Positions 1 through 64,000 of a DNA stretch of 64,000 bases are shown here, piece by piece. The stretch covers positions 3,796,001 through 3,860,000 of the forward strand of contig NZ_LN831790.1 in NCBI RefSeq assembly GCF_001013905.1, written 5' to 3'. How positions within the stretch are numbered: the first letter of the stretch is position 1; every line of letters starts with the position of its first letter. Source of the DNA: Streptomyces leeuwenhoekii. GTDB lineage: Bacteria > Actinomycetota > Actinomycetes > Streptomycetales > Streptomycetaceae. A program made the translations under genes and the position numbers. Under the pieces are notes generated by a model that was given only the letters and a program-made list of their open reading frames with translations, was not told where the DNA came from and made no database searches.

Positions 1-233
1 CGCCCGTCCGCCCTCGCCGCTGCCTCCGCGCGGACCGCCGGGCCGCCGCCTCGCTCCCTCCCCACAGGCCGCCGGGCCGCCGTGCGCGCCGCGGCCTCCA
101 CGCAGCCGCCGGGCCGCCGTCTCCCTCGCTCCCTCCGCGCAGGCCGCGGGTCCGGTGGTGAGCGGATCCCGGCGGGCGGTACGCGCGGTGGGCCGCGCCC
201 GCCGCAGGGCGCGCTCGGCGGGGTGACGGACCG

Positions 234-1139
234 TCAGTCCTTCTCCAGCACGAACGACGTCCGCACCTTCGCGAATCCCGGCGCCTTGGCCTCCACCAGG
301 TAGGTCCCGGCCCGGGCCGAACCGGCCGGAGGCGTCCCGCACTCGGGGGCGCTCGGCTTGCGGTCCCACTTCACGGTGTAGGTGATGCCGCCGTCGGCGG
401 GCACCCGAAAGAGCATGCTCGCCGCGTTCCTCGGGCAGTCGGCGGACGACCAGAACGGGTCGTCGGCGCCGGCCTGAGTGATCGTCAGAACCGCTTGCTT
501 CGGCCCGAGATCGACCTTGCAGTCGGTTCCCGAGGTGTTGCGCACGGTCAGGTCGAAGGCGGGCGTCCGACCCGGCTCGTAGGTGTTGCGGACGCTGCGC
601 ACGCTCATCTTGACCGCGTCCGCGGTGCAGTCGGGCAGCCCGGACCCGGCCGGCAGCGCGTCTCCCGCGCCGACACCGGCGGACGGACCGCTCGGCGCGC
701 CCCCGCCGGCCGCGCCGCCGGACCCGCCGGAGCCACCCGATCCCGCGGCGTCCCCGGAGCCCGCACCGGCGCCCGAGCCGTCACCGGACCCGGACCCGGA
801 CCCGTCGCCGGAGCCGCCGGTGTCCCCGGAGCCCGACTCGTCGCGCCCGCCCGGCGCTTGGCTTATCGCCGGCCCGGAACCCGAGGGGCCGGGGGTGATC
901 GAGGGCGCGGGGTTCTTGCCGTTCGCGCCGTCCTGCCGGTCGTCGCCGCCGTCTCCGCCACCGGCGGTGACGATCCAGGTGATCAACAGCGCCAACAGGG
1001 CGATCACGGACAGCAGTACAGCCCTCCGGCGCCAGTAGATGGTGGAGGGAAGCGGCCCGACAGGATTGCGCAGAGATCCCACGCGAAAACTGTACGAGAG
1101 ATCGGCGGCTTGCCCGGTCACACCCGCCGTCCGGGCCAC
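234..1139 (-). CDS. Membrane-anchored hypothetical protein with Gly/Ser/Asp stalk
   Basis: No function recognised. The reading gives 301 aa from a GTG start. A short basic N-terminus with WRRR near residue 36 precedes one hydrophobic segment (about 40-59). A Gly/Ser/Asp-rich low-complexity stalk runs to about residue 165. The C-terminal domain (about 168-301) has four regularly placed cysteines (DC, DC, DC, EC), suggesting two disulfides in an exported beta-sandwich domain. The likely topology is N-in with the C-terminal domain outside the membrane. No clear ribosome binding site precedes the GTG; another GTG six codons in is equally possible. It is divergent from the phosphatase gene that starts near 1256. 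The role is unknown; an envelope-facing or ligand-binding role is only a guess. Confidence 0.75.
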   Translation of the reverse strand: MARTAGVTGQAADLSYSFRVGSLRNPVGPLPSTIYWRRRAVLLSVIALLALLITWIVTAGGGDGGDDRQDGANGKNPAPSITPGPSGSGPAISQAPGGRDESGSGDTGGSGDGSGSGSGDGSGAGAGSGDAAGSGGSGGSGGAAGGGAPSGPSAGVGAGDALPAGSGLPDCTADAVKMSVRSVRNTYEPGRTPAFDLTVRNTSGTDCKVDLGPKQAVLTITQAGADDPFWSSADCPRNAASMLFRVPADGGITYTVKWDRKPSAPECGTPPAGSARAGTYLVEAKAPGFAKVRTSFVLEKD

Positions 1140-1220
1140 AAGTTTTCCGGATCATCATTCCGCTTGCCGCCCGGCCACCCCTGTCTTTCGTCAGGTGCGG
1201 CCCCTGACGATCGCGGACTG

Positions 1221-1247
1221 TGACCGAATCGGCGGGACACCTACCGT
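1221..1247 (+). promoter_or_regulatory. Possible promoter of the PAP2 gene
   Basis: TGACCG at 1221-1226 and TACCGT at 1242-1247 are separated by 15 bp and sit just before the preferred ATG at 1256, so the message would be nearly leaderless. The spacing is short for a housekeeping promoter, so this is tentative. Confidence 0.25.
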
Positions 1248-1255
1248 CCGTGAAC

Positions 1256-1909
1256 ATGGACTTCGTCGACACCGACCTGTACCGCGCCGTCACCGACTTC
1301 GCTCACGACACTCCCCTCTGGGTCCAGCACTCGGCGGAGACAGGAACGGAGGCCGGACTGCTGGTGTTCGCCGCGCTGTTCGTCGCCGCGTGGTGGCGGG
1401 CGCGGCACGCCGGGACCCGCGCGTTCGCGATCGCGGTGCTCGCACCCGTGGCCACGGCCGTGGCGTACGTGTGCAGTGAACTGCTCAAGTCGGCCGTCAC
1501 GGAGGAGCGTCCGTGCCGGGCGGTCGCCGGGGCCGCCCCGTCCCTCGCGGCCTGCCCGCCGCACGGTGACTGGTCCTTCCCCAGCAATCACGCCACGATC
1601 GCGGGCGGCGCCGCCCTCGCGCTCGCCCTGGCCCGCCGCCTGATCGTCTGGCTGACGGTTCCGCTCGCCCTGCTCATGGCCTTCTCCCGGGTCTTCGTCG
1701 GCGTGCACTACCCGCACGACGTGGCCGCGGGACTCCTGCTCGGCGCGGTCGTCGCCGTCCTGGCCGTCCGCCTGGGCACCCGTCCGGTGACCAGGCTGGC
1801 CGGGTCGATGCGCGCCTCCTCGGCGCCGGCCCTGCGGTGGCTGGCCGGTCCCGGCCCGGCGGGTGTCCCGTCCTACGGCACGCCGCGCCGGCCGGCCCGG
1901 CACCGCTGA
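1256..1909 (+). CDS. PAP2-superfamily membrane phosphatase
   Basis: A 217-aa integral membrane phosphatase of the PAP2 (lipid phosphatase/undecaprenyl pyrophosphate phosphatase-like) superfamily. All three catalytic motifs are readable: KSAVTEERP (KxxxxxxRP), PSNHAT (the central histidine motif, Asn replacing the usual Gly), and SRVFVGVHYPHD (SRxxxxxHxxxD). Five or so hydrophobic segments surround them, placing the active site on the outer face. The likely role is dephosphorylation of a lipid pyrophosphate carrier or phosphatidate; substrate cannot be assigned. The ATG at 1256 is preferred; a GTG at 1220 would add 12 residues. The C-terminus is Pro/Arg-rich and disordered. Confidence 0.88.
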   Translation: MDFVDTDLYRAVTDFAHDTPLWVQHSAETGTEAGLLVFAALFVAAWWRARHAGTRAFAIAVLAPVATAVAYVCSELLKSAVTEERPCRAVAGAAPSLAACPPHGDWSFPSNHATIAGGAALALALARRLIVWLTVPLALLMAFSRVFVGVHYPHDVAAGLLLGAVVAVLAVRLGTRPVTRLAGSMRASSAPALRWLAGPGPAGVPSYGTPRRPARHR

Positions 1910-1933
1910 GCCGCCCGCGCGCGCCGGTCCCGG

Positions 1934-2596
1934 TCAGGGCCCGACCAGCCCGGCCTCGTACGCCACGATCGCCGCCTGCACCCGGTTGCGTACCTCCAAC
2001 CGGTCCAGGACCGCGCTGACGTACGCCTTCACCGTGCCCTCGACGAGGTGCAGGCGGGCGGCGATCTCCGGGTTGGACAGTCCGGCGCCGACCAGGCCGA
2101 GCACCTCGCGCTCACGCGGGCTGAGCCGGGCCACACGCGCGCGTGCCCGTGCCTCGCGGGCGAGCCGGCCGCCGCCCTCCCCGCCCAGGTCCTCGACGAC
2201 GTACCGGGCCACCTTCGGGGACAGGAAGGCGGCGCCGCCGGCCACCGCCCGTACGCCCGCGATCAGTTCGTAGGGGTCCCCGGACTTCAGCAGGAACCCG
2301 GTGGCGCCGCCGGAGAGCGCGCGGGCCACGTAGGAGCGTTCGGAGAAGGTGGTCAGCATGGCGACCGCCGTACCGGGGACGGTCCGGACGATCTCCTCCC
2401 CCGCCGCCAGGCCGTCCAGGCGCGGCATGCGGATGTCAAGCAGCGCCACGTCCGGGCGGTGGGCGCGGGCCAGATCGACCGCCTCGCGGCCGTCACCGGC
2501 CTCCGCGACCACCTCGCTCTCGCCGCCGCTCGCCAGGATGGCCCGCACCCCGGCGCGCACCAGCGCCTCGTCGTCGGCCAGCAGGACACGGATCAC
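1934..2596 (-). CDS. LuxR/NarL-family response regulator
   Basis: A 220-aa two-component response regulator. The receiver domain fills about residues 1-120, with acidic pocket LLADDE, phospho-acceptor Asp in LLDIRMP and the conserved Lys in LLKSGD. A LuxR-type helix-turn-helix (LSPREREVLGLVGAGLSNPEIAARL) lies near the C-terminus. The GTG start at 2596 overlaps the stop codon of the upstream histidine kinase gene as GTGA, so the two are translationally coupled and form a cognate pair. The target genes are unknown; the mutY and phosphatase neighbours give no clear hint. Confidence 0.93.
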   Translation of the reverse strand: MIRVLLADDEALVRAGVRAILASGGESEVVAEAGDGREAVDLARAHRPDVALLDIRMPRLDGLAAGEEIVRTVPGTAVAMLTTFSERSYVARALSGGATGFLLKSGDPYELIAGVRAVAGGAAFLSPKVARYVVEDLGGEGGGRLAREARARARVARLSPREREVLGLVGAGLSNPEIAARLHLVEGTVKAYVSAVLDRLEVRNRVQAAIVAYEAGLVGP

Positions 2597-4176
2597 CGTG
2601 ACATCTCCCCGAGTTCCTCGCGCCCTTCGCCGGACGGGCCCACCCGCGGGATCACGTCCTTGGCGGCCAGGCGCCCCTTGTCGTCGAAACAGAGCCTGAA
2701 GTGGTCGACGGAGACCAGCAGTTCGCCGCTCGACCGGTAGTAGCGGCAGGTGGTGCCCGCCGGCGGCGGCGCGGGCGCGCGGTCGGTGGGCGGGTCGCGC
2801 ACCTCCCGCTCCGGCAGCACGCGCGCGACCTCGCCGGCCGGCGCGCCCGGGCGCAGCCCGGCGTACGCGCTCGGCTCCAGCACGGAGCGGGTCTCGGTGT
2901 AGGCGTACCAGCCGAAGGCCGCGCCCACCAGCACGGCGCCCGCGCCGGCCGCGGCCCCCAGGCCGAGGGCGACACGGCGGCGGGCACGGGTGAGGGGAAA
3001 GGCCGCGGGACGGGCCTCCCGGGGCGCCGGACGGGCCTGCCGCACGGGCACCCGGGCGCGGACCCGGAAGCCCTCGCCGTGCGGCCCCGCCTCGAACACG
3101 CCGCCGACCGCGGTGACGGCGGCCCGCAGGCCGAGCAGCCCCGAGCCGCCCGAGGAGCGGGAACCCGCCTCGGTGGCGCGCTGGTTGGTGACGGTCACGA
3201 CCACGTCGGGGCCGTGCCGGGCGACCGCGACGGCGACGGGGGCGCCCGGCGCGTGCCGGGCCGCGTTGGTCAGCGCTTCGCGCACCACCCGGTGCAGCAG
3301 CCGCTCGGCCACCCCGCCGGACGGCAGCGCCGTGTGGCCGCCGGACGGCTCCCAGCGCACGGCGAGCCCCGATTCGGCGGCGCGGGCGACGAGTTGCTCC
3401 ACGGTCTCGCCCGCCGGGGTCAGCGGGACGGGCTCGTCGTCCTCCCGCAGGACGCCGATGATGCGGTGCAGCCGGTCCGTGGCGTCGGCGGCGGCGGACC
3501 GCAGGTCGGCCGCGGCGGCCCGGTGCTCGTCGGCGAGGCCGGGGGCGACCTGGAGCGCGCCGGCCCGCAGGGCGATCAGGCTCAGCTCGTGCCCGAGGGA
3601 GTCGTGCATGTCCTGGGCGATACGGGCCCGCTCCCGCAGCCGGGCCCGTTCCTCGGCGTGCCGCTGCTCGTCCTCCAGGCGGGCCGCGCGCAGCCAGCCC
3701 GCCTCGGCCAGTTCGCGGCTCTGCCGCCAGTAGCGTCCGCAGAGCCAGGGGAAGACGCAGCCGAACAGCAGCGTGCCGGTCATGACCAGGAACTCGGGGG
3801 CCGGGTCGACGCCGGTGAGCGCGATCTTCGCGGTGCCGGCGCCGGCGACCGAGGCGAAGCACACCGCCGCGGGGCGCGCTCCGGCCGCCCGCAGGCCGAG
3901 CAGCAGGGCGAGGACGCCGAGGGCCGGGCCGTAGGCGACGGTGAACAGGGCGGGGGCGTCGGCCAGGCTCAGGGCCGCCGTCAGCGCGAACGCCGTGAGC
4001 GGCCGGCGCCGGGACACGCCGACGGCCACGGCGAGGACCGCGACCCCGGCCGCCGGCCACCAGGCGGCGCGCGGCTCGTTCAGCCCGAGCCGGTCGGCGG
4101 TGAGCGCGGGCAGCGCGAGGACCGCCCAGAGCAGGCAGGCCGGCCCGGCGCGGCGGCGTTCGGGAGGGCGTGGCAT
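2593..4176 (-). CDS. Histidine kinase (HisKA_3 type) with extra C-terminal membrane domain
   Basis: A 527-aa sensor kinase. Residues 1-165 hold four to five membrane helices. The dimerisation/phospho-acceptor segment reads AQDMHDSLGHELS, with the His typical of NarX/DesK-type kinases. The ATP-binding domain has EALTNAARHA (N box) and SGLLGLRAAV (G box). Unusually, the protein continues past the kinase for about 140 residues: a basic linker, one more hydrophobic helix, then a roughly 95-residue exported domain with two cysteines (TTCRYY, FRLCFDD) and a DDKGRL turn. Most kinases of this class end at the G box, so this tail is probably a second sensor module. It is coupled to the response regulator gene by a 4-bp overlap. 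Confidence 0.92.
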   Translation of the reverse strand: MPRPPERRRAGPACLLWAVLALPALTADRLGLNEPRAAWWPAAGVAVLAVAVGVSRRRPLTAFALTAALSLADAPALFTVAYGPALGVLALLLGLRAAGARPAAVCFASVAGAGTAKIALTGVDPAPEFLVMTGTLLFGCVFPWLCGRYWRQSRELAEAGWLRAARLEDEQRHAEERARLRERARIAQDMHDSLGHELSLIALRAGALQVAPGLADEHRAAAADLRSAAADATDRLHRIIGVLREDDEPVPLTPAGETVEQLVARAAESGLAVRWEPSGGHTALPSGGVAERLLHRVVREALTNAARHAPGAPVAVAVARHGPDVVVTVTNQRATEAGSRSSGGSGLLGLRAAVTAVGGVFEAGPHGEGFRVRARVPVRQARPAPREARPAAFPLTRARRRVALGLGAAAGAGAVLVGAAFGWYAYTETRSVLEPSAYAGLRPGAPAGEVARVLPEREVRDPPTDRAPAPPPAGTTCRYYRSSGELLVSVDHFRLCFDDKGRLAAKDVIPRVGPSGEGREELGEMSR

Positions 4177-4294
4177 CCCTCAGACGCTACAAGCGCGGGG
4201 CCCCGCGACGCCCCTGCCGATCGTCAGGGGCCACGCCCTCCCAGGGTGGCGGTGCACCCGCAGGGGCCTCCTCCCGTGGCAGGATCGACAGGTC

Positions 4295-5326
4295 ATGACT
4301 GCGCCCACGAAGCCCCCGCACTGCGGTCCGGCCGCCCGGCCCGCCGCCGCCCCCGCTCCCGCCGACCCCGCCGCCGCCCCCGGCACGCCCGCCGTCGCCG
4401 CCTCGGACGCTCCCGGCGCACGCCCCGCGGATTCCGTGGCGGAGCGCGCCCTCGGGGAGCCGTTGCACGCTCCCGTCATCGACTGGTTCGACGAGAACGC
4501 CCGCGACCTGCCGTGGCGGCGCCCGGAGGCCGGCGCGTGGGGCGTGATGGTGAGCGAGTTCATGCTCCAGCAGACGCCGGTGAGCCGGGTGCTGCCGGTC
4601 TACGAGCAGTGGCTGGCCCGCTGGCCGCGCCCCGCCGACCTGGCCCGCGAGGCCCCCGGCGAGGCCGTGCGCGCCTGGGGCCGGCTCGGCTACCCGCGCC
4701 GCGCGCTGCGGCTGCACGGCGCCGCCGTCGCCATAACGGAGCGGCACGGCGGCGACGTACCGGCCGACCACGCCCAGTTGCTGGCGCTGCCCGGCATCGG
4801 CGAGTACACGGCCGCGGCGGTGGCCTCCTTCGCCTACGGCCAGCGGCATCCGGTGCTGGACACCAATGTCCGCCGGGTCCTGGCCCGGGCCGTCACCGGT
4901 GTGCAGTACCCGCCGAACGCGACCACCGCCGCCGAGCGCCGGCTGGCCCGCGCGCTGCTGCCGGACGACGAGGGGACCGCCGCCCGCTGGGCCGCCGCCT
5001 CGATGGAGCTGGGCGCGCTGGTGTGCACGGCGAAGAACGAGGCGTGCCACCGCTGCCCGATCGCCGCGCGCTGCGCGTGGCACCTGGCGGGCAAGCCGGA
5101 GCACGACGGACCGCCGCGCCGCGGCCAGACGTACGCGGGTACGGACCGCCAGGTCCGCGGCCGGCTGCTCGCCGTACTGCGGGAGGCGCCCGGTCCGGTG
5201 TCGCAGGCGGCCCTGGACCGGGTGTGGCACGAACCCGTCCAGCGGGCCCGCGCCCTGGACGGGCTGGTCGCGGACGGTCTGGTGGAGCCGCTGCCGGGCG
5301 GACGGTACCGGCTGCCGCTCACCTGA
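4295..5326 (+). CDS. mutY: A/G-specific adenine DNA glycosylase
   Basis: A 343-aa base-excision-repair enzyme that removes adenine mispaired with 8-oxoguanine. After a disordered Pro/Ala-rich N-terminus (about 1-60), the HhH-GPD core is clear: catalytic Glu region SEFMLQQT, helix-hairpin-helix LPGIGEYTA, catalytic Asp in VLDTNVRRVLA. The [4Fe-4S] loop has cysteines spaced C-x6-C-x2-C-x5-C in CTAKNEACHRCPIAARC. The C-terminus is short and looks like a winged helix, not the long NUDIX-like 8-oxoG-recognition domain of E. coli MutY; the actinobacterial forms I know are similarly short. The ATG at 4295 is chosen. The gene is divergent from the two-component pair. Confidence 0.95.
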   Translation: MTAPTKPPHCGPAARPAAAPAPADPAAAPGTPAVAASDAPGARPADSVAERALGEPLHAPVIDWFDENARDLPWRRPEAGAWGVMVSEFMLQQTPVSRVLPVYEQWLARWPRPADLAREAPGEAVRAWGRLGYPRRALRLHGAAVAITERHGGDVPADHAQLLALPGIGEYTAAAVASFAYGQRHPVLDTNVRRVLARAVTGVQYPPNATTAAERRLARALLPDDEGTAARWAAASMELGALVCTAKNEACHRCPIAARCAWHLAGKPEHDGPPRRGQTYAGTDRQVRGRLLAVLREAPGPVSQAALDRVWHEPVQRARALDGLVADGLVEPLPGGRYRLPLT

Positions 5327-5346
5327 CGGTTGGACAGATCACAGCC

Positions 5347-5374
5347 GGGCGGGCGGCCACGGCGCCGCCCGCCC
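5347..5374 (+). terminator. Hairpin after mutY
   Basis: GGGCGGGCGGC at 5347-5357 pairs perfectly with GCCGCCCGCCC at 5364-5374 across a 6-base loop. It lies 21 bases after the mutY stop. There is no T-run, as is normal in Streptomyces. Confidence 0.55.
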
Positions 5375-5465
5375 GCCTCCGTGACGGCTCCCCCACCCCC
5401 CGAATCACCCCATAACCACCCTGATCGCCCCCCGCGTTTATCCGGCTCCTACTTCCGTTACACAA

Positions 5466-5488
5466 CCGACGGACAGCCGACGGACAGC
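5466..5488 (+). promoter_or_regulatory. Candidate CseB operator upstream of sigE
   Basis: CCGACGGACAGC occurs twice with an exact 11-bp period (5466-5477 and 5477-5488). A further GGACAGC follows at 5502-5508. Direct repeats one helical turn apart are the usual target of OmpR/PhoB-type regulators. CseB is such a regulator, is encoded in this operon, and is known in S. coelicolor to activate sigE. Confidence 0.5.
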
Positions 5489-5626
5489 CGCAGCCCGGCT
5501 CGGACAGCGCCGTGACAAGGCTTGCCTACCTTCGTTCCGTGCCTGTGCGAACGCACGGTCACGGACCAAGGCAGTGAACCGGCGGCACGGCCGCCGGGAC
5601 AACGGGGATCGGGGAAGGGGCTCACC

Positions 5627-6166
5627 ATGGCGCAGGGAGAGGTGCTCGAGTTCGAGGAGTACGTGCGCACCCGGCAGGACGCGCTGCTGCGCAGCGCGCG
5701 GCGCCTGGTCCCGGATCCGGTGGACGCCCAGGACCTGCTGCAGACCGCGCTGGCCCGGACGTACGGCCGCTGGGACGGCATCGCCGACAAGCGGCTGGCC
5801 GACGCCTACCTGCGCCGGGTGATGATCAACACCCGGACCGAGTGGTGGCGGGCCAGGAAGCTGGAGGAGGTGCCCACCGAGCAGCTCCCGGACGCCTGCG
5901 TGGACGACTCCACCGAGCAGCACGCCGACCGGGCCCTGCTGATGGACGTGCTGAAGGTGCTCGCCCCGAAGCAGCGCAGCGTGGTGGTGCTGCGACACTG
6001 GGAGCAGATGTCCACGGAGGAGACGGCCGCCGCCCTCGGCATGTCGGCCGGAACGGTCAAGAGCACGCTGCACCGGGCGCTCGCCCGGCTCCGCGAGGAG
6101 CTGGAGGCCCGCGATTTGGACGCACGCGCGCTGGAGCGTGAGGAGCGGGAGCGGTGCGCGGCCTGA
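5627..6166 (+). CDS. sigE: ECF sigma factor SigE
   Basis: A 179-aa extracytoplasmic-function sigma factor. Region 2 spans about residues 5-75 (DAQDLLQTALARTYGRWD; RRVMINTRTEWWR). Region 4 spans about 110-165 (LAPKQRSVVVLRHWEQMSTEETAAALGMSAGTVKSTLHRALARL). In S. coelicolor the protein of near-identical sequence directs the cell-envelope stress regulon, and its transcription is switched by CseB/CseC, not by an anti-sigma factor. No anti-sigma gene is present here either. The ATG at 5627 follows GGGGAAGGGG. The downstream cseA starts inside the last codons of this gene. Confidence 0.96.
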   Translation: MAQGEVLEFEEYVRTRQDALLRSARRLVPDPVDAQDLLQTALARTYGRWDGIADKRLADAYLRRVMINTRTEWWRARKLEEVPTEQLPDACVDDSTEQHADRALLMDVLKVLAPKQRSVVVLRHWEQMSTEETAAALGMSAGTVKSTLHRALARLREELEARDLDARALEREERERCAA

Positions 6167-6813
6167 CCGGCACGGGGTCCACCCGGAGCCGGGGAACCTT
6201 CCAGGCGGCGAGCGCGGCGGCGGCCGTGCTGGCCGCCGCCGTCCTTTCGCTGTCCGCCTGCGCGGCGGGCGGCACCGGTGCCCGTGACGAGGGACCGGCC
6301 CACGGCGACCCGGCGGCCGGTGTCGCCGCCTCCGCCTCCCCCTCGTCCAGCCCCTCGCGGACGCCCGACCGGGTCGACGCCGTCCGGCTGATCAAGACCG
6401 ACCCGCGGGTTTCGGCCGAGGTCAAGCGCGAGCTGAAGCCGTGCGTCGCCGACGAGTACCCCGTCGACGTCTCCTACGGCGATCTGACCGGAGGGTCCGC
6501 CGAGGACGTCGTCGTCAACGTGCTGACGTGCGGTGACGCGGTGGGCGTCGGGAGTTACGTGTACCGCCGCGAGAGCGGCCGGTACCAGAACGTGTTCACG
6601 GCCGAGGAGCCTCCGGTCTACGCGGAGATCGACCGCGGCGACCTCGTGGTGACCAAGCAGGTGTACGAGGAGGACGACCCCGTCTCGAACCCGTCCGGGG
6701 AGAACGTGGTGACCTACCGCTGGACCTCGGACCGGTTCGTCGAGAAGTTCCGTACGCACAACGACTACGGCAACGCCGTCGGGCCGGACGTCTCGCCCGC
6801 GCCCACCGGCTGA
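6154..6813 (+). CDS. cseA: Envelope-stress lipoprotein CseA
   Basis: A 219-aa lipoprotein with a basic start, a hydrophobic segment and a lipobox LSAC (lipidated Cys near residue 36). A Ser/Pro-rich linker and a soluble domain with two cysteines follow. In S. coelicolor CseA is a negative modulator of the sigE signal system, acting outside the membrane. The GTG start lies 13 bases inside the sigE 3' end and is preceded by GGGAGCG, so it is translationally coupled to sigE. About 190 bases separate it from cseB and contain a GGCCGGTGACC direct repeat. Confidence 0.94.
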   Translation: MRGLTGTGSTRSRGTFQAASAAAAVLAAAVLSLSACAAGGTGARDEGPAHGDPAAGVAASASPSSSPSRTPDRVDAVRLIKTDPRVSAEVKRELKPCVADEYPVDVSYGDLTGGSAEDVVVNVLTCGDAVGVGSYVYRRESGRYQNVFTAEEPPVYAEIDRGDLVVTKQVYEEDDPVSNPSGENVVTYRWTSDRFVEKFRTHNDYGNAVGPDVSPAPTG

Positions 6814-7001
6814 GCCGTGGGCCACGGGAGCGGCGGCGGGGGACCGCGGGCGGTGGTGAACCGTTCCGGCCCCCGTGTCCGATGTACCGGTGGACACGAA
6901 AGGCGGATGCCGGGGACGGCCGGCGGCCCCACGGGCCGGTGACCGGCCGGTGACCGGCGGCGACCGCACGGCAGCGACAGCTAAGGACTGAGAGCACCGG
7001 G

Positions 7002-7703
7002 ATGGCAGAGCAGACCCACGTCCTGTTCGTCGAGGACGACGACGTCATCCGCGAGGCCACCCAGCTCGCCCTGGAGCGGGTCGGCTTCGCGGTCACCGCG
7101 ATGCCCGACGGCCTGTCGGGCCTGGAGGCGTTCCGCGCCGACCGGCCGGACATCGCCCTGCTGGACGTCATGGTGCCCGGTCTGGACGGCGTCAGCCTGT
7201 GCCGCCGTATCCGCGACGAGTCCACCGTGCCGGTGATCATGCTGTCGGCGCGGGCCGACTCCATCGACGTGGTGCTCGGGCTGGAAGCGGGCGCCGACGA
7301 CTATGTGACCAAGCCGTTCGACGGAGCGGTGCTGGTGGCGCGGATCCGCGCGGTGCTGCGCCGCTTCGGCCACGCGGGCCGCGGTGAGCGGGGGGACGCG
7401 GCCGGCGAGGACGACGGCGGTGTGCTCACCTTCGGCGACCTCCAGGTCGACACCGACGGCATGGAGGTGCGCCGGGCGGGGCAGCCGGTGGCGCTCACCC
7501 CCACCGAGATGCGGCTACTGCTGGAGTTCTCCGCCGCGCCGGGCACGGTGCTCTCCCGGGACCGGCTGCTGGAGCGGGTGTGGGACTACGGCTGGGGCGG
7601 TGACACCCGGGTGGTGGACGTCCATGTGCAGCGGCTGCGGACCAAGATCGGCCAGGACCGGATCGAGACGGTCCGTGGTTTCGGCTACAAGTTGAAAGCC
7701 TGA
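7002..7703 (+). CDS. cseB: Response regulator CseB
   Basis: A 233-aa OmpR/PhoB-family regulator. The receiver domain has acidic pair EDDD near residue 10, phospho-acceptor in LLDVMVPGLDG and Lys in TKPFDG. An acidic linker of about 20 residues precedes the winged-helix DNA-binding domain (LTPTEMRLLLEF ... RVVDVHVQRLRTKIG ... VRGFGYKL). It is expected to be phosphorylated by CseC under wall stress and to activate sigE. The cseC start is 8 bases after its stop, so they are co-transcribed. Confidence 0.95.
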   Translation: MAEQTHVLFVEDDDVIREATQLALERVGFAVTAMPDGLSGLEAFRADRPDIALLDVMVPGLDGVSLCRRIRDESTVPVIMLSARADSIDVVLGLEAGADDYVTKPFDGAVLVARIRAVLRRFGHAGRGERGDAAGEDDGGVLTFGDLQVDTDGMEVRRAGQPVALTPTEMRLLLEFSAAPGTVLSRDRLLERVWDYGWGGDTRVVDVHVQRLRTKIGQDRIETVRGFGYKLKA

Positions 7704-7711
7704 GCAGGGGT

Positions 7712-9163
7712 ATGCGGCGGTCGGGTCGGCGCGTCATCGTCTCGCGTCTGGCGCGCGCGGGCATCCGTACGGACGTCCGCGCCGAGGTCCGCACGGGTGC
7801 CCCGGCGGGGGCGTACCCGGGTGTCCGCACGGGCATCCACGCGGGCGTCCACACGGGGATCCACACGGGCCTGAGATGGAAGCTCAGTGCCGCCATCGCG
7901 CTGGTGGGCGCGCTGATCGCGGTGGCGCTGAGCCTGGTGGTGCACAACGCGGCCCGGGTGTCGATGCTGGACAACGCCCGTGACCTCGCCGACGAGCGCG
8001 TCCTGGTCGCCCAGCGCAACTACGACCTCTCCGGGCGGGTGAACTTCCCCAACGCCCAGATCGACGACCCCGGGCTGCCGGCGGAGCTGCGCCGGAAGGT
8101 CGCCGACGGGCGGCGCGCGACGTACGTCACCGACCGGCCGGACGGCGTGACGGACATCTGGGCCGCCGTGCCGCTCAAGGACGGGCACGTGCTCTCCCTG
8201 CACACCGGGTTCACCGACCGCAGCTCCGACATCCTGAAGGACCTCGACCAGGCACTGGTGATCGGTTCCATCGCGGTCGTGCTCGGCGGCAGCGCGCTCG
8301 GCGTGCTCGTCGGCGGGCATCTGTCGGGCCGGCTGCGCCGGGCGGCCGCCGCGGCGAACCGGGTCGCCAAGGGCGAGACCGAGGTCCGGGTGCGGGACGC
8401 GCTCGGCGGGGTGGTGCGGGACGAGACCGACGACCTGGCCAGCGCCGTGGACGCGATGGCCGACGCGCTGCGCCAGCGGCTGGAGGCGGAGCGCCGGGTG
8501 ACCGCCGACATCGCGCACGAGCTGCGCACCCCGGTGACCGGGCTGCTGACCGCGGCCGAGCTGCTGCCGCCCGGCCGCCCGACCGAGCTGGTGCTGGACC
8601 GGGCGAAGGCGATGCGCACCCTGGTGGAGGACGTCCTGGAGGTCGCCCGCCTCGACGGTGCCTCGGAGCGGGCCGAGCTGCAGGACATCATGCTGGGGCA
8701 GTTCGTCACGCGCCGGGTGGCGGCCAAGGACCCCGGCGTCGAGGTCCGGGTGGTGCACGAGTCGGAGGTCACCACCGACCCGCGCCGCCTGGAGCGGGTG
8801 CTGTTCAATCTGCTGGCCAACGCCGCCCGGCACGGGCGGCCGCCGGTCGAGGTCACCGTCGAGGGCCGGGTGATCCGGGTCCGCGACCACGGCCCCGGCT
8901 TCCCGGAGGACCTGCTCGCCGAGGGCCCGAGCCGCTTCCGCACCGGCAGCCGGGACCGGGCCGGACACGGCCACGGGCTGGGCCTGACCATCGCCGCGGG
9001 ACAGGCCCGGGTGCTGGGCGCCCGGCTCACCTTCCGCAACGTACGGCCGGCCGGGGCGCCCGAGCACGTGCCCGCCGAGGGCGCGGTCGCCGTGCTGTGG
9101 CTGCCGGAACACGCGCCGACCAGCACCGGCAGCTACCCGGTGCTGCCGCTGCCGGGGCGGTGA
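7712..9163 (+). CDS. cseC: Sensor histidine kinase CseC
   Basis: A 483-aa sensor kinase. Two membrane helices (about 59-80 and 185-210) flank an exported sensor loop of about 110 residues, followed by a HAMP linker, phospho-acceptor IAHELRTPVTG, N box NLLANAARH and G box GHGHGLGLTIA. In S. coelicolor CseC responds to cell-wall damage such as vancomycin and signals to CseB. The first 55 residues are odd: a run of short Gly/Thr/Val repeats (VRTGxx, GIHTG) precedes LRWKLSAAI, where I would expect the conserved protein to begin after a much shorter leader. A GTG or CTG nearer residue 50 could be the real start. Confidence 0.93.
   Translation: MRRSGRRVIVSRLARAGIRTDVRAEVRTGAPAGAYPGVRTGIHAGVHTGIHTGLRWKLSAAIALVGALIAVALSLVVHNAARVSMLDNARDLADERVLVAQRNYDLSGRVNFPNAQIDDPGLPAELRRKVADGRRATYVTDRPDGVTDIWAAVPLKDGHVLSLHTGFTDRSSDILKDLDQALVIGSIAVVLGGSALGVLVGGHLSGRLRRAAAAANRVAKGETEVRVRDALGGVVRDETDDLASAVDAMADALRQRLEAERRVTADIAHELRTPVTGLLTAAELLPPGRPTELVLDRAKAMRTLVEDVLEVARLDGASERAELQDIMLGQFVTRRVAAKDPGVEVRVVHESEVTTDPRRLERVLFNLLANAARHGRPPVEVTVEGRVIRVRDHGPGFPEDLLAEGPSRFRTGSRDRAGHGHGLGLTIAAGQARVLGARLTFRNVRPAGAPEHVPAEGAVAVLWLPEHAPTSTGSYPVLPLPGR
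7757..7875 (+). repeat. Degenerate repeat in cseC 5' end
   Basis: Units built on GGGTGTCCGCACGGGCATCC recur about five times and encode Val/Ile-Arg/His-Thr-Gly motifs. The unit length is a multiple of three, so the frame is kept. Confidence 0.6.
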
Positions 9164-9216
9164 CCCGGGGCGCCGGCAGCCGCGGCGGCACCGCGGCCTC
9201 CGGCGGCCGCAAACAG

Positions 9217-9265
9217 CGACGCGACCCCGGGGCCGCCGTACGGGCGGTCCTCGAAGGTCGCGTCG
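9217..9265. terminator. Hairpin between convergent cseC and M23 peptidase gene
   Basis: CGACGCGACC (9217-9226) pairs with GGTCGCGTCG (9256-9265), and an inner GGCCGCC pairs imperfectly with GGGCGGTCC. It is well placed to stop transcription from both sides. Confidence 0.5.
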
Positions 9266-9320
9266 GATGTGATCAGCCGGGCGCGCCGGGGCGCCCGGGG
9301 ATCGTGCCGGGTCCGTCGCC

Positions 9321-10028
9321 TCAGACGGTCACGCCCTTGGAGCGCAGGAAGGCGACGGGGTCGACGGCCGAACCGTAGTTCGGGGTGGTGCGGATCTCGA
9401 AGTGCAGGTGCGGGCCGCTGGAGTTGCCGGTGTTGCCGGAGCGGGCGATGTGCTGGCCGGTGGTGACGACCTGGCCGACCTTCACGTCGATCCGGGACAG
9501 GTGGGCGTACTGGGAGTACGTGCCGTTGCCGTGCTTGATGACGACGGCGTTGCCGTACGCGGGGCCGTCACCGGCGCCGTTCGGGCCGGCCTTGACGACG
9601 GTGCCGCCGTGCGCGGCCATGACGCTGGTGCCGATCGGCACGGCGAAGTCCTGGCCGCTGTGGGTGGACTGCCACATACCGCCGGCCTGGGCGAAGCTCG
9701 CGGTCAGCTGGTAGTTCTTCACCGGGTCGACCCAGGAGGCCGCCTTCTTCGCGGCGGCGGTCTTCTTGGCGGTGGCCGCCTTCTTCGCGTTCGCGGCGGC
9801 CTTCGCGACCTGCGCGGTCTTCGCGGAATCGGCGGCCTTCGCGGCCTTGGCCTGCGCGGCGGCCTGCGCCTCGACGGCGCTCGCCACACTGGACGTCGCC
9901 GTGGTGTCGGCGGCGGCCGCGACCCCGGCTCCCAGCACGACCGAGGCTCCCAGGCCGGCGGTCAGCACGGCCGCACGGGTGCGGATTCGAGACGTACGGG
10001 AAGAGCGGGACGTGGAGCGCGAGAACAT
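9321..10028 (-). CDS. Secreted M23-family metallopeptidase
   Basis: A 235-aa exported peptidoglycan endopeptidase of the LytM/M23 type. The N-terminus is Arg/Ser-rich, followed by a hydrophobic signal segment ending near AAAADTTA. An Ala/Lys-rich linker (about 50-110) precedes the peptidase domain with zinc ligands in HSGQDF and GPHLHFEI. The ATG at 10028 is chosen because GAGG lies six bases upstream; a longer reading would add 12 residues. It probably trims wall cross-links during growth. The 5' region is long (see 10029-10490) and may carry post-transcriptional control. Confidence 0.92.
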   Translation of the reverse strand: MFSRSTSRSSRTSRIRTRAAVLTAGLGASVVLGAGVAAAADTTATSSVASAVEAQAAAQAKAAKAADSAKTAQVAKAAANAKKAATAKKTAAAKKAASWVDPVKNYQLTASFAQAGGMWQSTHSGQDFAVPIGTSVMAAHGGTVVKAGPNGAGDGPAYGNAVVIKHGNGTYSQYAHLSRIDVKVGQVVTTGQHIARSGNTGNSSGPHLHFEIRTTPNYGSAVDPVAFLRSKGVTV

Positions 10029-10490
10029 TCGAACCTCATGGGGACGGGAGCAAAGGAAAGCCACCCGGCGTACGGACGTCCGCCGAATGGGCCTTCACCT
10101 TGGTAACCCACCGGGTCGTACTCCCACAAAGGTGTGATCTACGACGGGGCCTAGTACTTCATCCCAAAACTTCCCCAGTCCCATCAGAGCTGTCATTCAG
10201 GACAAAGCAGCTCAGACGCCTGCATTCAGGTCGCCTCTTGGGATGGTTTCGCCCGATTTCGCAGTTCTCGCCCGGTTCACTATTCCGCCTAGTACGTGAC
10301 GCACGTCCTGTGCGGCACATCACCGAGCGGCCCGGTCCCTCGGGGCCGAAATGTGACGGGGGCTACGCCCGTTCCGTGCACGGCCCTAGCGACTTACCGT
10401 CCAGTAACCCTACGGTTCCCCTCGCGCCACCCTCACCACCGAGCATGCACTCGACAAACAGCAGCGCGTACGGACGTGAGAGGACCCCCC
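10029..10490. other. Divergent regulatory region between peptidase and phosphatase genes
   Basis: The 462 bases hold several repeats. GCCTAGTAC occurs at 10149-10157 and 10287-10295. CATTCAGG occurs twice near 10193 and 10222. ATCCCAA (about 10161) is inverted as TTGGGAT (about 10238). In the leader of the M23 gene ACCCGGTG can pair with CGCCGGGT, enclosing GGTTACC. I could not fit the leader to the c-di-AMP riboswitch found before some Streptomyces wall-hydrolase genes. No small gene is evident. Confidence 0.45.
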
Positions 10491-11129
10491 ATGACAAGAC
10501 GCCCCTGGCTGCGCCGGGCCGGTGTGACCGCGGTCTCCGCCACCGCCCTCGTCGCCCTCGCGGGACCCGCCGACGCGGCGCCCGCCCCGGGCACCGCCCC
10601 CGCCGCCACGGCCGCGTCCGCTTCCGCGGCGGCCGCCGTCGACTACGCCACCTGGCAGAAGGACTGCCAGTCCGTGATGGACCAGGCCCTGCCCTACCTG
10701 AAGCAGCGGATCGCGGACACCGGCCCGGGCGAGAAGCAGGCGATCGTCCTGGACATCGACAACACCTCGCTGGAGACCGACTTCGGCTTCAGCTACCCGC
10801 AGCCGGCCAACCGCCCCGTCCTGGAGGCCGCGCGGTACGCCCAGGAGCGCGGTGTGGCCCTGTTCTTCGTCACCGCCCGCCCGGGCATCATCGAGGCGCC
10901 CACCGAGTACAACCTCGAACGCGTCGGCTACCGGGTCTCGGGTCTGCACGTACGCGGCTTCCTCGACCTGTTCAAGAACGTCGCCGACTACAAGACCGCC
11001 CAGCGCGCCGCCATCGAGGCGAAGGGCTACACGATCATCGCGAACATCGGCAACAGCGCCACCGACCTCTCGGGCGGCCACGCCGAGAAGACCTTCAAAC
11101 TGCCGGACTACGGCGGGCAGTTGTCCTAG
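10491..11129 (+). CDS. Secreted HAD-superfamily acid phosphatase
   Basis: A 212-aa exported protein. A basic start (MTRRPWLRRAG), a hydrophobic core and a PADAAPA cleavage region form a signal peptide. The mature part has HAD motif I LDIDNTSLE near residue 88 (nucleophile and proton-donor aspartates), motif II FFVTARPG, a Lys in YKTAQR and a C-terminal acidic motif NIGNSATDLSG. It belongs to the class B/plant acid-phosphatase-like group (HAD_2/Acid_phosphat_B) and probably acts on phosphate monoesters outside the cell. The ATG follows GAGAGGA. It is divergent from the M23 gene and ends 43 bases before the NACHT gene. Confidence 0.92.
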   Translation: MTRRPWLRRAGVTAVSATALVALAGPADAAPAPGTAPAATAASASAAAAVDYATWQKDCQSVMDQALPYLKQRIADTGPGEKQAIVLDIDNTSLETDFGFSYPQPANRPVLEAARYAQERGVALFFVTARPGIIEAPTEYNLERVGYRVSGLHVRGFLDLFKNVADYKTAQRAAIEAKGYTIIANIGNSATDLSGGHAEKTFKLPDYGGQLS

Positions 11130-11172
11130 GGATCGGTAAACTCCCCGGGTCGATCGACCACGGGGGTGGGGC

Positions 11173-14100
11173 ATGGAACCGACGGTGCTCGGCGGAAGGC
11201 TGGCGTCCGCGCTGATCGGCCCCCTCGTGAGAAAGCTGTTCGTGACGGGCGGCCCCGGCGCCGGACTGGTCGACCGGCCGGTCCGGCTGACGGACCTCGT
11301 GTCCTTCCGGGGCGAGAAGCGCACCCTCGGCGAGAAGGAGGTGCGCAGGCTCGCGGGGCGGCTGGTCGGGGAGTCGCTGGACTCCCCCGGCGAGCCGCCC
11401 TTCCCGCGCGAGGAGGAAACCGCCGTCGCCGAGGCCCTCACCGCGCGGCTGCTCGCCCTCGGCGACCTGGACATGGACGACGTGCAGGCCGTCCGGCTCG
11501 GCCACCGCGCCCTGGCCGACCGGCTGCGGCGCCAGGCCCCCGGTGCGGGCGACGGCCTGTCCGCCGACGCCCGCCACTTCCTCGACTCCGCGACGGAGTG
11601 GGCCTGCCTGCACGTCCTGGAGTTCTTCACCCGCCGCTCGGCCTTCGTGGCCCGGACACTGGTGGAGCAGTCCCGGGGCCAGGCGGAGCTGATCGCGAAG
11701 GTCGACGAGCTGATCACCCGCGTCCCCCGCCCCGACGCCCGCGACACCGCTTTCGAGCGCCGCTACCTGCCCTACGTCGCCGAACGCCACGACCACCTCA
11801 CCATCTACGGCATCGACCTGCGCGACGCCCCGGACCGGTGGCCGCTGGAGGTCGCCTACCTGACCCTGGAGGCCGTCGCCGACCCCGCCCCCGGCCCAGG
11901 TCCCGGCCCCGGCGCCCTTCCCGGGGAGGACCCGCGTGCCCGCACCGCGCGCCTGCCCGCCGACGAGGCGCTGGAGCGGGAGCCCAGGGTGCTGCTGCGC
12001 GGCGACGCGGGCTCCGGCAAGACGACCCTGGCCCAGTGGCTCGCGGTGACCGCGGCACGCGAGGGCACCCGTATCCCCTTCCTCCTGCCCCTGCGCACCC
12101 TGGTCCGCACCGGCCCGCTGCCCGCCCCGGCCGCGTTCCTGAGCGCCGTCGGCTGCCCGCTGACGCCGCCCGACGGCTGGGCGGAGCGCGTCCTGACCGC
12201 GGGCCGGGGGCTGATCCTGGTCGACGGCCTGGACGAGATCCCGGAATCCGGCCGCCACGCCACCCGCGACTGGCTGCGCGGCCTCCTCGGCGCCTTCCCC
12301 GGCAACCGCTGGATGCTGACCACCCGCCCCACCGCCGTACGCGCCGACTGGCTGGCGCGGGAGGGCTTCCTGGAGCTCTCCCTCGCCCCGATGGGCCGGG
12401 CGGAGGTGGCCACCTTCGTCCACCGCTGGCACGAGGCCGCCGGCGCCCCGGAGTACGGGCAGCGGCTGCTGGACTCCCTGCGCACCCAGCGCGATCTGTC
12501 CCGCCTCGCCACCAACCCCCTCATGTGCGGCCTGATCTGCGCCCTGCACCGGGAACGCCGCGGCTATCTGCCCACCGGCCGCAAGGAGCTGTACGACGCG
12601 GCCCTCACCATGCTCCTCACCCGCCGGGACCGGGAGCGGGGCATGGGCGCGGTGGACGGCCCGGAGCTGGGCGAGGAGGAACAGCTCGAACTGCTGCAGC
12701 GCATCGCCTACGCCCTGGTCCTCAGCGGCCGGCACGAGATGGCGCTGGAGACGGCCGAGGGCATCGTGGACCGGGCCCTGCCCGCCCTCGGACCGGCCCC
12801 CGGGCGGCGCGACGCCGCCTCGGTGCTGCGGACCCTGCTGCTGCGCAGCGGCGTACTGCGCCGCCCGGCCGAGGGCGTCCTGGACTTCGTCCACCGCACC
12901 TTCCAGGACTATCTGGCGGCCCGGTACGCGGTGGAGGAGGGCCACCTCGGTGTCCTCGCCGGCCGTGCCGACGACACCGAGTGGGAGGACGTCATCCGCA
13001 TGGCCGTGGCCCACGCCCGGCCCCGCGAACGCGTCCTTGTGCTCAGGGAGCTGCTGGGCAAGGACGATCCCCGGCTCACGCTGCTGGCCCTTGCCTGCCT
13101 GGAACACGCTGCGGCACTCGATCCGGTGGTGCGGGCGGAGGTGGAGGAGCGGGCCGCCGGGCTGATCCCGCCGCGTACGACCGAGGCCGCGCGGGAGCTG
13201 GCTGGCGCGGGGCCGCTGGTACTGGAGCTGCTCCCGGGGCCGGAGGGTCTGTCGGACGAGGAGGCGCTGGGCGTCGCGGTCACCGCCTCCGTCCTGGGCG
13301 GCGAGGAGCCCGACGGCGCACTCGCCGTCCTGCGCCGCTTCCGGGACCATCCCGGCCTCGACGTACGGCGGCAGCTCGTGGGCACATGGCACCGCTTCCC
13401 CGCCGGGGAGTACGCGGCCGAGGTCCTGGACCACCTCGACCGCACGCGCCTCGTCCTGGAGTGCGGCTCTCCGGCGCAGCTCGCCGCCCTCTCCGGGATG
13501 CGGCCGTGGCCACAGCTGCATGTCTCGGGGCCTTACCGGGCCGAGGACATCGTGGACGCCGTACCGGAGCCCGGCGCGGTGACCGAGCTGAACCTCTCCG
13601 GCAACCCGCTGCTCACGGACCTGGCCGCCCTGCGGCGTCTCACCTCGCTGAGCAGGCTGACACAGCGGGAATGCCCGAACGCCGGCAGCCTGGAGGTGCT
13701 GGCGGGGCTGCCCCTCACCGAACTCGTCCTCGGGCCGGACAGCACCCTGTCGGGGATCCGGTCCCTGCCGTCGCTGACCGTGCTCTCCCTGAGCCGGGAG
13801 CTGACGGGCGCCGATCTCACCGAGGCGCTGCCGACCGGATCGCCGCTGGGCTTCCTCTATCTCGGCGGCAGCAGCACGGAGTCGACCGGGCTGCGGGGGC
13901 TGGCCCATTGGCGGACGCTGCACACGCTCAGCCTCGGCCCGCTGACGACGGAGCTGACGGCGGACGACTGGCGGGAGGTCGCCGCCCTGCCCGGACTCAC
14001 CCACCTCTATCTGGCCGCATCGATCATCCGGGAGACCCCGGCCTCCATCGGCCGCATGCCCGAGCTGCCGGGTGTCCAGGTGCTGGCTGTCCACGGCCTG

Positions 14101-14247
14101 GAGGGCACCGAGCACCTGGCGGCGCTGGCGGACCGGCTGCCGGGCCTGCATACGGTGTCGCTGGGTAACCGGCTCGGACACTCCTTCCCGCTGTCCGACT
14201 TCCGATCGCTCTTCCCGGGCGCCGAAGTGACGTGGAGCCGGCGCTGA
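11173..14247 (+). CDS. NACHT-domain STAND NTPase with leucine-rich-like C-terminus
   Basis: A 1024-aa signal-transduction NTPase. An N-terminal helical region (about 1-200) resembles the NACHT-associated helical domains (NNH) of actinobacteria. The NACHT core has Walker A GDAGSGKTTL (about 277-286), Walker B LILVDGLDEIPE (about 347-358), sensor TTRP and downstream winged-helix segments (NPLMCGLICALHRE; DFVHRTFQDYLAARY). From about residue 800 short leucine-rich-like repeats begin (LNLSGNPLLTDLAAL, LTELVLGP, LTVLSLS, LGFLYLGG). No toxin, protease or nuclease effector domain is recognisable. Bacterial NACHT proteins include anti-phage factors, so a sensing role in immunity is possible, but the setting (secreted phosphatase, clpC) is housekeeping. 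It ends at a strong terminator. Confidence 0.93.
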   Translation: MEPTVLGGRLASALIGPLVRKLFVTGGPGAGLVDRPVRLTDLVSFRGEKRTLGEKEVRRLAGRLVGESLDSPGEPPFPREEETAVAEALTARLLALGDLDMDDVQAVRLGHRALADRLRRQAPGAGDGLSADARHFLDSATEWACLHVLEFFTRRSAFVARTLVEQSRGQAELIAKVDELITRVPRPDARDTAFERRYLPYVAERHDHLTIYGIDLRDAPDRWPLEVAYLTLEAVADPAPGPGPGPGALPGEDPRARTARLPADEALEREPRVLLRGDAGSGKTTLAQWLAVTAAREGTRIPFLLPLRTLVRTGPLPAPAAFLSAVGCPLTPPDGWAERVLTAGRGLILVDGLDEIPESGRHATRDWLRGLLGAFPGNRWMLTTRPTAVRADWLAREGFLELSLAPMGRAEVATFVHRWHEAAGAPEYGQRLLDSLRTQRDLSRLATNPLMCGLICALHRERRGYLPTGRKELYDAALTMLLTRRDRERGMGAVDGPELGEEEQLELLQRIAYALVLSGRHEMALETAEGIVDRALPALGPAPGRRDAASVLRTLLLRSGVLRRPAEGVLDFVHRTFQDYLAARYAVEEGHLGVLAGRADDTEWEDVIRMAVAHARPRERVLVLRELLGKDDPRLTLLALACLEHAAALDPVVRAEVEERAAGLIPPRTTEAARELAGAGPLVLELLPGPEGLSDEEALGVAVTASVLGGEEPDGALAVLRRFRDHPGLDVRRQLVGTWHRFPAGEYAAEVLDHLDRTRLVLECGSPAQLAALSGMRPWPQLHVSGPYRAEDIVDAVPEPGAVTELNLSGNPLLTDLAALRRLTSLSRLTQRECPNAGSLEVLAGLPLTELVLGPDSTLSGIRSLPSLTVLSLSRELTGADLTEALPTGSPLGFLYLGGSSTESTGLRGLAHWRTLHTLSLGPLTTELTADDWREVAALPGLTHLYLAASIIRETPASIGRMPELPGVQVLAVHGLEGTEHLAALADRLPGLHTVSLGNRLGHSFPLSDFRSLFPGAEVTWSRR

Positions 14248-14279
14248 CCGGCCGGCCGGGCCCCCAGCGGCTGGGCACG

Positions 14280-14325
14280 GCAGAGGGGCTGCCCCGGGAC
14301 CGAAGTCCCGGGGCAGCCCCTCTGC
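14280..14325. terminator. Bidirectional terminator between NACHT gene and clpC
   Basis: A perfect 21-bp stem (14280-14300 with 14305-14325) with loop CGAA separates the two convergent genes. This is one of the strongest hairpins in the window. Confidence 0.9.
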
Positions 14326-14344
14326 CCGGCGTATCCCCGGAGGG

Positions 14345-16870
<2,526 letters not shown>

Positions 16871-17300
16871 CGTTAATCGCTCCTCAGAGCGGTCAGGCAG
16901 TAAGGGGAACTTCCCCTCCCTGTCCTTCCGCAGCTTAGTCCCGCAAGCGGGGACCGCTCATTCCAACTGCCGACACCGTCGATGGCCTCCTGACCCCGAA
17001 CGCCGACATCTGCTCCAACCCGATGGTGCGAGACGATGTTCCCGCAGGCCAGGCAGTTACCCCAGTCGCCAGTACGCCGATGGCGAACGTGAGGCCGCCC
17101 GTTCTGCGTGTCGCCCCCTCCCACTAGGGATGTCTTACCCGCAGCCACTGACACTCCATGCCGGGCGCCCCGGTTCCCTCCGCTACGGGCGAACAACCTT
17201 GCGCCGGCCCACACCCCCGCGCGCCTCTTTTTCGGTCACACTGCGCATTCGTCTCGTACACCCAGCGTAACTCCAGCGCTTCCGCGGGGTTGCACTGGGC
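16871..17300. other. clpC upstream region
   Basis: About 430 bases separate clpC from the divergent gene at 17301. The only element I can name is the ClgR-box candidate at 17072-17088. The sequence is less GC-rich than the flanking genes, as expected of a promoter region. No convincing small gene is seen. Confidence 0.5.
17072..17088. promoter_or_regulatory. Candidate ClgR binding site
   Basis: GTACGCCGATGGCGAAC has CGC and GCG half-sites 5 bp apart with AT-type flanks. It fits most positions of the ClgR consensus (CGC, five bases, GCG) described in actinobacteria. ClgR activates clpC1 and clpP operons in Streptomyces. Confidence 0.4.
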
Positions 17301-18098
17301 ATGGTTGACGCCCGGCCGCTCTCCACCCTGCCCGTCCCCCCGGCCCTGCCCGTCCCCCCGCCGCGGCGGCCGCGGGATCCCCTGGGACGCGCTCACGGGG
17401 AACGCCTGCGCGGCGGGGGCGATCGCGAAGGGACCCGGGGAAGGTGCGGGTGCGGGGATCCGGCGGATCGCGACCGCCGGTGGTACGAGCACCGGCTGGG
17501 CTGGCCCACCGCCCCGGGGGAACCGCTGCGGCTCCGTACCGGCGTGCGGTTCGACGTGCTGGACGTCCCGGCTCAGGCCGGGTTCGCGGCGCTGGGGCGG
17601 CTCGGCCCGCTCTCCCCCGTGGCCGTCCAGGGCGGCCGGATGCGGCTGTTCGTCGCCCCGGGCAGTGCGGAGGAGCTGCCCGGGCTGCTGGACTGGCTGG
17701 AGTGGGGCTCGCTGGCCCTCGATCTGGCCGGGATCGGGGCGGGCGGTCTCATCGACGCGCCGCCGCCGCCCGCGACCGGCTCCGGTCCGGTCCGGCCGCT
17801 GCCCCCGGGTCACCCGGACCGCGCGGACAGCGATCCTCTCGCCGGTGCGGACCGTCGCGGTCCGCAGGGGGCCGCCGTATGGCTGCGACCCCCTGTGCCG
17901 GGGTGCGAGGTCGAATCCTCGCTGCCGACGCTGTCGGCCTTGGGGGGCGGTGGGGGCGCCCCCGATCTCGTACGGCTGCTCGGCACGGTGGCAACCGCGT
18001 GCCACCGGGTCCGGCTGTGGCGCGCGAGCGCCGTGCCGCCGGCCGGTGCGCCGGGCTTTTCGCCGGTTGCTCGCCGGGATGGCGGTAAGAGGCCGTGA
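17301..18098 (+). CDS. Conserved hypothetical protein (primase/polymerase-like family annotation)
   Basis: A 265-aa protein I recognise only as a conserved Streptomyces gene between clpC and lsr2; related proteins are sometimes labelled bifunctional primase/polymerase N-terminal domain. The N-terminal 60 residues are Pro/Arg-rich and low in information. The conserved core begins near RRWYEHRLGWPT and includes LRTGVRFDVLDVP, MRLFVAPGSAEELPGLLDWLEWGSLALDL, AAVWLRPP and SLPTLSALGGGGGAPDLVRLL. No metal-binding primase triad is evident, so enzymatic activity is doubtful. The ATG at 17301 lacks a strong ribosome binding site. It converges on lsr2. Confidence 0.75.
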   Translation: MVDARPLSTLPVPPALPVPPPRRPRDPLGRAHGERLRGGGDREGTRGRCGCGDPADRDRRWYEHRLGWPTAPGEPLRLRTGVRFDVLDVPAQAGFAALGRLGPLSPVAVQGGRMRLFVAPGSAEELPGLLDWLEWGSLALDLAGIGAGGLIDAPPPPATGSGPVRPLPPGHPDRADSDPLAGADRRGPQGAAVWLRPPVPGCEVESSLPTLSALGGGGGAPDLVRLLGTVATACHRVRLWRASAVPPAGAPGFSPVARRDGGKRP

Positions 18099-18126
18099 GG
18101 CCCGGATCGTCTTGCCGGCCGGCCGG

Positions 18127-18462
18127 TCAGCCGTTGGCCTTCTCGTACGCCTCGCGGATCGACGCGGGAACCCGCCCGCGGTCGTTGACCTCGTAACCGT
18201 TCTCCTTCGCCCACGCGCGGATCGCCGCGGTGTCGGGGCTGCCACCGGAAGACGAACGCGCCTTGCCGCGCCCGCCGGAAGCGCGGCCACCGGTACGGCG
18301 GCCACCCTTCACGTAAGGCTCGAGAAGGCCGCGCAGCTTGTCCGCATTGGCGGTGGTGAGGTCGATCTCGTAGGTCTTGCCGTCCAGAGCGAACGTCACG
18401 GTCTCGTCCGCCTCGCCGCCGTCGAGGTCGTCGACAAGAAGGACCTGAACCTTCTGTGCCAC
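18127..18462 (-). CDS. lsr2: Nucleoid-associated protein Lsr2
   Basis: A 111-aa xenogeneic silencer that coats AT-rich DNA. The N-terminal oligomerisation domain (MAQKVQVLLVDDLDGGEADETVTFALDGKTYEIDL) is followed by a basic Gly/Arg linker. The C-terminal DNA-binding domain (about 75-111) carries the minor-groove RGR motif in NDRGRVP. The GTG at 18462 is chosen because AAAGGA lies six bases upstream. The upstream region is the most AT-rich in the neighbourhood and holds an overlapping palindrome (18535-18550). Confidence 0.96.
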   Translation of the reverse strand: MAQKVQVLLVDDLDGGEADETVTFALDGKTYEIDLTTANADKLRGLLEPYVKGGRRTGGRASGGRGKARSSSGGSPDTAAIRAWAKENGYEVNDRGRVPASIREAYEKANG

Positions 18463-18534
18463 CGGATTTCCTTTCATCGATAACGTGAGGGCGGGGGTCA
18501 GTCGGCGTGCGCCGTATCGCCGCCCCCTGTTATA

Positions 18535-18550
18535 TGCAGTACTGCAGTAC
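18535..18550. promoter_or_regulatory. Overlapping palindromes upstream of lsr2
   Basis: TGCAGTACTGCA (18535-18546) and GTACTGCAGTAC (18539-18550) are both perfect palindromes and overlap by 8 bp. They lie about 75 bases before the lsr2 start in AT-rich sequence. They may be an operator for autoregulation or for another factor. Confidence 0.45.
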
Positions 18551-18661
18551 ATCGGAAAGCAAACCGCTTTTGCGGGAAAAACACAAACCCCCGGCAGAGA
18601 CCGGCAGCCCGGGCCGGCGCGGAAAGATACGCGTTTCGGACATAGGGAACTTGCGTGTTGA

Positions 18662-19195
18662 TCACAGATGCAGAAGCATCCGACTGTTGCCCAAGGTGTT
18701 CGGTTTCACTCGTTCGAGACCGAGGAACTCCGCGACGCCCTCGTCATAGGAACGGAGGAGCTCCGCGTAGACATCGGTGTCGACGGGCGTCTCTCCGATC
18801 TCCACGAAGCCGTGCTTGCCGAAGAAGTCGACTTCGAAGGTCAGGCAGAAAACGCGGCGAACGCCGAGCCAGCGCGCGGTATGGAGCAACTTCTCCAGCA
18901 ACTGGTGTCCGACGCCGGCGCCCTTCAGGCCCGGCTTCACCGCGAGAGTCCTGACTTCCGCGAGGTCTTCCCACATCACGTGCAGGGCGCCGCAGCCGAC
19001 GACCTCGGCGTTGTCGTCGCGTTCCGCGACCCAGAACTCCTGGATGTCCTCGTAAAGCGTGACCATGGCTTTGTCGAGCAGGATGCCGTCACGGACGTAG
19101 GCGTCGAGGAGCCTGCGCACGGCCGGGACATCGCTGGTGCGGGCCCGCCGGACGGTGATGGCTTTAGCGGTGACTTGAGGACTCACTGCGGACAT
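18662..19195 (-). CDS. argA: GNAT-family amino-acid N-acetyltransferase (ArgA-like)
   Basis: A 177-aa single-domain acetyltransferase resembling the short actinobacterial N-acetylglutamate synthase (as for Rv2747 of M. tuberculosis), the first step of arginine synthesis. The acetyl-CoA loop is PGLKGAGVGHQLL. Other GNAT strands are EVVGCGALHVMWEDLAEVRTLAV and VFCLTFEVDFFGKHGFVEI. The gene starts 9 bases after the stop of the BlaI-type regulator gene and is probably co-transcribed with it. Substrate assignment follows family resemblance, not context. Confidence 0.85.
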   Translation of the reverse strand: MSAVSPQVTAKAITVRRARTSDVPAVRRLLDAYVRDGILLDKAMVTLYEDIQEFWVAERDDNAEVVGCGALHVMWEDLAEVRTLAVKPGLKGAGVGHQLLEKLLHTARWLGVRRVFCLTFEVDFFGKHGFVEIGETPVDTDVYAELLRSYDEGVAEFLGLERVKPNTLGNSRMLLHL

Positions 19196-19204
19196 GAGCG
19201 GACG

Positions 19205-20062
19205 CTATCGCTCGCCGCCGCCCCGGGCCGAGTCGGGGTTGTGTCCGGCGTTCCGCGCGGGGTTCCCTCCCCTGTTCCGGCCCGCGTTCCCCGCCGCGTT
19301 CCCCCCGGTGTTCCGTCCGGCGTTCCCCGCCGCGTTCCCCCCGGTGTTCCGTCCGGCGTTCCCTCCCGTGTTCCGTCCGGCGGCGCCTTCGGAAGTATGG
19401 CCGGAAGGGGAGTCCCCATCCCGGGCGGAATCCGGGGGGCGGACGGGGGCTTCGGATTCGTGTTCGAAGTTGGCTTGGCGGGCGGACTCGACTTCGGGTT
19501 CGGTTCGGGCTTCGGTTCCGGTTCCGGAGCGGGGCCCGGGTTCGGTTCGGGGTCCGGGTTCGGCATCCGGCCGGGGTTCCGCTCGGTTCCGGGCTTCCGT
19601 CCCGGCTCGCGGGCCGGCGGGAGGTTCGACATCCGCGGGGGCGGGCGGGACTTTCGAGGTCTGCGGGCTTTGCGGCGCCGGCCGAGCGGGTTCCTGGGTT
19701 TCGGGGCCCTGGACGATACGGATGGCGTCGCTGAGGGCCTGCCGCTGTTCGTCGCTCATCATGCCGAAGAAGGCGACGAGAGCGGCGGCGGGGTTGTCGC
19801 TCTGCGACCACGCGTCGTTCATCAGCGCGGCGGCGTAGGCGGCGCGAGTGGAGACCGCCTCATATCGATAGGCCCGGCCTTCCGCCTCACGGCGCACCCA
19901 GCCCTTCTGATGGAGATTGTCCAGCACGGTCATCACCGTGGTGTAGGCGATCGACCGTTCCTGCTGGAGATCTTCCAGGACTTCTCGAACGGTCACCGGG
20001 CGGTTCCACTTCCACACCCTCGTCATGACCGCGTCTTCGAGTTCTCCCAATGGGCGAGGCAC
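19205..20062 (-). CDS. BlaI/MecI-family repressor with long repetitive tail
   Basis: A 285-aa protein whose first 120 residues are a BlaI/MecI/CopY winged helix (LGELEDAVMTRVWKWNRPVTVREVLEDL; SIAYTTVMTVLDNLHQKGWVRRE; AYAAALMNDAWSQSDNPAAALVAFFGMM). Such repressors normally pair with a BlaR1-type M56 sensor protease, which I do not see here. The remaining 160 residues are low complexity: Pro/Glu/Thr-rich, then Gly-Asn repeats (GRNTGGNA type). Typical family members are about 125 aa, so the tail is an add-on, probably lineage specific. The GTG start gives MPRPLGELE. It lies directly upstream of the argA-like gene. Confidence 0.85.
   Translation of the reverse strand: MPRPLGELEDAVMTRVWKWNRPVTVREVLEDLQQERSIAYTTVMTVLDNLHQKGWVRREAEGRAYRYEAVSTRAAYAAALMNDAWSQSDNPAAALVAFFGMMSDEQRQALSDAIRIVQGPETQEPARPAPQSPQTSKVPPAPADVEPPAGPRAGTEARNRAEPRPDAEPGPRTEPGPRSGTGTEARTEPEVESARQANFEHESEAPVRPPDSARDGDSPSGHTSEGAAGRNTGGNAGRNTGGNAAGNAGRNTGGNAAGNAGRNRGGNPARNAGHNPDSARGGGER
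19240..19385 (-). repeat. GTTCC-based 15-bp-class repeat in BlaI-type tail
   Basis: Units related to GTTCCCCCCGGTGTTCCGTCCGG recur many times on the plus strand and encode the Gly-Asn-rich tail on the minus strand. The frame is open throughout. Confidence 0.65.
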
Positions 20063-20206
20063 AGCTCAGACAATAGTGGGAGATTACGGGTGTGGCGTGC
20101 TGAACGTGCGCTCTTGCCGCAGATGCATGCAAAAAGGGCGCAGCAGTGTGCATGCCGGGGGCGGCGGAGGCGGGGGCCCGGGGCCGTGCGGGCCGGTTCG
20201 GTGGAC

Positions 20207-20386
20207 TCAGGCGTCGGAGCGCGCGGACTCGGGCCGGGCGCCCTCCGCGCGCGCGAGGGCGGCGTCCACGACCGCGTCCTCCTTGGTCTTGTTGGCGCCG
20301 CCCTGGGTCTTCACGATCACCCGGATGACAGAGATGAAGAGGACGGCCATGACGACCGGCGGCAGCAGCGCGGAGACGTAGTCCAT
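20207..20386 (-). CDS. Small single-span membrane protein
   Basis: A 59-aa reading: MDYVSALLPPVVMAVLFISVIRVIVKTQ, then a charged Ala/Arg/Glu tail. One transmembrane helix spans about residues 6-25 with a cytoplasmic C-terminus. It is too small for many gene callers but has the look of a conserved actinobacterial membrane peptide. No function is recognised. It lies between the BlaI-type gene and the hypothetical gene at 20492, all on one strand. Confidence 0.7.
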   Translation of the reverse strand: MDYVSALLPPVVMAVLFISVIRVIVKTQGGANKTKEDAVVDAALARAEGARPESARSDA

Positions 20387-20491
20387 GAGTCCAGGGTAGC
20401 CACGGGGCGGGTGGGGGCCGGGGTGGGGTCGCTGCCGGGGCGGCGTCCCGCCGGCGGTGTGCGGGAGACCGGCGGGCGGGCGCGGCGGGGG

Positions 20492-21235
20492 TCAGCCCGC
20501 GGCGAGGTGGTGCGAGGGGCCGGCGGGGGGCGGGGCCGGTTTGCGGCGGGGGAAGACCTCGCCCGGGGTGGGGATGGGGCGCCTGCGGGTGGCGGGGTCC
20601 GGCTTGGGGGCCGCGGGGGCGGGCCGGGGGGACGGCTTCCGCGCGGGCTCCCCCTCGGACTCGGGCGCCGGGTCCGACGCGGCCCGGGAGAGGCCGCCGG
20701 GGAGGGCCAGCAGGCGGGTCCGCGAGGCGGGGACCGTCGGGGCGGCGGGAGTGGCGCGGGCGGCGGTGTCCGGGGCGGTGCGGGACCGGGGGGTGGGGGG
20801 GGCGCTGGGGGCGGGGATGGTGACCTGGGGGCGCGCGGCCGTGAAACGGGGGCGTACGTCCTGTTCCGTCATCGCCCGGCAGCGGAGCAGGAGGGCGGCC
20901 GCCGCGGGGTTGCCGCGCAGGGCGCTCAGGGCGGCGAGGTCGTCGACGGTGGGGTGGTGCCCGGCACCCAGCGCCTCGTCCAGGAGCGTGAGGTAGCCGG
21001 CGGCCGTGCCGGGGAGGGCTGCCCGGTACCGGGCGAGGTCGGCCACCAGGAAGGCACGCAGCCGGGCGCTCTCCCGCGCCGCCTCGTCGAGCGACTCCGC
21101 GAGGCGGAGGCAGTCCTTGACGTCCTCGGCTGAGACGGGGCTGGGGTGGAGGGCGAGGGCGAGGGCGCGGCGGAGCACACGCAGCTCCTCCACGCCGAAC
21201 GCCATGCCGCCGCGGGATCCGTATGGCGTGGGCAT
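20492..21235 (-). CDS. Conserved hypothetical protein with helical N-terminal domain
   Basis: A 247-aa protein. Residues 12-135 look like an all-helical domain (EELRVLRRALALAL, CLRLAESLDEAARESARLRAFLVADLARYRAAL, GYLTLLDEALGAG, LAALSALRGNPAAAALLLRCR). The remainder is Pro/Ala/Arg-rich and disordered. I recognise it only as a Streptomyces-type hypothetical. An internal ATG at codon 11 (MAFGVEEL) is an alternative start that would remove the poorly conserved lead. No function is proposed. Confidence 0.75.
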   Translation of the reverse strand: MPTPYGSRGGMAFGVEELRVLRRALALALHPSPVSAEDVKDCLRLAESLDEAARESARLRAFLVADLARYRAALPGTAAGYLTLLDEALGAGHHPTVDDLAALSALRGNPAAAALLLRCRAMTEQDVRPRFTAARPQVTIPAPSAPPTPRSRTAPDTAARATPAAPTVPASRTRLLALPGGLSRAASDPAPESEGEPARKPSPRPAPAAPKPDPATRRRPIPTPGEVFPRRKPAPPPAGPSHHLAAG

Positions 21236-21850
21236 GCGGCGACGATACGCGCTAATCAGACAAACCCGTCATAGCGCGCCGGGTGTGGCGTGGAGTGCCA
21301 CTCGGGTGGGGGGTGGGCCGCAGGACCTCCAGCCGACGGGCACGGCGCCCGGCCCGGCGCCCGGCACGGCGACCCGTACGGGTCGATGGGGCGCGGGGAG
21401 GGCCTGCGCGGGGGTGCGGGCGGCGGGCGCGGCGCCCGGAAGGCCGTACAGATCGACAGGGCGCGGAGAGCGCCTGCGCCGGTGCGCGGAGGTGCGGACG
21501 GCGGGCACAGCGCCCGGCACCCGCACGGGTCGCGGGCGGCGGGCACGACGCCCGGAGGCCGTACGGGTCGAACGATCAGGGCGCGGAGAGCGCCAGCGCC
21601 GCCGGTGCGCGGGGGTACGGGCCGCGGGCACAGAGCCCCGCACGGGTCGCGGGCGGCGGGCACGACGCCCGGAGGCCGTACGGATCGAAAGGGCGCGGAA
21701 TGCGCCTGCGCGGGTGCGCGAGGGCACGGGCGGCGGGCACGGCACCCGGCACCTGGCACCCGGCACGCGTAAGGGTCGAGGCCTTCGCGGGGGTGCGGGC
21801 GGCGGGCCGACGGAGCCGGGCCGTGCGGACCGGCTCCGGTCGGTGGTCCG
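21236..21850. other. Long repeat-filled intergenic region before coaX 3' end
   Basis: About 615 bases without a credible gene; most of it is the degenerate tandem repeat at 21355-21830. Open frames here on both strands are by-products of the repeat's base composition. Confidence 0.7.
21355..21830. repeat. Degenerate 75-85-bp tandem repeat
   Basis: Five to six copies share the order: CGCCCGG, an AGGCCGTACGG-type segment, GTCGA, GGGCGCGGAGAGCGCC, TGCGCGGGGGTGCGG, GCGGCGGGCACG. Some copies are shortened to CGCCCGGCACCCGCACGGGTCG plus the GGGCGGCGGGCACGACG end. Units begin near 21357, 21431, 21510, 21548, 21632 and 21664. Confidence 0.75.
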
Positions 21851-22648
21851 CTACATGCGGGACACGTTGCGCTCGTAGACCAGGCGGAGGCCGATCAGGG
21901 TCAGCCACGGCTCGTGCTCGTCGATGACCGAGGACTCGCCGAGGACCATGGGGGCCAGGCCGCCGGTCGCGATGACGGTGACGTCGTCGGGGTCGTCGGC
22001 CAGTTCGCGGGCCATGCGGTTGACCACGCCGTCGACCTGGCCGGCGAAGCCGTAGACGATGCCGGCCTGCATGGCCTCGACCGTGTTCTTGCCGATCACG
22101 CTGCGCGGACGGGCCACCTCGATCTTGCGGAGCTGGGCGGCCTTGACGCCGAGCGCCTCGACGGAGATCTCGATGCCGGGGGCGATGACCCCGCCGACGT
22201 ACTCCCCGCGCGCGCTGACCGCGTCGAACGTCGTCGCCGTGCCGAAGTCGACGACGATCGCCGGGCCGCCGTACAGCTCGTTGGCCGCGACCGCGTTGAT
22301 GATGCGGTCGGCGCCGACCTCCTTGGGGTTGTCGAAGAGGATCGGCACGCCGGTCTTGACGCCCGGTTCGACGAGGACGGCGGGCACGTCGCCGTAGTAG
22401 CGCCGGGTGACCTCGCGCAGTTCGTGCAGGACGGAGGGGACGGTCGCGCAGATGGCGATGCCGTCGATGCCGTCGCCGAGGTCGTCCCCGAGGAGCGGGT
22501 GCATGCCCATGAGGCCCTGGAGGAGGACCGCGAGCTCGTCGGCGGTGCGGCGCGCGTCGGTGGAGATCCGCCAGTGTTCGACGATCTCCTCCCCGTCGAA
22601 GAGGCCGAGGACGGTGTGCGTGTTCCCTACGTCGATCGTCAGCAGCAT
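21851..22648 (-). CDS. coaX: Type III pantothenate kinase
   Basis: A 265-aa enzyme that phosphorylates pantothenate, the first step of CoA synthesis. Motifs are clear: MLLTIDVGNTHTVLGLFDG (phosphate loop), KTGVPILFDNPKEVGADRIINAVAA, VVDFGTATTFDAV and GGVIAPGIEISVEAL. The ATG at 22648 opens the conserved sequence; the open frame runs much further upstream but only as a shadow of nadC. It follows nadC by 11 bases and closes the DUF2520-panC-nadB-nadC-coaX unit. Type III kinases are not inhibited by CoA, so flux is probably controlled at the transcriptional level. Confidence 0.95.
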   Translation of the reverse strand: MLLTIDVGNTHTVLGLFDGEEIVEHWRISTDARRTADELAVLLQGLMGMHPLLGDDLGDGIDGIAICATVPSVLHELREVTRRYYGDVPAVLVEPGVKTGVPILFDNPKEVGADRIINAVAANELYGGPAIVVDFGTATTFDAVSARGEYVGGVIAPGIEISVEALGVKAAQLRKIEVARPRSVIGKNTVEAMQAGIVYGFAGQVDGVVNRMARELADDPDDVTVIATGGLAPMVLGESSVIDEHEPWLTLIGLRLVYERNVSRM

Positions 22649-22659
22649 GTCCGTATCCT

Positions 22660-23643
22660 CTACTCCGCCGCTCGCAGGTCCAGGCCGATGTCCAGGATGG
22701 GCGAGGAGTGCGTGAGGGCACCCACGGCCAGGTAGTCGACGCCGGTGTCCGCGTACGCCCGGGCGTTGCCGAGGGTGAGGCGGCCCGACGCCTCCAGCCG
22801 GGCGCGGCCGTCGACGATCGCCACGGCCTCCTCGCACTCGCCGGGCGTGAAGTTGTCCAGCAGGATCAGGTCGGCGCCGGCGTCCACGACCTCGCGGAGC
22901 TGGTGCAGGGTGTCGACCTCGACCTCGATGGGCACGTCGGGGAAGCGTTCGCGGACCGCCTGGAACGCCTGGGCGACCCCGCCCGCGGCGACCACGTGGT
23001 TGTCCTTGACCAGGGCCGCGTCGGAGAGGGACATGCGGTGGTTGACGCCGCCGCCGCAGCGGACCGCGTACTTCTCGAGCGCGCGCAGGCCGGGGGTCGT
23101 CTTGCGGGTGTCGCGGACCTTGGCCTTCGTGCCCTCCAGGGCGTCCGCCCACGCGCGGGTGGCCGTCGCGATGCCCGACAGGCGGCACAGGATGTTCAGC
23201 GCGCTGCGCTCGGCGGTGAGCAGGTCGCGGGTGCGGGCGGTGACGGACAGGAGCGGCCGGCCCGCCTCGACGCGGTCGCCGTCCTCGACGTGGCGTTCCA
23301 CCTCGAACTCGTCCGTGCAGACGACGGACAGCACCGCCTCGGCGACCCTGAGGCCCGCGACGACGCCGGCCTCGCGGGCGGTGAAGTCGGCGGTGGCGAC
23401 CGCGTCCTCGGGGATGGTCGCGACCGTCGTCACGTCCACGCCGTGGGCGAGGTCCTCCTGGAGGGCGACGTTGGCGATGTCCTCGACCTCCACGGGGTCG
23501 AGTCCGGCGTCGGCCAGGAGCTGGGCGAGCGCGGGGTCCAGGCCGCACTCCAGGTACGTCTCGTCGTCGGGGTCCGCGCCGCAGGCGCAGCCGTCGCCGC
23601 AGCCGCCGGTGGCGGAGGCGAGGGGGAGATCGGGGGTGTTCAC
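22660..23643 (-). CDS. nadC: Nicotinate-nucleotide pyrophosphorylase (carboxylating)
   Basis: A 327-aa quinolinate phosphoribosyltransferase, which turns quinolinate and PRPP into nicotinate mononucleotide. Signatures include ALQEDLAHGVDVTT, DTRKTTPGLRALEKYAVRCGG, GGVNHRMSLSDAALVKDNH and EVEVDTLHQL. An unusual Cys-rich N-terminal segment (GGCGDGCACG) precedes the catalytic part; similar segments occur in other Streptomyces NadC proteins as I recall. Two GTG starts are possible. One at 23643 gives VNTPDLPL. One at 23652 overlaps the nadB stop as GTGA, but its AGGAG is only 2 bases away. Confidence 0.95.
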   Translation of the reverse strand: MNTPDLPLASATGGCGDGCACGADPDDETYLECGLDPALAQLLADAGLDPVEVEDIANVALQEDLAHGVDVTTVATIPEDAVATADFTAREAGVVAGLRVAEAVLSVVCTDEFEVERHVEDGDRVEAGRPLLSVTARTRDLLTAERSALNILCRLSGIATATRAWADALEGTKAKVRDTRKTTPGLRALEKYAVRCGGGVNHRMSLSDAALVKDNHVVAAGGVAQAFQAVRERFPDVPIEVEVDTLHQLREVVDAGADLILLDNFTPGECEEAVAIVDGRARLEASGRLTLGNARAYADTGVDYLAVGALTHSSPILDIGLDLRAAE

Positions 23644-23648
23644 TGCTG

Positions 23649-25361
23649 TCACTGCTCCTGAGGACGGGCGGTCGGGGGGAAGTCGGCGGAGTCCGTGGTG
23701 CGGACGGCCAGGGTCCGGTCGGGGTCGAGGGTGACGGCGATGTGGCGGCGCCAGCGGGTGTCGTCGCGGTCGGGGTGGTCCTCGCGCCAGTGGCAGCCGC
23801 GGGTCTCCTCGCGCAGCGCGGCGGCGGCGACCAGGACGCGGGCGACGCACAGGAGGTTGGTGGCCTCCCAGGTGTCGACTCCGGGCTCGGCCGTCTTGCC
23901 GTCGTCGGCGAGGGCCTCGCGGGCCTCGGTGTGGAGCTGCCGGAGCCGGTCGGCGGCCCGGGCGAGGGAGGCGGCGGAGCGGAGGACCCCGGCGCCTTCC
24001 GTCATGATCCGCTGGATGGTGAGGCGGGCCTCGGGGGCGAGCAGGGGGTGCTCGGGCTGCCCGGGGGAGGCGATCGGGTGCGGCTCCCGCGCGGGCAGGG
24101 CGCCGTCCGCGCGGGCCGCCGCGATGTCGGCGGCGATGCGCTCGGCGTAGACCAGGCCCTCCAGGAGGGAGTTGGAGGCCAGCCGGTTGGCGCCGTGCAC
24201 GCCGGTGCAGGCGACCTCGCCGCACGCGTACAGGCCGGGCACGGTGGTGCGGCCGTGGGAGTCGGTGCGGACGCCGCCGGAGGCGTAGTGGGCGGCCGGG
24301 GCGACCGGGACGGGCTCGGTGACCGGGTCGATGCCGTGGGCGCGGCAGGCGGCGAGGATGGTCGGGAAGCGGTGCTCCCACATCTCGGCGCCGAAGTGCC
24401 GGGCGTCGAGGTACATGTGCTCGGCGCCCTGTTCCTGCATGCGGCGCATGATGCCCTTGGCGACGATGTCCCGGGGGGCGAGCTCGGCGAGTTCGTGCTG
24501 CCCCTGCATGAAGCGCACGCCGTCGGCGTCCACCAGGTGGGCGCCCTCGCCGCGGACCGCCTCGGAGACCAGGGGCTGCTGCCCCTCCGCGTCGGGGCCG
24601 AGGAAGAGCACGGTGGGGTGGAACTGGACGAACTCCAGGTCGCTGATCTCGGCGCCCGCGCGCAGGGCGAGGGCCACGCCGTCGCCCGTGGAGACGGCCG
24701 GGTTCGTCGTCGCGGAGAAGACCTGGCCCATGCCGCCGGTGGCGAGGACCACGGCGGGGGCGTGGACCGCCCCCACGCCGTCGTGCCGGCCCTCGCCCAT
24801 GACGTGCAGGGTGACGCCGGCGGTGCGGCCGCCGGCGTCCGTGAGGAGGTCCAGGACCAGGGCGTTCTCGATGGTGCGCAGCCCGCGCGCGCGGACCGCG
24901 TCGACCAGGGCGCGGGAGATCTCCGCGCCGGTCGCGTCGCCGCCGGCGTGCGCGATGCGGCGCCGGTGGTGGCCGCCCTCGCGGGTCAGGGCCAGGCCGC
25001 CGTCGGCGGACTCGTCGAACCGGGCGCCGGTGGCGATGAGGCGGCGGACCGCGTCGGGGCCCTCGGTGACGAGGATGCGGACCGCTTCCTCGTCGCACAG
25101 GCCGGCGCCCGCCACCAGGGTGTCGTCCAGGTGCTGCCCGGGGGTGTCGCCCTCGCCGAGGGCCGCGGCGATGCCGCCCTGGGCCCAGCGGGTGGAGCCG
25201 TCGTCGAGGCGCGCCTTGGTGACGACGACGGTGCGCAGACCGGCGGCCTCGCAGCGCAGCGCGGCGGTGAGGCCGGCCACGCCGGAGCCGACGACCACCA
25301 CGTCCGCGTCGATGGACCAGCCGGGGGCGGGCGCGTGCAGTCGTATGCCTGTGCCGGTCAC
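23649..25361 (-). CDS. nadB: L-aspartate oxidase
   Basis: A 570-aa FAD enzyme that oxidises aspartate to iminoaspartate for NAD synthesis. The dinucleotide fold [20 protein letters not shown] is at the N-terminus, followed by the substrate-loop [17 protein letters not shown] and the family signature [19 protein letters not shown]. The C-terminal helical domain is present. The GTG start overlaps the panC stop (GTGA), so it is coupled to panC. The partner nadA is not in this window and must lie elsewhere. Confidence 0.96.
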
Positions 25362-26368
25362 GAAGCGGCTCCGAAGGTGAGGGGGATGTTGTCGATCAGC
25401 CGGGTCGTGCCGACGCGGGCGGCGACGGCGAGGACGGCCTCGCCGGTGAAGTCGTCGTCGATCTCGGTGAAGTCGGCAGGGTCGACGAGGGCCAGGTAGT
25501 CCAGTTCGAGCGGCGGGTCGAGGCGGGCGGCCTCGTCCAGGACCAGGCGGGCCGCCGCGCGGACGGCCGCCGGGCCGCCCGGTGCGGCCTGGGCGACGGC
25601 GTGCGTGTCGGCCGCCGCGCGGGACTCGCCCAGGGCGCTGAGCGCCTCCGCGCGCGCCTGCGTGGCGGGCACTTCGCGGGCCCGCGCGCGCAGCGCCTCC
25701 TGGGCGGCGTGCCGGTCGCGGCCCGCGAACAGGGCCTGCGACAGGGACAGGGCCGTGCGCCGCTCCTGGGGGGAGAGGTAGCGGTTGCGGCTGGACAGGG
25801 CCAGGCCGTCCTCCTCGCGCACGGTGGGGACGCCGACGATCTCCACGCCGAAGTTGAGATCCCGCACCATGCGGCGGATCAGGGCGAGCTGCTGGGCGTC
25901 CTTCTGGCCGAAGAAGGCCACGTCGGGGCGGGTGAGGTGGAGCAGCTTGGCGACGACGGTGAGCATGCCGTCGAAGTGGCCGGGGCGGGAGGCGCCCTCC
26001 AGGCGTTCGCCCATGGCGCCCGCGCGCAGGGTGATCCGCGGTGTGCCGTCCGGGTAGATCTCGCCCGCGGACGGCGCGAAGACGATGTCCGCGCCCGCCC
26101 GCTCGGCGGTCTTCAGGTCGGCGTCGAGGGTGCGCGGGTAGCGGTCGAGGTCCTCGCCCGCGCCGAACTGCAGCGGGTTGACGAAGACGGTGACGATCAC
26201 GAAGCCCTTGCGGCCGACGTGCTCGCGGGCGGCGCGGATCAGGGTCGCGTGGCCCTCGTGCAGGGCGCCCATCGTCATGACGACGGCGGTGCGGCCGGGC
26301 ACGGCGAAGTGGCCCAGGACGTAGTCCAGGTCGTCCAGGGTCGGGACGAGTTCGAAGTCGTGGCTCAT
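25358..26368 (-). CDS. panC: Pantothenate synthetase
   Basis: A 336-aa ATP-dependent ligase that joins pantoate and beta-alanine. The nucleotidyl-transferase HIGH-type motif is [12 protein letters not shown]. The KMSKS-equivalent region is [10 protein letters not shown], and [10 protein letters not shown] is present. Length is slightly above the usual 280-310 aa because of an Ala/Arg-rich insertion near residues 215-265. The ATG at 26368 overlaps the DUF2520 gene stop (ATGA). Its product is the substrate of CoaX, encoded in the same unit. Confidence 0.96.
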
Positions 26369-27297
26369 TGGTCTCCCCCGTTCTCGGGCAGGGCCGCCTG
26401 GTCGGCCAGGACGCCCAGCAGGTCTTCGGCCAGTTCGGGCTTGAGCAGCCCGTGGGCGAGCGCCCGGTCGGCGGTCGCGCGGGCCATCGCCAGATAGCCG
26501 GCGACGGCCTGCGGGGCGTGCCGGCGCAACTCGGTGACGTGCGCGGCGACGGTGCCCGCGTCCCCGCGCGCGACGGGGCCGGTCAGGGCCGCGTCGCCGG
26601 AGCGCAGGGCGTTGTCCAGGGCGGCGCCCAGCAGCGGGCCGAGCATCCGGTCGGGGGCTCCGACGCCGGCGGCGCGCAGCAGGTCCAGGGACTGGGCGAC
26701 CAGGGTGACCAGGTGGTTGGCGCCCAGGGCGAGCGCCGCGTGGTACAGCGGGCGCTTGTCCTCGTCGATCCACTCCGGCTCGCCGCCCATCTCGATGACG
26801 AGGGCCTCGGCGGCCAGCCGCAGTTCCTCGGGCGCGGTGACGCCGAACGAGCACCCGGCCAGGCGCTGGACGTCGACGGGGGTGCCGGTGAAGGTCATCG
26901 CCGGGTGCAGCGCCAGCGGCAGGGCGCCGGCGCGCAGGGCGGGGTCGAGCACCTTGGCGCCGTACCGGCCGGAGGTGTGCACCAGGAGCTGGCCGGGCCG
27001 GACGGCGCCGGTCTCGGCGAGCCCGGCCACCAGCCCGGGCAGGGCGTCGTCCGGGACGGTCAGCAGGACCAGCTCGGAGCGCCGGAGCACTTCGGCGGGC
27101 GGGACCAGCGGCACGTCGGGCAGCAGGGCCGCCGCGCGCCGTCTGGACGCCTCGGAGACCCCGGAGGCGGCCACCGGGCGGTGCCCGGCGAGCTGAAGCG
27201 ACGCGGCCAGCGCGGGGCCCACGCGGCCGGCGCCGACGACGCCGACGGTGAGCCGCGCCGGGCGGTCCTTGGGGTCTGGCAGTGAGGGTGTGTTCAC
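26365..27297 (-). CDS. Rossmann-like/DUF2520 oxidoreductase
   Basis: A 310-aa protein with an NAD(P)-binding Rossmann fold ([17 protein letters not shown]) and a helical DUF2520 C-terminal domain ([35 protein letters not shown]). The architecture resembles ketopantoate reductase and pyrroline-carboxylate reductase. It is the first gene of the panC-nadB-nadC-coaX unit and is coupled to panC by an ATGA overlap. This position makes it a good candidate for supplying pantoate (a PanE-like role), but activity is not shown by sequence alone. Confidence 0.88.
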
Positions 27298-27620
27298 GCG
27301 ACGGCGGCCTTCCCGTTCCAGTCCGCTCCGGGTACCGGACGATTTCTCGTCATGTTAACGCGATCGGTTCCGGGGGCGTTCGGTCGTCCACAGGCTGTGG
27401 GTTTCCGCGCCGAGCCGGGGCACGCGCGCGTACGGGCTCCCCCGGCGCCCGCGGAAGGCGCCGGGACGAGGCCCCGGGAGGCCCGGGGAACCTGCCGGGG
27501 AGTGCCGGGGAGGCTCCGGCTACGGCTGCGGGCGGGTGCGGGCGGGTGCGGGCGGCCCGCGAGCCCGCCGCGGGCAGACCCGAGTGCCCGCGCGGGGCGG
27601 CGCACGGCATCATCCCCGGC
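27298..27620. other. Promoter region between pan/nad operon and aldolase gene
   Basis: About 320 bases. A TAACAT hexamer on the minus strand (27352-27357) is a possible -10 for the DUF2520-panC operon. A short GCGGGTGCGG direct repeat lies near 27530-27552. I see no gene. Confidence 0.4.
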
Positions 27621-28964
27621 ATGAGCGATACGGCGGGGCAGGACGGGCGGCGGGACGGGTGGCGGGCCGGGGAGGCGGACCGGCGGCCGGAAGAGGCCCG
27701 GCGACAGCCGGAAAAGGACCGGCCACAACCGGAAGCGGACCGGCCACAGCAGGAGGAAGACCGGCGGCAACCGGAGGAAGACCGGCGGCAGCCGGAGGAG
27801 GACCGCCGTGAGCGGCTGCGGGAGCGGCGCCGGGCCGCCCATCGTGCCGCCCGGCGGGTGCTCGCCCGCCCGGGCTTCCTGAGCACCCTGCGCGAGCGGC
27901 TGGCGCTGCTGGAGGGGGCGGCCGGGCTCCACGACCTGGACGAGGCGGCGGACCAGTACGGCGACGGCGTCGTGGAGGCCCTGGAGGCGAGGACCGCCGC
28001 GCTGCTGGGCACGGAGGACGCCGCCTTCTTCCCGACGGGCACCATGGCCCAGCAGGTGGCCCTGCGGTGCTGGGCGGGCCGCACCGGCAGCCCGGTCGTC
28101 GCCCTGCACGCCCTCAGCCATCCCGAGGTGCACGAGCGGCATGCGTTCAGCCAGGTCAGCGGATTGCGCCCGGTACGGGTGACGAGCGCGCCCCGGCCGC
28201 CGACCGCCGAGGAGGTCCGCGCGTACGAGGAGCCCTTCGGCACGCTGATGCTGGAGCTGCCCCTGAGGGACGCCGGTTTCCTGCTGCCCTCCTTCGAGGA
28301 GCTCACCGAGGTGGTGGAGGCGGCCCGGGAGCGCGACGCGGTGGTCCACTTCGACGGGGCGCGCCTGTGGGAGTCCACCGTCCACTTCGGGCGTCCCCTG
28401 GAGGAGATCGCCGGCCTGGCGGACAGCGTGTACGTGTCGTTCTACAAGTCGCTCGACGCCTACGGCGGCGCGGCGCTGGCCGGTCCGCGCGCGCTCGTGG
28501 AGGAGGCGAAGGTCTGGCGGCACCGCTATGGCGGCACGGTGTTCCAGCAGTTCCCGACGGCCCTGTCGGCGCTGGCCGGTCTGGAGCGTGAGCTGCCCCG
28601 GCTGCCGGAGTACGTCGCCCACGCGCGCGTGGTGGCCGCCGCGCTGGGCGAGGGCCTGGCGGCGGCCGGGGTGCCGTGGGCGCGCGTGCACCCGGAGGTG
28701 CCGCACACCCACGAGTTCCAGGTCTGGCTGCCGTACGACGCCGACACCGCCGCCCGGGCCGCCGTCCGGCAGGGCGAGGAGACGGGGACCCTGCTCTTCG
28801 CCCGGCCGTGGGACGCCGCCGGGCCGGGGCTGGCCAGGACGGAGATCGGCGTGGGGGCCGAGGGCCTGGACTGGACGGCCGCCGAGGTGGCGGCGGCGAC
28901 GGCCGGGTTTGTCTCCCGGCTGCGCGAGGAGGCGGGCGGGCCGGACGGCGGCGTCAGGAGGTAG
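27621..28964 (+). CDS. Threonine aldolase/beta-eliminating-lyase family PLP enzyme
   Basis: A 447-aa fold-type I PLP enzyme related to low-specificity threonine aldolase. The core starts near residue 80: YGDGVVEALEARTAALLGTEDAAFFPTGTMAQQ (cofactor pocket), HFDGARLWES (Asp pairing with PLP) and the Schiff-base Lys in YVSFYKSLDAYGGA. The first 75 residues are a charged repeat of seven-residue units (DRRQPEE type) that is not part of the fold. The ATG at 27621 is the plausible upstream start; a GTG nearer residue 80 would give a normal-size enzyme. Substrate is uncertain. Confidence 0.9.
   Translation: MSDTAGQDGRRDGWRAGEADRRPEEARRQPEKDRPQPEADRPQQEEDRRQPEEDRRQPEEDRRERLRERRRAAHRAARRVLARPGFLSTLRERLALLEGAAGLHDLDEAADQYGDGVVEALEARTAALLGTEDAAFFPTGTMAQQVALRCWAGRTGSPVVALHALSHPEVHERHAFSQVSGLRPVRVTSAPRPPTAEEVRAYEEPFGTLMLELPLRDAGFLLPSFEELTEVVEAARERDAVVHFDGARLWESTVHFGRPLEEIAGLADSVYVSFYKSLDAYGGAALAGPRALVEEAKVWRHRYGGTVFQQFPTALSALAGLERELPRLPEYVAHARVVAAALGEGLAAAGVPWARVHPEVPHTHEFQVWLPYDADTAARAAVRQGEETGTLLFARPWDAAGPGLARTEIGVGAEGLDWTAAEVAAATAGFVSRLREEAGGPDGGVRR
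27678..27800 (+). repeat. 21-bp tandem repeat in aldolase gene
   Basis: About six units of GACCGGCGGCAACCGGAGGAA type encode DRRQPEE/DRPQPEA heptads. The last two copies are nearly identical, which suggests recent duplication. Confidence 0.8.
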
Positions 28965-29169
28965 AGCGCGGCCGCGGATGCAGCCACCGGCCCAGTGCGT
29001 GCCGTAGCCGCCCGCGGGCCGGGCGCTCCGCCACGACCGCCTGGAACGCCCGGTGGTCGCGCCATTCCCGCACCACCTGCCAGTCGTGGGCGCCGGGCGC
29101 GGGCGGCGCGGGCCGGCCGAACTGCTGCGCGCGGTAGGTGTCGAGGACGTGCTGCTGGGTGATGCTCAT
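28954..29169 (-). CDS. Small hypothetical protein
   Basis: A 71-aa reading from an ATG at 29169: MSITQQHVLDTYRAQQ start, Pro/Ala-rich middle, then HDWQVVREWRDHRAFQAVV and a basic RGRLRHALGRWLHPRPR end that could form an amphipathic helix. It overlaps the aldolase 3' end by 11 bases in convergent orientation. It has the feel of a conserved actinobacterial small protein; no function is recognised. Confidence 0.55.
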   Translation of the reverse strand: MSITQQHVLDTYRAQQFGRPAPPAPGAHDWQVVREWRDHRAFQAVVAERPARGRLRHALGRWLHPRPRSTS

Positions 29170-29394
29170 GGCGGACTGCGCCTCTCGGTTCGTGGGGAGC
29201 GGATGTCGTGGGCGGCCGGGGGCGGCGGCCGCCCTGGCCGGGGGCGGGCGCCGTGGCCGAGGTGCGGGACCCGGAAGGCTCCGCCGCCGGCCTCCTGATC
29301 CAGCTTTGGGGCCGGTCATGGCGCGTGTCGCGTCGATTGGCAGGAGCCGTCAATCGACGAGAGCGCTGTCGGTGGCGGGGTGCACCATGGGGTC

Positions 29395-30498
29395 ATGAGC
29401 GTGAGCATCGACATCACCGGGCTGCCACCGGAGCGGATCTGCGTCGTCCCGTCGCCGCTGGCCGAGCTCGGCATGGCCCTGCACGCGCTCAGCGAGCCCG
29501 GCCACCATCCGGGCCTGCGGGGCTGGGCGACGTCCGTGGCCGCGCGGCTGCGGCCCGACCTGGCCGACCGCCTGTGCGAGGCGGACTTCCTGTGGCGCAC
29601 CACGTTCTCCGACGTCTTCGCCCCCTTCGCCGGCATCCCCGGCGGGCGGGCCGTTCCGGGCGCCACGCTCGCCGAGGAGCTCGACCTGCTGGACAAGCTG
29701 ACGGACGACGAGTTCGTGCTGGTGGCGCTCGAGTTCACCTGCCAGGTCCAGTACGACGTGGAGACCCCGAGCCCGCTGCACGACGACGCGGTGCGCCGGC
29801 GCGCGCTGGAGCTCGCCGCGGCGCGCGGCGCCCTCCAGGAGCGGTTCACGCGCAGGCTGCTCCAGGACCCGCCCGTGGTGCGCGCCTGGTTCCGTCAGCT
29901 CATGGAGGACTGCGAGGAGGCGTTCTTCGCGGAGATCTGGGAGCGGGTCCGGCCGCAGCTCGCCGCGGACGCCCGGCACAAGACGGAGCTGCTGCGCCGC
30001 AAGGGCCTGGCGGAGGCCCTCGCCGCGGTGTCCCCGGCGGTCGCGCTGGACGACGAGGCGGCCGTGATCACCGTAGACAAGCTGGTCGTGGGCCGCACGG
30101 CCACCGGTGACGGCGGTCTCGTCCTGGTCCCCACCAGCCTCGGCTGGCCGCACGTGATGGTCCTGCACCGGTACGGATGGCAGCCCGCCATCACCTACCC
30201 CGTCAGCGGTTCCGGACCGCAGGCCCCCTCCGTGGAGCAGGTGGGCCTGCGCCTGGAGGCACTGGCCCATCCGGTGCGGATGCAGCTCTGCCGTCATCTG
30301 GCCCGCACGCCCTACACCACCAGCGAGCTGGCGGACGCCCAGGGCATGACGGCACCCGAGATATCCCGGCATCTGAGCGTGCTGAAGAAGGCCGGTCTGA
30401 TCACCACCCGCCGCCGCGGCCGTTACGCGCAGCACCAACTGGAGCTGTCGGCGGTGGTCCGGCTGGGCAGCGACTTCATCGAGGGCGTCCTGCGCTGA
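29395..30498 (+). CDS. ArsR-type transcriptional regulator with large N-terminal domain (DUF5937-like)
   Basis: A 367-aa regulator. The C-terminal 80 residues are an ArsR/SmtB winged helix (RLEALAHPVRMQLCRHLARTPYTTSELADAQGMTAPEISRHLSVLKKAGLITTRRRGRYAQHQL). The N-terminal 270 residues form the actinobacterial DUF5937-type domain, rich in Leu/Glu helices, with no recognisable metal-binding cysteines; the ligand is unknown. The ATG at 29395 (MSVSIDITGL) is preferred. Its neighbours suggest no specific regulon. Confidence 0.85.
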   Translation: MSVSIDITGLPPERICVVPSPLAELGMALHALSEPGHHPGLRGWATSVAARLRPDLADRLCEADFLWRTTFSDVFAPFAGIPGGRAVPGATLAEELDLLDKLTDDEFVLVALEFTCQVQYDVETPSPLHDDAVRRRALELAAARGALQERFTRRLLQDPPVVRAWFRQLMEDCEEAFFAEIWERVRPQLAADARHKTELLRRKGLAEALAAVSPAVALDDEAAVITVDKLVVGRTATGDGGLVLVPTSLGWPHVMVLHRYGWQPAITYPVSGSGPQAPSVEQVGLRLEALAHPVRMQLCRHLARTPYTTSELADAQGMTAPEISRHLSVLKKAGLITTRRRGRYAQHQLELSAVVRLGSDFIEGVLR

Positions 30499-30582
30499 GC
30501 CGCCGTACGGGCACCGCCAGGGGGCGCCTCCAGGGCGCCTGCGGAGTCCGCCCCCGGGCGCCGCGCGGGCCGCCCCGCGGGA

Positions 30583-31254
30583 TCAGCCGTGGCCGCCGGC
30601 CCGCACCAGCCCCGTCTCGTACGCCAGCACCACCACCTGCACACGGTCCCTGAGGCCCAGCTTGGTCAGGATGCGGCCCACATGGGTCTTCACGGTCGCC
30701 TCCGACAGCACCAGCCGGGCCGCGATCTCTCCGTTGGACAGGCCCTGCGCCACCAGCACCATCACCTCCCGCTCCCGCTCGGTGAGCCGCTGGAGCGCCT
30801 TGTGCTGGGGTTCCTTCGTGGTGCCGGGCAGCATCGGCGCGAACCGGTCGAGGAGACGGCGGGTGGTCGAGGGGGCCACCACCGCGTCGCCGCTGTGCAC
30901 GGCACGGATGGCGGCGAGCAGTTCACCGGGCGGCACGTCCTTGAGCATGAAGCCGGAGGCGCCCGCCTTCAGCGCCGAGAAGGCGTACTCGTCCAGGTCG
31001 AAGGTGGTCAGGATGAGCACCTTCGGCGCGTCGGGGTCCGCGCAGATGCGGCGGGTGGCCTCCACGCCGTCCAGCTTGGGCATGCGGACGTCCATCAGCA
31101 CCACGTCGACGGCGGTGGACTCCAGGACCCGGATGGCCTCGACGCCGTCCCCCGCCTCCGCCACGACCTCCATGTCCGGCTGGGCGGCGAGCACCATCCG
31201 GAACCCGGTGCGCAGCAGCACCTGGTCGTCGACGAGCATCACGCGGATCGTCAT
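30583..31254 (-). CDS. NarL/FixJ-family response regulator
   Basis: A 223-aa response regulator. Receiver motifs: MLVDDQ, phospho-acceptor in LMDVRMPKLDG, Lys in MLKDVPPG. The LuxR helix-turn-helix is LTEREREVMVLVAQGLSNGEIAARLVLSEATVKTHVGRIL. The ATG at 31254 (MTIRVMLV) is chosen over an upstream ATG that would add a nonconserved 35-residue lead. It lies 73 bases downstream of its partner kinase gene. Confidence 0.93.
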   Translation of the reverse strand: MTIRVMLVDDQVLLRTGFRMVLAAQPDMEVVAEAGDGVEAIRVLESTAVDVVLMDVRMPKLDGVEATRRICADPDAPKVLILTTFDLDEYAFSALKAGASGFMLKDVPPGELLAAIRAVHSGDAVVAPSTTRRLLDRFAPMLPGTTKEPQHKALQRLTEREREVMVLVAQGLSNGEIAARLVLSEATVKTHVGRILTKLGLRDRVQVVVLAYETGLVRAGGHG

Positions 31255-31327
31255 CGGGGCCTCTTCCGTGTCCGTCTGCCCGGGTCGCCGGGTCGTTACA
31301 GGTGTCAACGCGGTGTCCGCGTCCGGG

Positions 31328-32548
31328 TCAGTGTGCGGGTTTGAGGGGCAGCAGCGCACTGATGCGGAATCCTCCGCCCGGCCGCGGGCCGGCGTCCAGC
31401 GTGCCGCCGACCATGCCGACCCGCTCGCGCATGCCGATCAGGCCGTGGCCCTGCCCGTCCAGGCCGCCCTCCTCGTACAGCTCGTGCGGGGCGCCCTTGC
31501 CGTCGTCCTCCACCAGCACGCCGAGCCCGTCGTCGAAGTAGACCAGGCGCACGCTGGCACCCGCGTTGGGGCCGCCGTGCTTGCGGGTGTTGGTGAGCGC
31601 CTCCTGCACGATGCGGTACGCCGTGAGCTCGACGCCGCTGGGCAGGGGGCGCGGGGTGCCCTCGATCTTGAAGTCGACGGGCAGCCCGGATCCGCGGCAC
31701 TGCTCGACCAGGTCCTCGATCTGCCGGACGTCGGGCTGCGGGACGTACTCGCCGGCCTCCTGGTGCTCCCCGGTGCGCAGCACGCCCAGCAGGCGGCGCA
31801 TCTCGGCGAGGGCCTGGCGGCCGGTGGAGGAGATGGTCTCCAGCGCCCTCTTGGCCTGGTCGGGCGCGGCGTCGATGACGTAAGCGGCGCCGTCGGCCTG
31901 CACCACCATCACCGAGACGTTGTGGGCGACGACGTCGTGCAGTTCGCGCGCGATGCGGGCCCGCTCGGCGGCGACCGCGACCTTGGCCTGCGCCTCCCGC
32001 TCCCGCTCCAGCCGGGCGGCGCGCTCCTCGAGCTGGGTGAAGTAGGCGCGGCGGGTGCGCATGGAGTCGCCGAGCACCCACGCGAGCGCGAAGGGGACGG
32101 TCTGGAAGACCGCCCCGGCGATGTTGTTGGCGACCCCGACGTCGTCGTTGTACCAGCGCATCTGCGCCACCGACGCCGCGCACAGGCCCATCGCCAGCGC
32201 CAGCCGGGACGCCCAGCGCGCGCCGATCGCGGCCACGGTGTAGACGATCAGCAGGAGGGCGAAGTCGGCGACCATCGTCTCGACGTCCAGCACGAGCTGC
32301 GCCAGGCCGAGGGCGACGGCCAGCACCAGCATCTTCTCCGGCATCCGCCGGCGCAGCGCCACGACCAGGGCCAGCAGCAGCGCGACCGGGATGATGCGCG
32401 TCGGCGCGTCGGTGCCCTTGGCGGCCTGCCGTCCGGCCTCCCCCATCACCGTGATCACCAGCAGGACGACGGCCCAGAAGCTGTCGACACCGGTCGGGTG
32501 CCTGCGGAGGAAGTCGTAGAGGCGCTGCACGTAACCCAGCGTAGGCAC
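31328..32548 (-). CDS. Sensor histidine kinase (HisKA_3/DesK type)
   Basis: A 406-aa membrane kinase. Four to five hydrophobic segments fill residues 20-170. A coiled-coil linker ([28 protein letters not shown]) leads to [22 protein letters not shown] with the phospho-acceptor His. The ATPase domain has [11 protein letters not shown] (N box) and [16 protein letters not shown] (G box). The GTG at 32548 gives [11 protein letters not shown]; a second GTG six codons later (MQRLYDFL) may be the real start, as neither has a clear ribosome binding site. The signal is unknown. Confidence 0.92.
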
Positions 32549-32648
32549 GGGTGATGTGTGCAGGGGTCAACCGGAGGACCGATCCCGGCGGGCCCGTGTA
32601 CTCCGCAAGGTGGAGGGCCCGCTCCCCTGTGCGCTTAGCCTGGGCCCC

Positions 32649-33854
32649 GTGACAGCGGTGGCGAACGGTGCGGGTGAGTGGCGGAGCTGGCGGGCGGCGG
32701 CGCGGGAGGCGCTGTACGGGCCGCGGGGGTTCTACCGCCGGCCGGAGGGTCCCGCGGGTCACTTCCGTACGTCCGTGCACGTCTCGGCGCTGTTCGCGCG
32801 GGCGGTGGCGCGGCTGCTGTGCCGGGTCGACGCGGCGCTGGGGCGGCCCGCGCGGCTCGACTTCGTGGACATGGCCGCCGGACGGGGGGAACTGGTCACC
32901 GGCGTCCTCGCCGCGCTGCCCGCCGACGTGGCCGCCCGTACGCGCGCGTACGCCGTCGAGATCGCCGCCCGGCCCGAGGGGCTCGACCACCGGATCGAGT
33001 GGCTTCCGGAGCCGCCCCGTCCGGTCACCGGGCTGCTCTTCGCCAACGAGTGGCTGGACAACGTACCGGTGGAGGTCGCGCAGACGGACGCGGCGGGTGT
33101 GGCGCGGCGGGTGCTGGTGCGCGACGACGGGACGGAGCGGCTCGGCGAGCCGGTGACCGGCGCGGAGGCGGAGTGGCTCCGCCGGTGGTGGCCGCAGGCG
33201 GCCGGGACCGGATGGCCCGAGGAGGGCCGGCGCCCCGACGAGGAACACCGGTCCGAGCAGGGACGCCGGGTCCGGCAGGGGCTCCGGGCCGAGCACGGCC
33301 TCCGGGCCGAGCACGGCCTCCGGGCCGAAGAGGGACTGCGGGCCGAAGAAGGACTGCGGGCCGAAGAAGGACTGCGGGCCGAAGAAGGACTGCGGGCCGA
33401 AGAGGGGCTGCGGGCCGAGATCGGGCTGCCCCGGGACGCGGCGTGGGCGTCCGCCGTCGCCACGCTCGAGAGCGGCCTGGCCGTGGCCGTCGACTACGCG
33501 CACACACGGGAGAACCGTCCGCCCTTCGGGACGCTCACCGGTTTCCGCGAGGGGCGGGAGACGGCGCCCGTGCCGGACGGGTCCTGCGACATCACCGCGC
33601 ACGTCGCCCTGGACGCGTGCGCGGCGGCGTGCCCGCTCCCCGGCGCCCGGCTGCTCTCCCAGCGCGAGGCCCTGCCGGTCCTCGGGGTCACCGGCGCGCG
33701 CCCCCCGCTCGCGCTCGCCTCCACCGACCCCGCCGGATACGTCCGCGCCCTCGCCGGCGCCGGAGAGGCCGCCGAGCTCACCGCGCCGGGCGGGCTCGGC
33801 GACTTCGTGTGGCTGCTCCAGCCGGTGGGCATCCCGGACGTCCTGGCCCCCTGA
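32649..33854 (+). CDS. MidA-family SAM-dependent methyltransferase with inserted hexapeptide repeat
   Basis: A 401-aa protein of the COG1565/Methyltransf_28 (MidA/NDUFAF7) family. It has [27 protein letters not shown], the SAM-binding loop [20 protein letters not shown] and the family motif [15 protein letters not shown]. Between residues 211 and 258 lie eight tandem copies of GLRAE(E/H), an insertion absent from the fold. In mitochondria NDUFAF7 methylates the NDUFS2 subunit of complex I. Here the gene faces nuoD2, the bacterial NDUFS2 homologue, end to end with about 50 bases between stops. The GTG at 32649 is the chosen start. Confidence 0.88.
33279..33422 (+). repeat. 18-bp tandem repeat in MidA gene, eight copies
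   Basis: Eight in-frame units of GGACTGCGGGCCGAAGAA type encode [12 protein letters not shown]. The middle copies are virtually identical. The unit is strongly helical and could add a rigid charged helix. Confidence 0.92.
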
Positions 33855-33903
33855 GGCCGCGCCCCCGGTGGCGGGCCCGGGACGGCGCGCCCTGCCGCGG
33901 GCC

Positions 33904-35055
33904 CTACTTGTCGACGTCGCCCACCACGAAGAACATCGACCCCAGGATCGCCACCATGTCCGCCACGAGCGTCCCGGGCAGCAGCTCGGTCAGGGTCTGC
34001 ACGTTGTTGTACGAGGCCGACCGCAGCTTCAGCCGGTACGGGGTCTTCTCACCCTTGCTGACCAGGTAGTAGCCGTTGATGCCGAGCGGGTTCTCGGTCC
34101 AGGCGTAGGTGTGGCCCTCGGGCGCCTTCAGCACCTTCGGCAGCCGCTGGTTGATCGGGCCGGGCGGCAGCTCGGCCAGCCGGTCCAGGCAGGCGTCGGC
34201 CAGGTCGAGGGCGTTGTGCGTCTGGTCCAGCAGGCACTCGAAGCGGGCGAGGCAGTCGCCCTCCTGCCGGGTGACCACCCGCAGCGTGTCCTGGAGCTCG
34301 CCGTAGGCCAGGTACGGCTCGTCGCGCCGCAGGTCGAAGTCGACGCCCGAGGCCCGCGCGATCGGCCCGCTCACCCCGTAGGCGTGCACGGTCGCGGGCG
34401 CGAGCCGGCCGACGCCGCGCGTGCGCCCCCGGAAGATCTCGTTGCCGAGGACGAGGTCGTCGAAGACGTCCATGCGCGAGCGGACGGCGGAGACGGCGGC
34501 ACGCGCGCGGGCGGTCCAGCCGGCCGGCAGGTCCTCCTTGAGGCCGCCGACGCGGTTGAACATGTAGTGCATCCGGCCGCCGGAGACCTCCTCCATGACG
34601 TTCTGGAGGGTCTCGCGCTCCCGGAAGGCGTAGAAGACCGGCGTCATGCCGCCGAGCTCCAGGGGGTAGGAGCCGAGGAACATCAGGTGGTTCAGCACCC
34701 GGTTCAGCTCGGCGAGCAGGGTCCGCGTCCACACCGCGCGCGGCGGGACCTCCATGCCGAGCATCCGCTCCACGGCGAGGACCACGCCCAGTTCGTTGGA
34801 GAACGCCGACAGCCAGTCGTGGCGGTTGGCGAGCACGATGATCTGGCGGTAGTCCCGCGCCTCGAACAGCTTCTCCGCGCCGCGGTGCATGTAGCCGATC
34901 ACGGGCTCCGCGTGGATGATGCGCTCGCCGTCCAGGACGAGCTTCAGACGCAGCACGCCGTGCGTCGACGGGTGCTGGGGCCCGATGTTGAGCACCATGT
35001 CGGTGCTCTCCGCGGCGCCGCCGATACCGACCATGGTCTCCGTCGTAGGAGTCAT
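33904..35055 (-). CDS. nuoD2: NADH-quinone oxidoreductase subunit D (solitary)
   Basis: A 383-aa complex I 49-kDa subunit. Signatures: [73 protein letters not shown]-type [10 protein letters not shown] region, and C-terminal [38 protein letters not shown]. No other nuo gene is nearby, so this is an extra copy, as in S. coelicolor where the full nuo operon is elsewhere. The ATG at 35055 is chosen. Its partner may be an alternative or partial complex I. Confidence 0.95.
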
Positions 35056-35086
35056 GGACCCAGTCTCTCCTACGTACGCTGGCCTC

Positions 35087-35593
35087 ATGGAAACGGGGAG
35101 TCCGCGAGGGACGGGGACGGCGACGGGCGGGCAGCCGGTGTGGACCGGGCTGCCGCCGGGGCTGCTGCGGATGCGGCGGATGCTGCTGGTGGTGTGGGCG
35201 GGGCCGGCGACGGCCGGCCTGGGGGTGCTGCCGTGGTGGCTGGCCGGACCTGCGTGGGCGGCGTTCGCCCTGCTGCCGCCGGTCCTGGCCGCCTGGGGCT
35301 GGGTGATGCTGGAGCGCAACTGGCGGTCCTGGCGGTACGCCGAGCGCGCCGACGACCTGCTCATCAGCCGGGGCGTGCTGTGGCGGGAGCAGACCGTCGT
35401 GCCGTACGGGCGGATGCAGCTCGTGGAGGTCACCTCCGGGCCGGTCGAGCGGTACTTCGGACTGGCCGGCGTGCAGGTGCACACCGCCGCCGCCGCGACC
35501 GACGCGACCATCCCGGGCCTGGACCCGGCCGAGGCGGAACGGCTGCGCGACCGGCTCACCGAGCTGGGCGAGGCCCGATCGGCGGGGCTGTGA
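35087..35593 (+). CDS. PH-domain (bPH2/DUF304) membrane protein
   Basis: A 168-aa protein. Two membrane helices (about 30-75: [41 protein letters not shown]) precede a bacterial PH domain ([46 protein letters not shown]). Its stop overlaps the start of a second PH-domain gene as GTGA. Pairs of this kind (YdbS/YdbT-like) are common in Gram-positive bacteria and are thought to act at the membrane; the molecular role is unknown. Confidence 0.88.
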
Positions 35594-36945
35594 CGGCGCC
35601 GCGGGCCGCTCGGGCCCCGCGGGAACCGGCCCCGCGGGCCCCGGGCGGCGTGGCCGCGGAGCGGCGGCTGCACCCCGTCACGCCGTTCCGGCGGGCGTGG
35701 GCGCCGGTCGCCGTACTCGTCGGATGGGCCGCGCACGACCTCGACGGGGCGCAGCGGCAACTGTCCCGGCTCACCACGACCACCCTGCTGGCCGGTCTCG
35801 CCGTACTCCTCCCGGCCGCCGCCCTGTACGGCTTTCTGACCTGGTGGTACACGCGCTTCGCGGTGACGGACGCGGAGCTGCGGATCCGGACCGGGCTGCT
35901 GTTCCGGCGCACCGCGCACATCCGGCTGGAGCGCGTCCAGGCCATCGACGTCACCCAGCCGCTCCTCGCCCGGGTCGCGGGGGTCGCCAAGCTGCGCATC
36001 GACGTCATAGGGACCGACAAGAAGGACGAGCTCGCCTTCCTCGGCGCCGGGGAGGCACGGGCGCTGCGCGCCGAACTGCTCGCGCGGGCGGCCGGTTTCG
36101 CTCCCGAGACCGCCCACGAGGTCGGTGAGGCCCCGTCCACCCGGCTGCTGCGCGTCCCGCCCGGCGTCCTCGCCGTCTCCCTGCTGCTGACCGGCGCGAC
36201 CTGGGGCACGCTGGCCGCCGCCGTCGCCGTACCGGCCGTGCTGTGGGTGCTCACCCACAACCTGTGGACGGTCCTGGCCACCGCCCTGCCGCTGGCGGGC
36301 GCGGCGGGTGCGCGCAGCGTGGGGCGGTTCGTCGCCGACTACGACTGGACGGTCGCCCAGTCCCCGGACGGGCTGCGCCTGGACCACGGGCTGCTCGACC
36401 GGGCCCACGAGACGGTGCCGCCGGGGCGGGTGCAGACCGTGCGGATCGTGGAGCCGCTGCTGTGGCGGGGGCGCGGCTGGGTGCGGGTGGAACTGGACGT
36501 GGCCGGGTCGTCCAACTCCGTGCTGCTGCCGGTCGCCCCGCGCGAGGCCGCGGTGTCCGTCATCGCGCGCGTGCTGCCCGGGGTGGCCGTGCCGCCCGGG
36601 GCGACGCTGTCCCGTCCGCCGCGACGGGCCGGCTGGTGCCGGCCACTGTGGTGGCGCGGTCACGGGCTCGCCGTCACCGATGCCGTGTTCGCCGCCCGGC
36701 ACGGGCTGCTGCGGCGCAGCCTGGCGCTGGTGCCGCACGCCAAGGTGCAGAGCGTCCGCCTGACGCAGGGGCCGTGGCAGCGGGCGCGGCGGCTCGCCGA
36801 CGTCCGGGTGGACACGGGGGCGAACAAGACCGTGACGGCGCGGCTGCGTGACGCCGGGGAGGCGGCGGAGCTGCTGCGGGCCCAGGCGGAGCGCTCCCGC
36901 ACGGGACGCCGGGACGCCCGCCCGGACCGCTGGATGGCCTCCTAG
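35590..36945 (+). CDS. Multi-PH-domain (bPH2/DUF304) membrane protein
   Basis: A 451-aa partner of the preceding gene, coupled by a GTGA overlap. It has two pairs of membrane helices (about 35-85 and 195-240) and three PH-like repeats, each with the hallmark phrase: [71 protein letters not shown]. This matches YdbT-type proteins. It probably forms a complex with the smaller protein at the cytoplasmic membrane. Convergent with the coiled-coil gene. Confidence 0.9.
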
Positions 36946-37036
36946 GTCCCGTCGGGTGGACCGGGCCCAGCAGCCGCCGGGCGGTGCTCCCCCGGCCCCG
37001 GCGACCCGCCCGGCCCGCGGGCCCGCCCGGCCGGGC

Positions 37037-38440
37037 TCAGGACGCGGCGGTCCTGAGCCCCTGTACGTCGATCTGCTCCGTCTCGTCGTGCGCCGTCAGG
37101 TCGATGACCCGGCCCTCGCCGGCCGACCCCGCGCCGCCCGGCTCGGCCCCGTCCTCGGTCCCGTCCTCGGTCCCGTCCTCGGTCCCGAGCCCGGTCCCGC
37201 CCTCGGTCCCGTCCTCGGTCTCGGCGTCGGGCACGACGTCGGTCTCGGCCTCGGCCTCGGCCCGGTGCAGGGCGAGGGCCTCCTGGCCGACGATGTCGGC
37301 GAGGTCCTCGTTCTGGACGGCGGCCTCCAGAGCGCTGGGCGCCACCGCGCCCGCCCCGGTCCCCCGCCGGTCCTGCGCCTGAGCCGGCACCGGCGGCCTC
37401 ACACCCTCGAAGCCCTGCGGGCCCTCGGCGCCCCGCGCGTCCTCGGAACCCTGCGCGTACTCGGAGCCCCGCACGTCCTCGGACCCGTTCGGGCCCTTCA
37501 CGTCCTTCGCGTCCTTCGCGCCCTTGGTGCCGAAGAAGTCGAAGCCTCCCGCGGCGGCCGGGCGCCGTGCGGGAGCGGGCGGTACGACGGCCGCCGCGGG
37601 CGGCACCGAGAGGTGCCCGGCGGGCTGCCGCCCGGACGGCTGCGCGAGGCCCGGCGCGGCGCCCTGCCCCGCATCCGGCGCGAACGCCCGCGCGGACCCG
37701 GCCGCCGCCTGCGTGCCGGTGCCCGTGGGCCGCGTCGCCGCCCGGTCCCCGGCACCGGCGGCCCGGACGCCACCGCCGCCGTCCCCGCCGTCCCCGCCGT
37801 CGTGCGCCGTCGTACCGGCGAGCCGTGCCAGGGCCGCACCGGCCCGCTGCAACAGCCGAGCGCCCTGAGGGGAGGAGAGGAGACCCAGGCTCCCCGGCTC
37901 GGCGCCACCCGTCCCCGGTGTCCCGCCCGCGGGTGCCCCCTGCGGAGCCGCCGGCCGGCCCGCCGCCAGGGCGCGCGCCGGGGCGGCCGCCCCCAGCTCC
38001 AGCAGGCGGCGGCCCTCCAGGGCTCCGGCGCGCTCGGTCTCCGCCGTGGCGTAGCGCCGCAGCAGCGCCGCGTGCTCGTTGCGCAGCCCCTGGAGCTCCG
38101 CCCGCTTGGCGCGCAGCCGCTGCTCCAGCTTGGCCCGCAGCTCGCGCGACTCCTCCAGGTCCGCCTCCAGTTCGGCGACGCGTTCCTCGTGGCGCCACTC
38201 GTCGCTCGCCCGCGCGCGCGTGAGTTCGGCGACACGCCTGCCCGCCTGCATGTCCCAGCGGCGCATGACGAACGCACCGGTGATCGCCGTGATCGCGGCG
38301 GCCGCGGCCAGTGCGCGAAGCACCATCGGTTCGCTGAACGCCCAGGGCCCCAGGGCGCAGACGAGGGAGACGCCTGCGATCGCCGACGGCGGAAGCATTC
38401 TGTGCAGGGGAGGGGAATGACGGTGACGTCCACGTGGCAT
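37037..38440 (-). CDS. Membrane protein with coiled coil and long disordered tail
   Basis: A 467-aa hypothetical. Two hydrophobic segments near the N-terminus (about 16-58) are followed by a strong coiled coil of about 80 residues ([36 protein letters not shown]). The last 320 residues are Ala/Gly/Pro-rich with acidic repeats such as EDGTEDGT and KDAKD. Topology suggests a membrane anchor with a cytoplasmic rod. The ATG at 38440 is chosen; a TTG seven codons upstream is also open. Function unknown. Confidence 0.8.
37150..37215 (-). repeat. 12-bp repeat in coiled-coil protein gene
   Basis: TCGGTCCCGTCC recurs about five times and encodes (Gly-Thr-Glu-Asp)n. A second degenerate Lys/Asp and Ser/Glu/Gly repeat lies near 37390-37520. 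Confidence 0.75.
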
Positions 38441-38571
38441 GGCCAGAAACTTACCGCGCAAGGATGTTTCTTGGCTCGCCGCCCCGTAAAAACACGGCCG
38501 TCCGCTAAGTGTTCACTGGCCGTCAGGAAACAACACGCCGACACGCCGGGCGAATTCGACCAAGATCATTT

Positions 38572-39693
38572 TCAGTGGTCGTTCAGCCGGCCGCTCATCC
38601 ACTGCAACGCCGCGGGAATCTCCCGGCGCCACGTATTGAAGTTGTGGCCGCCGCTTTCGAGGATGATCGACGAGATCCGCGTCCGTCCCGTCGCCTTGAC
38701 CCGCTCTATGAACTCCAGCGTGTCCTCGTAGTTGGACTCACCGCTCTCGCTGCTGGTGACCAGCAGCGAGGTGTCCGGCGCGGGCTTGTGTTCCAGGTAC
38801 CACCACAGGTCGGCCCGATTCTCGAGTTCCTCGTCGCCGTGGAAGAGATCACCCGTGGTCGCGTCGATCGGCGCCTCGTAGTACGCGGACAGGCCGGCAC
38901 CGGCGGCGTACACCCCGGGATGGTGCAGGGCCAGCTTCAGCGCGCAGTAACCGCCCGTGGAATTGCCGATGACGCCCCAGCTTCCGGGCTTGCGGCCCGC
39001 CCGGTACTGCGCGAGGATCGCCTCGGGCAGATCCCTGGCGAAGAACGACTCCGTGCGCGGCCCGCCGGGGATGTCCACGCATTCGGTGTCCCGGGGCGGT
39101 GCCACCGTCGGCCGCAGCATCACCAGGATCATCGGCCGTATCCGGCCACGCCCGGCCAGGTCGAGGGCCGTGCGGGGGTACTCCAGCTTGTCCACCAGCG
39201 CCTCGGCCGTTCCCGGGTAGCCGGTCAGGACGACCGCCGCGGGGAACGTGCGCGTGCGGTGCCGCGGCTGGAAGTACTCCGGCGGCAGATAGACGTAGGC
39301 GGGCGTGGCGATACGGGTCGTCCGGCCCACGATCTCCACCTTCTGGATCTGCCCGACGGTCTCCGGCCGGGAGCCGCCCGGCGCCTTCACCGGCCGTGTG
39401 CCGACCACCCGCAGCGGCCCCCGACCGCCGTCGGCGTGGTCGACGACCACGCCCTGCCCGGTCTCCCGCCCGAAGAGGTCCGCCCAGCCCGCGTAGAAGC
39501 CGAACGCCTGGTTGGCGGCGAGTCCGACCGCGGCGAACAGCGCGAGCTGCGTGGCCAGCAGCAGCCCGACCCGCCCGGCGACGGCCCGCGCGGACCGCCG
39601 GGCCAGCCGTGGCCACAGCCACACCGTGCCGGCGAACAGCAGCACGGCGGCCGCCACCGCCAGCGCCAGCACCTTGCCGCTTGTGAGACCCAT
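38572..39693 (-). CDS. Membrane-anchored esterase (alpha/beta hydrolase, PF00756-like)
   Basis: A 373-aa protein. Two membrane helices (about 8-27 and 40-62) lead to an exported alpha/beta-hydrolase domain of the esterase D/mycolyltransferase group: YVYLPPEYF, AAVVLTGYPG, nucleophile elbow GVIGNSTGGYCAL and catalytic His in LESGGHNFNTWR; the acid is probably in the DTSLLVTSSESGESNYED stretch. The substrate is an ester in or near the envelope. It is divergent from the MprF-like gene, and in S. coelicolor these two are also neighbours as I recall. Confidence 0.9.
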   Translation of the reverse strand: MGLTSGKVLALAVAAAVLLFAGTVWLWPRLARRSARAVAGRVGLLLATQLALFAAVGLAANQAFGFYAGWADLFGRETGQGVVVDHADGGRGPLRVVGTRPVKAPGGSRPETVGQIQKVEIVGRTTRIATPAYVYLPPEYFQPRHRTRTFPAAVVLTGYPGTAEALVDKLEYPRTALDLAGRGRIRPMILVMLRPTVAPPRDTECVDIPGGPRTESFFARDLPEAILAQYRAGRKPGSWGVIGNSTGGYCALKLALHHPGVYAAGAGLSAYYEAPIDATTGDLFHGDEELENRADLWWYLEHKPAPDTSLLVTSSESGESNYEDTLEFIERVKATGRTRISSIILESGGHNFNTWRREIPAALQWMSGRLNDH

Positions 39694-39819
39694 CCGTCGC
39701 TACCTGCCTGTACGTCGTGCCGGGCGCCCGGCCCGCGCGGGCGCGGGCGCGGGCCGGTCCCGGACCTTCCGTGGCCGTGAAGGCTCTCCACGGCCGGTGA
39801 ACCGCTTCGGAGAGCCGAG

Positions 39820-39848
39820 TGAACCTCTCTCCCCGAGACACCGTCCTA
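39820..39848 (+). promoter_or_regulatory. Candidate ECF (SigE-type) promoter of the mprF-like gene
   Basis: GAAC at 39821-39824 and CGTC at 39842-39845 are separated by 17 bp, close to the SigE-type pattern GGAAC/CGTC. The element ends 10 bases before the ATG at 39858, which would give a leaderless or nearly leaderless message. Confidence 0.45.
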
Positions 39849-39857
39849 GAGGGCGCA

Positions 39858-41762
39858 ATGTCGCCGGATGCCCGATCGGCACCGGATCCGAGCTCCTTCG
39901 CACAACCACGGGATGCGATGTCTGTCAGGCCAGATGAGGAAATGTCGGGTGGGGTTCCGCAGCCCACGGGCCGGTCGGGCCGCGCACGGCGCCTGCTGAG
40001 CGGTCCGCGCCCCGAGGCCGTCCCCGTCCTCGTCGGACGAGCCTGCGCCCTGGTCGGCCTGCTGGACATCGCGGCGGGCGTCTTCCCGCGGTTCCGGCAC
40101 AGCCGTATGCACGCCCTTGCCGAGGTGCTGCCGGGCGCGCTCGGTCCGTTCGCCGCGGCGCTCTCGCTGAGCACCGGCGTGCTGTTGCTGCTGCTCGCCC
40201 ACGGGCTCAAGCGCGGCAAGCGGCGGGCCTGGCGCGCCGCGGTGGCGCTGCTGCCGGCCGGCGCCGCCGCCCAGTTCGCCTACCGCCACTCGCTGGCGGG
40301 CGTCGCCCTCTCGGTGGCGCTGCTGTGGGTCGTACTGCGCCACCGCGACCAGTTCGCCTCGCTGCCCGACCCGCGCAGCCGGTGGCGGGCGCTGGCCAAC
40401 TTCGTCCTCATGGGCGCCGGTTCCCTCGCCCTCGGGCTGGTCGTCGTCAGCGCCCACCCGGGCCGCATCGTCGGCGACCCCAGCCTCGCCGACCGCCTCA
40501 CCCACGTCCTGTACGGCCTGTTCGGCTTCGAGGGCCCCGTCGACTACCAGGGCACCACCTCCTGGACGGTCGCCTTCTCCCTCGGCGCCCTCGGCCTGCT
40601 CACCGCCGTCACCACCCTCTACCTGGCCCTGCGGCCCGAACACCCGGCCGCCCGCCTCACGGAGGACGACGAGGCCCGGCTGCGCGCCCTGCTGGCCCGG
40701 CACGGCGGCCGGGACTCCCTCGGCCACTTCGCGCTCCGCCGCGACAAGGCCGTCGTCTTCTCCCCCAGCGGCAAGGCGGCGGTGACGTACCGCGTCGTCT
40801 CCGGGGTGATGCTCGCCAGCGGCGACCCGATCGGTGACGTCGAGGCGTGGCCCGGCGCCATCGAACGCTTCATGGACGAGGCCCGCGCCCACTCCTGGAC
40901 CCCCGCCGTCATGGGCTGCTCCGAGACCGGCGGCCAGGTGTGGACCCGCGAGACCGGGCTCGACGCCCTCGAACTGGGCGACGAGGCGGTGGTGGACGTC
41001 AGGGATTTCTCGCTCGCCGGCCGCGCGATGCGCAATGTGCGCCAGATGGTCAAGCGCATCGAGCGCGCCGGTTACGAGACCCGGGTACGACGTGTCCGTG
41101 ACCTCGGCGAGGCCGAACTGGACCGGATCCGCCGCGCCGCCGACGACTGGCGCGGCACCGACACCGAGCGCGGCTTCTCCATGGCGCTCGGCCGCCTCGG
41201 CGACCCCGCCGACGGCGACTGCCTGGTCGCCACCGCCCACAAGGCCGACGACCGGCCGGGCCCGTACGGCGACCTGAAGGCGGTCCTGCACTTCGTGCCG
41301 TGGGGCACCGACGGCGTCTCGCTGGACCTCATGCGGCGGGATCGGGCGGCCGACCCCGGCATGAACGAACTGCTCATCGTCGCCGCGCTGCAGGCCGCGC
41401 CGAGGCTCGGCATCGAGCGGGTCTCCCTCAACTTCGCCATGTTCCGCTCGGCGCTGGCGCGCGGCGAGAAGATCGGCGCGGGGCCGGTGCTGCGGGCCTG
41501 GCGGGGGCTGCTGGTGTTCCTCTCCCGGTGGTTCCAGATCGAGTCGCTGTACAAGTTCAACGCCAAGTTCCAGCCCCGCTGGGAGCCCCGCTTCGTCGTC
41601 TACCGCGCCTCGGCCGACCTCCCGCGCATCGGCTTCGCCGCCATGCAGGCGGAAGGATTCCTCACCCTCTCCGTGCCGCTGCCGCGCTTGCTGCGCCGCC
41701 GCGCGGGCACGCCCCGCCCGTGCGCCCACCGGGTCGCCGAACGGGACGTACAGGCCGCCTGA
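39858..41762 (+). CDS. mprF: MprF/LysX-like phosphatidylglycerol lysyltransferase
   Basis: A 634-aa membrane protein. Six or so helices lie in about residues 50-260 (AVALLPAGAAAQFAYRHSLAGVALSVALLWVVL; WTVAFSLGALGLLTAVTTLYLAL), followed by a DUF2156 GNAT-like catalytic domain (DSLGHFALRRDKAVVFSPSGKAAVTYRVVSGVMLASGDPIG; FSLAGRAMRNVRQMVKRIERAGYE; GVSLDLMRRDRAADPGMNELLI; NFAMFRSAL). Such enzymes transfer lysine from lysyl-tRNA to phosphatidylglycerol and reduce sensitivity to cationic peptides. Alternative starts occur at codons 21 and 29. An ECF-type promoter candidate lies immediately upstream. Confidence 0.9.
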   Translation: MSPDARSAPDPSSFAQPRDAMSVRPDEEMSGGVPQPTGRSGRARRLLSGPRPEAVPVLVGRACALVGLLDIAAGVFPRFRHSRMHALAEVLPGALGPFAAALSLSTGVLLLLLAHGLKRGKRRAWRAAVALLPAGAAAQFAYRHSLAGVALSVALLWVVLRHRDQFASLPDPRSRWRALANFVLMGAGSLALGLVVVSAHPGRIVGDPSLADRLTHVLYGLFGFEGPVDYQGTTSWTVAFSLGALGLLTAVTTLYLALRPEHPAARLTEDDEARLRALLARHGGRDSLGHFALRRDKAVVFSPSGKAAVTYRVVSGVMLASGDPIGDVEAWPGAIERFMDEARAHSWTPAVMGCSETGGQVWTRETGLDALELGDEAVVDVRDFSLAGRAMRNVRQMVKRIERAGYETRVRRVRDLGEAELDRIRRAADDWRGTDTERGFSMALGRLGDPADGDCLVATAHKADDRPGPYGDLKAVLHFVPWGTDGVSLDLMRRDRAADPGMNELLIVAALQAAPRLGIERVSLNFAMFRSALARGEKIGAGPVLRAWRGLLVFLSRWFQIESLYKFNAKFQPRWEPRFVVYRASADLPRIGFAAMQAEGFLTLSVPLPRLLRRRAGTPRPCAHRVAERDVQAA

Positions 41763-41862
41763 GGACCGGCCCGCGGGCCCTCCGGCGGGCCGGCGCCGGC
41801 CCCCTTGGTCACGCCCGGCCCCGCACACCGTGGCGGTCCCCCGCTGGGCCTACGCTGAACAC

Positions 41863-42723
41863 ATGAGCAACCAGACCGGCCGCCGCCATGTGGCGGGCCT
41901 GCCCGTATGGGACCGCTGCGCGGTCATGGGGGTCGTGAACGTGACCCCCGACTCGTTCTCCGACGGGGGTCGGTGGTTCGACACGACGGCCGCCGTCAAG
42001 CACGGCCTCGGCCTGGTCGCCGAGGGCGCGGACCTGGTCGATGTCGGCGGCGAGTCCACCCGTCCAGGCGCCACCCGGGTCGACGAGGCGGAGGAGCTCA
42101 GGCGGGTCGTCCCCGTGGTCCGCGGGCTGGCCTCCGAGGGCGTCACGGTCTCCGTGGACACCATGCGCGCCTCCGTGGCCGAACAGGCCCTCGCGGCCGG
42201 CGCCGCCCTCGTCAACGACGTCAGCGGCGGCCTCGCCGACCCCCGGATGATCCCGGTCGTCGCGGACCGCGGCGCCCCCTTCGTGGTGATGCACTGGCGC
42301 GGCTTCCTGGAGGGCGGCAACGTACGGGGCGTGTACGGCGACGTCGTCGCCGAGGTCACCGGCGAGCTCCACGCGCGCGTGGAGGCCGTCCTGGAGGGCG
42401 GCATCGCGGCCGACCGGATCGTCGTCGACCCCGGTCTCGGCTTCTCCAAGGACGCCGACCACGACCTGGCGCTCCTGGCCCGCCTGGACCGCCTGCTGGG
42501 CCTCGGCCACCCGCTGCTGGTCGCCGCCTCCCGCAAGCGGTTCCTCGGCCGGGTCCTCGCCGGGCCGGACGGCACCGTGCCGCCCGCGCGGGAACGCGAC
42601 GCGGCCACGGCGGCCGTCTCCGCGCTCGCGGCGCACGCCGGCGCGTGGGCAGTGCGGGTGCACGAGGTGCGCGCCACGGCCGACGCCGTGCGGGTCGCCC
42701 GCGCCGTCGAGGGAGCCCGGTGA
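41863..42723 (+). CDS. folP: Dihydropteroate synthase
   Basis: A 286-aa folate enzyme, the target of sulfonamides. Signatures: VMGVVNVTPDSFSDGGRW, LVDVGGESTRPGAT, VSVDTMRASVAEQAL, ALVNDVSGG, RIVVDPGLGFSKDADHD and ASRKRFLG. The ATG at 41863 is preferred. Its stop overlaps the start of the next gene as GTGA. It opens a folP-X-folB-folK run. Confidence 0.96.
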   Translation: MSNQTGRRHVAGLPVWDRCAVMGVVNVTPDSFSDGGRWFDTTAAVKHGLGLVAEGADLVDVGGESTRPGATRVDEAEELRRVVPVVRGLASEGVTVSVDTMRASVAEQALAAGAALVNDVSGGLADPRMIPVVADRGAPFVVMHWRGFLEGGNVRGVYGDVVAEVTGELHARVEAVLEGGIAADRIVVDPGLGFSKDADHDLALLARLDRLLGLGHPLLVAASRKRFLGRVLAGPDGTVPPARERDAATAAVSALAAHAGAWAVRVHEVRATADAVRVARAVEGAR

Positions 42724-43223
42724 GCGCCCCCCACACCGACGTCGAGCACGTCGAGGCCGCCAACACCGCCTTCTACGAGGCGGTGGAGCGGGGCGACTTC
42801 GAGGAGGTGTCCGCGCTCTGGCTCTCCCCGTCCGACCTGGGCATCGACGAGACGTACCACGACCCGGCGGACGCCGGTGTGATCTCCTGCGTGCACCCCG
42901 GCTGGCCGGTCCTCACCGGACGCGGCGAGGTGCTGCGGTCGTACGCGCTGATCATGGCGAACACCGACTACATCCAGTTCTTCCTCACCGACGTGCACAT
43001 CTCCGTCACCGGCGACACCGCCGTGGTGACGTGCAGCGAGAACATCCTCAGCGGCGGTCCCGCCCCGGAAGGCGGCGACGAGCTCGGCCCGCTCGTCGGC
43101 CAGGTGGTGGCCGCCACCAACGTGTTCCGGCGCACACCCTCCGGCTGGAAGCTCTGGTCGCACCACGCCTCCCCGGTCCTGGCCGAGAACGGCGAGGACG
43201 AGGCGGAGGACACCCCCACCTGA
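42720..43223 (+). CDS. NTF2/SnoaL-like protein in folate cluster
   Basis: A 167-aa protein with an NTF2-like cone fold (NTAFYEAVERGDFEEVSALWLS; VHPGWPVLTGRGEVLRSYALIM; VVTCSENILSG; TNVFRRTPSGWKLWSHHASPV). It is coupled to folP by a GTGA overlap. Proteins of this kind sit in the folate cluster of many actinobacteria; their task is unknown, and a role in pterin handling is only suggested by position. Confidence 0.88.
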   Translation: MSAPHTDVEHVEAANTAFYEAVERGDFEEVSALWLSPSDLGIDETYHDPADAGVISCVHPGWPVLTGRGEVLRSYALIMANTDYIQFFLTDVHISVTGDTAVVTCSENILSGGPAPEGGDELGPLVGQVVAATNVFRRTPSGWKLWSHHASPVLAENGEDEAEDTPT

Positions 43224-43566
43224 GTGGGTAGACGGGAGGGGATGGACGGAAGGGGACGGAAGGGGACGGAAGGAAACCGAAGGGGCCGGGCGGGGCCGGG
43301 CGGGGACGGGAGTCGGCAGGAGGGGACGGCCGGCTTCTTGCCGGGAAGTGGCTGGAATCACGGACCGACCCGCCACGGCGGTCACCGGCCCGTGAGCGGC
43401 GGGGTTCTCCAGGGCGAACACCGGGTGAAACCTCCCGCCGACGGCGCGGGCCGCACCCCCCGTGGCCCGGCGCTGTCGGTGGCCGCGGGTAGATTCGACC
43501 CAGGCCGGCGTGCCGCCCGCACGCGGCGACGACCGGCCGAGACCGACGACTGCAGGAGTGATTCGC
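43224..43566. other. G-rich spacer and folB promoter region
   Basis: About 340 bases interrupt the folate run. The first part is the G-rich repeat at 43241-43310. A TAGATT hexamer at 43490-43495 could be the -10 of a folB promoter. No gene is seen. Confidence 0.45.
43241..43310 (+). repeat. G-rich purine repeat
   Basis: GGACGGAAGG-type units followed by GGGCCGGGCGG units give at least eight runs of three or more G on the plus strand, enough for G-quadruplex formation. Confidence 0.7.
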
Positions 43567-43926
43567 GTGGATCGTGTCGCGCTGCGCGGCCTGAAGGCCC
43601 GCGGGCACCACGGTGTGTTCCCCAAGGAGCGTGAAGAGGGCCAGACCTTCATCGTGGACCTCGTCCTCGCCGTGGACACCCGGCCGGCCGCAGCCGACGA
43701 CGACCTGGCGAAGACCGTGCACTACGGCATCGTGGCGGAGGAGGTCGTGGCTGCCGTGGAGGGCGAGCCCGTCAACCTCATCGAGACCCTCGCCGAGCGC
43801 ATCGCCCAGGTCTGTCTGAAGCACGAGGCGGTGCGGGAGGTCGAGGTCTGCGTCCACAAGCCGGACGCGCCGATCACCGTGCCGTTCGACGACGTGACCG
43901 TCACCATCACCCGGAGCCGCGTATGA
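43567..43926 (+). CDS. folB: Dihydroneopterin aldolase
   Basis: A 119-aa enzyme that cleaves dihydroneopterin. Features: RVALRGLKARGHHGVFPKEREEGQTFIVDL, HYGIVAEEV, NLIETLAERIAQ and catalytic Lys in VCVHKPDAPI. GTG at 43567 is preceded by AGGAG with 8-base spacing. Its stop overlaps folK as ATGA. Confidence 0.96.
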   Translation: MDRVALRGLKARGHHGVFPKEREEGQTFIVDLVLAVDTRPAAADDDLAKTVHYGIVAEEVVAAVEGEPVNLIETLAERIAQVCLKHEAVREVEVCVHKPDAPITVPFDDVTVTITRSRV

Positions 43927-44534
43927 CCGCCTCGTTCACCGGCGGGTCCAGCGACCCGACCGTCCAGCCGGTGCCGACCTCGGTCGTCGAGAAGGTCGAC
44001 GCCGCCGACACCACGCTGCACAACCCGAAACGGGCCGTGATCTCCCTCGGCTCCAACCTCGGCAACCGCCTGGAGACCCTCCAGGGAGCCATCGACGCCC
44101 TGGAGGACACCCCCGGCGTGCGCGTCAAGGCGGTCTCCCCGGTGTACGAGACGGAGCCGTGGGGCGTGGAGCCCGGCAGCCAGCCCTCGTACTTCAACGC
44201 GGTCGTGGTCCTCAAGACGACGCTGCCCCCGTCCTCCCTGCTGGAGCGGGCGCACGCCGTCGAGGAGGCCTTCCACCGGGTCCGCGACGAGCGCTGGGGC
44301 GCCCGCACCCTCGACGTGGACATCGTCGCCTACGCCGACGTCGTCTCCGACGACCCGCAGCTCACCCTCCCCCACCCGCGCGCCCACGAACGCGCCTTCG
44401 TCCTCGCCCCCTGGCACGACGTGGACCCTGGCGCCCTGCTCCCGGGCCGCGGCCCGGTCGCGGAGCTCCTGGACGCCGTCACGCGGGAGGGCGTCACACC
44501 CCGCGGCGACCTGGAACTCCGGCTGCCCGAGTAG
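43923..44534 (+). CDS. folK: 2-amino-4-hydroxy-6-hydroxymethyldihydropteridine pyrophosphokinase
   Basis: A 203-aa HPPK. After a 36-residue disordered lead the core reads RAVISLGSNLGNRLETL, SPVYETEPWG, YFNAVVVLKT and the signature ERWGARTLDVDIVAY, then LPHPRAHERAFVL. It makes the pyrophosphorylated pterin that FolP condenses with p-aminobenzoate. Coupled to folB. Confidence 0.96.
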   Translation: MTASFTGGSSDPTVQPVPTSVVEKVDAADTTLHNPKRAVISLGSNLGNRLETLQGAIDALEDTPGVRVKAVSPVYETEPWGVEPGSQPSYFNAVVVLKTTLPPSSLLERAHAVEEAFHRVRDERWGARTLDVDIVAYADVVSDDPQLTLPHPRAHERAFVLAPWHDVDPGALLPGRGPVAELLDAVTREGVTPRGDLELRLPE

Positions 44535-44628
44535 CCGTTAAGGTCGACAGCGCCGGGGGCACCGGGACGAGCACCGTCCGGGCCACCGGAAACCGGCCCG
44601 GACATCCGGGGGAACGCGAGGGGACACC

Positions 44629-45120
44629 GTGAGAGAGCTGCGCATCAGGGTGCTGGCCGGCGTCTTCGTCGTCGCCGGCGTCCTGTCCTGGGCGGGCGCC
44701 CGCCTGTGGAACTCGGTCGGCACGCTCCCCAGCGTCCCGCTGGCCGCCCCCGTCGTCCTCGCCCTGATCGCCGTCGTCCTGCTGGCCACGGCGCTCTCGC
44801 TGCGCGCCCGGCTGCGGGCCCAGCGCGAGCGCCGCCCCGGCGCCAAGGGCGTCGATCCGCTGATGGCGGCCCGCGCGGTGGTCTTCGGCCAGGCCAGCGC
44901 CCTGGTCGCCGCCCTCGTCTCCGGCATGTACGGCGGCACGGGCGCCTTCCTGCTGGAATCCCTCGACATCCCGGCCCGCCGCGACCAGGCCGTCTACGCC
45001 GGTTTCTCGGTCCTCGCGGGCATCGGCGTGGTGGCGGCTGCCCTCTTCCTGGAGCGGGTGTGCAAGCTGCCGGAGGACGACGAGGACGACGGCGGCCCGG
45101 GAGCGGCTCCGGCGGCGTGA
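44629..45120 (+). CDS. DUF3180 membrane protein
   Basis: A 163-aa actinobacterial membrane protein with four predicted helices (about 7-25, 38-58, 85-105, 122-143) and an acidic C-terminus. Conserved text includes GVDPLMAARAVVFGQASALVAALVSGMYGG. Its place after folK is conserved in actinobacteria. The role is unknown. Confidence 0.9.
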   Translation: MRELRIRVLAGVFVVAGVLSWAGARLWNSVGTLPSVPLAAPVVLALIAVVLLATALSLRARLRAQRERRPGAKGVDPLMAARAVVFGQASALVAALVSGMYGGTGAFLLESLDIPARRDQAVYAGFSVLAGIGVVAAALFLERVCKLPEDDEDDGGPGAAPAA

Positions 45121-45150
45121 CGCGCGGGGCGGCCCGCCGCCCCCGTCACG

Positions 45151-45756
45151 TCAGCGCGCCATGATCAGGCTCATCGCCTCGTTGCGCGTGGCCACGTCCC
45201 GGAGCTGACCGCGCACCGCCGACGTTATGGTCTTGGCGCCGGGCTTGCGGATACCGCGCATCGACATGCACATGTGCTCGCACTCCACCACGACGATGAC
45301 CCCGCGCGGCTCCAGCATCTCCATCAGCGAGTCCGCGATCTGCGTGGTGAGCCGCTCCTGGACCTGCGGACGGCGGGCGTAGACGTCCACCAGCCGCGCC
45401 AGCTTGGACAGACCGGTGATCTTGCCCGTGGTGGACGGGATGTATCCGACGTGCGCCACGCCCCGGAAGGGGACCAGGTGGTGCTCGCAGGTGCTGTACA
45501 CCTCGATGTCCTTCACGAGCACCATCTCGTCGTGCCCGATGTCGAAGGTCGTCGTCAGCACGTCCTCGGGCTTCTGCCACAGGCCCGCGAAGATCTCCCT
45601 GTACGCGCGAGCCACCCGCGCCGGCGTCTCCCGCAGCCCTTCGCGGTCCGGGTCCTCGCCAACCGCGATCAGCAGTTCGCGTACGGCGTTCTCGGCCCGC
45701 TTCTCGTCGAACTCGCCGATCTGGCCCTCGCCGTCCAGCGTCACGGGGTCGGTCAT
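45151..45756 (-). CDS. folE: GTP cyclohydrolase I
   Basis: A 201-aa enzyme that opens the folate pathway from GTP. Zinc and substrate motifs: [42 protein letters not shown] and [25 protein letters not shown]. It lies downstream of ftsH on the same strand, but a strong terminator (45803-45842) separates them, so it probably has its own promoter. Convergent with the DUF3180 gene. Confidence 0.97.
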
Positions 45757-45802
45757 GTGGTGCCTCGTTCCTGTGTGTCTGATGACGTGCTGGCATAGCG
45801 GA

Positions 45803-45842
45803 ATGCCGCGCCCCCCAGGCTAGAACCTGGGGGGCGCGGCAT
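45803..45842 (-). terminator. Terminator after ftsH
   Basis: A perfect 17-bp stem (45803-45819 with 45826-45842) with a 6-base loop lies between the ftsH stop and folE start. Confidence 0.88.
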
Positions 45843-45880
45843 ACATTCCGGGCCCGGCGGGGCCGGAAAGGGGTACTCGA

Positions 45881-47917
<2,037 letters not shown>

Positions 47918-48104
47918 CCATACGGAGCGGTGCCGCCCCGTCCCTCCTGCCATAGTGAGTTTGATAAAGACTGTTCTTCGGACGGTACCCCAGCATTGTC
48001 CCCTTCAGCCGCACGGGACGGCCGGCGTTCCCGTCTACGCATGCTCCAACGGCGCGGGAACCACTGGGGTTCCCGATCACCGCCGGGCCGCTCGGTTACG
48101 GGGC

Positions 48105-48665
48105 TCAGCCGCCGTAGACGTGGGGCGCGAGCGTACCGACGAACGGGAGGTTGCGGTACTTCTCGGCGTAGTCGAGGCCGTAGCCGACGACGAACTCGTT
48201 GGGGATGTCGAAGCCGACCCACTCGACGTCGATGGCGACCTTGGCGGCCTCGGGCTTGCGCAGCAGCGTGCACACCTTCAGCGAGGCGGGCTCGCGCGAA
48301 CCGAGGTTGGAGATCAGCCAGGACAGGGTCAGCCCGGAGTCGATGATGTCCTCGACGATCAGGACGTGCTTGCCCTTGATGTCGGTGTCGAGGTCCTTCA
48401 GGATCCGCACGACGCCGGAGGACTGGGTGCCCGCGCCGTAGGAGGACACGGCCATCCAGTCCATGGTGACCGGGGTGGACACGGCACGGGCGAGGTCGGC
48501 CATGACCATGACGGCGCCCTTGAGGACACCGACCAGGAGCAGGTCCTTGCCCGCGTACTCCGCGTCGATCTTCGCGGCCAGCTCGGCCAGCTTCGCGTCG
48601 ATCTCTTCCTTGGTGATGAGCACCTGCTGAAGGTCGGCACCCATGTCTTTCGCGTCCACCCGCAT
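48105..48665 (-). CDS. hpt: Hypoxanthine phosphoribosyltransferase
   Basis: A 186-aa purine-salvage enzyme. The PRPP motif is [14 protein letters not shown]; others are [32 protein letters not shown] and [27 protein letters not shown]. The start is at 48665, or at a second ATG seven codons later. It follows tilS (gap 80 bases) and precedes ftsH, an order shared with many Gram-positive bacteria. Confidence 0.96.
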
Positions 48666-48745
48666 CACTTTCGGTCGTCCCGCATCGTCGGCCGGTCCGG
48701 CGTGCTGCCGCTGCCCGCCCGGGCGGGCAGCGCAGGGGCCGGATG

Positions 48746-49915
48746 TCAGCCTTGCCGAATCACCAGTCTGCCACCCTGCCGCTGGGCGACGACTTTGCCG
48801 GGCAGGTTGATGGCTCCCTGACCACGCCAGCCGGTGATCAGGCGGTCGATCTCCTCGATGTGGCGGGCGAACAGCGAACCGGCGGGGGCGCCGGCCTCGA
48901 TGGCGGCGCGCCGCAGGATGCGGCGGCGCACGGCGGGCGGAAGGGCGTACAGCTTGGCGCACTCCAGCAGGCCGGACGCGTCACGGACGCCCTCCTCGGC
49001 CTGGCGGGCCCAGGCGTCGAGCGCGTCGGCGTCGTCGCGGGAGAGCTGGGCCGTGCGGGCCAGGGCCTCGACGACGCCCTTGCCGAGGGCCTTCTCCAGG
49101 GCGGGCAGGCCCTCGTGGCGCAGCCGGGAGCGGGTGTAGGCCGGGTCGGCGTTGTGGGGGTCGTCCCAGACGGGCAGGGACTGGACCATGCAGGCCCTGC
49201 GGGCGGTCTGCCGGTCGATGTGGAGGAAGGGGCGCCGGTAGCGGCCGCCGGCCCCCGAGACCTCGGCCATGCCCGACAGGGAGCGGATGCCGGAGCCGCG
49301 GGCGAGGCCGAGCAGGACGGTTTCGGCCTGGTCGTCGCGGGTGTGGCCGAGCAGGACGGCCGCGGCGCCGTGGCGTTCGGCGGCGGCGTCGAGGGCGGCG
49401 TAGCGGGCGTCGCGGGCGGCGGCCTCGGGGCCTCCGTCCCGGCCGACGGTCACGGCGATCGACTCGACGGGGTCGAGGCCCAGTCCGCGCAGGCGCAGGG
49501 CGACCTCCGCGGCGCGCAGGTCGGAGCCGGGCTGCAGGCCGTGGTCGACGGTGATGCCGCCGGCCCGGACGCCGAGCTTGGGGGCCTCGAAGGCGAGGGC
49601 GGAGGCGAGCGCCATGGAGTCGGCGCCGCCGGAGCACGCCACCAGGACGAGCGGCCCGGGGCGCCGGTGCGGGGCCGGGCTCGCGGTCACCGGGGGGCCG
49701 GGGTGGGGAGCCTCGTGGGGGACGGGGGTGGTGGGGTCGTCGTCGCCGCCGTGCCCGGTCGCGCTGCGGTGGCGGGTGGCGCTGCCGTGGACGAGGAGGC
49801 CACCGCGTGCCGTGGCGCTGCCGTGGTCCGTGGTGCTGCCGTGGTCGGTGAGGATGTCGTGGAGGACGCGGCGGACCGCCAGGCGTATCGCCGCGACCGC
49901 AGGATGGGGACCCAT
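48746..49915 (-). CDS. tilS: tRNA(Ile)-lysidine synthetase
   Basis: A 389-aa enzyme that converts C34 of the CAU-anticodon isoleucine tRNA to lysidine. The PP-loop is [45 protein letters not shown] and [20 protein letters not shown] follow. Residues 24-85 form a His/Gly/Ser/Thr-rich insertion between the first helix and the PP-loop, encoded by a repeat. Such an insert is not part of the usual enzyme. ATG at 49915. Confidence 0.93.
49765..49850 (-). repeat. 15-bp-class repeat in tilS
   Basis: GTGGCGCTGCCGTGG-type units recur on the plus strand and encode HGSAT/DHGST in TilS. Spacing is a multiple of three. Confidence 0.7.
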
Positions 49916-50106
49916 GTCCGGTGCCCTTCAGGATGGTGTCGGGGGGTGGACCCGAAGTCGGTCACGCAGAGTGTATAGATGGTGACAGAAACGGGCCGTT
50001 CCCCGAGCATCGCACGCCTGCCGAAGGCTCACGGTCCCTCGGACGGGTGATTGGAGGGGCGTTTGCCTGTCGACGCTCGGATTCCGTTCACGACGCTCCG
50101 GTGTGT

Positions 50107-51240
50107 TCACGATTCGGGCGTGCGATGCACCCGCGCGACCCAATCCGCCGGTTTGGCGATCTCCGTCCGGGTGGGCAGGGTGTTCGGGGAGGTCCACACG
50201 CGGTTGAAACCGTCCATGCCGACCTCGTCGACGACGGCCCGCACGAAGCGCTCGCCGTCCCGGTACTGCTTGAGCTTGGCGTCCAGGCCCAGCAGCTTGC
50301 GCAGCGCGAGGTCGAGCCGGGAGGCGCCCTTGGCCCGGCGCTGCTGGAACTTCTCGCGGATCTCCCCGACGGTCGGCACGACCTCCGGGCCCACGCCGTC
50401 CATGACGAAGTCGGCGTGACCCTCCAGCAGGGACATCACGGCGGTGAGGCGGCCGAGGATCTCCCGCTGGGCGGGGCTCTGCACCAGCTCGACCAGGGAA
50501 CGCCCGCCGTCGTCCTCCTCGCCCTCGGGACGGCCCCCGGCGAGGGTCTGGGCGGCCTCCCGGACGCGTTCGAGGAGGGTCACGGGGTCGACGTCGGTCT
50601 CCGCGAGGAACGCCTGGATCTCGCCCTCCAGGTGGTCGCGCAGCCAGGGCACGGCGGTGAACTGCGTGCGGTGGGTCTCCTCGTGCAGGGAGACCCACAG
50701 CCGGAAGTCGTGCGGGTCGACGTCGAGTTCGCGCTCGACGTGGACGATGTTGGGGGCCACGAGCAGGAGCCGGCCGCCGCCGTTCTGGCCGGCCGGGAGG
50801 TCGCGGGTGGCCGGGGCGAAGGTCTCGTACTGGCCGAGGACGCGGGAGGCGAGGAAGGACAGCAGCATGCCGAGCTCCACGCCGGTGACCTTGCCGCCGA
50901 GGGCGCCGAAGACCGCGCCGCCCGGGGTGCCGCCGCGCCGCTGCTGCATCTTGTCGAGCAGCGGCCGCAGGATCTCCCGGAACCCGGCGACGTTCGCACG
51001 GATCCAGCCCGCGCGGTCGACGACCAGGACGGGGGTGTCGTGGGCCGGGTCGGTGGCCAGACGAGTGAAGCCCCGGACGTGTTCCTCCGAGGCTTTGGCA
51101 TGCCGCCGCAGTTCCGCGACGACGGCCCGGGCCTCGTCGCGGCTCACCTCGGGGCCCGGCCGTACGAGCCGGGTCGCGGTCGCCACCGCGAGATTCCAGT
51201 CGACCATCCCGGAAGAAGCGGCACCACCGATGCTCGTCAT
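50107..51240 (-). CDS. Zinc-dependent metalloprotease (zinicin/DUF2342 family)
   Basis: A 377-aa protein of the actinobacterial zinicin-like (DUF2342) family. The metal site is WVSLHEETHRTQF (HExxH), with a downstream Glu in LLEGHADFVMDG. Other family text is MVDWNLAVATATRLV and FAPATRDLPAGQNGGGRLLLVAPNI. The family is often listed with F420-associated genes, but its substrate is unknown. The ATG at 51240 is preferred. It reads away from tilS in the same direction. Confidence 0.9.
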   Translation of the reverse strand: MTSIGGAASSGMVDWNLAVATATRLVRPGPEVSRDEARAVVAELRRHAKASEEHVRGFTRLATDPAHDTPVLVVDRAGWIRANVAGFREILRPLLDKMQQRRGGTPGGAVFGALGGKVTGVELGMLLSFLASRVLGQYETFAPATRDLPAGQNGGGRLLLVAPNIVHVERELDVDPHDFRLWVSLHEETHRTQFTAVPWLRDHLEGEIQAFLAETDVDPVTLLERVREAAQTLAGGRPEGEEDDGGRSLVELVQSPAQREILGRLTAVMSLLEGHADFVMDGVGPEVVPTVGEIREKFQQRRAKGASRLDLALRKLLGLDAKLKQYRDGERFVRAVVDEVGMDGFNRVWTSPNTLPTRTEIAKPADWVARVHRTPES

Positions 51241-51355
51241 GCGTCAACCGTACGTGAGTGCTGCCGCCGGGGGCAGGCCGTGCGCGGCGGAGGAGTGGGC
51301 CGCACCCCGTCCGCCGCGCGGGCGAGCGGCCCGGGCCCGCCGCCGGGGTTCCCGG

Positions 51356-51407
51356 GGTCTTTCGTTCGGAGCAGGCCGCGAACCCGGCGTGAGCCGAACG
51401 AGAGGCC
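51356..51407. repeat. Short palindromic relative of the MITE
   Basis: 22-bp arms (51356-51377 and 51386-51407) match at 17 of 22 positions. The left arm resembles the adjacent MITE end (shared TCGTTCGGA and CAGGCCGCG-like text), so this may be a degraded or minimal copy in tandem with the full element. Confidence 0.6.
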
Positions 51408-51413
51408 TACCTG

Positions 51414-51596
51414 GGGCCTGTCGTTCGGATCAGGCCGCAGGAAGGCGACGGAGCCTGTCAGCGCCGGTGAGCGGGGTCTGGTGCGTCCAGATGCGAGGCG
51501 GAGGAGGGAGTCGACGCGGAGCGTCGGCGAGTGACGACGACGCCGCAGAGGGCGTGCCAGACCCCGCGTCTGCGGCTTGATCCGAACGACAGGCCC
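51414..51596. mobile_element. MITE-like element with 27-bp terminal inverted repeats
   Basis: A 183-bp noncoding unit bounded by inverted repeats that match at 26 of 27 positions (51414-51440 and 51570-51596). The outer end is GGGCCTGTCGTTCGGATCA. An inner inverted pair GCGGGGTCTGG/CCAGACCCCGC (51471-51481, 51557-51567) allows a long fold-back. No transposase is present and no target duplication is clear. Ends of this type occur on IS5-like elements in Streptomyces, as I recall. Its right end supplies the final G of the TAG stop of the carboxypeptidase gene. Confidence 0.8.
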
Positions 51597-53182
51597 TAAC
51601 CGCAGCCGCAGTGCGCCAGGGCCGTGGCGGCCCGGTCCAGGGCGGACTGGGCGGCCTGCGGGTCCGTCGCGCCGGAGGTGAGGAAGGCGAAGGCCAGAAG
51701 GCGGCCGTCCTCGGTGACCACGGTGCCGGCCAGGGCGTTGACGCCGGTCAGGGTGCCGGTCTTGGCGCGGACGAGACCGGCGGCTCCCTCGGTGTAGCGA
51801 CTGGTCAGGGTGCCGGTGAAACCGGCGACGGGCAGACCGGTCAGGACGGGCCGGAGCTCGGGGCGGGCGGGGTCGGCGGCCTTGACGAGCAGGGCGGTGA
51901 GCAGGCCGGGGGTGACGCGGTCGGCCCGGTCCAGGCCGCTGCCGTCGTGGAAGGAGGCGCCCGCGACGGGGAGGCCGAGGCTCTTGAGCCGGGCGGCGAC
52001 GGCGGCGGAGGCCCCGGCGAAGTCGGGGCGTTTCCCGGTGGCGAGGGCGGTGTGGCGGACGAGGGCCTCGGCGAGGTCGTTGTCGCTCTCGGTCAGCATC
52101 CGCTCGACCAGGGCCGCGAGCGGGGGCGAGGAGACGGTCGCGAGGCTGCGGGCCCGGCCGGTCGCCTCGGCCGGCCCGGGCGCCGTGGTCTCGATGCCGT
52201 GGCCGCGCAGGAAGCGGGCGAAGGCGTCGGCCGCGTCCGCCGCCGGATCGGCCGCGCGCGGGGCGGGGCCGCTGGTGGAGCCGTCGGTGCGGGCCTCGTC
52301 GGCCATCAGGGCGGTGACGGGGGCGAGGTTGTCGTTGACCCCGATCGGGTGCATCTCGGGGCCGGCGTACAGGGTGGTGTCGTAGGAGAGGGTCACCCGG
52401 CGCAGGCCGCGCTTCTTCAGGGCCTCGGCGGTCTCGCGGGCCAGGGTGCGCAGGCTCGCCGCGCCGCCGGTGTCCTCGCGGGCGGAGAGGGTCGGGTCGC
52501 CGCCGCCGACCAGGACCAGGTCCCCGCTGCCGGGCTCCAGGGCGGCGCGGGTGGTGAGGCGGTGGTCGGGGCCGAGGGCGGACAGGGCGGCGACGGCGGT
52601 GGCGAGCTTGGTGGTGGAGGCGGGGGTGAGGGCGGTGCCGGCGTCGGCGCCGTAGAGGCGCATGCCGGTGGTCAGGTCGGCGACGGCCGCGGCCCGGCGG
52701 TCGCCGAGCACCGGGTCGTCCAGGAGCGGGTCCAGCACGCCCGCGAGGCCGCCGCCGGCCGGTGCGGCCCGTACCGGGCCCGCGGCGGCGCCGAGGCCGG
52801 CGAGGACGGAGGCGGCGCTCGGCGCGGGCCGGGGCGCCCCCGCCGCCGTACCGGATCCGTACCCGTGATCTGCGCCACCCGTGCGCTCAAGTGCGGCGGC
52901 CCGGTCCCGCTCGGCCGTACGCTGACCCGTGGCGTGCCAGGGACCGGCGGCGGTCACGACGCCGGCGGCCAGTGCCAGTCCGGCGGTGGCGGCGCCCGCG
53001 GTGTACTGCCAGGTCCTCGGCCGCGTGCCGGGTGCCGGGCGTGGTGCCGCCGCCCGTGCGAGCCGCGCGATCCGCGGCCGGACGGCGGCGGTGGCGCGTG
53101 CGAGACGCGGACGAACGGCGCCCGCGACCCGCATCACGTGCGGTCTCGCGGCCCGCCATGACCTCAGCTCTGGCACGTACAC
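51596..53182 (-). CDS. dacB: D-alanyl-D-alanine carboxypeptidase/endopeptidase (PBP4 type)
   Basis: A 528-aa class C penicillin-binding protein. A basic N-terminus precedes a hydrophobic helix (about 58-80). A disordered linker follows to about residue 135. The active-site triad is present: SxxK in PASTTKLATA, SxN in TESDNDLAEAL and KTG in RAKTGTLTGVN. It trims stem peptides in the wall. The GTG at 53182 follows AAAGGGG. The TAG stop is formed at the edge of the MITE, and the last residues HCGCG directly precede it. Divergent from ppa. Confidence 0.94.
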   Translation of the reverse strand: MYVPELRSWRAARPHVMRVAGAVRPRLARATAAVRPRIARLARAAAPRPAPGTRPRTWQYTAGAATAGLALAAGVVTAAGPWHATGQRTAERDRAAALERTGGADHGYGSGTAAGAPRPAPSAASVLAGLGAAAGPVRAAPAGGGLAGVLDPLLDDPVLGDRRAAAVADLTTGMRLYGADAGTALTPASTTKLATAVAALSALGPDHRLTTRAALEPGSGDLVLVGGGDPTLSAREDTGGAASLRTLARETAEALKKRGLRRVTLSYDTTLYAGPEMHPIGVNDNLAPVTALMADEARTDGSTSGPAPRAADPAADAADAFARFLRGHGIETTAPGPAEATGRARSLATVSSPPLAALVERMLTESDNDLAEALVRHTALATGKRPDFAGASAAVAARLKSLGLPVAGASFHDGSGLDRADRVTPGLLTALLVKAADPARPELRPVLTGLPVAGFTGTLTSRYTEGAAGLVRAKTGTLTGVNALAGTVVTEDGRLLAFAFLTSGATDPQAAQSALDRAATALAHCGCG

Positions 53183-53261
53183 CAGCCCCTTTCGCGATCA
53201 CACACCGGCGTGAGGGACACTTAACCACCAGAACTATGTGCTGATCATGGAGGAGCCACCG

Positions 53262-53753
53262 GTGGAGTTCGACGTCACGATCGAGATCCCGAAGGGTTCG
53301 CGGAACAAGTACGAGGTGGACCACGAGACGGGTCGGATCCGCCTGGACCGTCGACTCTTCACCTCGACCGCCTACCCGACCGACTACGGCTTCGTCGAGA
53401 ACACCCTCGGTGAGGACGGTGACCCGCTGGACGCGCTGGTCATCCTCGACGAGCCCACCTTCCCGGGCTGTCTGATCCGCTGCCGCGCGATCGGCATGTT
53501 CCGCATGACCGACGAGGCCGGCGGCGACGACAAGCTGCTGTGCGTCCCGGCGACGGACCCGCGGGTGGAGCACCTGCGGGACATCCACCACGTGTCCGAG
53601 TTCGACCGCCTGGAGATCCAGCACTTCTTCGAGGTGTACAAGGACCTGGAGCCCGGCAAGTCGGTCGAGGGCGCCAACTGGGTGGGCCGCACGGACGCCG
53701 AGGCGGAGATCGAGCGGTCCTACAAGCGCTTCAAGGAGCAGGGCGGCCACTGA
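53262..53753 (+). CDS. ppa: Inorganic pyrophosphatase (family I)
   Basis: A 163-aa soluble enzyme. [52 protein letters not shown] (metal-binding aspartates) and the [11 protein letters not shown] region are family hallmarks. The GTG at 53262 is chosen because GGAGGAG lies 6 bases upstream and the length then matches known Streptomyces enzymes. Confidence 0.97.
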
Positions 53754-53779
53754 GCCTCTTCAGGCGCGATCCGTCCGGC

Positions 53780-53805
53780 GGGCCGTACGCGTACGCGTGC
53801 GGCCC
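53780..53805 (+). terminator. Hairpin after ppa
   Basis: GGGCCGTACGCG (53780-53791) pairs with CGCGTGCGGCCC (53794-53805) with one G-T pair, about 27 bases after the ppa stop. Confidence 0.6.
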
Positions 53806-53872
53806 GTTCGGCGTTTGATGCGCATACTGAGGGTTACTGGAGGGTGTGGTCGTACCAGGGAGCACTGCGCAC

Positions 53873-55579
53873 GTGACGGACGCGGAGGACCGCAAGCCGC
53901 GGTCGGACGAGGCCAGGAGTGCCTTCCGGCAGCCCGGCCCGGTCATGGCACCGGCCGAGAGCGAGTCGTCGACGACGTCCGAGTTCGCGATTCCGGAGGG
54001 GCTGGCCGCCCCGCGGGCCGGTACGGAGTCGGAGGCCACGTCGGAGTTCGCCCTGCCGGAGGGACTGGACGTGGCGCCCGCGGCGTCCGCCGAGCCGGAG
54101 GGGTCGGCGTTCAGCCCGCCGAGCACCTACCGGGCCCGGGAGGCACCGGCCGCCTTCACCCCGCCGAGCGGCACGCCGGCGGTGGACCTGGCCAAGCACG
54201 TGCCCTGGCAGGACCGGATGCGCACGATGCTGCGCATGCCGGTGGCCGAGCGGCCCGCGCCGGAGCCGGGCCGGGCCGCGGACGAGGCGGGCCCCGCGGT
54301 GCCGCGCGTGCTCGACCTGACCCTGCGTATCGGGGAGCTGCTGCTGGCCGGCGGTGAGGGCGCCGAGGACGTGGAGACGGCCATGTTCGCCGTCTGCCGT
54401 TCCTACGGCCTGGACCGCTGCGAGCCCAACGTCACCTTCACCCTGCTGTCGATCTCCCATCAGCCGTCCCTGGTGGAGGACCCGGTCACCGCGTCGCGGA
54501 CGGTGCGCCGCCGGGGCACCGACTACACCCGCCTGGCGGCGGTGTACGCGCTGGTGGACGACCTCAGCGACCCGGACGCCCACCTGTCCCTGGAGGAGGC
54601 GTACCGGCGGCTGGCCGACATCCGCCGCAACCGGCACCCCTACCCCACCTGGGTCCTGACCGCGGCGAGCGGACTGCTCGCGGGCGCGGCCTCGGTGCTG
54701 GTCGGCGGTGATCCGATCGTGTTCGTGGCGGCGGCGATCGGCGCGATGCTCGGCGACCGGCTGGCGTGGCTGTGCGCGGGCCGCGGGCTGCCGGAGTTCT
54801 ACCAGTTCATGGTGGCCGCGATGCCGCCGGCCGCGATCGGGGTCACGCTCACGCTGGCGCACGTGGACGTGAAGGCGTCCGCGGTCATCACCGGTGGCCT
54901 GTTCGCGCTGCTGCCGGGGCGGGCGCTGGTGGCGGGCGTGCAGGACGGCCTGACCGGTTTCTACATCACGGCCGCCGCCCGCCTGCTGGAGGTCATGTAC
55001 TTCTTCGTGGGCATCGTCATCGGGGTGCTGGTGGTGCTGTACCTGGGTGTCCAGGTCGGCGCCAAACTCAACCCGGACGCCGACCTGAGCATCGAGGAGC
55101 GGCCCCTGGTGCAGATCGCCGCGTCGATGCTGCTGTCGCTGACCTTCGCCGTCCTGCTCCAGCAGGAACGATCCACCGTGCTGGCGGTGACCCTCAACGG
55201 CGGCATCGCATGGGTCGTCTACGGCGCGATGCACTACGCCGGTGGCATCTCGCCGGTGGCCTCCACGGCGGTCGCGGCCGGTCTGGTGGGCCTGTTCGGG
55301 CAGTTGCTGTCCCGGTACCGGTTCGCCTCGGCTCTGCCGTACACCACGGCGGCGATCGGGCCGCTGCTGCCGGGTTCGGCGACCTACTTCGGCCTGCTGG
55401 CGATCGCGCAGAACGAGGTCGACAAGGGCCTGGTGTCGCTCACCAAGGCGGTGGCGCTCGCCATGGCCATCGCCATCGGGGTGCACCTCGGTTCGGAGAT
55501 CTCCCGGCTGTTCCTGCGGGTGCCGGGCGCGCTGAGCGCGGAGGGGCGGCGGGCCGCGAAGCGGACGCGGGGCTTCTGA
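53873..55579 (+). CDS. ThrE-family threonine/serine exporter
   Basis: A 568-aa membrane protein. The first 150 residues are disordered and acidic with two SEFAxPEGL phrases. The ThrE N-terminal domain follows (LDLTLRIGELLLAGGEGAEDVETAMFAVCRSYGL; DPVTASRTVRRRGTDYTRLAAV). About ten membrane helices complete it (VLTAASGLLAGAASVLVGG; SAVITGGLFALLPGRALVAGVQDGLTG; ATYFGLLAIAQ). ThrE of Corynebacterium exports threonine and serine. The GTG at 53873 is preferred; a GTG nine codons upstream is open but its ribosome binding site is too close. Confidence 0.88.
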   Translation: MTDAEDRKPRSDEARSAFRQPGPVMAPAESESSTTSEFAIPEGLAAPRAGTESEATSEFALPEGLDVAPAASAEPEGSAFSPPSTYRAREAPAAFTPPSGTPAVDLAKHVPWQDRMRTMLRMPVAERPAPEPGRAADEAGPAVPRVLDLTLRIGELLLAGGEGAEDVETAMFAVCRSYGLDRCEPNVTFTLLSISHQPSLVEDPVTASRTVRRRGTDYTRLAAVYALVDDLSDPDAHLSLEEAYRRLADIRRNRHPYPTWVLTAASGLLAGAASVLVGGDPIVFVAAAIGAMLGDRLAWLCAGRGLPEFYQFMVAAMPPAAIGVTLTLAHVDVKASAVITGGLFALLPGRALVAGVQDGLTGFYITAAARLLEVMYFFVGIVIGVLVVLYLGVQVGAKLNPDADLSIEERPLVQIAASMLLSLTFAVLLQQERSTVLAVTLNGGIAWVVYGAMHYAGGISPVASTAVAAGLVGLFGQLLSRYRFASALPYTTAAIGPLLPGSATYFGLLAIAQNEVDKGLVSLTKAVALAMAIAIGVHLGSEISRLFLRVPGALSAEGRRAAKRTRGF

Positions 55580-55670
55580 GCCCCGGGCGGCCGGGGAGGC
55601 CGGAGGGCCCGGCGCCGGGCGGGCGCGGGACCGCCGTGGCCGCCCGGACGTCCGCCCGCGCCGCCCCGGC

Positions 55671-56732
55671 TCAGTACCCCTGGTTGTACGGGTTCTGCCC
55701 GCCCTGCGGATAGCCCTGCGGGTTCTGCGGGTTCTGCGGGGCGTACGGCTGGGGCTGCTGCGGGTGCTGGGGCTGCTGCCCGCCGTAGTACTGGTCGTCG
55801 CCCTGCGGCCGGCCCTGGCCCTGGCCGTACCCCTGGGCGTACCCCTGGCCGTGGCCCTGCCCGCCGTACGCCTGGTTTCCATACCCCTGGTCGCCGTACC
55901 CCGGGTGGCCGCCGTAGCCCTGGCCCTGCTGGGGGTACGGGGCCTGCTGCTGCGGGTACTGCGGCTGCTGCTGGGGGTGGTGCGGCTGCTGGGGCCGGTG
56001 GGCCGGCTCGACGCGGCGCAACTGGGTGGTCGCGTCGTCCATGACGGGGTGCTGGGGCTGCTGCTGCCACGCGGCCGGGGCCGCCTGGGCGGCGGGCCCG
56101 TCGGCGGCGGCGCGCTTCTTCTTGCCGCGCTCGCGGAGGTACTCGACGATGATCGGCACCACGGAGACCAGGACGATCAGGACGAGGATCGCCTCGACGT
56201 TGGTGCGGATGAGCTCGATCTGGCCGAGCCAGTAGCCCGCGAGGGTGACGCCGGTGCCCCAGGCGATGCCGCCGATGACGTTGTACGTGAGGAACGTGCG
56301 GTACTTCATACGGCCGGCGCCGGCCACGATGGGGGCGAAGGTGCGCACGATCGGGACGAAGCGCGCCAGGACGATCGCCTTGGGCCCGTATTTCTCCATG
56401 AACTCGTGGGCCTTCTCCAGGTTCTCCTGTTTGAAGAGCTTGGAGTTGGGGCGGTTGAACAGCCTGGGCCCGAAGAATTTGCCGATCATGTAGCCGACCT
56501 GGTCGCCGATGACGGCGGCCAGCACGATCAGCAGGCAGACCAGCCACAGCGGCTGGCTGATGTACTCGCCCTGGGCGACGAAGAGGCCCGCGGTGAACAG
56601 CAGCGAGTCACCGGGCAGGAACGCGAAGAGCCCCGACTCGGCGAAGACGATCAGCAGGATGCCGGGGAGGCTGAAGGTCTCGATCAGGTAGTCGGGGCTG
56701 AGCCACTCGGGGCCGAGCGCAAGCGTGGTCAC
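55671..56732 (-). CDS. DedA-family membrane protein with Gln/Tyr/Gly/Pro-rich tail
   Basis: A 353-aa protein. The DedA/SNARE-associated core (about 1-210) has FAESGLFAFLPGDSLLFTAGLF, the amphipathic KYGPKAIVLARFVPIVRTFAPIVAGAG and four to five membrane helices. DedA proteins act as flippases for phosphatidylethanolamine or undecaprenyl phosphate in other bacteria. The final 130 residues are a Gln/Pro/Tyr/Gly repeat (QQPQ, GYGGQ, GYAQGYGQG) with no counterpart in the short DedA proteins. The GTG at 56732 follows AGGAG at 10 bases. Confidence 0.92.
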   Translation of the reverse strand: MTTLALGPEWLSPDYLIETFSLPGILLIVFAESGLFAFLPGDSLLFTAGLFVAQGEYISQPLWLVCLLIVLAAVIGDQVGYMIGKFFGPRLFNRPNSKLFKQENLEKAHEFMEKYGPKAIVLARFVPIVRTFAPIVAGAGRMKYRTFLTYNVIGGIAWGTGVTLAGYWLGQIELIRTNVEAILVLIVLVSVVPIIVEYLRERGKKKRAAADGPAAQAAPAAWQQQPQHPVMDDATTQLRRVEPAHRPQQPHHPQQQPQYPQQQAPYPQQGQGYGGHPGYGDQGYGNQAYGGQGHGQGYAQGYGQGQGRPQGDDQYYGGQQPQHPQQPQPYAPQNPQNPQGYPQGGQNPYNQGY

Positions 56733-56863
56733 GGGAATGTGGCTCCTGCTGCTGGGGGCGGGCTGGGGCTGGCTGCCCAAAAGTATCAACGCAGCCCTGC
56801 GGATCCGGGTTCCACGAGGGTACCCAGGGTGCGCCCGGTGCCCGCCGGGGAGCCCTGTGAACC

Positions 56864-57229
56864 ATGGGCATCGAAGAATACGGCGGCGGCCAGGGCCCGC
56901 GCCCCGACGTGCTGGTCCTGACCACGAACGACGCACCCGGCTACCGCGTGCGGGAGGTCCTCGGCGAGGTCTTCGGGCTGACCGTGCGCTCCCGGCACCT
57001 GGGCAGCCAGCTCGGGGCCGGGCTGAAGTCCCTGGTCGGCGGCGAGCTGCGCGGGCTGACGAAGACGCTGGTGGAGACCCGCAACCAGGCCATGGAACGG
57101 CTCGTCGAGCAGGCACGCGCGCGGGGCGCCAACGCGGTACTGGCGTTCCGTTTCGATGTCACGGAGGCGGCGGACACCGGCACCGAGGTCTGCGCCTACG
57201 GCACGGCGGTGGTCCTGGCCCGGGAGTGA
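56864..57229 (+). CDS. YbjQ/DUF74-family protein
   Basis: A 121-aa protein of the YbjQ heavy-metal-binding-like fold (DUF74): VLVLTTNDAPGYRVREVLGEVFGLTVRS, LVETRNQAMERLVEQARARGANAVLAFRFDV, ATEVCAYGTAVVL. These proteins are small pentamers of unknown role. ATG at 56864. Convergent with tipA, about 30 bases between stops. Confidence 0.9.
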   Translation: MGIEEYGGGQGPRPDVLVLTTNDAPGYRVREVLGEVFGLTVRSRHLGSQLGAGLKSLVGGELRGLTKTLVETRNQAMERLVEQARARGANAVLAFRFDVTEAADTGTEVCAYGTAVVLARE

Positions 57230-57257
57230 CCGGACCGGAACCACCGCCGCCCGGGCC

Positions 57258-58019
57258 TCAGGAGGAGTGCCGGGCCGCGTTGGCGACGATCGCGTCGCGC
57301 AGCCAGGCCGCGAGGCCGGGGCGGACCGCGTCGTACGTCGCGGTGAAGCGCGGGTCGCCGACGTACATCTCGCCCAGGCAGGTGTGCATCTCGTACCCGC
57401 AGTCGTAGTACGCGCCGGTGATGAGCCTGCGGTGTTCCTCCGCCGTGTCCATGGCCGCCTCGGAGTCGGCCGGGAGGCCCTCGTCCATCAGGGCGGCCAT
57501 GCGCCGGTGGAGGGCGTCCAGCTCGGCCGTGACGCGCTTCCAGTCCTCCTTGGTGTACGAGGCCGTGCGCTCCCGCGACTGGCGGTACGCCTCGGTGTCG
57601 CCCCAGCGCCGGCGGACCTCTTCCTCGTACTGCTCGGGGTCGTGGTCCCCGAAGACCTCGAACTTCTCCTCGGGGGTCAGGTCGATGCCCATTCTGCGTG
57701 CCTCCATGGCGTGTTCCACGGCCGCCGCCATCTTCCGCAGCTTCTCGATCCGGGCGGTCAGCAGCTCATGCTGGCGGCGCAGGTGCGCGCGCGGGTCCGC
57801 GTCCGGGTCGTCGAGGAGGACGGCGACCTCGTCGAGCGGGAAGCCGAGCTCTCGGTAGAACAGGATCCGCTGCAGCCGGTCGAGATCGGCGTCGCTGTAG
57901 CGCCGGTGGCCCGCGTGGCTGCGCTCACCGGGTACGAGCAGGCCGATCTCGTCGTAGTGGTGCAGGGTGCGCACCGTCACACCGGCGAAACCGGCGACCT
58001 GTCCCACGGAGTAGCCCAA
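57258..58019 (-). CDS. tipA: Thiostrepton-inducible MerR-family regulator TipA
   Basis: A 253-aa regulator, almost identical in layout to TipAL of S. lividans. The MerR winged helix (YSVGQVAGFAGVTVRTLHHYDEIG; HAGHRRYSDADLDRLQ) spans about 1-75, then a coiled coil. The drug-binding TipAS domain begins at Met110. The two cysteines of the binding loop (Cys207, Cys214, in DCGYEMHTCLGEMY) are conserved; Cys214 bonds thiopeptides. The start is TTG at 58019, chosen because AAAGGAG lies 7-8 bases upstream and the length then equals TipAL. An internal ATG at 57690-57692 with GGAGG 8 bases upstream fits independent synthesis of TipAS. Confidence 0.96.
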   Translation of the reverse strand: MGYSVGQVAGFAGVTVRTLHHYDEIGLLVPGERSHAGHRRYSDADLDRLQRILFYRELGFPLDEVAVLLDDPDADPRAHLRRQHELLTARIEKLRKMAAAVEHAMEARRMGIDLTPEEKFEVFGDHDPEQYEEEVRRRWGDTEAYRQSRERTASYTKEDWKRVTAELDALHRRMAALMDEGLPADSEAAMDTAEEHRRLITGAYYDCGYEMHTCLGEMYVGDPRFTATYDAVRPGLAAWLRDAIVANAARHSS

Positions 58020-58047
58020 CGTCCGCTCCTTTCGTCCGACGCCCTCC

Positions 58048-58078
58048 ACGCTGCCGCCTCACGTGGCGTGAGGTGCAA
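58048..58078 (-). promoter_or_regulatory. tipA promoter with TipAL operator
   Basis: On the minus strand -35 TTGCAC (58073-58078) and -10 CAGCGT (58048-58053) are 19 bp apart, the stretched spacing typical of MerR-type promoters. The spacer holds the imperfect palindrome CCTCACGCCACGTGAGG (58057-58073), one base different from the S. lividans form as I recall it. Confidence 0.88.
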
Positions 58079-58085
58079 GCGGGCG

Positions 58086-58730
58086 TCAGCGGCCGTCGTC
58101 CCCGGGATGGCGCTCCCCCGTCGCGTACGGGTTCTCCTGGCCCTCGGCCAGGACGCCCACGAACGGCTCGCCCTCCCCGGCGAAGGTGTAGTCGCCGCCG
58201 CCGATGCGCTCGATCAGGCCCCGGGTCCAGCGGGCGCCGGCGTCGGCGGAGTGGACCCAGAAGTTCATGATCTCGCCGATGTGGCCGAGCCCACCGGGGC
58301 CCTCCTCGGGCGTGTAGTACTCGGTGACGGACCTGCGCCACGTCTCGATCGCCCGTACCCGCTCCCGAAGCAGGTCCAGGACCTCCTCGCGGGGCAGGTC
58401 GACCATGAAGCCGAGCGCGGCGGAGAGCACGTCCGGCTTCTGGTCGTGGGCGGTGAGGGACTCCCTGAGCAGCCGGAAGTACTCGCCGGTCCCCGCCTCG
58501 GTGATCTCGTACTCGGTGCGCGGCGGCCCGCCGGCGGTGGACGGGGCGATCTCGTGCGCGTGCAGCAGTCCCTGCTTCGCCATCTGCTTCAGGGCGTGGT
58601 AGATCGAGCCCGGCTTGGCGTTGGACCACTCGTGCGCGCCCCAGTACTCGAGGTCGTTGCGCACCTGGTACCCGTGGGCCCGCCCGTGCTGGCGGACGGC
58701 GCCCAGCACGAGGAGACGGATGGCTGACAT
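58086..58730 (-). CDS. PadR-family transcriptional regulator
   Basis: A 214-aa regulator. The N-terminal winged helix (LLVLGAVRQHGRAHGYQVRNDLEYWGAHEWSNAKPGSIYHALKQMAKQGLL; RTEYEITEAGTGEYFRLL) is of the PadR type and a C-terminal helical dimerisation domain follows (DLPREEVLDLLRERVRAIETWRRSV). It lies upstream of tipA on the same strand with the tipA promoter between them. Target unknown. Confidence 0.93.
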   Translation of the reverse strand: MSAIRLLVLGAVRQHGRAHGYQVRNDLEYWGAHEWSNAKPGSIYHALKQMAKQGLLHAHEIAPSTAGGPPRTEYEITEAGTGEYFRLLRESLTAHDQKPDVLSAALGFMVDLPREEVLDLLRERVRAIETWRRSVTEYYTPEEGPGGLGHIGEIMNFWVHSADAGARWTRGLIERIGGGDYTFAGEGEPFVGVLAEGQENPYATGERHPGDDGR

Positions 58731-58754
58731 GGGGCCAGCGTAGGACGCGGGCGG

Positions 58755-59030
58755 TCAGCCCCGGGTGCCGCCTCGCTCCTTCGCCACCGGTTCGAAGGCG
58801 GTGGCGCCGTCCAGCGACTCGCGGACGATGTCCGCGTGGCCCGCGTGGCCCGCCTGCCGGGCGGTCCGGTGGACGGCGGGCGGCCTCGCCCCGGGCCCGG
58901 GCGAGCCGGCTCTGCTCGACCCCGGCGACGTGCTTGACCAGCCCGCCGAGGGACAGCTCGCTCGCGGCGGGGGTGCTCGCGGCCTGCTCGTCCGTGAGCC
59001 CGAGCACCGCCCGCCGGATGCCGCCGCTCT
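58755..59030 (-). pseudogene. Remnant of a DinB-family gene
   Basis: Reading the minus strand gives a start-less fragment (VLGLTDEQAASTPAASELSLGGLVKHVAGVEQSRLARAR) typical of DinB_2/mycothiol-dependent maleylpyruvate-isomerase-like proteins. After a frame change comes the usual C-terminal piece (HRTARQAGHAGHADIVRESLDGATAF). The middle domain of about 90 residues, including the metal histidines, is missing and there is no start codon. It directly abuts the aldehyde dehydrogenase stop. Confidence 0.85.
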
Positions 59031-60489
59031 AGAACGGGAAGCCGCTCCGGCCGTGCTGCACCGAGATCCACTTCTGGGTGGTGAAGGCGTCCAGCATCGT
59101 CTCGCCGTTCAGCCGGCCGAGACCGGAGTGCTTCTCCCCGCCGAAGGGGACGATCGGCTCGTCGTGGACGGTGCCGTCGTTCACGTGGAACATGCCCGTG
59201 TCGATCCGCTGGGCGAAGCGCACCCCGCGCTCGATGTTCCCGGTGTGGACCGCCCCGCTCAGGCCGTAGGGGGTGTCGTTGACGATGCGTACGGCCTCCT
59301 CCTCGCCGTCGAAGGGGACGAGGAAGGCGACCGGGCCGAACACCTCCCGCTTGAGCAGGGCGGAGCCGGCGGGGATGTCCGTGAGGACGGACGGCTCGAC
59401 GAGGTTGTCGGTGGTCGTGCCGTGCACCAGGGCCGTCGCGCCCTCGGCGAGCGCCTGCTCGACGGTGGCCGTGAGCGCGTCCGCCTGCTGCGAGTTGATC
59501 ACCGGGCCGATGATCGTCTCCGGGTCGCTCGGGTCGCCCACCTTCAGCGACCTGACCTTGGCGACGAACTTCGCGGTGAACTCCTCGGAGACCGACCGGT
59601 CGACCAGGATGCGGTTGGCGGCCATGCAGACCTGGCCCTGGTGGACGTACCGGCTGAAGACGGCGGCGTCGACCGCGTAGTCGATGTCGGCGTCGTCGAG
59701 GACCACCAGGGCGCTGTTGCCGCCCAGTTCCAGGACCGAGCGCTTGAAGTGGGAGGCGCAGACGGTGGCGACATGACGGCCGACCTGGTCGGAGCCGGTG
59801 AAGGAGATGACCTTGGGGACCGGGTGCTCCAGGAACGTGTCGCCGATCTCCGCGATGTCCGTGACGACGACGTTGAGCAGTCCGCCGGGCAGTCCGGCGT
59901 CCTCGAAGATCTTGCCGATCAGGGTGCCGCCGACGATCGGTGTGTTCTGGTGCGGCTTGAGGACGACGCCGTTGCCGAGGGCGAGGGCCGGGGCGACCGA
60001 CTTCAGGGAGAGCAGGAAGGGGAAGTTGAAGGGGCTGATCACGCCCACGACGCCGACGGGCACCCGGTAGACGCGGTTCTCCTTGCCGTCGATCGGCGAG
60101 GGGATGATCCGGCCCTCGGGCCGCAGCGCCAGGTGGACCGCCTCGCGCAGGAACTCCTTGGCGAGGTGCAGCTCGAAGGCGGCCTTGAGGTGGGTGCCGC
60201 CCAGCTCGGCGATGATCGCCTCGGTGATCTCCCGCTCGCGCTCCTCGACCAGCTTCAGCGCCTTCTCGAACACCGCGCGGCGGGCGTACGGGCTGGTCGC
60301 CGCCCACTGCTTCTGGGCGCGCTCGGCGGCCCGGTAGGCGGCGTCGACCTCGTCGACCGTGGCTATGGTGATCGACGCCAGCTTCTCGTTGTCGTACGGG
60401 TTGAAGTCGATGATGTCCCAGGAACCGGTACCCGGGCGCCAGTCACCGTCGATGTACTGCTGAGCCAGGTCCGTGAAGTACGACGACAT
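59029..60489 (-). CDS. Aldehyde dehydrogenase (benzaldehyde-dehydrogenase-like)
   Basis: A 486-aa NAD(P)-dependent enzyme. Key parts: SPFNFPFLLSLKSVAPALALGN, FTGSDQVGRHVA, catalytic Glu in LELGGNSALVVLDDAD, nucleophile Cys in GQVCMAANRI, and C-terminal PFGGEKHSGLGRLNG. The end QHGRSGFPF resembles aromatic aldehyde dehydrogenases. The ATG at 60489 is preferred because GAGGGA lies 5 bases upstream. Substrate is not decided by sequence. Confidence 0.93.
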   Translation of the reverse strand: MSSYFTDLAQQYIDGDWRPGTGSWDIIDFNPYDNEKLASITIATVDEVDAAYRAAERAQKQWAATSPYARRAVFEKALKLVEEREREITEAIIAELGGTHLKAAFELHLAKEFLREAVHLALRPEGRIIPSPIDGKENRVYRVPVGVVGVISPFNFPFLLSLKSVAPALALGNGVVLKPHQNTPIVGGTLIGKIFEDAGLPGGLLNVVVTDIAEIGDTFLEHPVPKVISFTGSDQVGRHVATVCASHFKRSVLELGGNSALVVLDDADIDYAVDAAVFSRYVHQGQVCMAANRILVDRSVSEEFTAKFVAKVRSLKVGDPSDPETIIGPVINSQQADALTATVEQALAEGATALVHGTTTDNLVEPSVLTDIPAGSALLKREVFGPVAFLVPFDGEEEAVRIVNDTPYGLSGAVHTGNIERGVRFAQRIDTGMFHVNDGTVHDEPIVPFGGEKHSGLGRLNGETMLDAFTTQKWISVQHGRSGFPF

Positions 60490-60553
60490 GTGATCCCTCA
60501 ATCTCCTGGCGGCCGCCAGCGGATGTCTGATGGGGCGTCATCGTACTTCCGAT

Positions 60554-61414
60554 TCAGATGAGTTGGAGAAGTCCCCGCAGCAGGTCCCGGCTCTCGTCCG
60601 GGCCCGGCCCGTCCTGCTGGAGCTCCTTCAGCGCCGTCTCGTACTGGGCGACGTCCTCGCGCTTGTCGAGGTACAGGGCGCTGGTGAGCTGCTCCAGGTA
60701 GACCACGTCGGACAGATCGGACTCCGGGAAGCTGAGGATCGTGAACGCGCCGCTCTCGCCGGAGTGCCCGCCGAAGCTGAACGGCATGACCTGGAGCCGC
60801 ACGTTGGGGCGCTCGGACATCTCGATCAGGTGCTGGAGCTGGCCGCGCATCACCTCGCGGTCGCCGTACGGGCGGCGCAGGGCGGCCTCGTCCAGGACGA
60901 TGTGGAACTCCGGCGCGTTCTCCGCGTCGAGGTACTTCTGGCGCTCCAGGCGCAGCGCGACCCGCCGCTCGACGTCGGCCTGGCTCGCGCCCTTCATGCC
61001 GCGCCGGACGACCGCGCGGGCGTACTCCTCGGTCTGCAGCAGCCCGTGCACGAACTGCACCTCGTAGACGCGGATCAGCGAGGCCGCGCCCTCCAGGCCC
61101 ACATAGGTGGGGAACCAGCTCGGCAGCACGTCGGAGTAACTGTGCCACCAGCCGGCGACGTTGGCCTCCTTGGCCAGCGACAGCAGGGAGGAGCGCTCCT
61201 GCTCGTCCGTGACGCCGTACAGCGTCAGCAGGTCCTCCACGTCCCTGGTCTTGAAGCTCACCCGGCCCAGCTCCATCCGGCTGATCTTCGACTCCGAGGC
61301 GCGGATCGAGTAGCCCGCCGCCTCGCGGGTGATCCCCTTCGCCTCACGCAGTCGCCTGAGGTGTGATCCGAGCAGCATGCGCCGCACCACCGATCCCGGC
61401 TCTCCCGCGCTCAC
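60554..61414 (-). CDS. XRE-family regulator with DUF5753 domain
   Basis: A 286-aa DNA-binding protein of the WhiJ/AbaA-ORF type. The helix-turn-helix (LGSHLRRLREAKGITREAAGYSIRASESKISRMELGRVSFKTRDVEDLLTLYG) occupies about 15-70 and the actinobacterial DUF5753 domain fills the rest (WFPTYVGLEGAASLIRVYEVQFVHGLLQTEEYARAVV; LRLERQKYL; MPFSFGGHSGESGAFTILSFP). The GTG at 61414 is chosen because GGGGAGG lies 9 bases upstream. Together with the ATPase and DUF397 genes it forms a regulatory trio of the kind that affects development in S. coelicolor. Confidence 0.93.
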   Translation of the reverse strand: MSAGEPGSVVRRMLLGSHLRRLREAKGITREAAGYSIRASESKISRMELGRVSFKTRDVEDLLTLYGVTDEQERSSLLSLAKEANVAGWWHSYSDVLPSWFPTYVGLEGAASLIRVYEVQFVHGLLQTEEYARAVVRRGMKGASQADVERRVALRLERQKYLDAENAPEFHIVLDEAALRRPYGDREVMRGQLQHLIEMSERPNVRLQVMPFSFGGHSGESGAFTILSFPESDLSDVVYLEQLTSALYLDKREDVAQYETALKELQQDGPGPDESRDLLRGLLQLI

Positions 61415-61611
61415 GTTCGCCAGCCTCCCCAACCGTCTTCAAGGGCCGCAGTCTGCCACTAAAACACTCCGAGCAGTACTCGCCCGGATACGCAGACGGA
61501 AACGAGTGGGGCGATCCGCGCAGAAGGGGCGGGGGCAGCCCCTCCGCGCTCCGCCGCGTTCCCCTTCCCGATCCCTCCCGGGCCTTTTCTGTTCCCCTCG
61601 CGTGGCCTTTC

Positions 61612-61663
61612 CCGGCCCCTTCGGCCCCTTCCCGGCCCCTTCCCGGCCCCTTTCCCGTCCTTC
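61612..61663. repeat. Pyrimidine-rich CCCTTCCCGG repeat
   Basis: Four to five copies of CGGCCCCTTCC-type units lie in tandem in the noncoding region between the XRE and ATPase genes. Confidence 0.7.
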
Positions 61664-61736
61664 TCGGCCTCTTTCCGCGCCCGGAGATGGTGGAAAAATT
61701 GACCAACAAGCGGTGCGGGAGGGTCCATTTCGGTCA

Positions 61737-61764
61737 CGTGCACGTGCATCTGCCCTTGCATCTG
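61737..61764 (+). promoter_or_regulatory. Shared 28-bp motif, copy A (ATPase gene)
   Basis: The motif starts CGTGCACGTGCAT, continues with a TGC-x-C centre and ends in TGCA-xx-TG. It matches copy B before the DUF397 gene at 23 of 28 positions and lies about 75 bases before the ATG. A CATGGT hexamer at 61782-61787 may be the -10. Confidence 0.7.
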
Positions 61765-61838
61765 GTCTGCGCATCGGAAACCATGGTCCCCGCACCACCG
61801 CCGCATCGCTACGACCGCGAATTCCGGGAGTGCCTCGC

Positions 61839-62339
61839 ATGGGGACGAATGGATCGACCATGCTCGAGCCGTTAAGGCAGGGCCTTCCGCCACTGGACCC
61901 CGCGGCCGTCGACAACGCCGCCTCCTGTGCCCTCCCCGCCCGCTACGAAGCGGTGGGCGAGGCCCGGCGGTTCACCCGCAGAACGCTCGACCAGTGGGAG
62001 CTCGGCGACCGCTTCGAGGACGTGTGCCTGGTCGTCTCGGAACTCGTCACCAACGCCCTGCGGCACGCCCTGCCGGCCGACGGGCCGGGAGCGGACGACC
62101 CGGAGCCGCCGGTGCGGCTGCATCTGATGCGCTGGACCGACCGGCTGGTGTGCGCGGTCCGCGACCGCAGCCACGAGGGCCCGGTCGCCCGCGAGGCCGA
62201 CGACTTCTCCGCGGAATCCGGCCGGGGACTCTTCCTCGTCGGCTCCTTCAGCGACGGCTGGGGCTGGCACCCGCTCGCCGGGCCGCTGGAGGGCAAGGTC
62301 GTCTGGGCGCTGTTCCGACTGCGGCCGCCCGGCGCGTGA
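61839..62339 (+). CDS. RsbW-like ATPase/anti-sigma-type protein, TTA-containing
   Basis: A 166-aa HATPase_c protein of the Streptomyces anti-sigma/SpoIIAB-like kind. N box VVSELVTNALRHALP, G1 box VRDRSHEGP and G2 box SAESGRGLFLVGSFSDGWGWHP are readable. The ATG at 61839 follows GGGAG at 8 bases. Codon 12 (61872-61874) is TTA, the rare leucine codon read by the bldA tRNA, so translation probably awaits development. It belongs with the XRE and DUF397 genes. A partner sigma factor is not in view. Confidence 0.92.
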   Translation: MGTNGSTMLEPLRQGLPPLDPAAVDNAASCALPARYEAVGEARRFTRRTLDQWELGDRFEDVCLVVSELVTNALRHALPADGPGADDPEPPVRLHLMRWTDRLVCAVRDRSHEGPVAREADDFSAESGRGLFLVGSFSDGWGWHPLAGPLEGKVVWALFRLRPPGA

Positions 62340-62504
62340 CCCGCCGCGGCGCTTTCGGGCGCCACGGCTCTACGCGCGTCACGGCGCGCGACGACTCCGC
62401 CGCGGCCGGTGACGGGGGCCGGCCGCGGCGGACCCTGCGCCGGGGCGCCGCGCACACGGCGGCGACGCGCGCGACGGGGGCGAAGGCCGTCCGGGCGCGG
62501 GCGC

Positions 62505-62600
62505 GGCCACAGGTCCGGCCACAGGTCCGATCACGGATTCGGCGGCAGGTCCGATCACGGCTCCGGCGACAGGTCCGGCCACGGCTCCGGCCGCGGTCAG
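62505..62600. repeat. Short repeats downstream of DUF397 gene
   Basis: ACAGGTCCGGCC/ACAGGTCCGATC-type units of 12-15 bp recur about six times just after the DUF397 stop. The 257 bases between the ATPase and DUF397 genes otherwise hold nothing I recognise. Confidence 0.7.
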
Positions 62601-62896
62601 CTCGCGATCAGGTGGTCGAACTCCCCGTCCTTAACCCCCAGCAGCATCGCCTCGATCTCGGCGCGGGTGTAGACGAGCGCGGGCCCGTCGGGAAAGCGGG
62701 AGTTGCGCACGGCGACGTCCCCGCCGGGCAGGCGCGCGAACTCCACGCAGGATCCCTGGGAGTTGCTGTGCCGGCTCTTCTGCCAGGCCACCCCGTGCAG
62801 TTCCGTGGCCGCCATGCCGTTGTACACGGCGGACGCGCGGACACCGTCGTACACCTCACCGTCGTACACGTCACCGTCGTACACGTCGTGGTCCAC
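62597..62896 (-). CDS. DUF397 protein
   Basis: A 99-aa protein of the DUF397 family, small partners of XRE/DUF5753 regulators. The domain reads LHGVAWQKSRHSNSQGSCVEFARLPGGDVAVRNSRFPDGPALVYTRAEIEAMLLGVKDGEFDHL. The GTG at 62896 is chosen because GGGGAG lies 6 bases upstream; a longer ATG reading adds 22 nonconserved residues. The N-terminus has three VYDGD/VYDGE units from a 15-bp repeat. The promoter has TATGAT and the shared 28-bp motif. Confidence 0.92.
   Translation of the reverse strand: MDHDVYDGDVYDGEVYDGVRASAVYNGMAATELHGVAWQKSRHSNSQGSCVEFARLPGGDVAVRNSRFPDGPALVYTRAEIEAMLLGVKDGEFDHLIAS
62841..62888 (-). repeat. 15-bp tandem repeat in DUF397 gene
   Basis: Three copies of a GTCGTACACGTCACC unit (plus strand) encode VYDGD on the minus strand. 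Copy number changes would keep the frame. Confidence 0.85.
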
Positions 62897-62957
62897 AGGT
62901 CGCTCCCCGGTGGTGCACTGGCTGGTGTGGCCATTGATGCAGTGGTCAACTGTCCGG

Positions 62958-62963
62958 ATCATA
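62958..62963 (-). promoter_or_regulatory. -10 element of the DUF397 gene
   Basis: TATGAT on the minus strand, about 60 bases before the GTG, one base from the ideal -10. The matching -35 position falls inside the shared motif. Confidence 0.6.
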
Positions 62964-62978
62964 GCCCGCTTTCACGAG

Positions 62979-63006
62979 CATCTGCATGAGCAAATGCACG
63001 TGCACG
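62979..63006 (-). promoter_or_regulatory. Shared 28-bp motif, copy B (DUF397 gene)
   Basis: On the minus strand the motif again begins CGTGCACGTGCAT and ends TGCAGATG. It matches copy A at 23 of 28 positions and lies about 83 bases before the GTG, overlapping the -35 region of the TATGAT promoter. Confidence 0.7.
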
Positions 63007-63124
63007 CGGTGTGCTCCTGCGATTACAGCCATGACGGCCGCTGTACCGAAAACCCCGACCTCTTTGATGCCGGTTGCGGCGGACTCGTTCCTGCTATGCC
63101 CGCAATTTCTGTGAATATGCAACA

Positions 63125-63160
63125 ACATGGGGGCCCGCTCGGCGGAGCGGGCCCCCATGT
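63125..63160 (-). terminator. Terminator after rpsR2
   Basis: A perfect 16-bp stem (63125-63140 with 63145-63160) with loop GGCG lies about 43 bases after the rpsR2 stop. Confidence 0.88.
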
Positions 63161-63202
63161 GACACACCGTCAACTCGGTGACGGGTGAGGCGGATGTGCC
63201 GG

Positions 63203-63436
63203 TCAGCGGGCTGCGTAGGGCAGCAGCGCCATCTCCCGGGCGTTCTTGATCGCCCGGGCGAGCTGCCGCTGCTGCTGGGCCGACACCCGGGTGACGCGGC
63301 GGCTGCGGATCTTGCCGCGGTCGGAGATGAACTTCCGCAGCAGATCGGTGTCCTTGTAGTCGATGTACGTGATCCCGGCCAGGTCCAGCGGGTTCGGCCG
63401 GTTCTTGGCGGGCTTGCGGTCGAGCTTGCGGGGCAT
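63203..63436 (-). CDS. rpsR2: 30S ribosomal protein S18, zinc-independent paralogue
   Basis: A 77-aa S18 ([61 protein letters not shown]). It has no cysteine, so it lacks the zinc ribbon of the standard form. Such C-minus paralogues replace zinc-binding ribosomal proteins during zinc starvation and are repressed by Zur. It lies 6 bases after the CobW-like gene and ends at a strong terminator, consistent with a Zur-controlled operon that starts beyond the window. Confidence 0.95.
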
Positions 63437-63442
63437 CGGCGG

Positions 63443-64000
63443 TCAGACCTCCAGGAGGATGTCGAAGGCGGGCGGCAGCCGCTTCCAGGCGTCGCGCCCG
63501 GCGGCGTACTCGGCGTCGGTCAGCAGGCAGGACTCCAGCAGGTGCGCCAGCCCGTCCCGGTCGAGGCCGGGCGAGGTGAAGACGAGGTGCTGGCAGCGGT
63601 CGCCGTGCTCGGGGTGCCAGTCCAGCGCGGCGGCGGCGCGGCGCACCGGCGGGACCATCTCCCAGGCCGCGTCGGGCAGGGAGGCCAGCCAGGGGCCCGC
63701 GCTTTCCACGCACAGGGCGCCGCCGGCCGCGTCCCAGTGCAGCAGGGTGTCCGGCTTGTCGGCCAGCCAGAAGCGGCCCCGGCTGCGGGCGGCGGCGCAG
63801 GTCAGGTCCTCCAGCGCGGCGTACAGCCGCTCCGGGTGGAAGGGGCGGTGCCGGCGCCAGACGAAGGTGGTGACCCCGTGCGCGTCGGCCTCGGCGGGCA
63901 GCAGCGCGCACGCCGGGTGCTGGGCCGCCGCGGCGGCCTCCACGTCGAAGCCGGCGAGGGCGGCCTCGGCCAGGGGGGACGCCGGCGAGGAGGCGCCCGC
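63443..64000 (-). CDS. CobW/COG0523-family GTP-binding protein, 3' part
   Basis: The frame is open to the window edge, so only the last 185 residues or so are present. The C-terminal CobW domain is clear (GVTTFVWRRHRPFHPERLYAALEDL; RFWLADKPDTLLHWDAAGGAL; LVFTSPGLDRDGLAHLLESCLLTDAEY). The GTPase domain lies outside. COG0523 proteins act as metal chaperones, here probably for zinc, as rpsR2 is next in the operon. Confidence 0.88.
   Translation of the reverse strand, partial: AGASSPASPLAEAALAGFDVEAAAAAQHPACALLPAEADAHGVTTFVWRRHRPFHPERLYAALEDLTCAAARSRGRFWLADKPDTLLHWDAAGGALCVESAGPWLASLPDAAWEMVPPVRRAAAALDWHPEHGDRCQHLVFTSPGLDRDGLAHLLESCLLTDAEYAAGRDAWKRLPPAFDILLEV

Follow-up and report, generated by a model that had tools for sequence, protein, structure and literature searches.

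A conserved pair of predicted operators in a whiJ-abaA-bldB type cluster of Streptomyces leeuwenhoekii, most likely read by the neighbouring XRE regulator

Clusters of WhiJ, AbaA and BldB type are heavily multiplied regulatory sets in Streptomyces, with effects on development and on antibiotic production. In the literature that we found, as far as its accessible text goes, a binding site within the regulator's own cluster has been mapped only for WhiJ9. This S. venezuelae protein binds three direct repeats, CGXXCTCAAC, located 113 bp before the transcription start of iosA, and is required for activation of iosA in a bldB mutant (PMC10294661; this and the other papers are cited throughout from excerpts). 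According to the same excerpts, loss of BldB raises the abaA paralogues, and a two-hybrid assay detects interaction of BldB with most of its paralogues; the interaction is weak for BldB2 and BldB10, and BldB7 gives none (PMC10294661). The DUF397 partner of WhiJ was proposed to keep WhiJ off DNA (PMC6262351). The S. coelicolor whiJ cluster SCO4542-4544 contains the same three kinds of genes as the locus described here, and there the DUF397 protein has been suggested to free the XRE protein from DNA; it represents a different paralogue, and no operator description was found in the excerpts that deal with it (Ainsa 2010, as cited in PMC6262351 and PMC4255298). On toxicity of a lone DUF397 protein, as a type II toxin-antitoxin system would require, the excerpt of PMC10364602 gives no clear effect on viability for 14 S. 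coelicolor DUF397 proteins, the SCO3421-type locus not being among them.

We analysed a window of 64,000 nucleotides (64 kb) of S. leeuwenhoekii that contains a WhiJ-like XRE HTH gene with a DUF5753 domain, an adjacent HATPase_c gene and a nearby DUF397 gene, the make-up of a whiJ-abaA-bldB type cluster. The XRE regulator is encoded at 60554-61414 on the minus strand (HTH_31, PF13560, 57 bits; DUF5753, PF19054, 206 bits; the scan used the longer frame 60554-61432). The abaA-like, anti-sigma-factor-like HATPase_c_2 gene occupies 61839-62339 on the plus strand (PF13581, 48.6 bits), and the bldB-like DUF397 gene occupies 62597-62896 on the minus strand (PF04149, 67.2 bits, scanned as a longer frame up to 62962). 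The start of the latter was taken as GTG at 62896; an in-frame ATG at 62962 overlaps the TATGAT hexamer discussed below and is unlikely to be the start. A search for a solved relative of the XRE protein in the PDB gave none at E-values up to 1.

A ribosomal S18 gene also lies at the locus (Pfam); in S. coelicolor an S18 gene presumably stands next to SCO3424. This assumed position, together with the agreement of the window with the excerpted description of the S. coelicolor cluster SCO3421/SCO3423/SCO3424 (PMC4255298), is why we regard the window as probably that locus and its XRE protein as probably orthologous to SCO3421. Sigma-E targets include sco3424 and SCO3423 (PMC6767563, PMC10771440). 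No operator report was found in the accessible text of the literature on these three tags. The locus resembles iosA-whiJ9 (Avramova et al. 2023, PMC10294661) in that a WhiJ-like XRE gene stands beside a BldB (DUF397) paralogue and in having a short repeated intergenic element, its binding and the regulation of a neighbouring gene being predictions in our case.

The sequence-only reading had reported two copies of a 28-bp motif in front of the abaA-like and DUF397 genes. Both are where it had placed them, copy A at 61737-61764 (plus strand) and copy B at 62979-63006 (minus strand), with 23 of 28 positions identical and CGTGCACGTGCAT common to the two, and the distances given to the starts were right as well (75 bp for ATG 61839, 83 bp for GTG 62896). 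The genome-wide search that the same reading had proposed returned copies A and B as the only exact matches to TGCACGTGCATNTGC in the 8.12-Mb genome. When two or fewer mismatches were allowed, 33 + 25 matches were obtained versus 62 + 53 for a reversed-pattern control, and since the counts fall below the control we treat these looser matches as background. Two further statements held in part. Copy B had been said to overlap the −35 element of a TATGAT promoter; the hexamer is indeed present at 62958-62963 (minus strand), but a scan of 61400-63250 detected no consensus sigma-70 −35/−10 pair near either gene. The absence of a copy before the XRE gene is not strictly so, as copy A lies in the divergent region shared by the XRE and abaA-like genes, 325 bp from the XRE start.

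The predicted operator is a palindrome, TGCACGTGCA, with a further TGCA at a distance of 18 (or 19) bp. Operator A, on the abaA side, spans 61739-61766 (plus strand), with the box at 61739-61748 and the second TGCA at 61757-61760. Operator B, on the DUF397 side, spans 62971-63004 (minus strand), with the box at 62995-63004 and the second TGCA at 62983-62986; it is longer than the copy first described, having a third unit, TGCTCGTGAA, that reaches ~62971. The two-box form, TGCACGTGCA-N8/9-TGCA, has exactly two matches in the 8.12-Mb genome, sites A and B (a mean of 0.00 in shuffled window sequence). Two intergenic sites at one locus could in principle resemble each other by chance or because promoter DNA was recently duplicated. 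Chance is opposed by simulations, first-order Markov sequences modelled on both intergenic regions, in which the best 28-mer match was 22 or less and the observed 23 was reached in 0 of 500; duplication is opposed by the flanks of operators A and B, which differ. Retention of the motif in different gene orders and genera, documented below, already contradicts both, and this explanation is scarcely credible. The two copies form a real, conserved pair of predicted operators.

The excerpted WhiJ9 site has three direct repeats before iosA (PMC10294661); here, unlike there, a TGCACGTGCA palindrome with a half-site occurs at two promoters, those of abaA and of the bldB paralogue. An operator of the WhiJ9 type was considered and rejected, as CGXXCTCAAC has 0 matches in the 64-kb window. 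Among the matches listed by our search of mostly open-access literature, no report of a TGCACGTGCA operator was found. The operator pair appears to be a WhiJ9-like kind of site with a new sequence, most likely read by the XRE protein, its sign of control possibly set by position.

Conservation was first assessed in 80 Streptomyces loci, the best 80 of 551 confirmed XRE relatives, chosen by XRE similarity (91-96% identity). All 80 of these close relatives have TGCACGTGCA on both sides. Positions 0-10 are invariant on the A and B sides, and several bases at +27 to +30 vary at A; on the abaA side the second unit is one base longer in 7 of 80 loci. On the DUF397 side TATGAT follows the box in 80/80, at an offset of 40 in 70 loci, of 39-42 in 77 and of 52 in 3, these last three having one extra 12-bp unit; at operator B of the window the offset is 41. 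On the abaA side a weak −10-like hexamer follows the box at an offset of 40 in 73/80 loci and 41 in 7/80. Species in these counts are not independent, and the 80-locus set alone is weak evidence because its members are closely related and share much of the abaA leader around the box as well.

In a class-wide sample, a match to the XRE protein at E ≤ 1e-80 was obtained in 56 of 197 genomes (116 matches), and 40 class loci were taken. We counted 10-mers upstream of cluster genes in 35 of them, leaving out five Streptomyces loci (L201-L205) and keeping one (L206) along with six closely related loci (L181-L186). The commonest 10-mer was TGCACGTGCA, found in 28/35 loci; the best 10-mer of random stretches from the same loci reached 7/35. 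The degenerate box TGCAYRTGCA occurs somewhere in 36 of the 40 loci and is absent from the stretches of L200, L210, L213 and L218. In 70 side views of 35 hand-picked sites, a further TGCA was seen at +18 in 17, +19 in 13, +24 in 6 and +25 in 5, with at most 3 at any other distance. Gene order differs between the class loci, so the motif does not merely track synteny. Extra XRE copies in other families have boxes of their own.

The link with the XRE gene was then traced in the family to which the window belongs, taken as Streptomycetaceae. Its 61 sampled genomes contain 106 two-box sites, 95 of which have an XRE match no more than 4 kb away; a two-box site is present in 56 of the 59 genomes that bear the XRE gene. 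Four of the 11 remaining sites were inspected; all four are in an XRE/DUF397/ATPase cluster, one with the XRE gene in two frames. In 18 other family loci (15 genera) a DUF397-side box was found in 14 and a relaxed abaA-side box in 17; the DUF397-side box is absent in 4 of the 18, and one of these four lacks any box in the stretch scanned. Across the 56 XRE-bearing class genomes the two-box pattern gave 110 matches and its reversed control 29; 45 of the 56 have one match or more. The clustering of two-box sites near XRE orthologues is what makes the XRE protein the likely binder, and it very probably binds both operators; in the proposed mechanism this WhiJ paralogue would, at each promoter, contact TGCACGTGCA and a weaker TGCA half-site that lies 18 bp beyond it. 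The sequence-only reading had suggested one regulator for both genes, with the adjacent XRE protein as candidate; this is supported by the 80/80 loci and by the boxes beside XRE orthologues in other genera and families. An XRE HTH segment, SESKISRMELGR or S[EHA][SA]K[IM]SRxELG[RQ], is kept in orthologues and differs in the paralogues of the same genome; we tentatively take it for the recognition helix, and it is weak evidence because it is also present in loci without a box.

Could a regulator encoded elsewhere read the motif? Of the 141 class genomes that lack a strong XRE match, 30 have a two-box site (by subtraction from a tally of 75), and some box sites in other families are away from cluster genes. 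The class genomes that bear the XRE gene contain 116 TGCACGTGCATNYG sites once duplicates from the two strands are merged by hand, and 77 of these have an XRE match no more than 4 kb away. The share is 30 of 34 for Streptomyces and 47 of 82 for the others, which leaves 35 of 82 non-Streptomyces sites with no strong XRE match at that distance. Inspection of 36 far sites (32 outside Streptomyces) placed a cluster gene near 5 and a weak XRE match nearly 3 kb off from 1, with neither near the other 30. Against these observations, S. leeuwenhoekii itself has only two sites, both adjoining the XRE gene, and within the family the motif accompanies the XRE gene from genus to genus and through different gene orders. 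We therefore consider another regulator quite improbable and return to the XRE protein: all in all, the two copies are best explained, with good likelihood, as the operators of a local switch read by it. A wider Streptomyces regulon was also rejected: 30 of the 34 TGCACGTGCATNYG sites in 16 Streptomyces genomes are at this locus and, among the matches listed, three of the other four are inside predicted genes.

Two observations from these searches are recorded separately. In one non-Streptomyces genus, off-cluster boxes recur near sensor-kinase-like (L251, L257, L262) and glycosidase-like (L254, L261) genes, names read from sequence alone. At locus L325 (~3046-3884 and 4447-5013) the XRE protein matches in two overlapping pieces and the ATPase in two, as if both genes were broken; the boxes and the DUF397 gene remain despite this.

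The motif had also been offered as a readout of XRE/DUF397/ATPase systems in general, which proved too wide. A general WhiJ operator is rejected, the exact box TGCACGTGCA being present in 0 of 16 stretches around the other XRE paralogues of the genome (~1.5-kb flanks); in 24 stretches around its DUF397 matches (some overlapping, ~1.5-kb flanks) it occurs only at this locus. The variant TGCAWWTGCA has five occurrences in the genome, and two other XRE/DUF397 loci account for three of these. One occurrence, upstream of a sister DUF397/XRE pair (G000:C3:533244; L287:2745), has TGCAATTGCA with a half-site 18 bp on. This sister cluster is present in 13 of 61 Streptomyces genomes, and in 12 of the 13 orthologous loci TGCAATT[GT]CA is followed by GRGAAATTGC, with a TATTAT hexamer ~26 bp before the box. 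This conservation indicates an operator-like element, laid out alike but with a different centre, in at least one sister cluster. The second XRE/DUF397 locus (L288) has TGCAATTGCA and TGCAAATGCA at G000:C3:2950829 and 2951286; at an E-value of 1e-90 this cluster matched in only one other of 61 genomes, with TGCAATTGCA in one of the two loci.

The sign of control was approached through the distances between boxes and −10 candidates, which are predictions from a hand-made weight matrix. In the window the candidates are a weak −10-like hexamer, AACCAT (NANNAT), at 61779-61784 (plus strand), 40 bp from the box start of operator A, and the TATGAT at 62958-62963 for the DUF397 promoter. In the 18 family loci, NANNAT stands 39-41 bp from the relaxed abaA-side box in 17 (40 bp in 14), against a control rate of 178/8208 positions, and 17 of 17 hexamers lack the first T. 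The relaxed box, TGCA[CT][AG][TG]G[CA]A-N8/9-TGCA, was defined after the abaA-side loci had been inspected, and 7 of the 17 have TGCACGTGAA or TGCACGGGAA. Since the distance is fixed, the −10 weak and a consensus −35/−10 pair missing, the abaA arrangement fits an activator: bound 40 bp before a weak −10 that has no recognisable −35, the XRE protein may well activate abaA. On the DUF397 side of the family loci, the distance from the box to a following TATCAT (TAGACT in one) is 16-17 bp in 8 loci, which represent 6 genera, and in other loci the hexamer is 23 bp after the box in 2, 34 bp after in 2 and 36-37 bp before in 2; further boxes occur at other distances. A box overlapping or abutting the core promoter, at 16-17 bp and the other spacings, fits a repressor, and the XRE protein, bound against or across this promoter, would probably repress the DUF397 gene.

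A broader set of 40 promoters, assigned by hand to 16 abaA, 23 DUF397 and 1 XRE gene, includes two from Streptomyces; 15 of its 16 abaA promoters are from outside the family. Candidate −10s cluster at three distances: 18 candidates 21-26 bp before the box (0 on the opposite strand), 7 candidates 33-37 bp before it (versus 1) and 5 candidates 21-26 bp after it (versus 0). By gene, 10 abaA, 6 DUF397 and 1 XRE promoter have their best candidate 21-26 bp before the box, except that in one of the six DUF397 promoters a candidate at 11 bp is slightly better; the best candidate was 33-37 bp before the box in 6 DUF397 and 1 abaA promoter and 23 bp after it in 5 DUF397 promoters (23 assigned, one Streptomyces). 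Four abaA promoters and one DUF397 promoter had no candidate. Activation of abaA cannot be general, because in 10 of the 16 abaA promoters, all outside the family, the −10 candidate is 21-26 bp before the box, where the operator would suit a repressor. One alternative is that the XRE protein represses both genes, acting as an autoregulated repressor of the cluster until the DUF397 protein lifts the repression. It would agree with the many sampled promoters in which the operator overlaps the −10 candidate or lies downstream of it; such promoters belong to both genes outside the family and to DUF397 genes within it. The sister operator with its TATTAT upstream points the same way, as does the excerpted proposal that WhiJ itself is a repressor until released by its DUF397 partner (PMC6262351, PMC4255298). 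Repression, however, needs neither the weak −10 nor the fixed 39-41 bp seen at abaA in 17 of the 18 family loci, nor a second array 39-40 bp further up in eight of them, and we hold this alternative to be rather doubtful. The second, operator-like array, ~four helical turns upstream of the abaA operator, was noted in L307, L310, L313, L315, L319, L320, L321 and L322.

Opposite signs are not evident in Streptomyces, as operator B is ~40 bp from TATGAT, much like A from its hexamer; the third unit of Streptomyces operator B is 16-17 bp from TATGAT. The offsets (40 or 41 at A, 40 in 70/80 at B), the absence of a consensus −35/−10 pair and the reported requirement of WhiJ9 for iosA activation (PMC10294661, excerpt) would agree with activation of both genes from a class-II-like site. 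In other genera, by contrast, the DUF397 box precedes the −10 candidate by 16-17 bp or follows it by 21-37 bp; protein bound there should obstruct the polymerase, and activation of both genes is unlikely. We keep to activation of abaA and repression of the DUF397 gene as the reading of the family loci. By analogy with the published WhiJ/BldB genetics only, the DUF397 protein, a BldB paralogue, might in turn antagonise the XRE protein and so close a feedback loop, a step that we hold evenly balanced. On a wider reading, which we hold somewhat less likely than not, this WhiJ subfamily would read TGCA-CG-TGCA with a half-site at +18, and its sisters TGCA-AT-TGCA in the same frame, the distance to the −10 setting the sign. 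If this is true, one protein would use the same sequence to activate abaA (40 bp) and to repress the gene of its own antagonist (16-17 bp).

A second predicted operator of these clusters, conserved beyond the genus and paralogue-specific, provides exact DNA targets for binding tests; the operator positions predict which promoters would be activated and which blocked, and the conservation offers a way to read the operators of other paralogues.

Three minor features of the locus were also observed. Codon 12 of the abaA-like gene (61872-61874) is a TTA of the bldA type, and 77 of 80 orthologues have an in-frame TTA. Short repeats occur at ~62845-62890, in the 5′ part of the DUF397 frame, and at ~62510-62600, just 3′ of the DUF397 gene. 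A long G+C-rich hairpin, absent from the terminator listing, lies at ~63126-63159 between the S18 gene and the DUF397 promoter.
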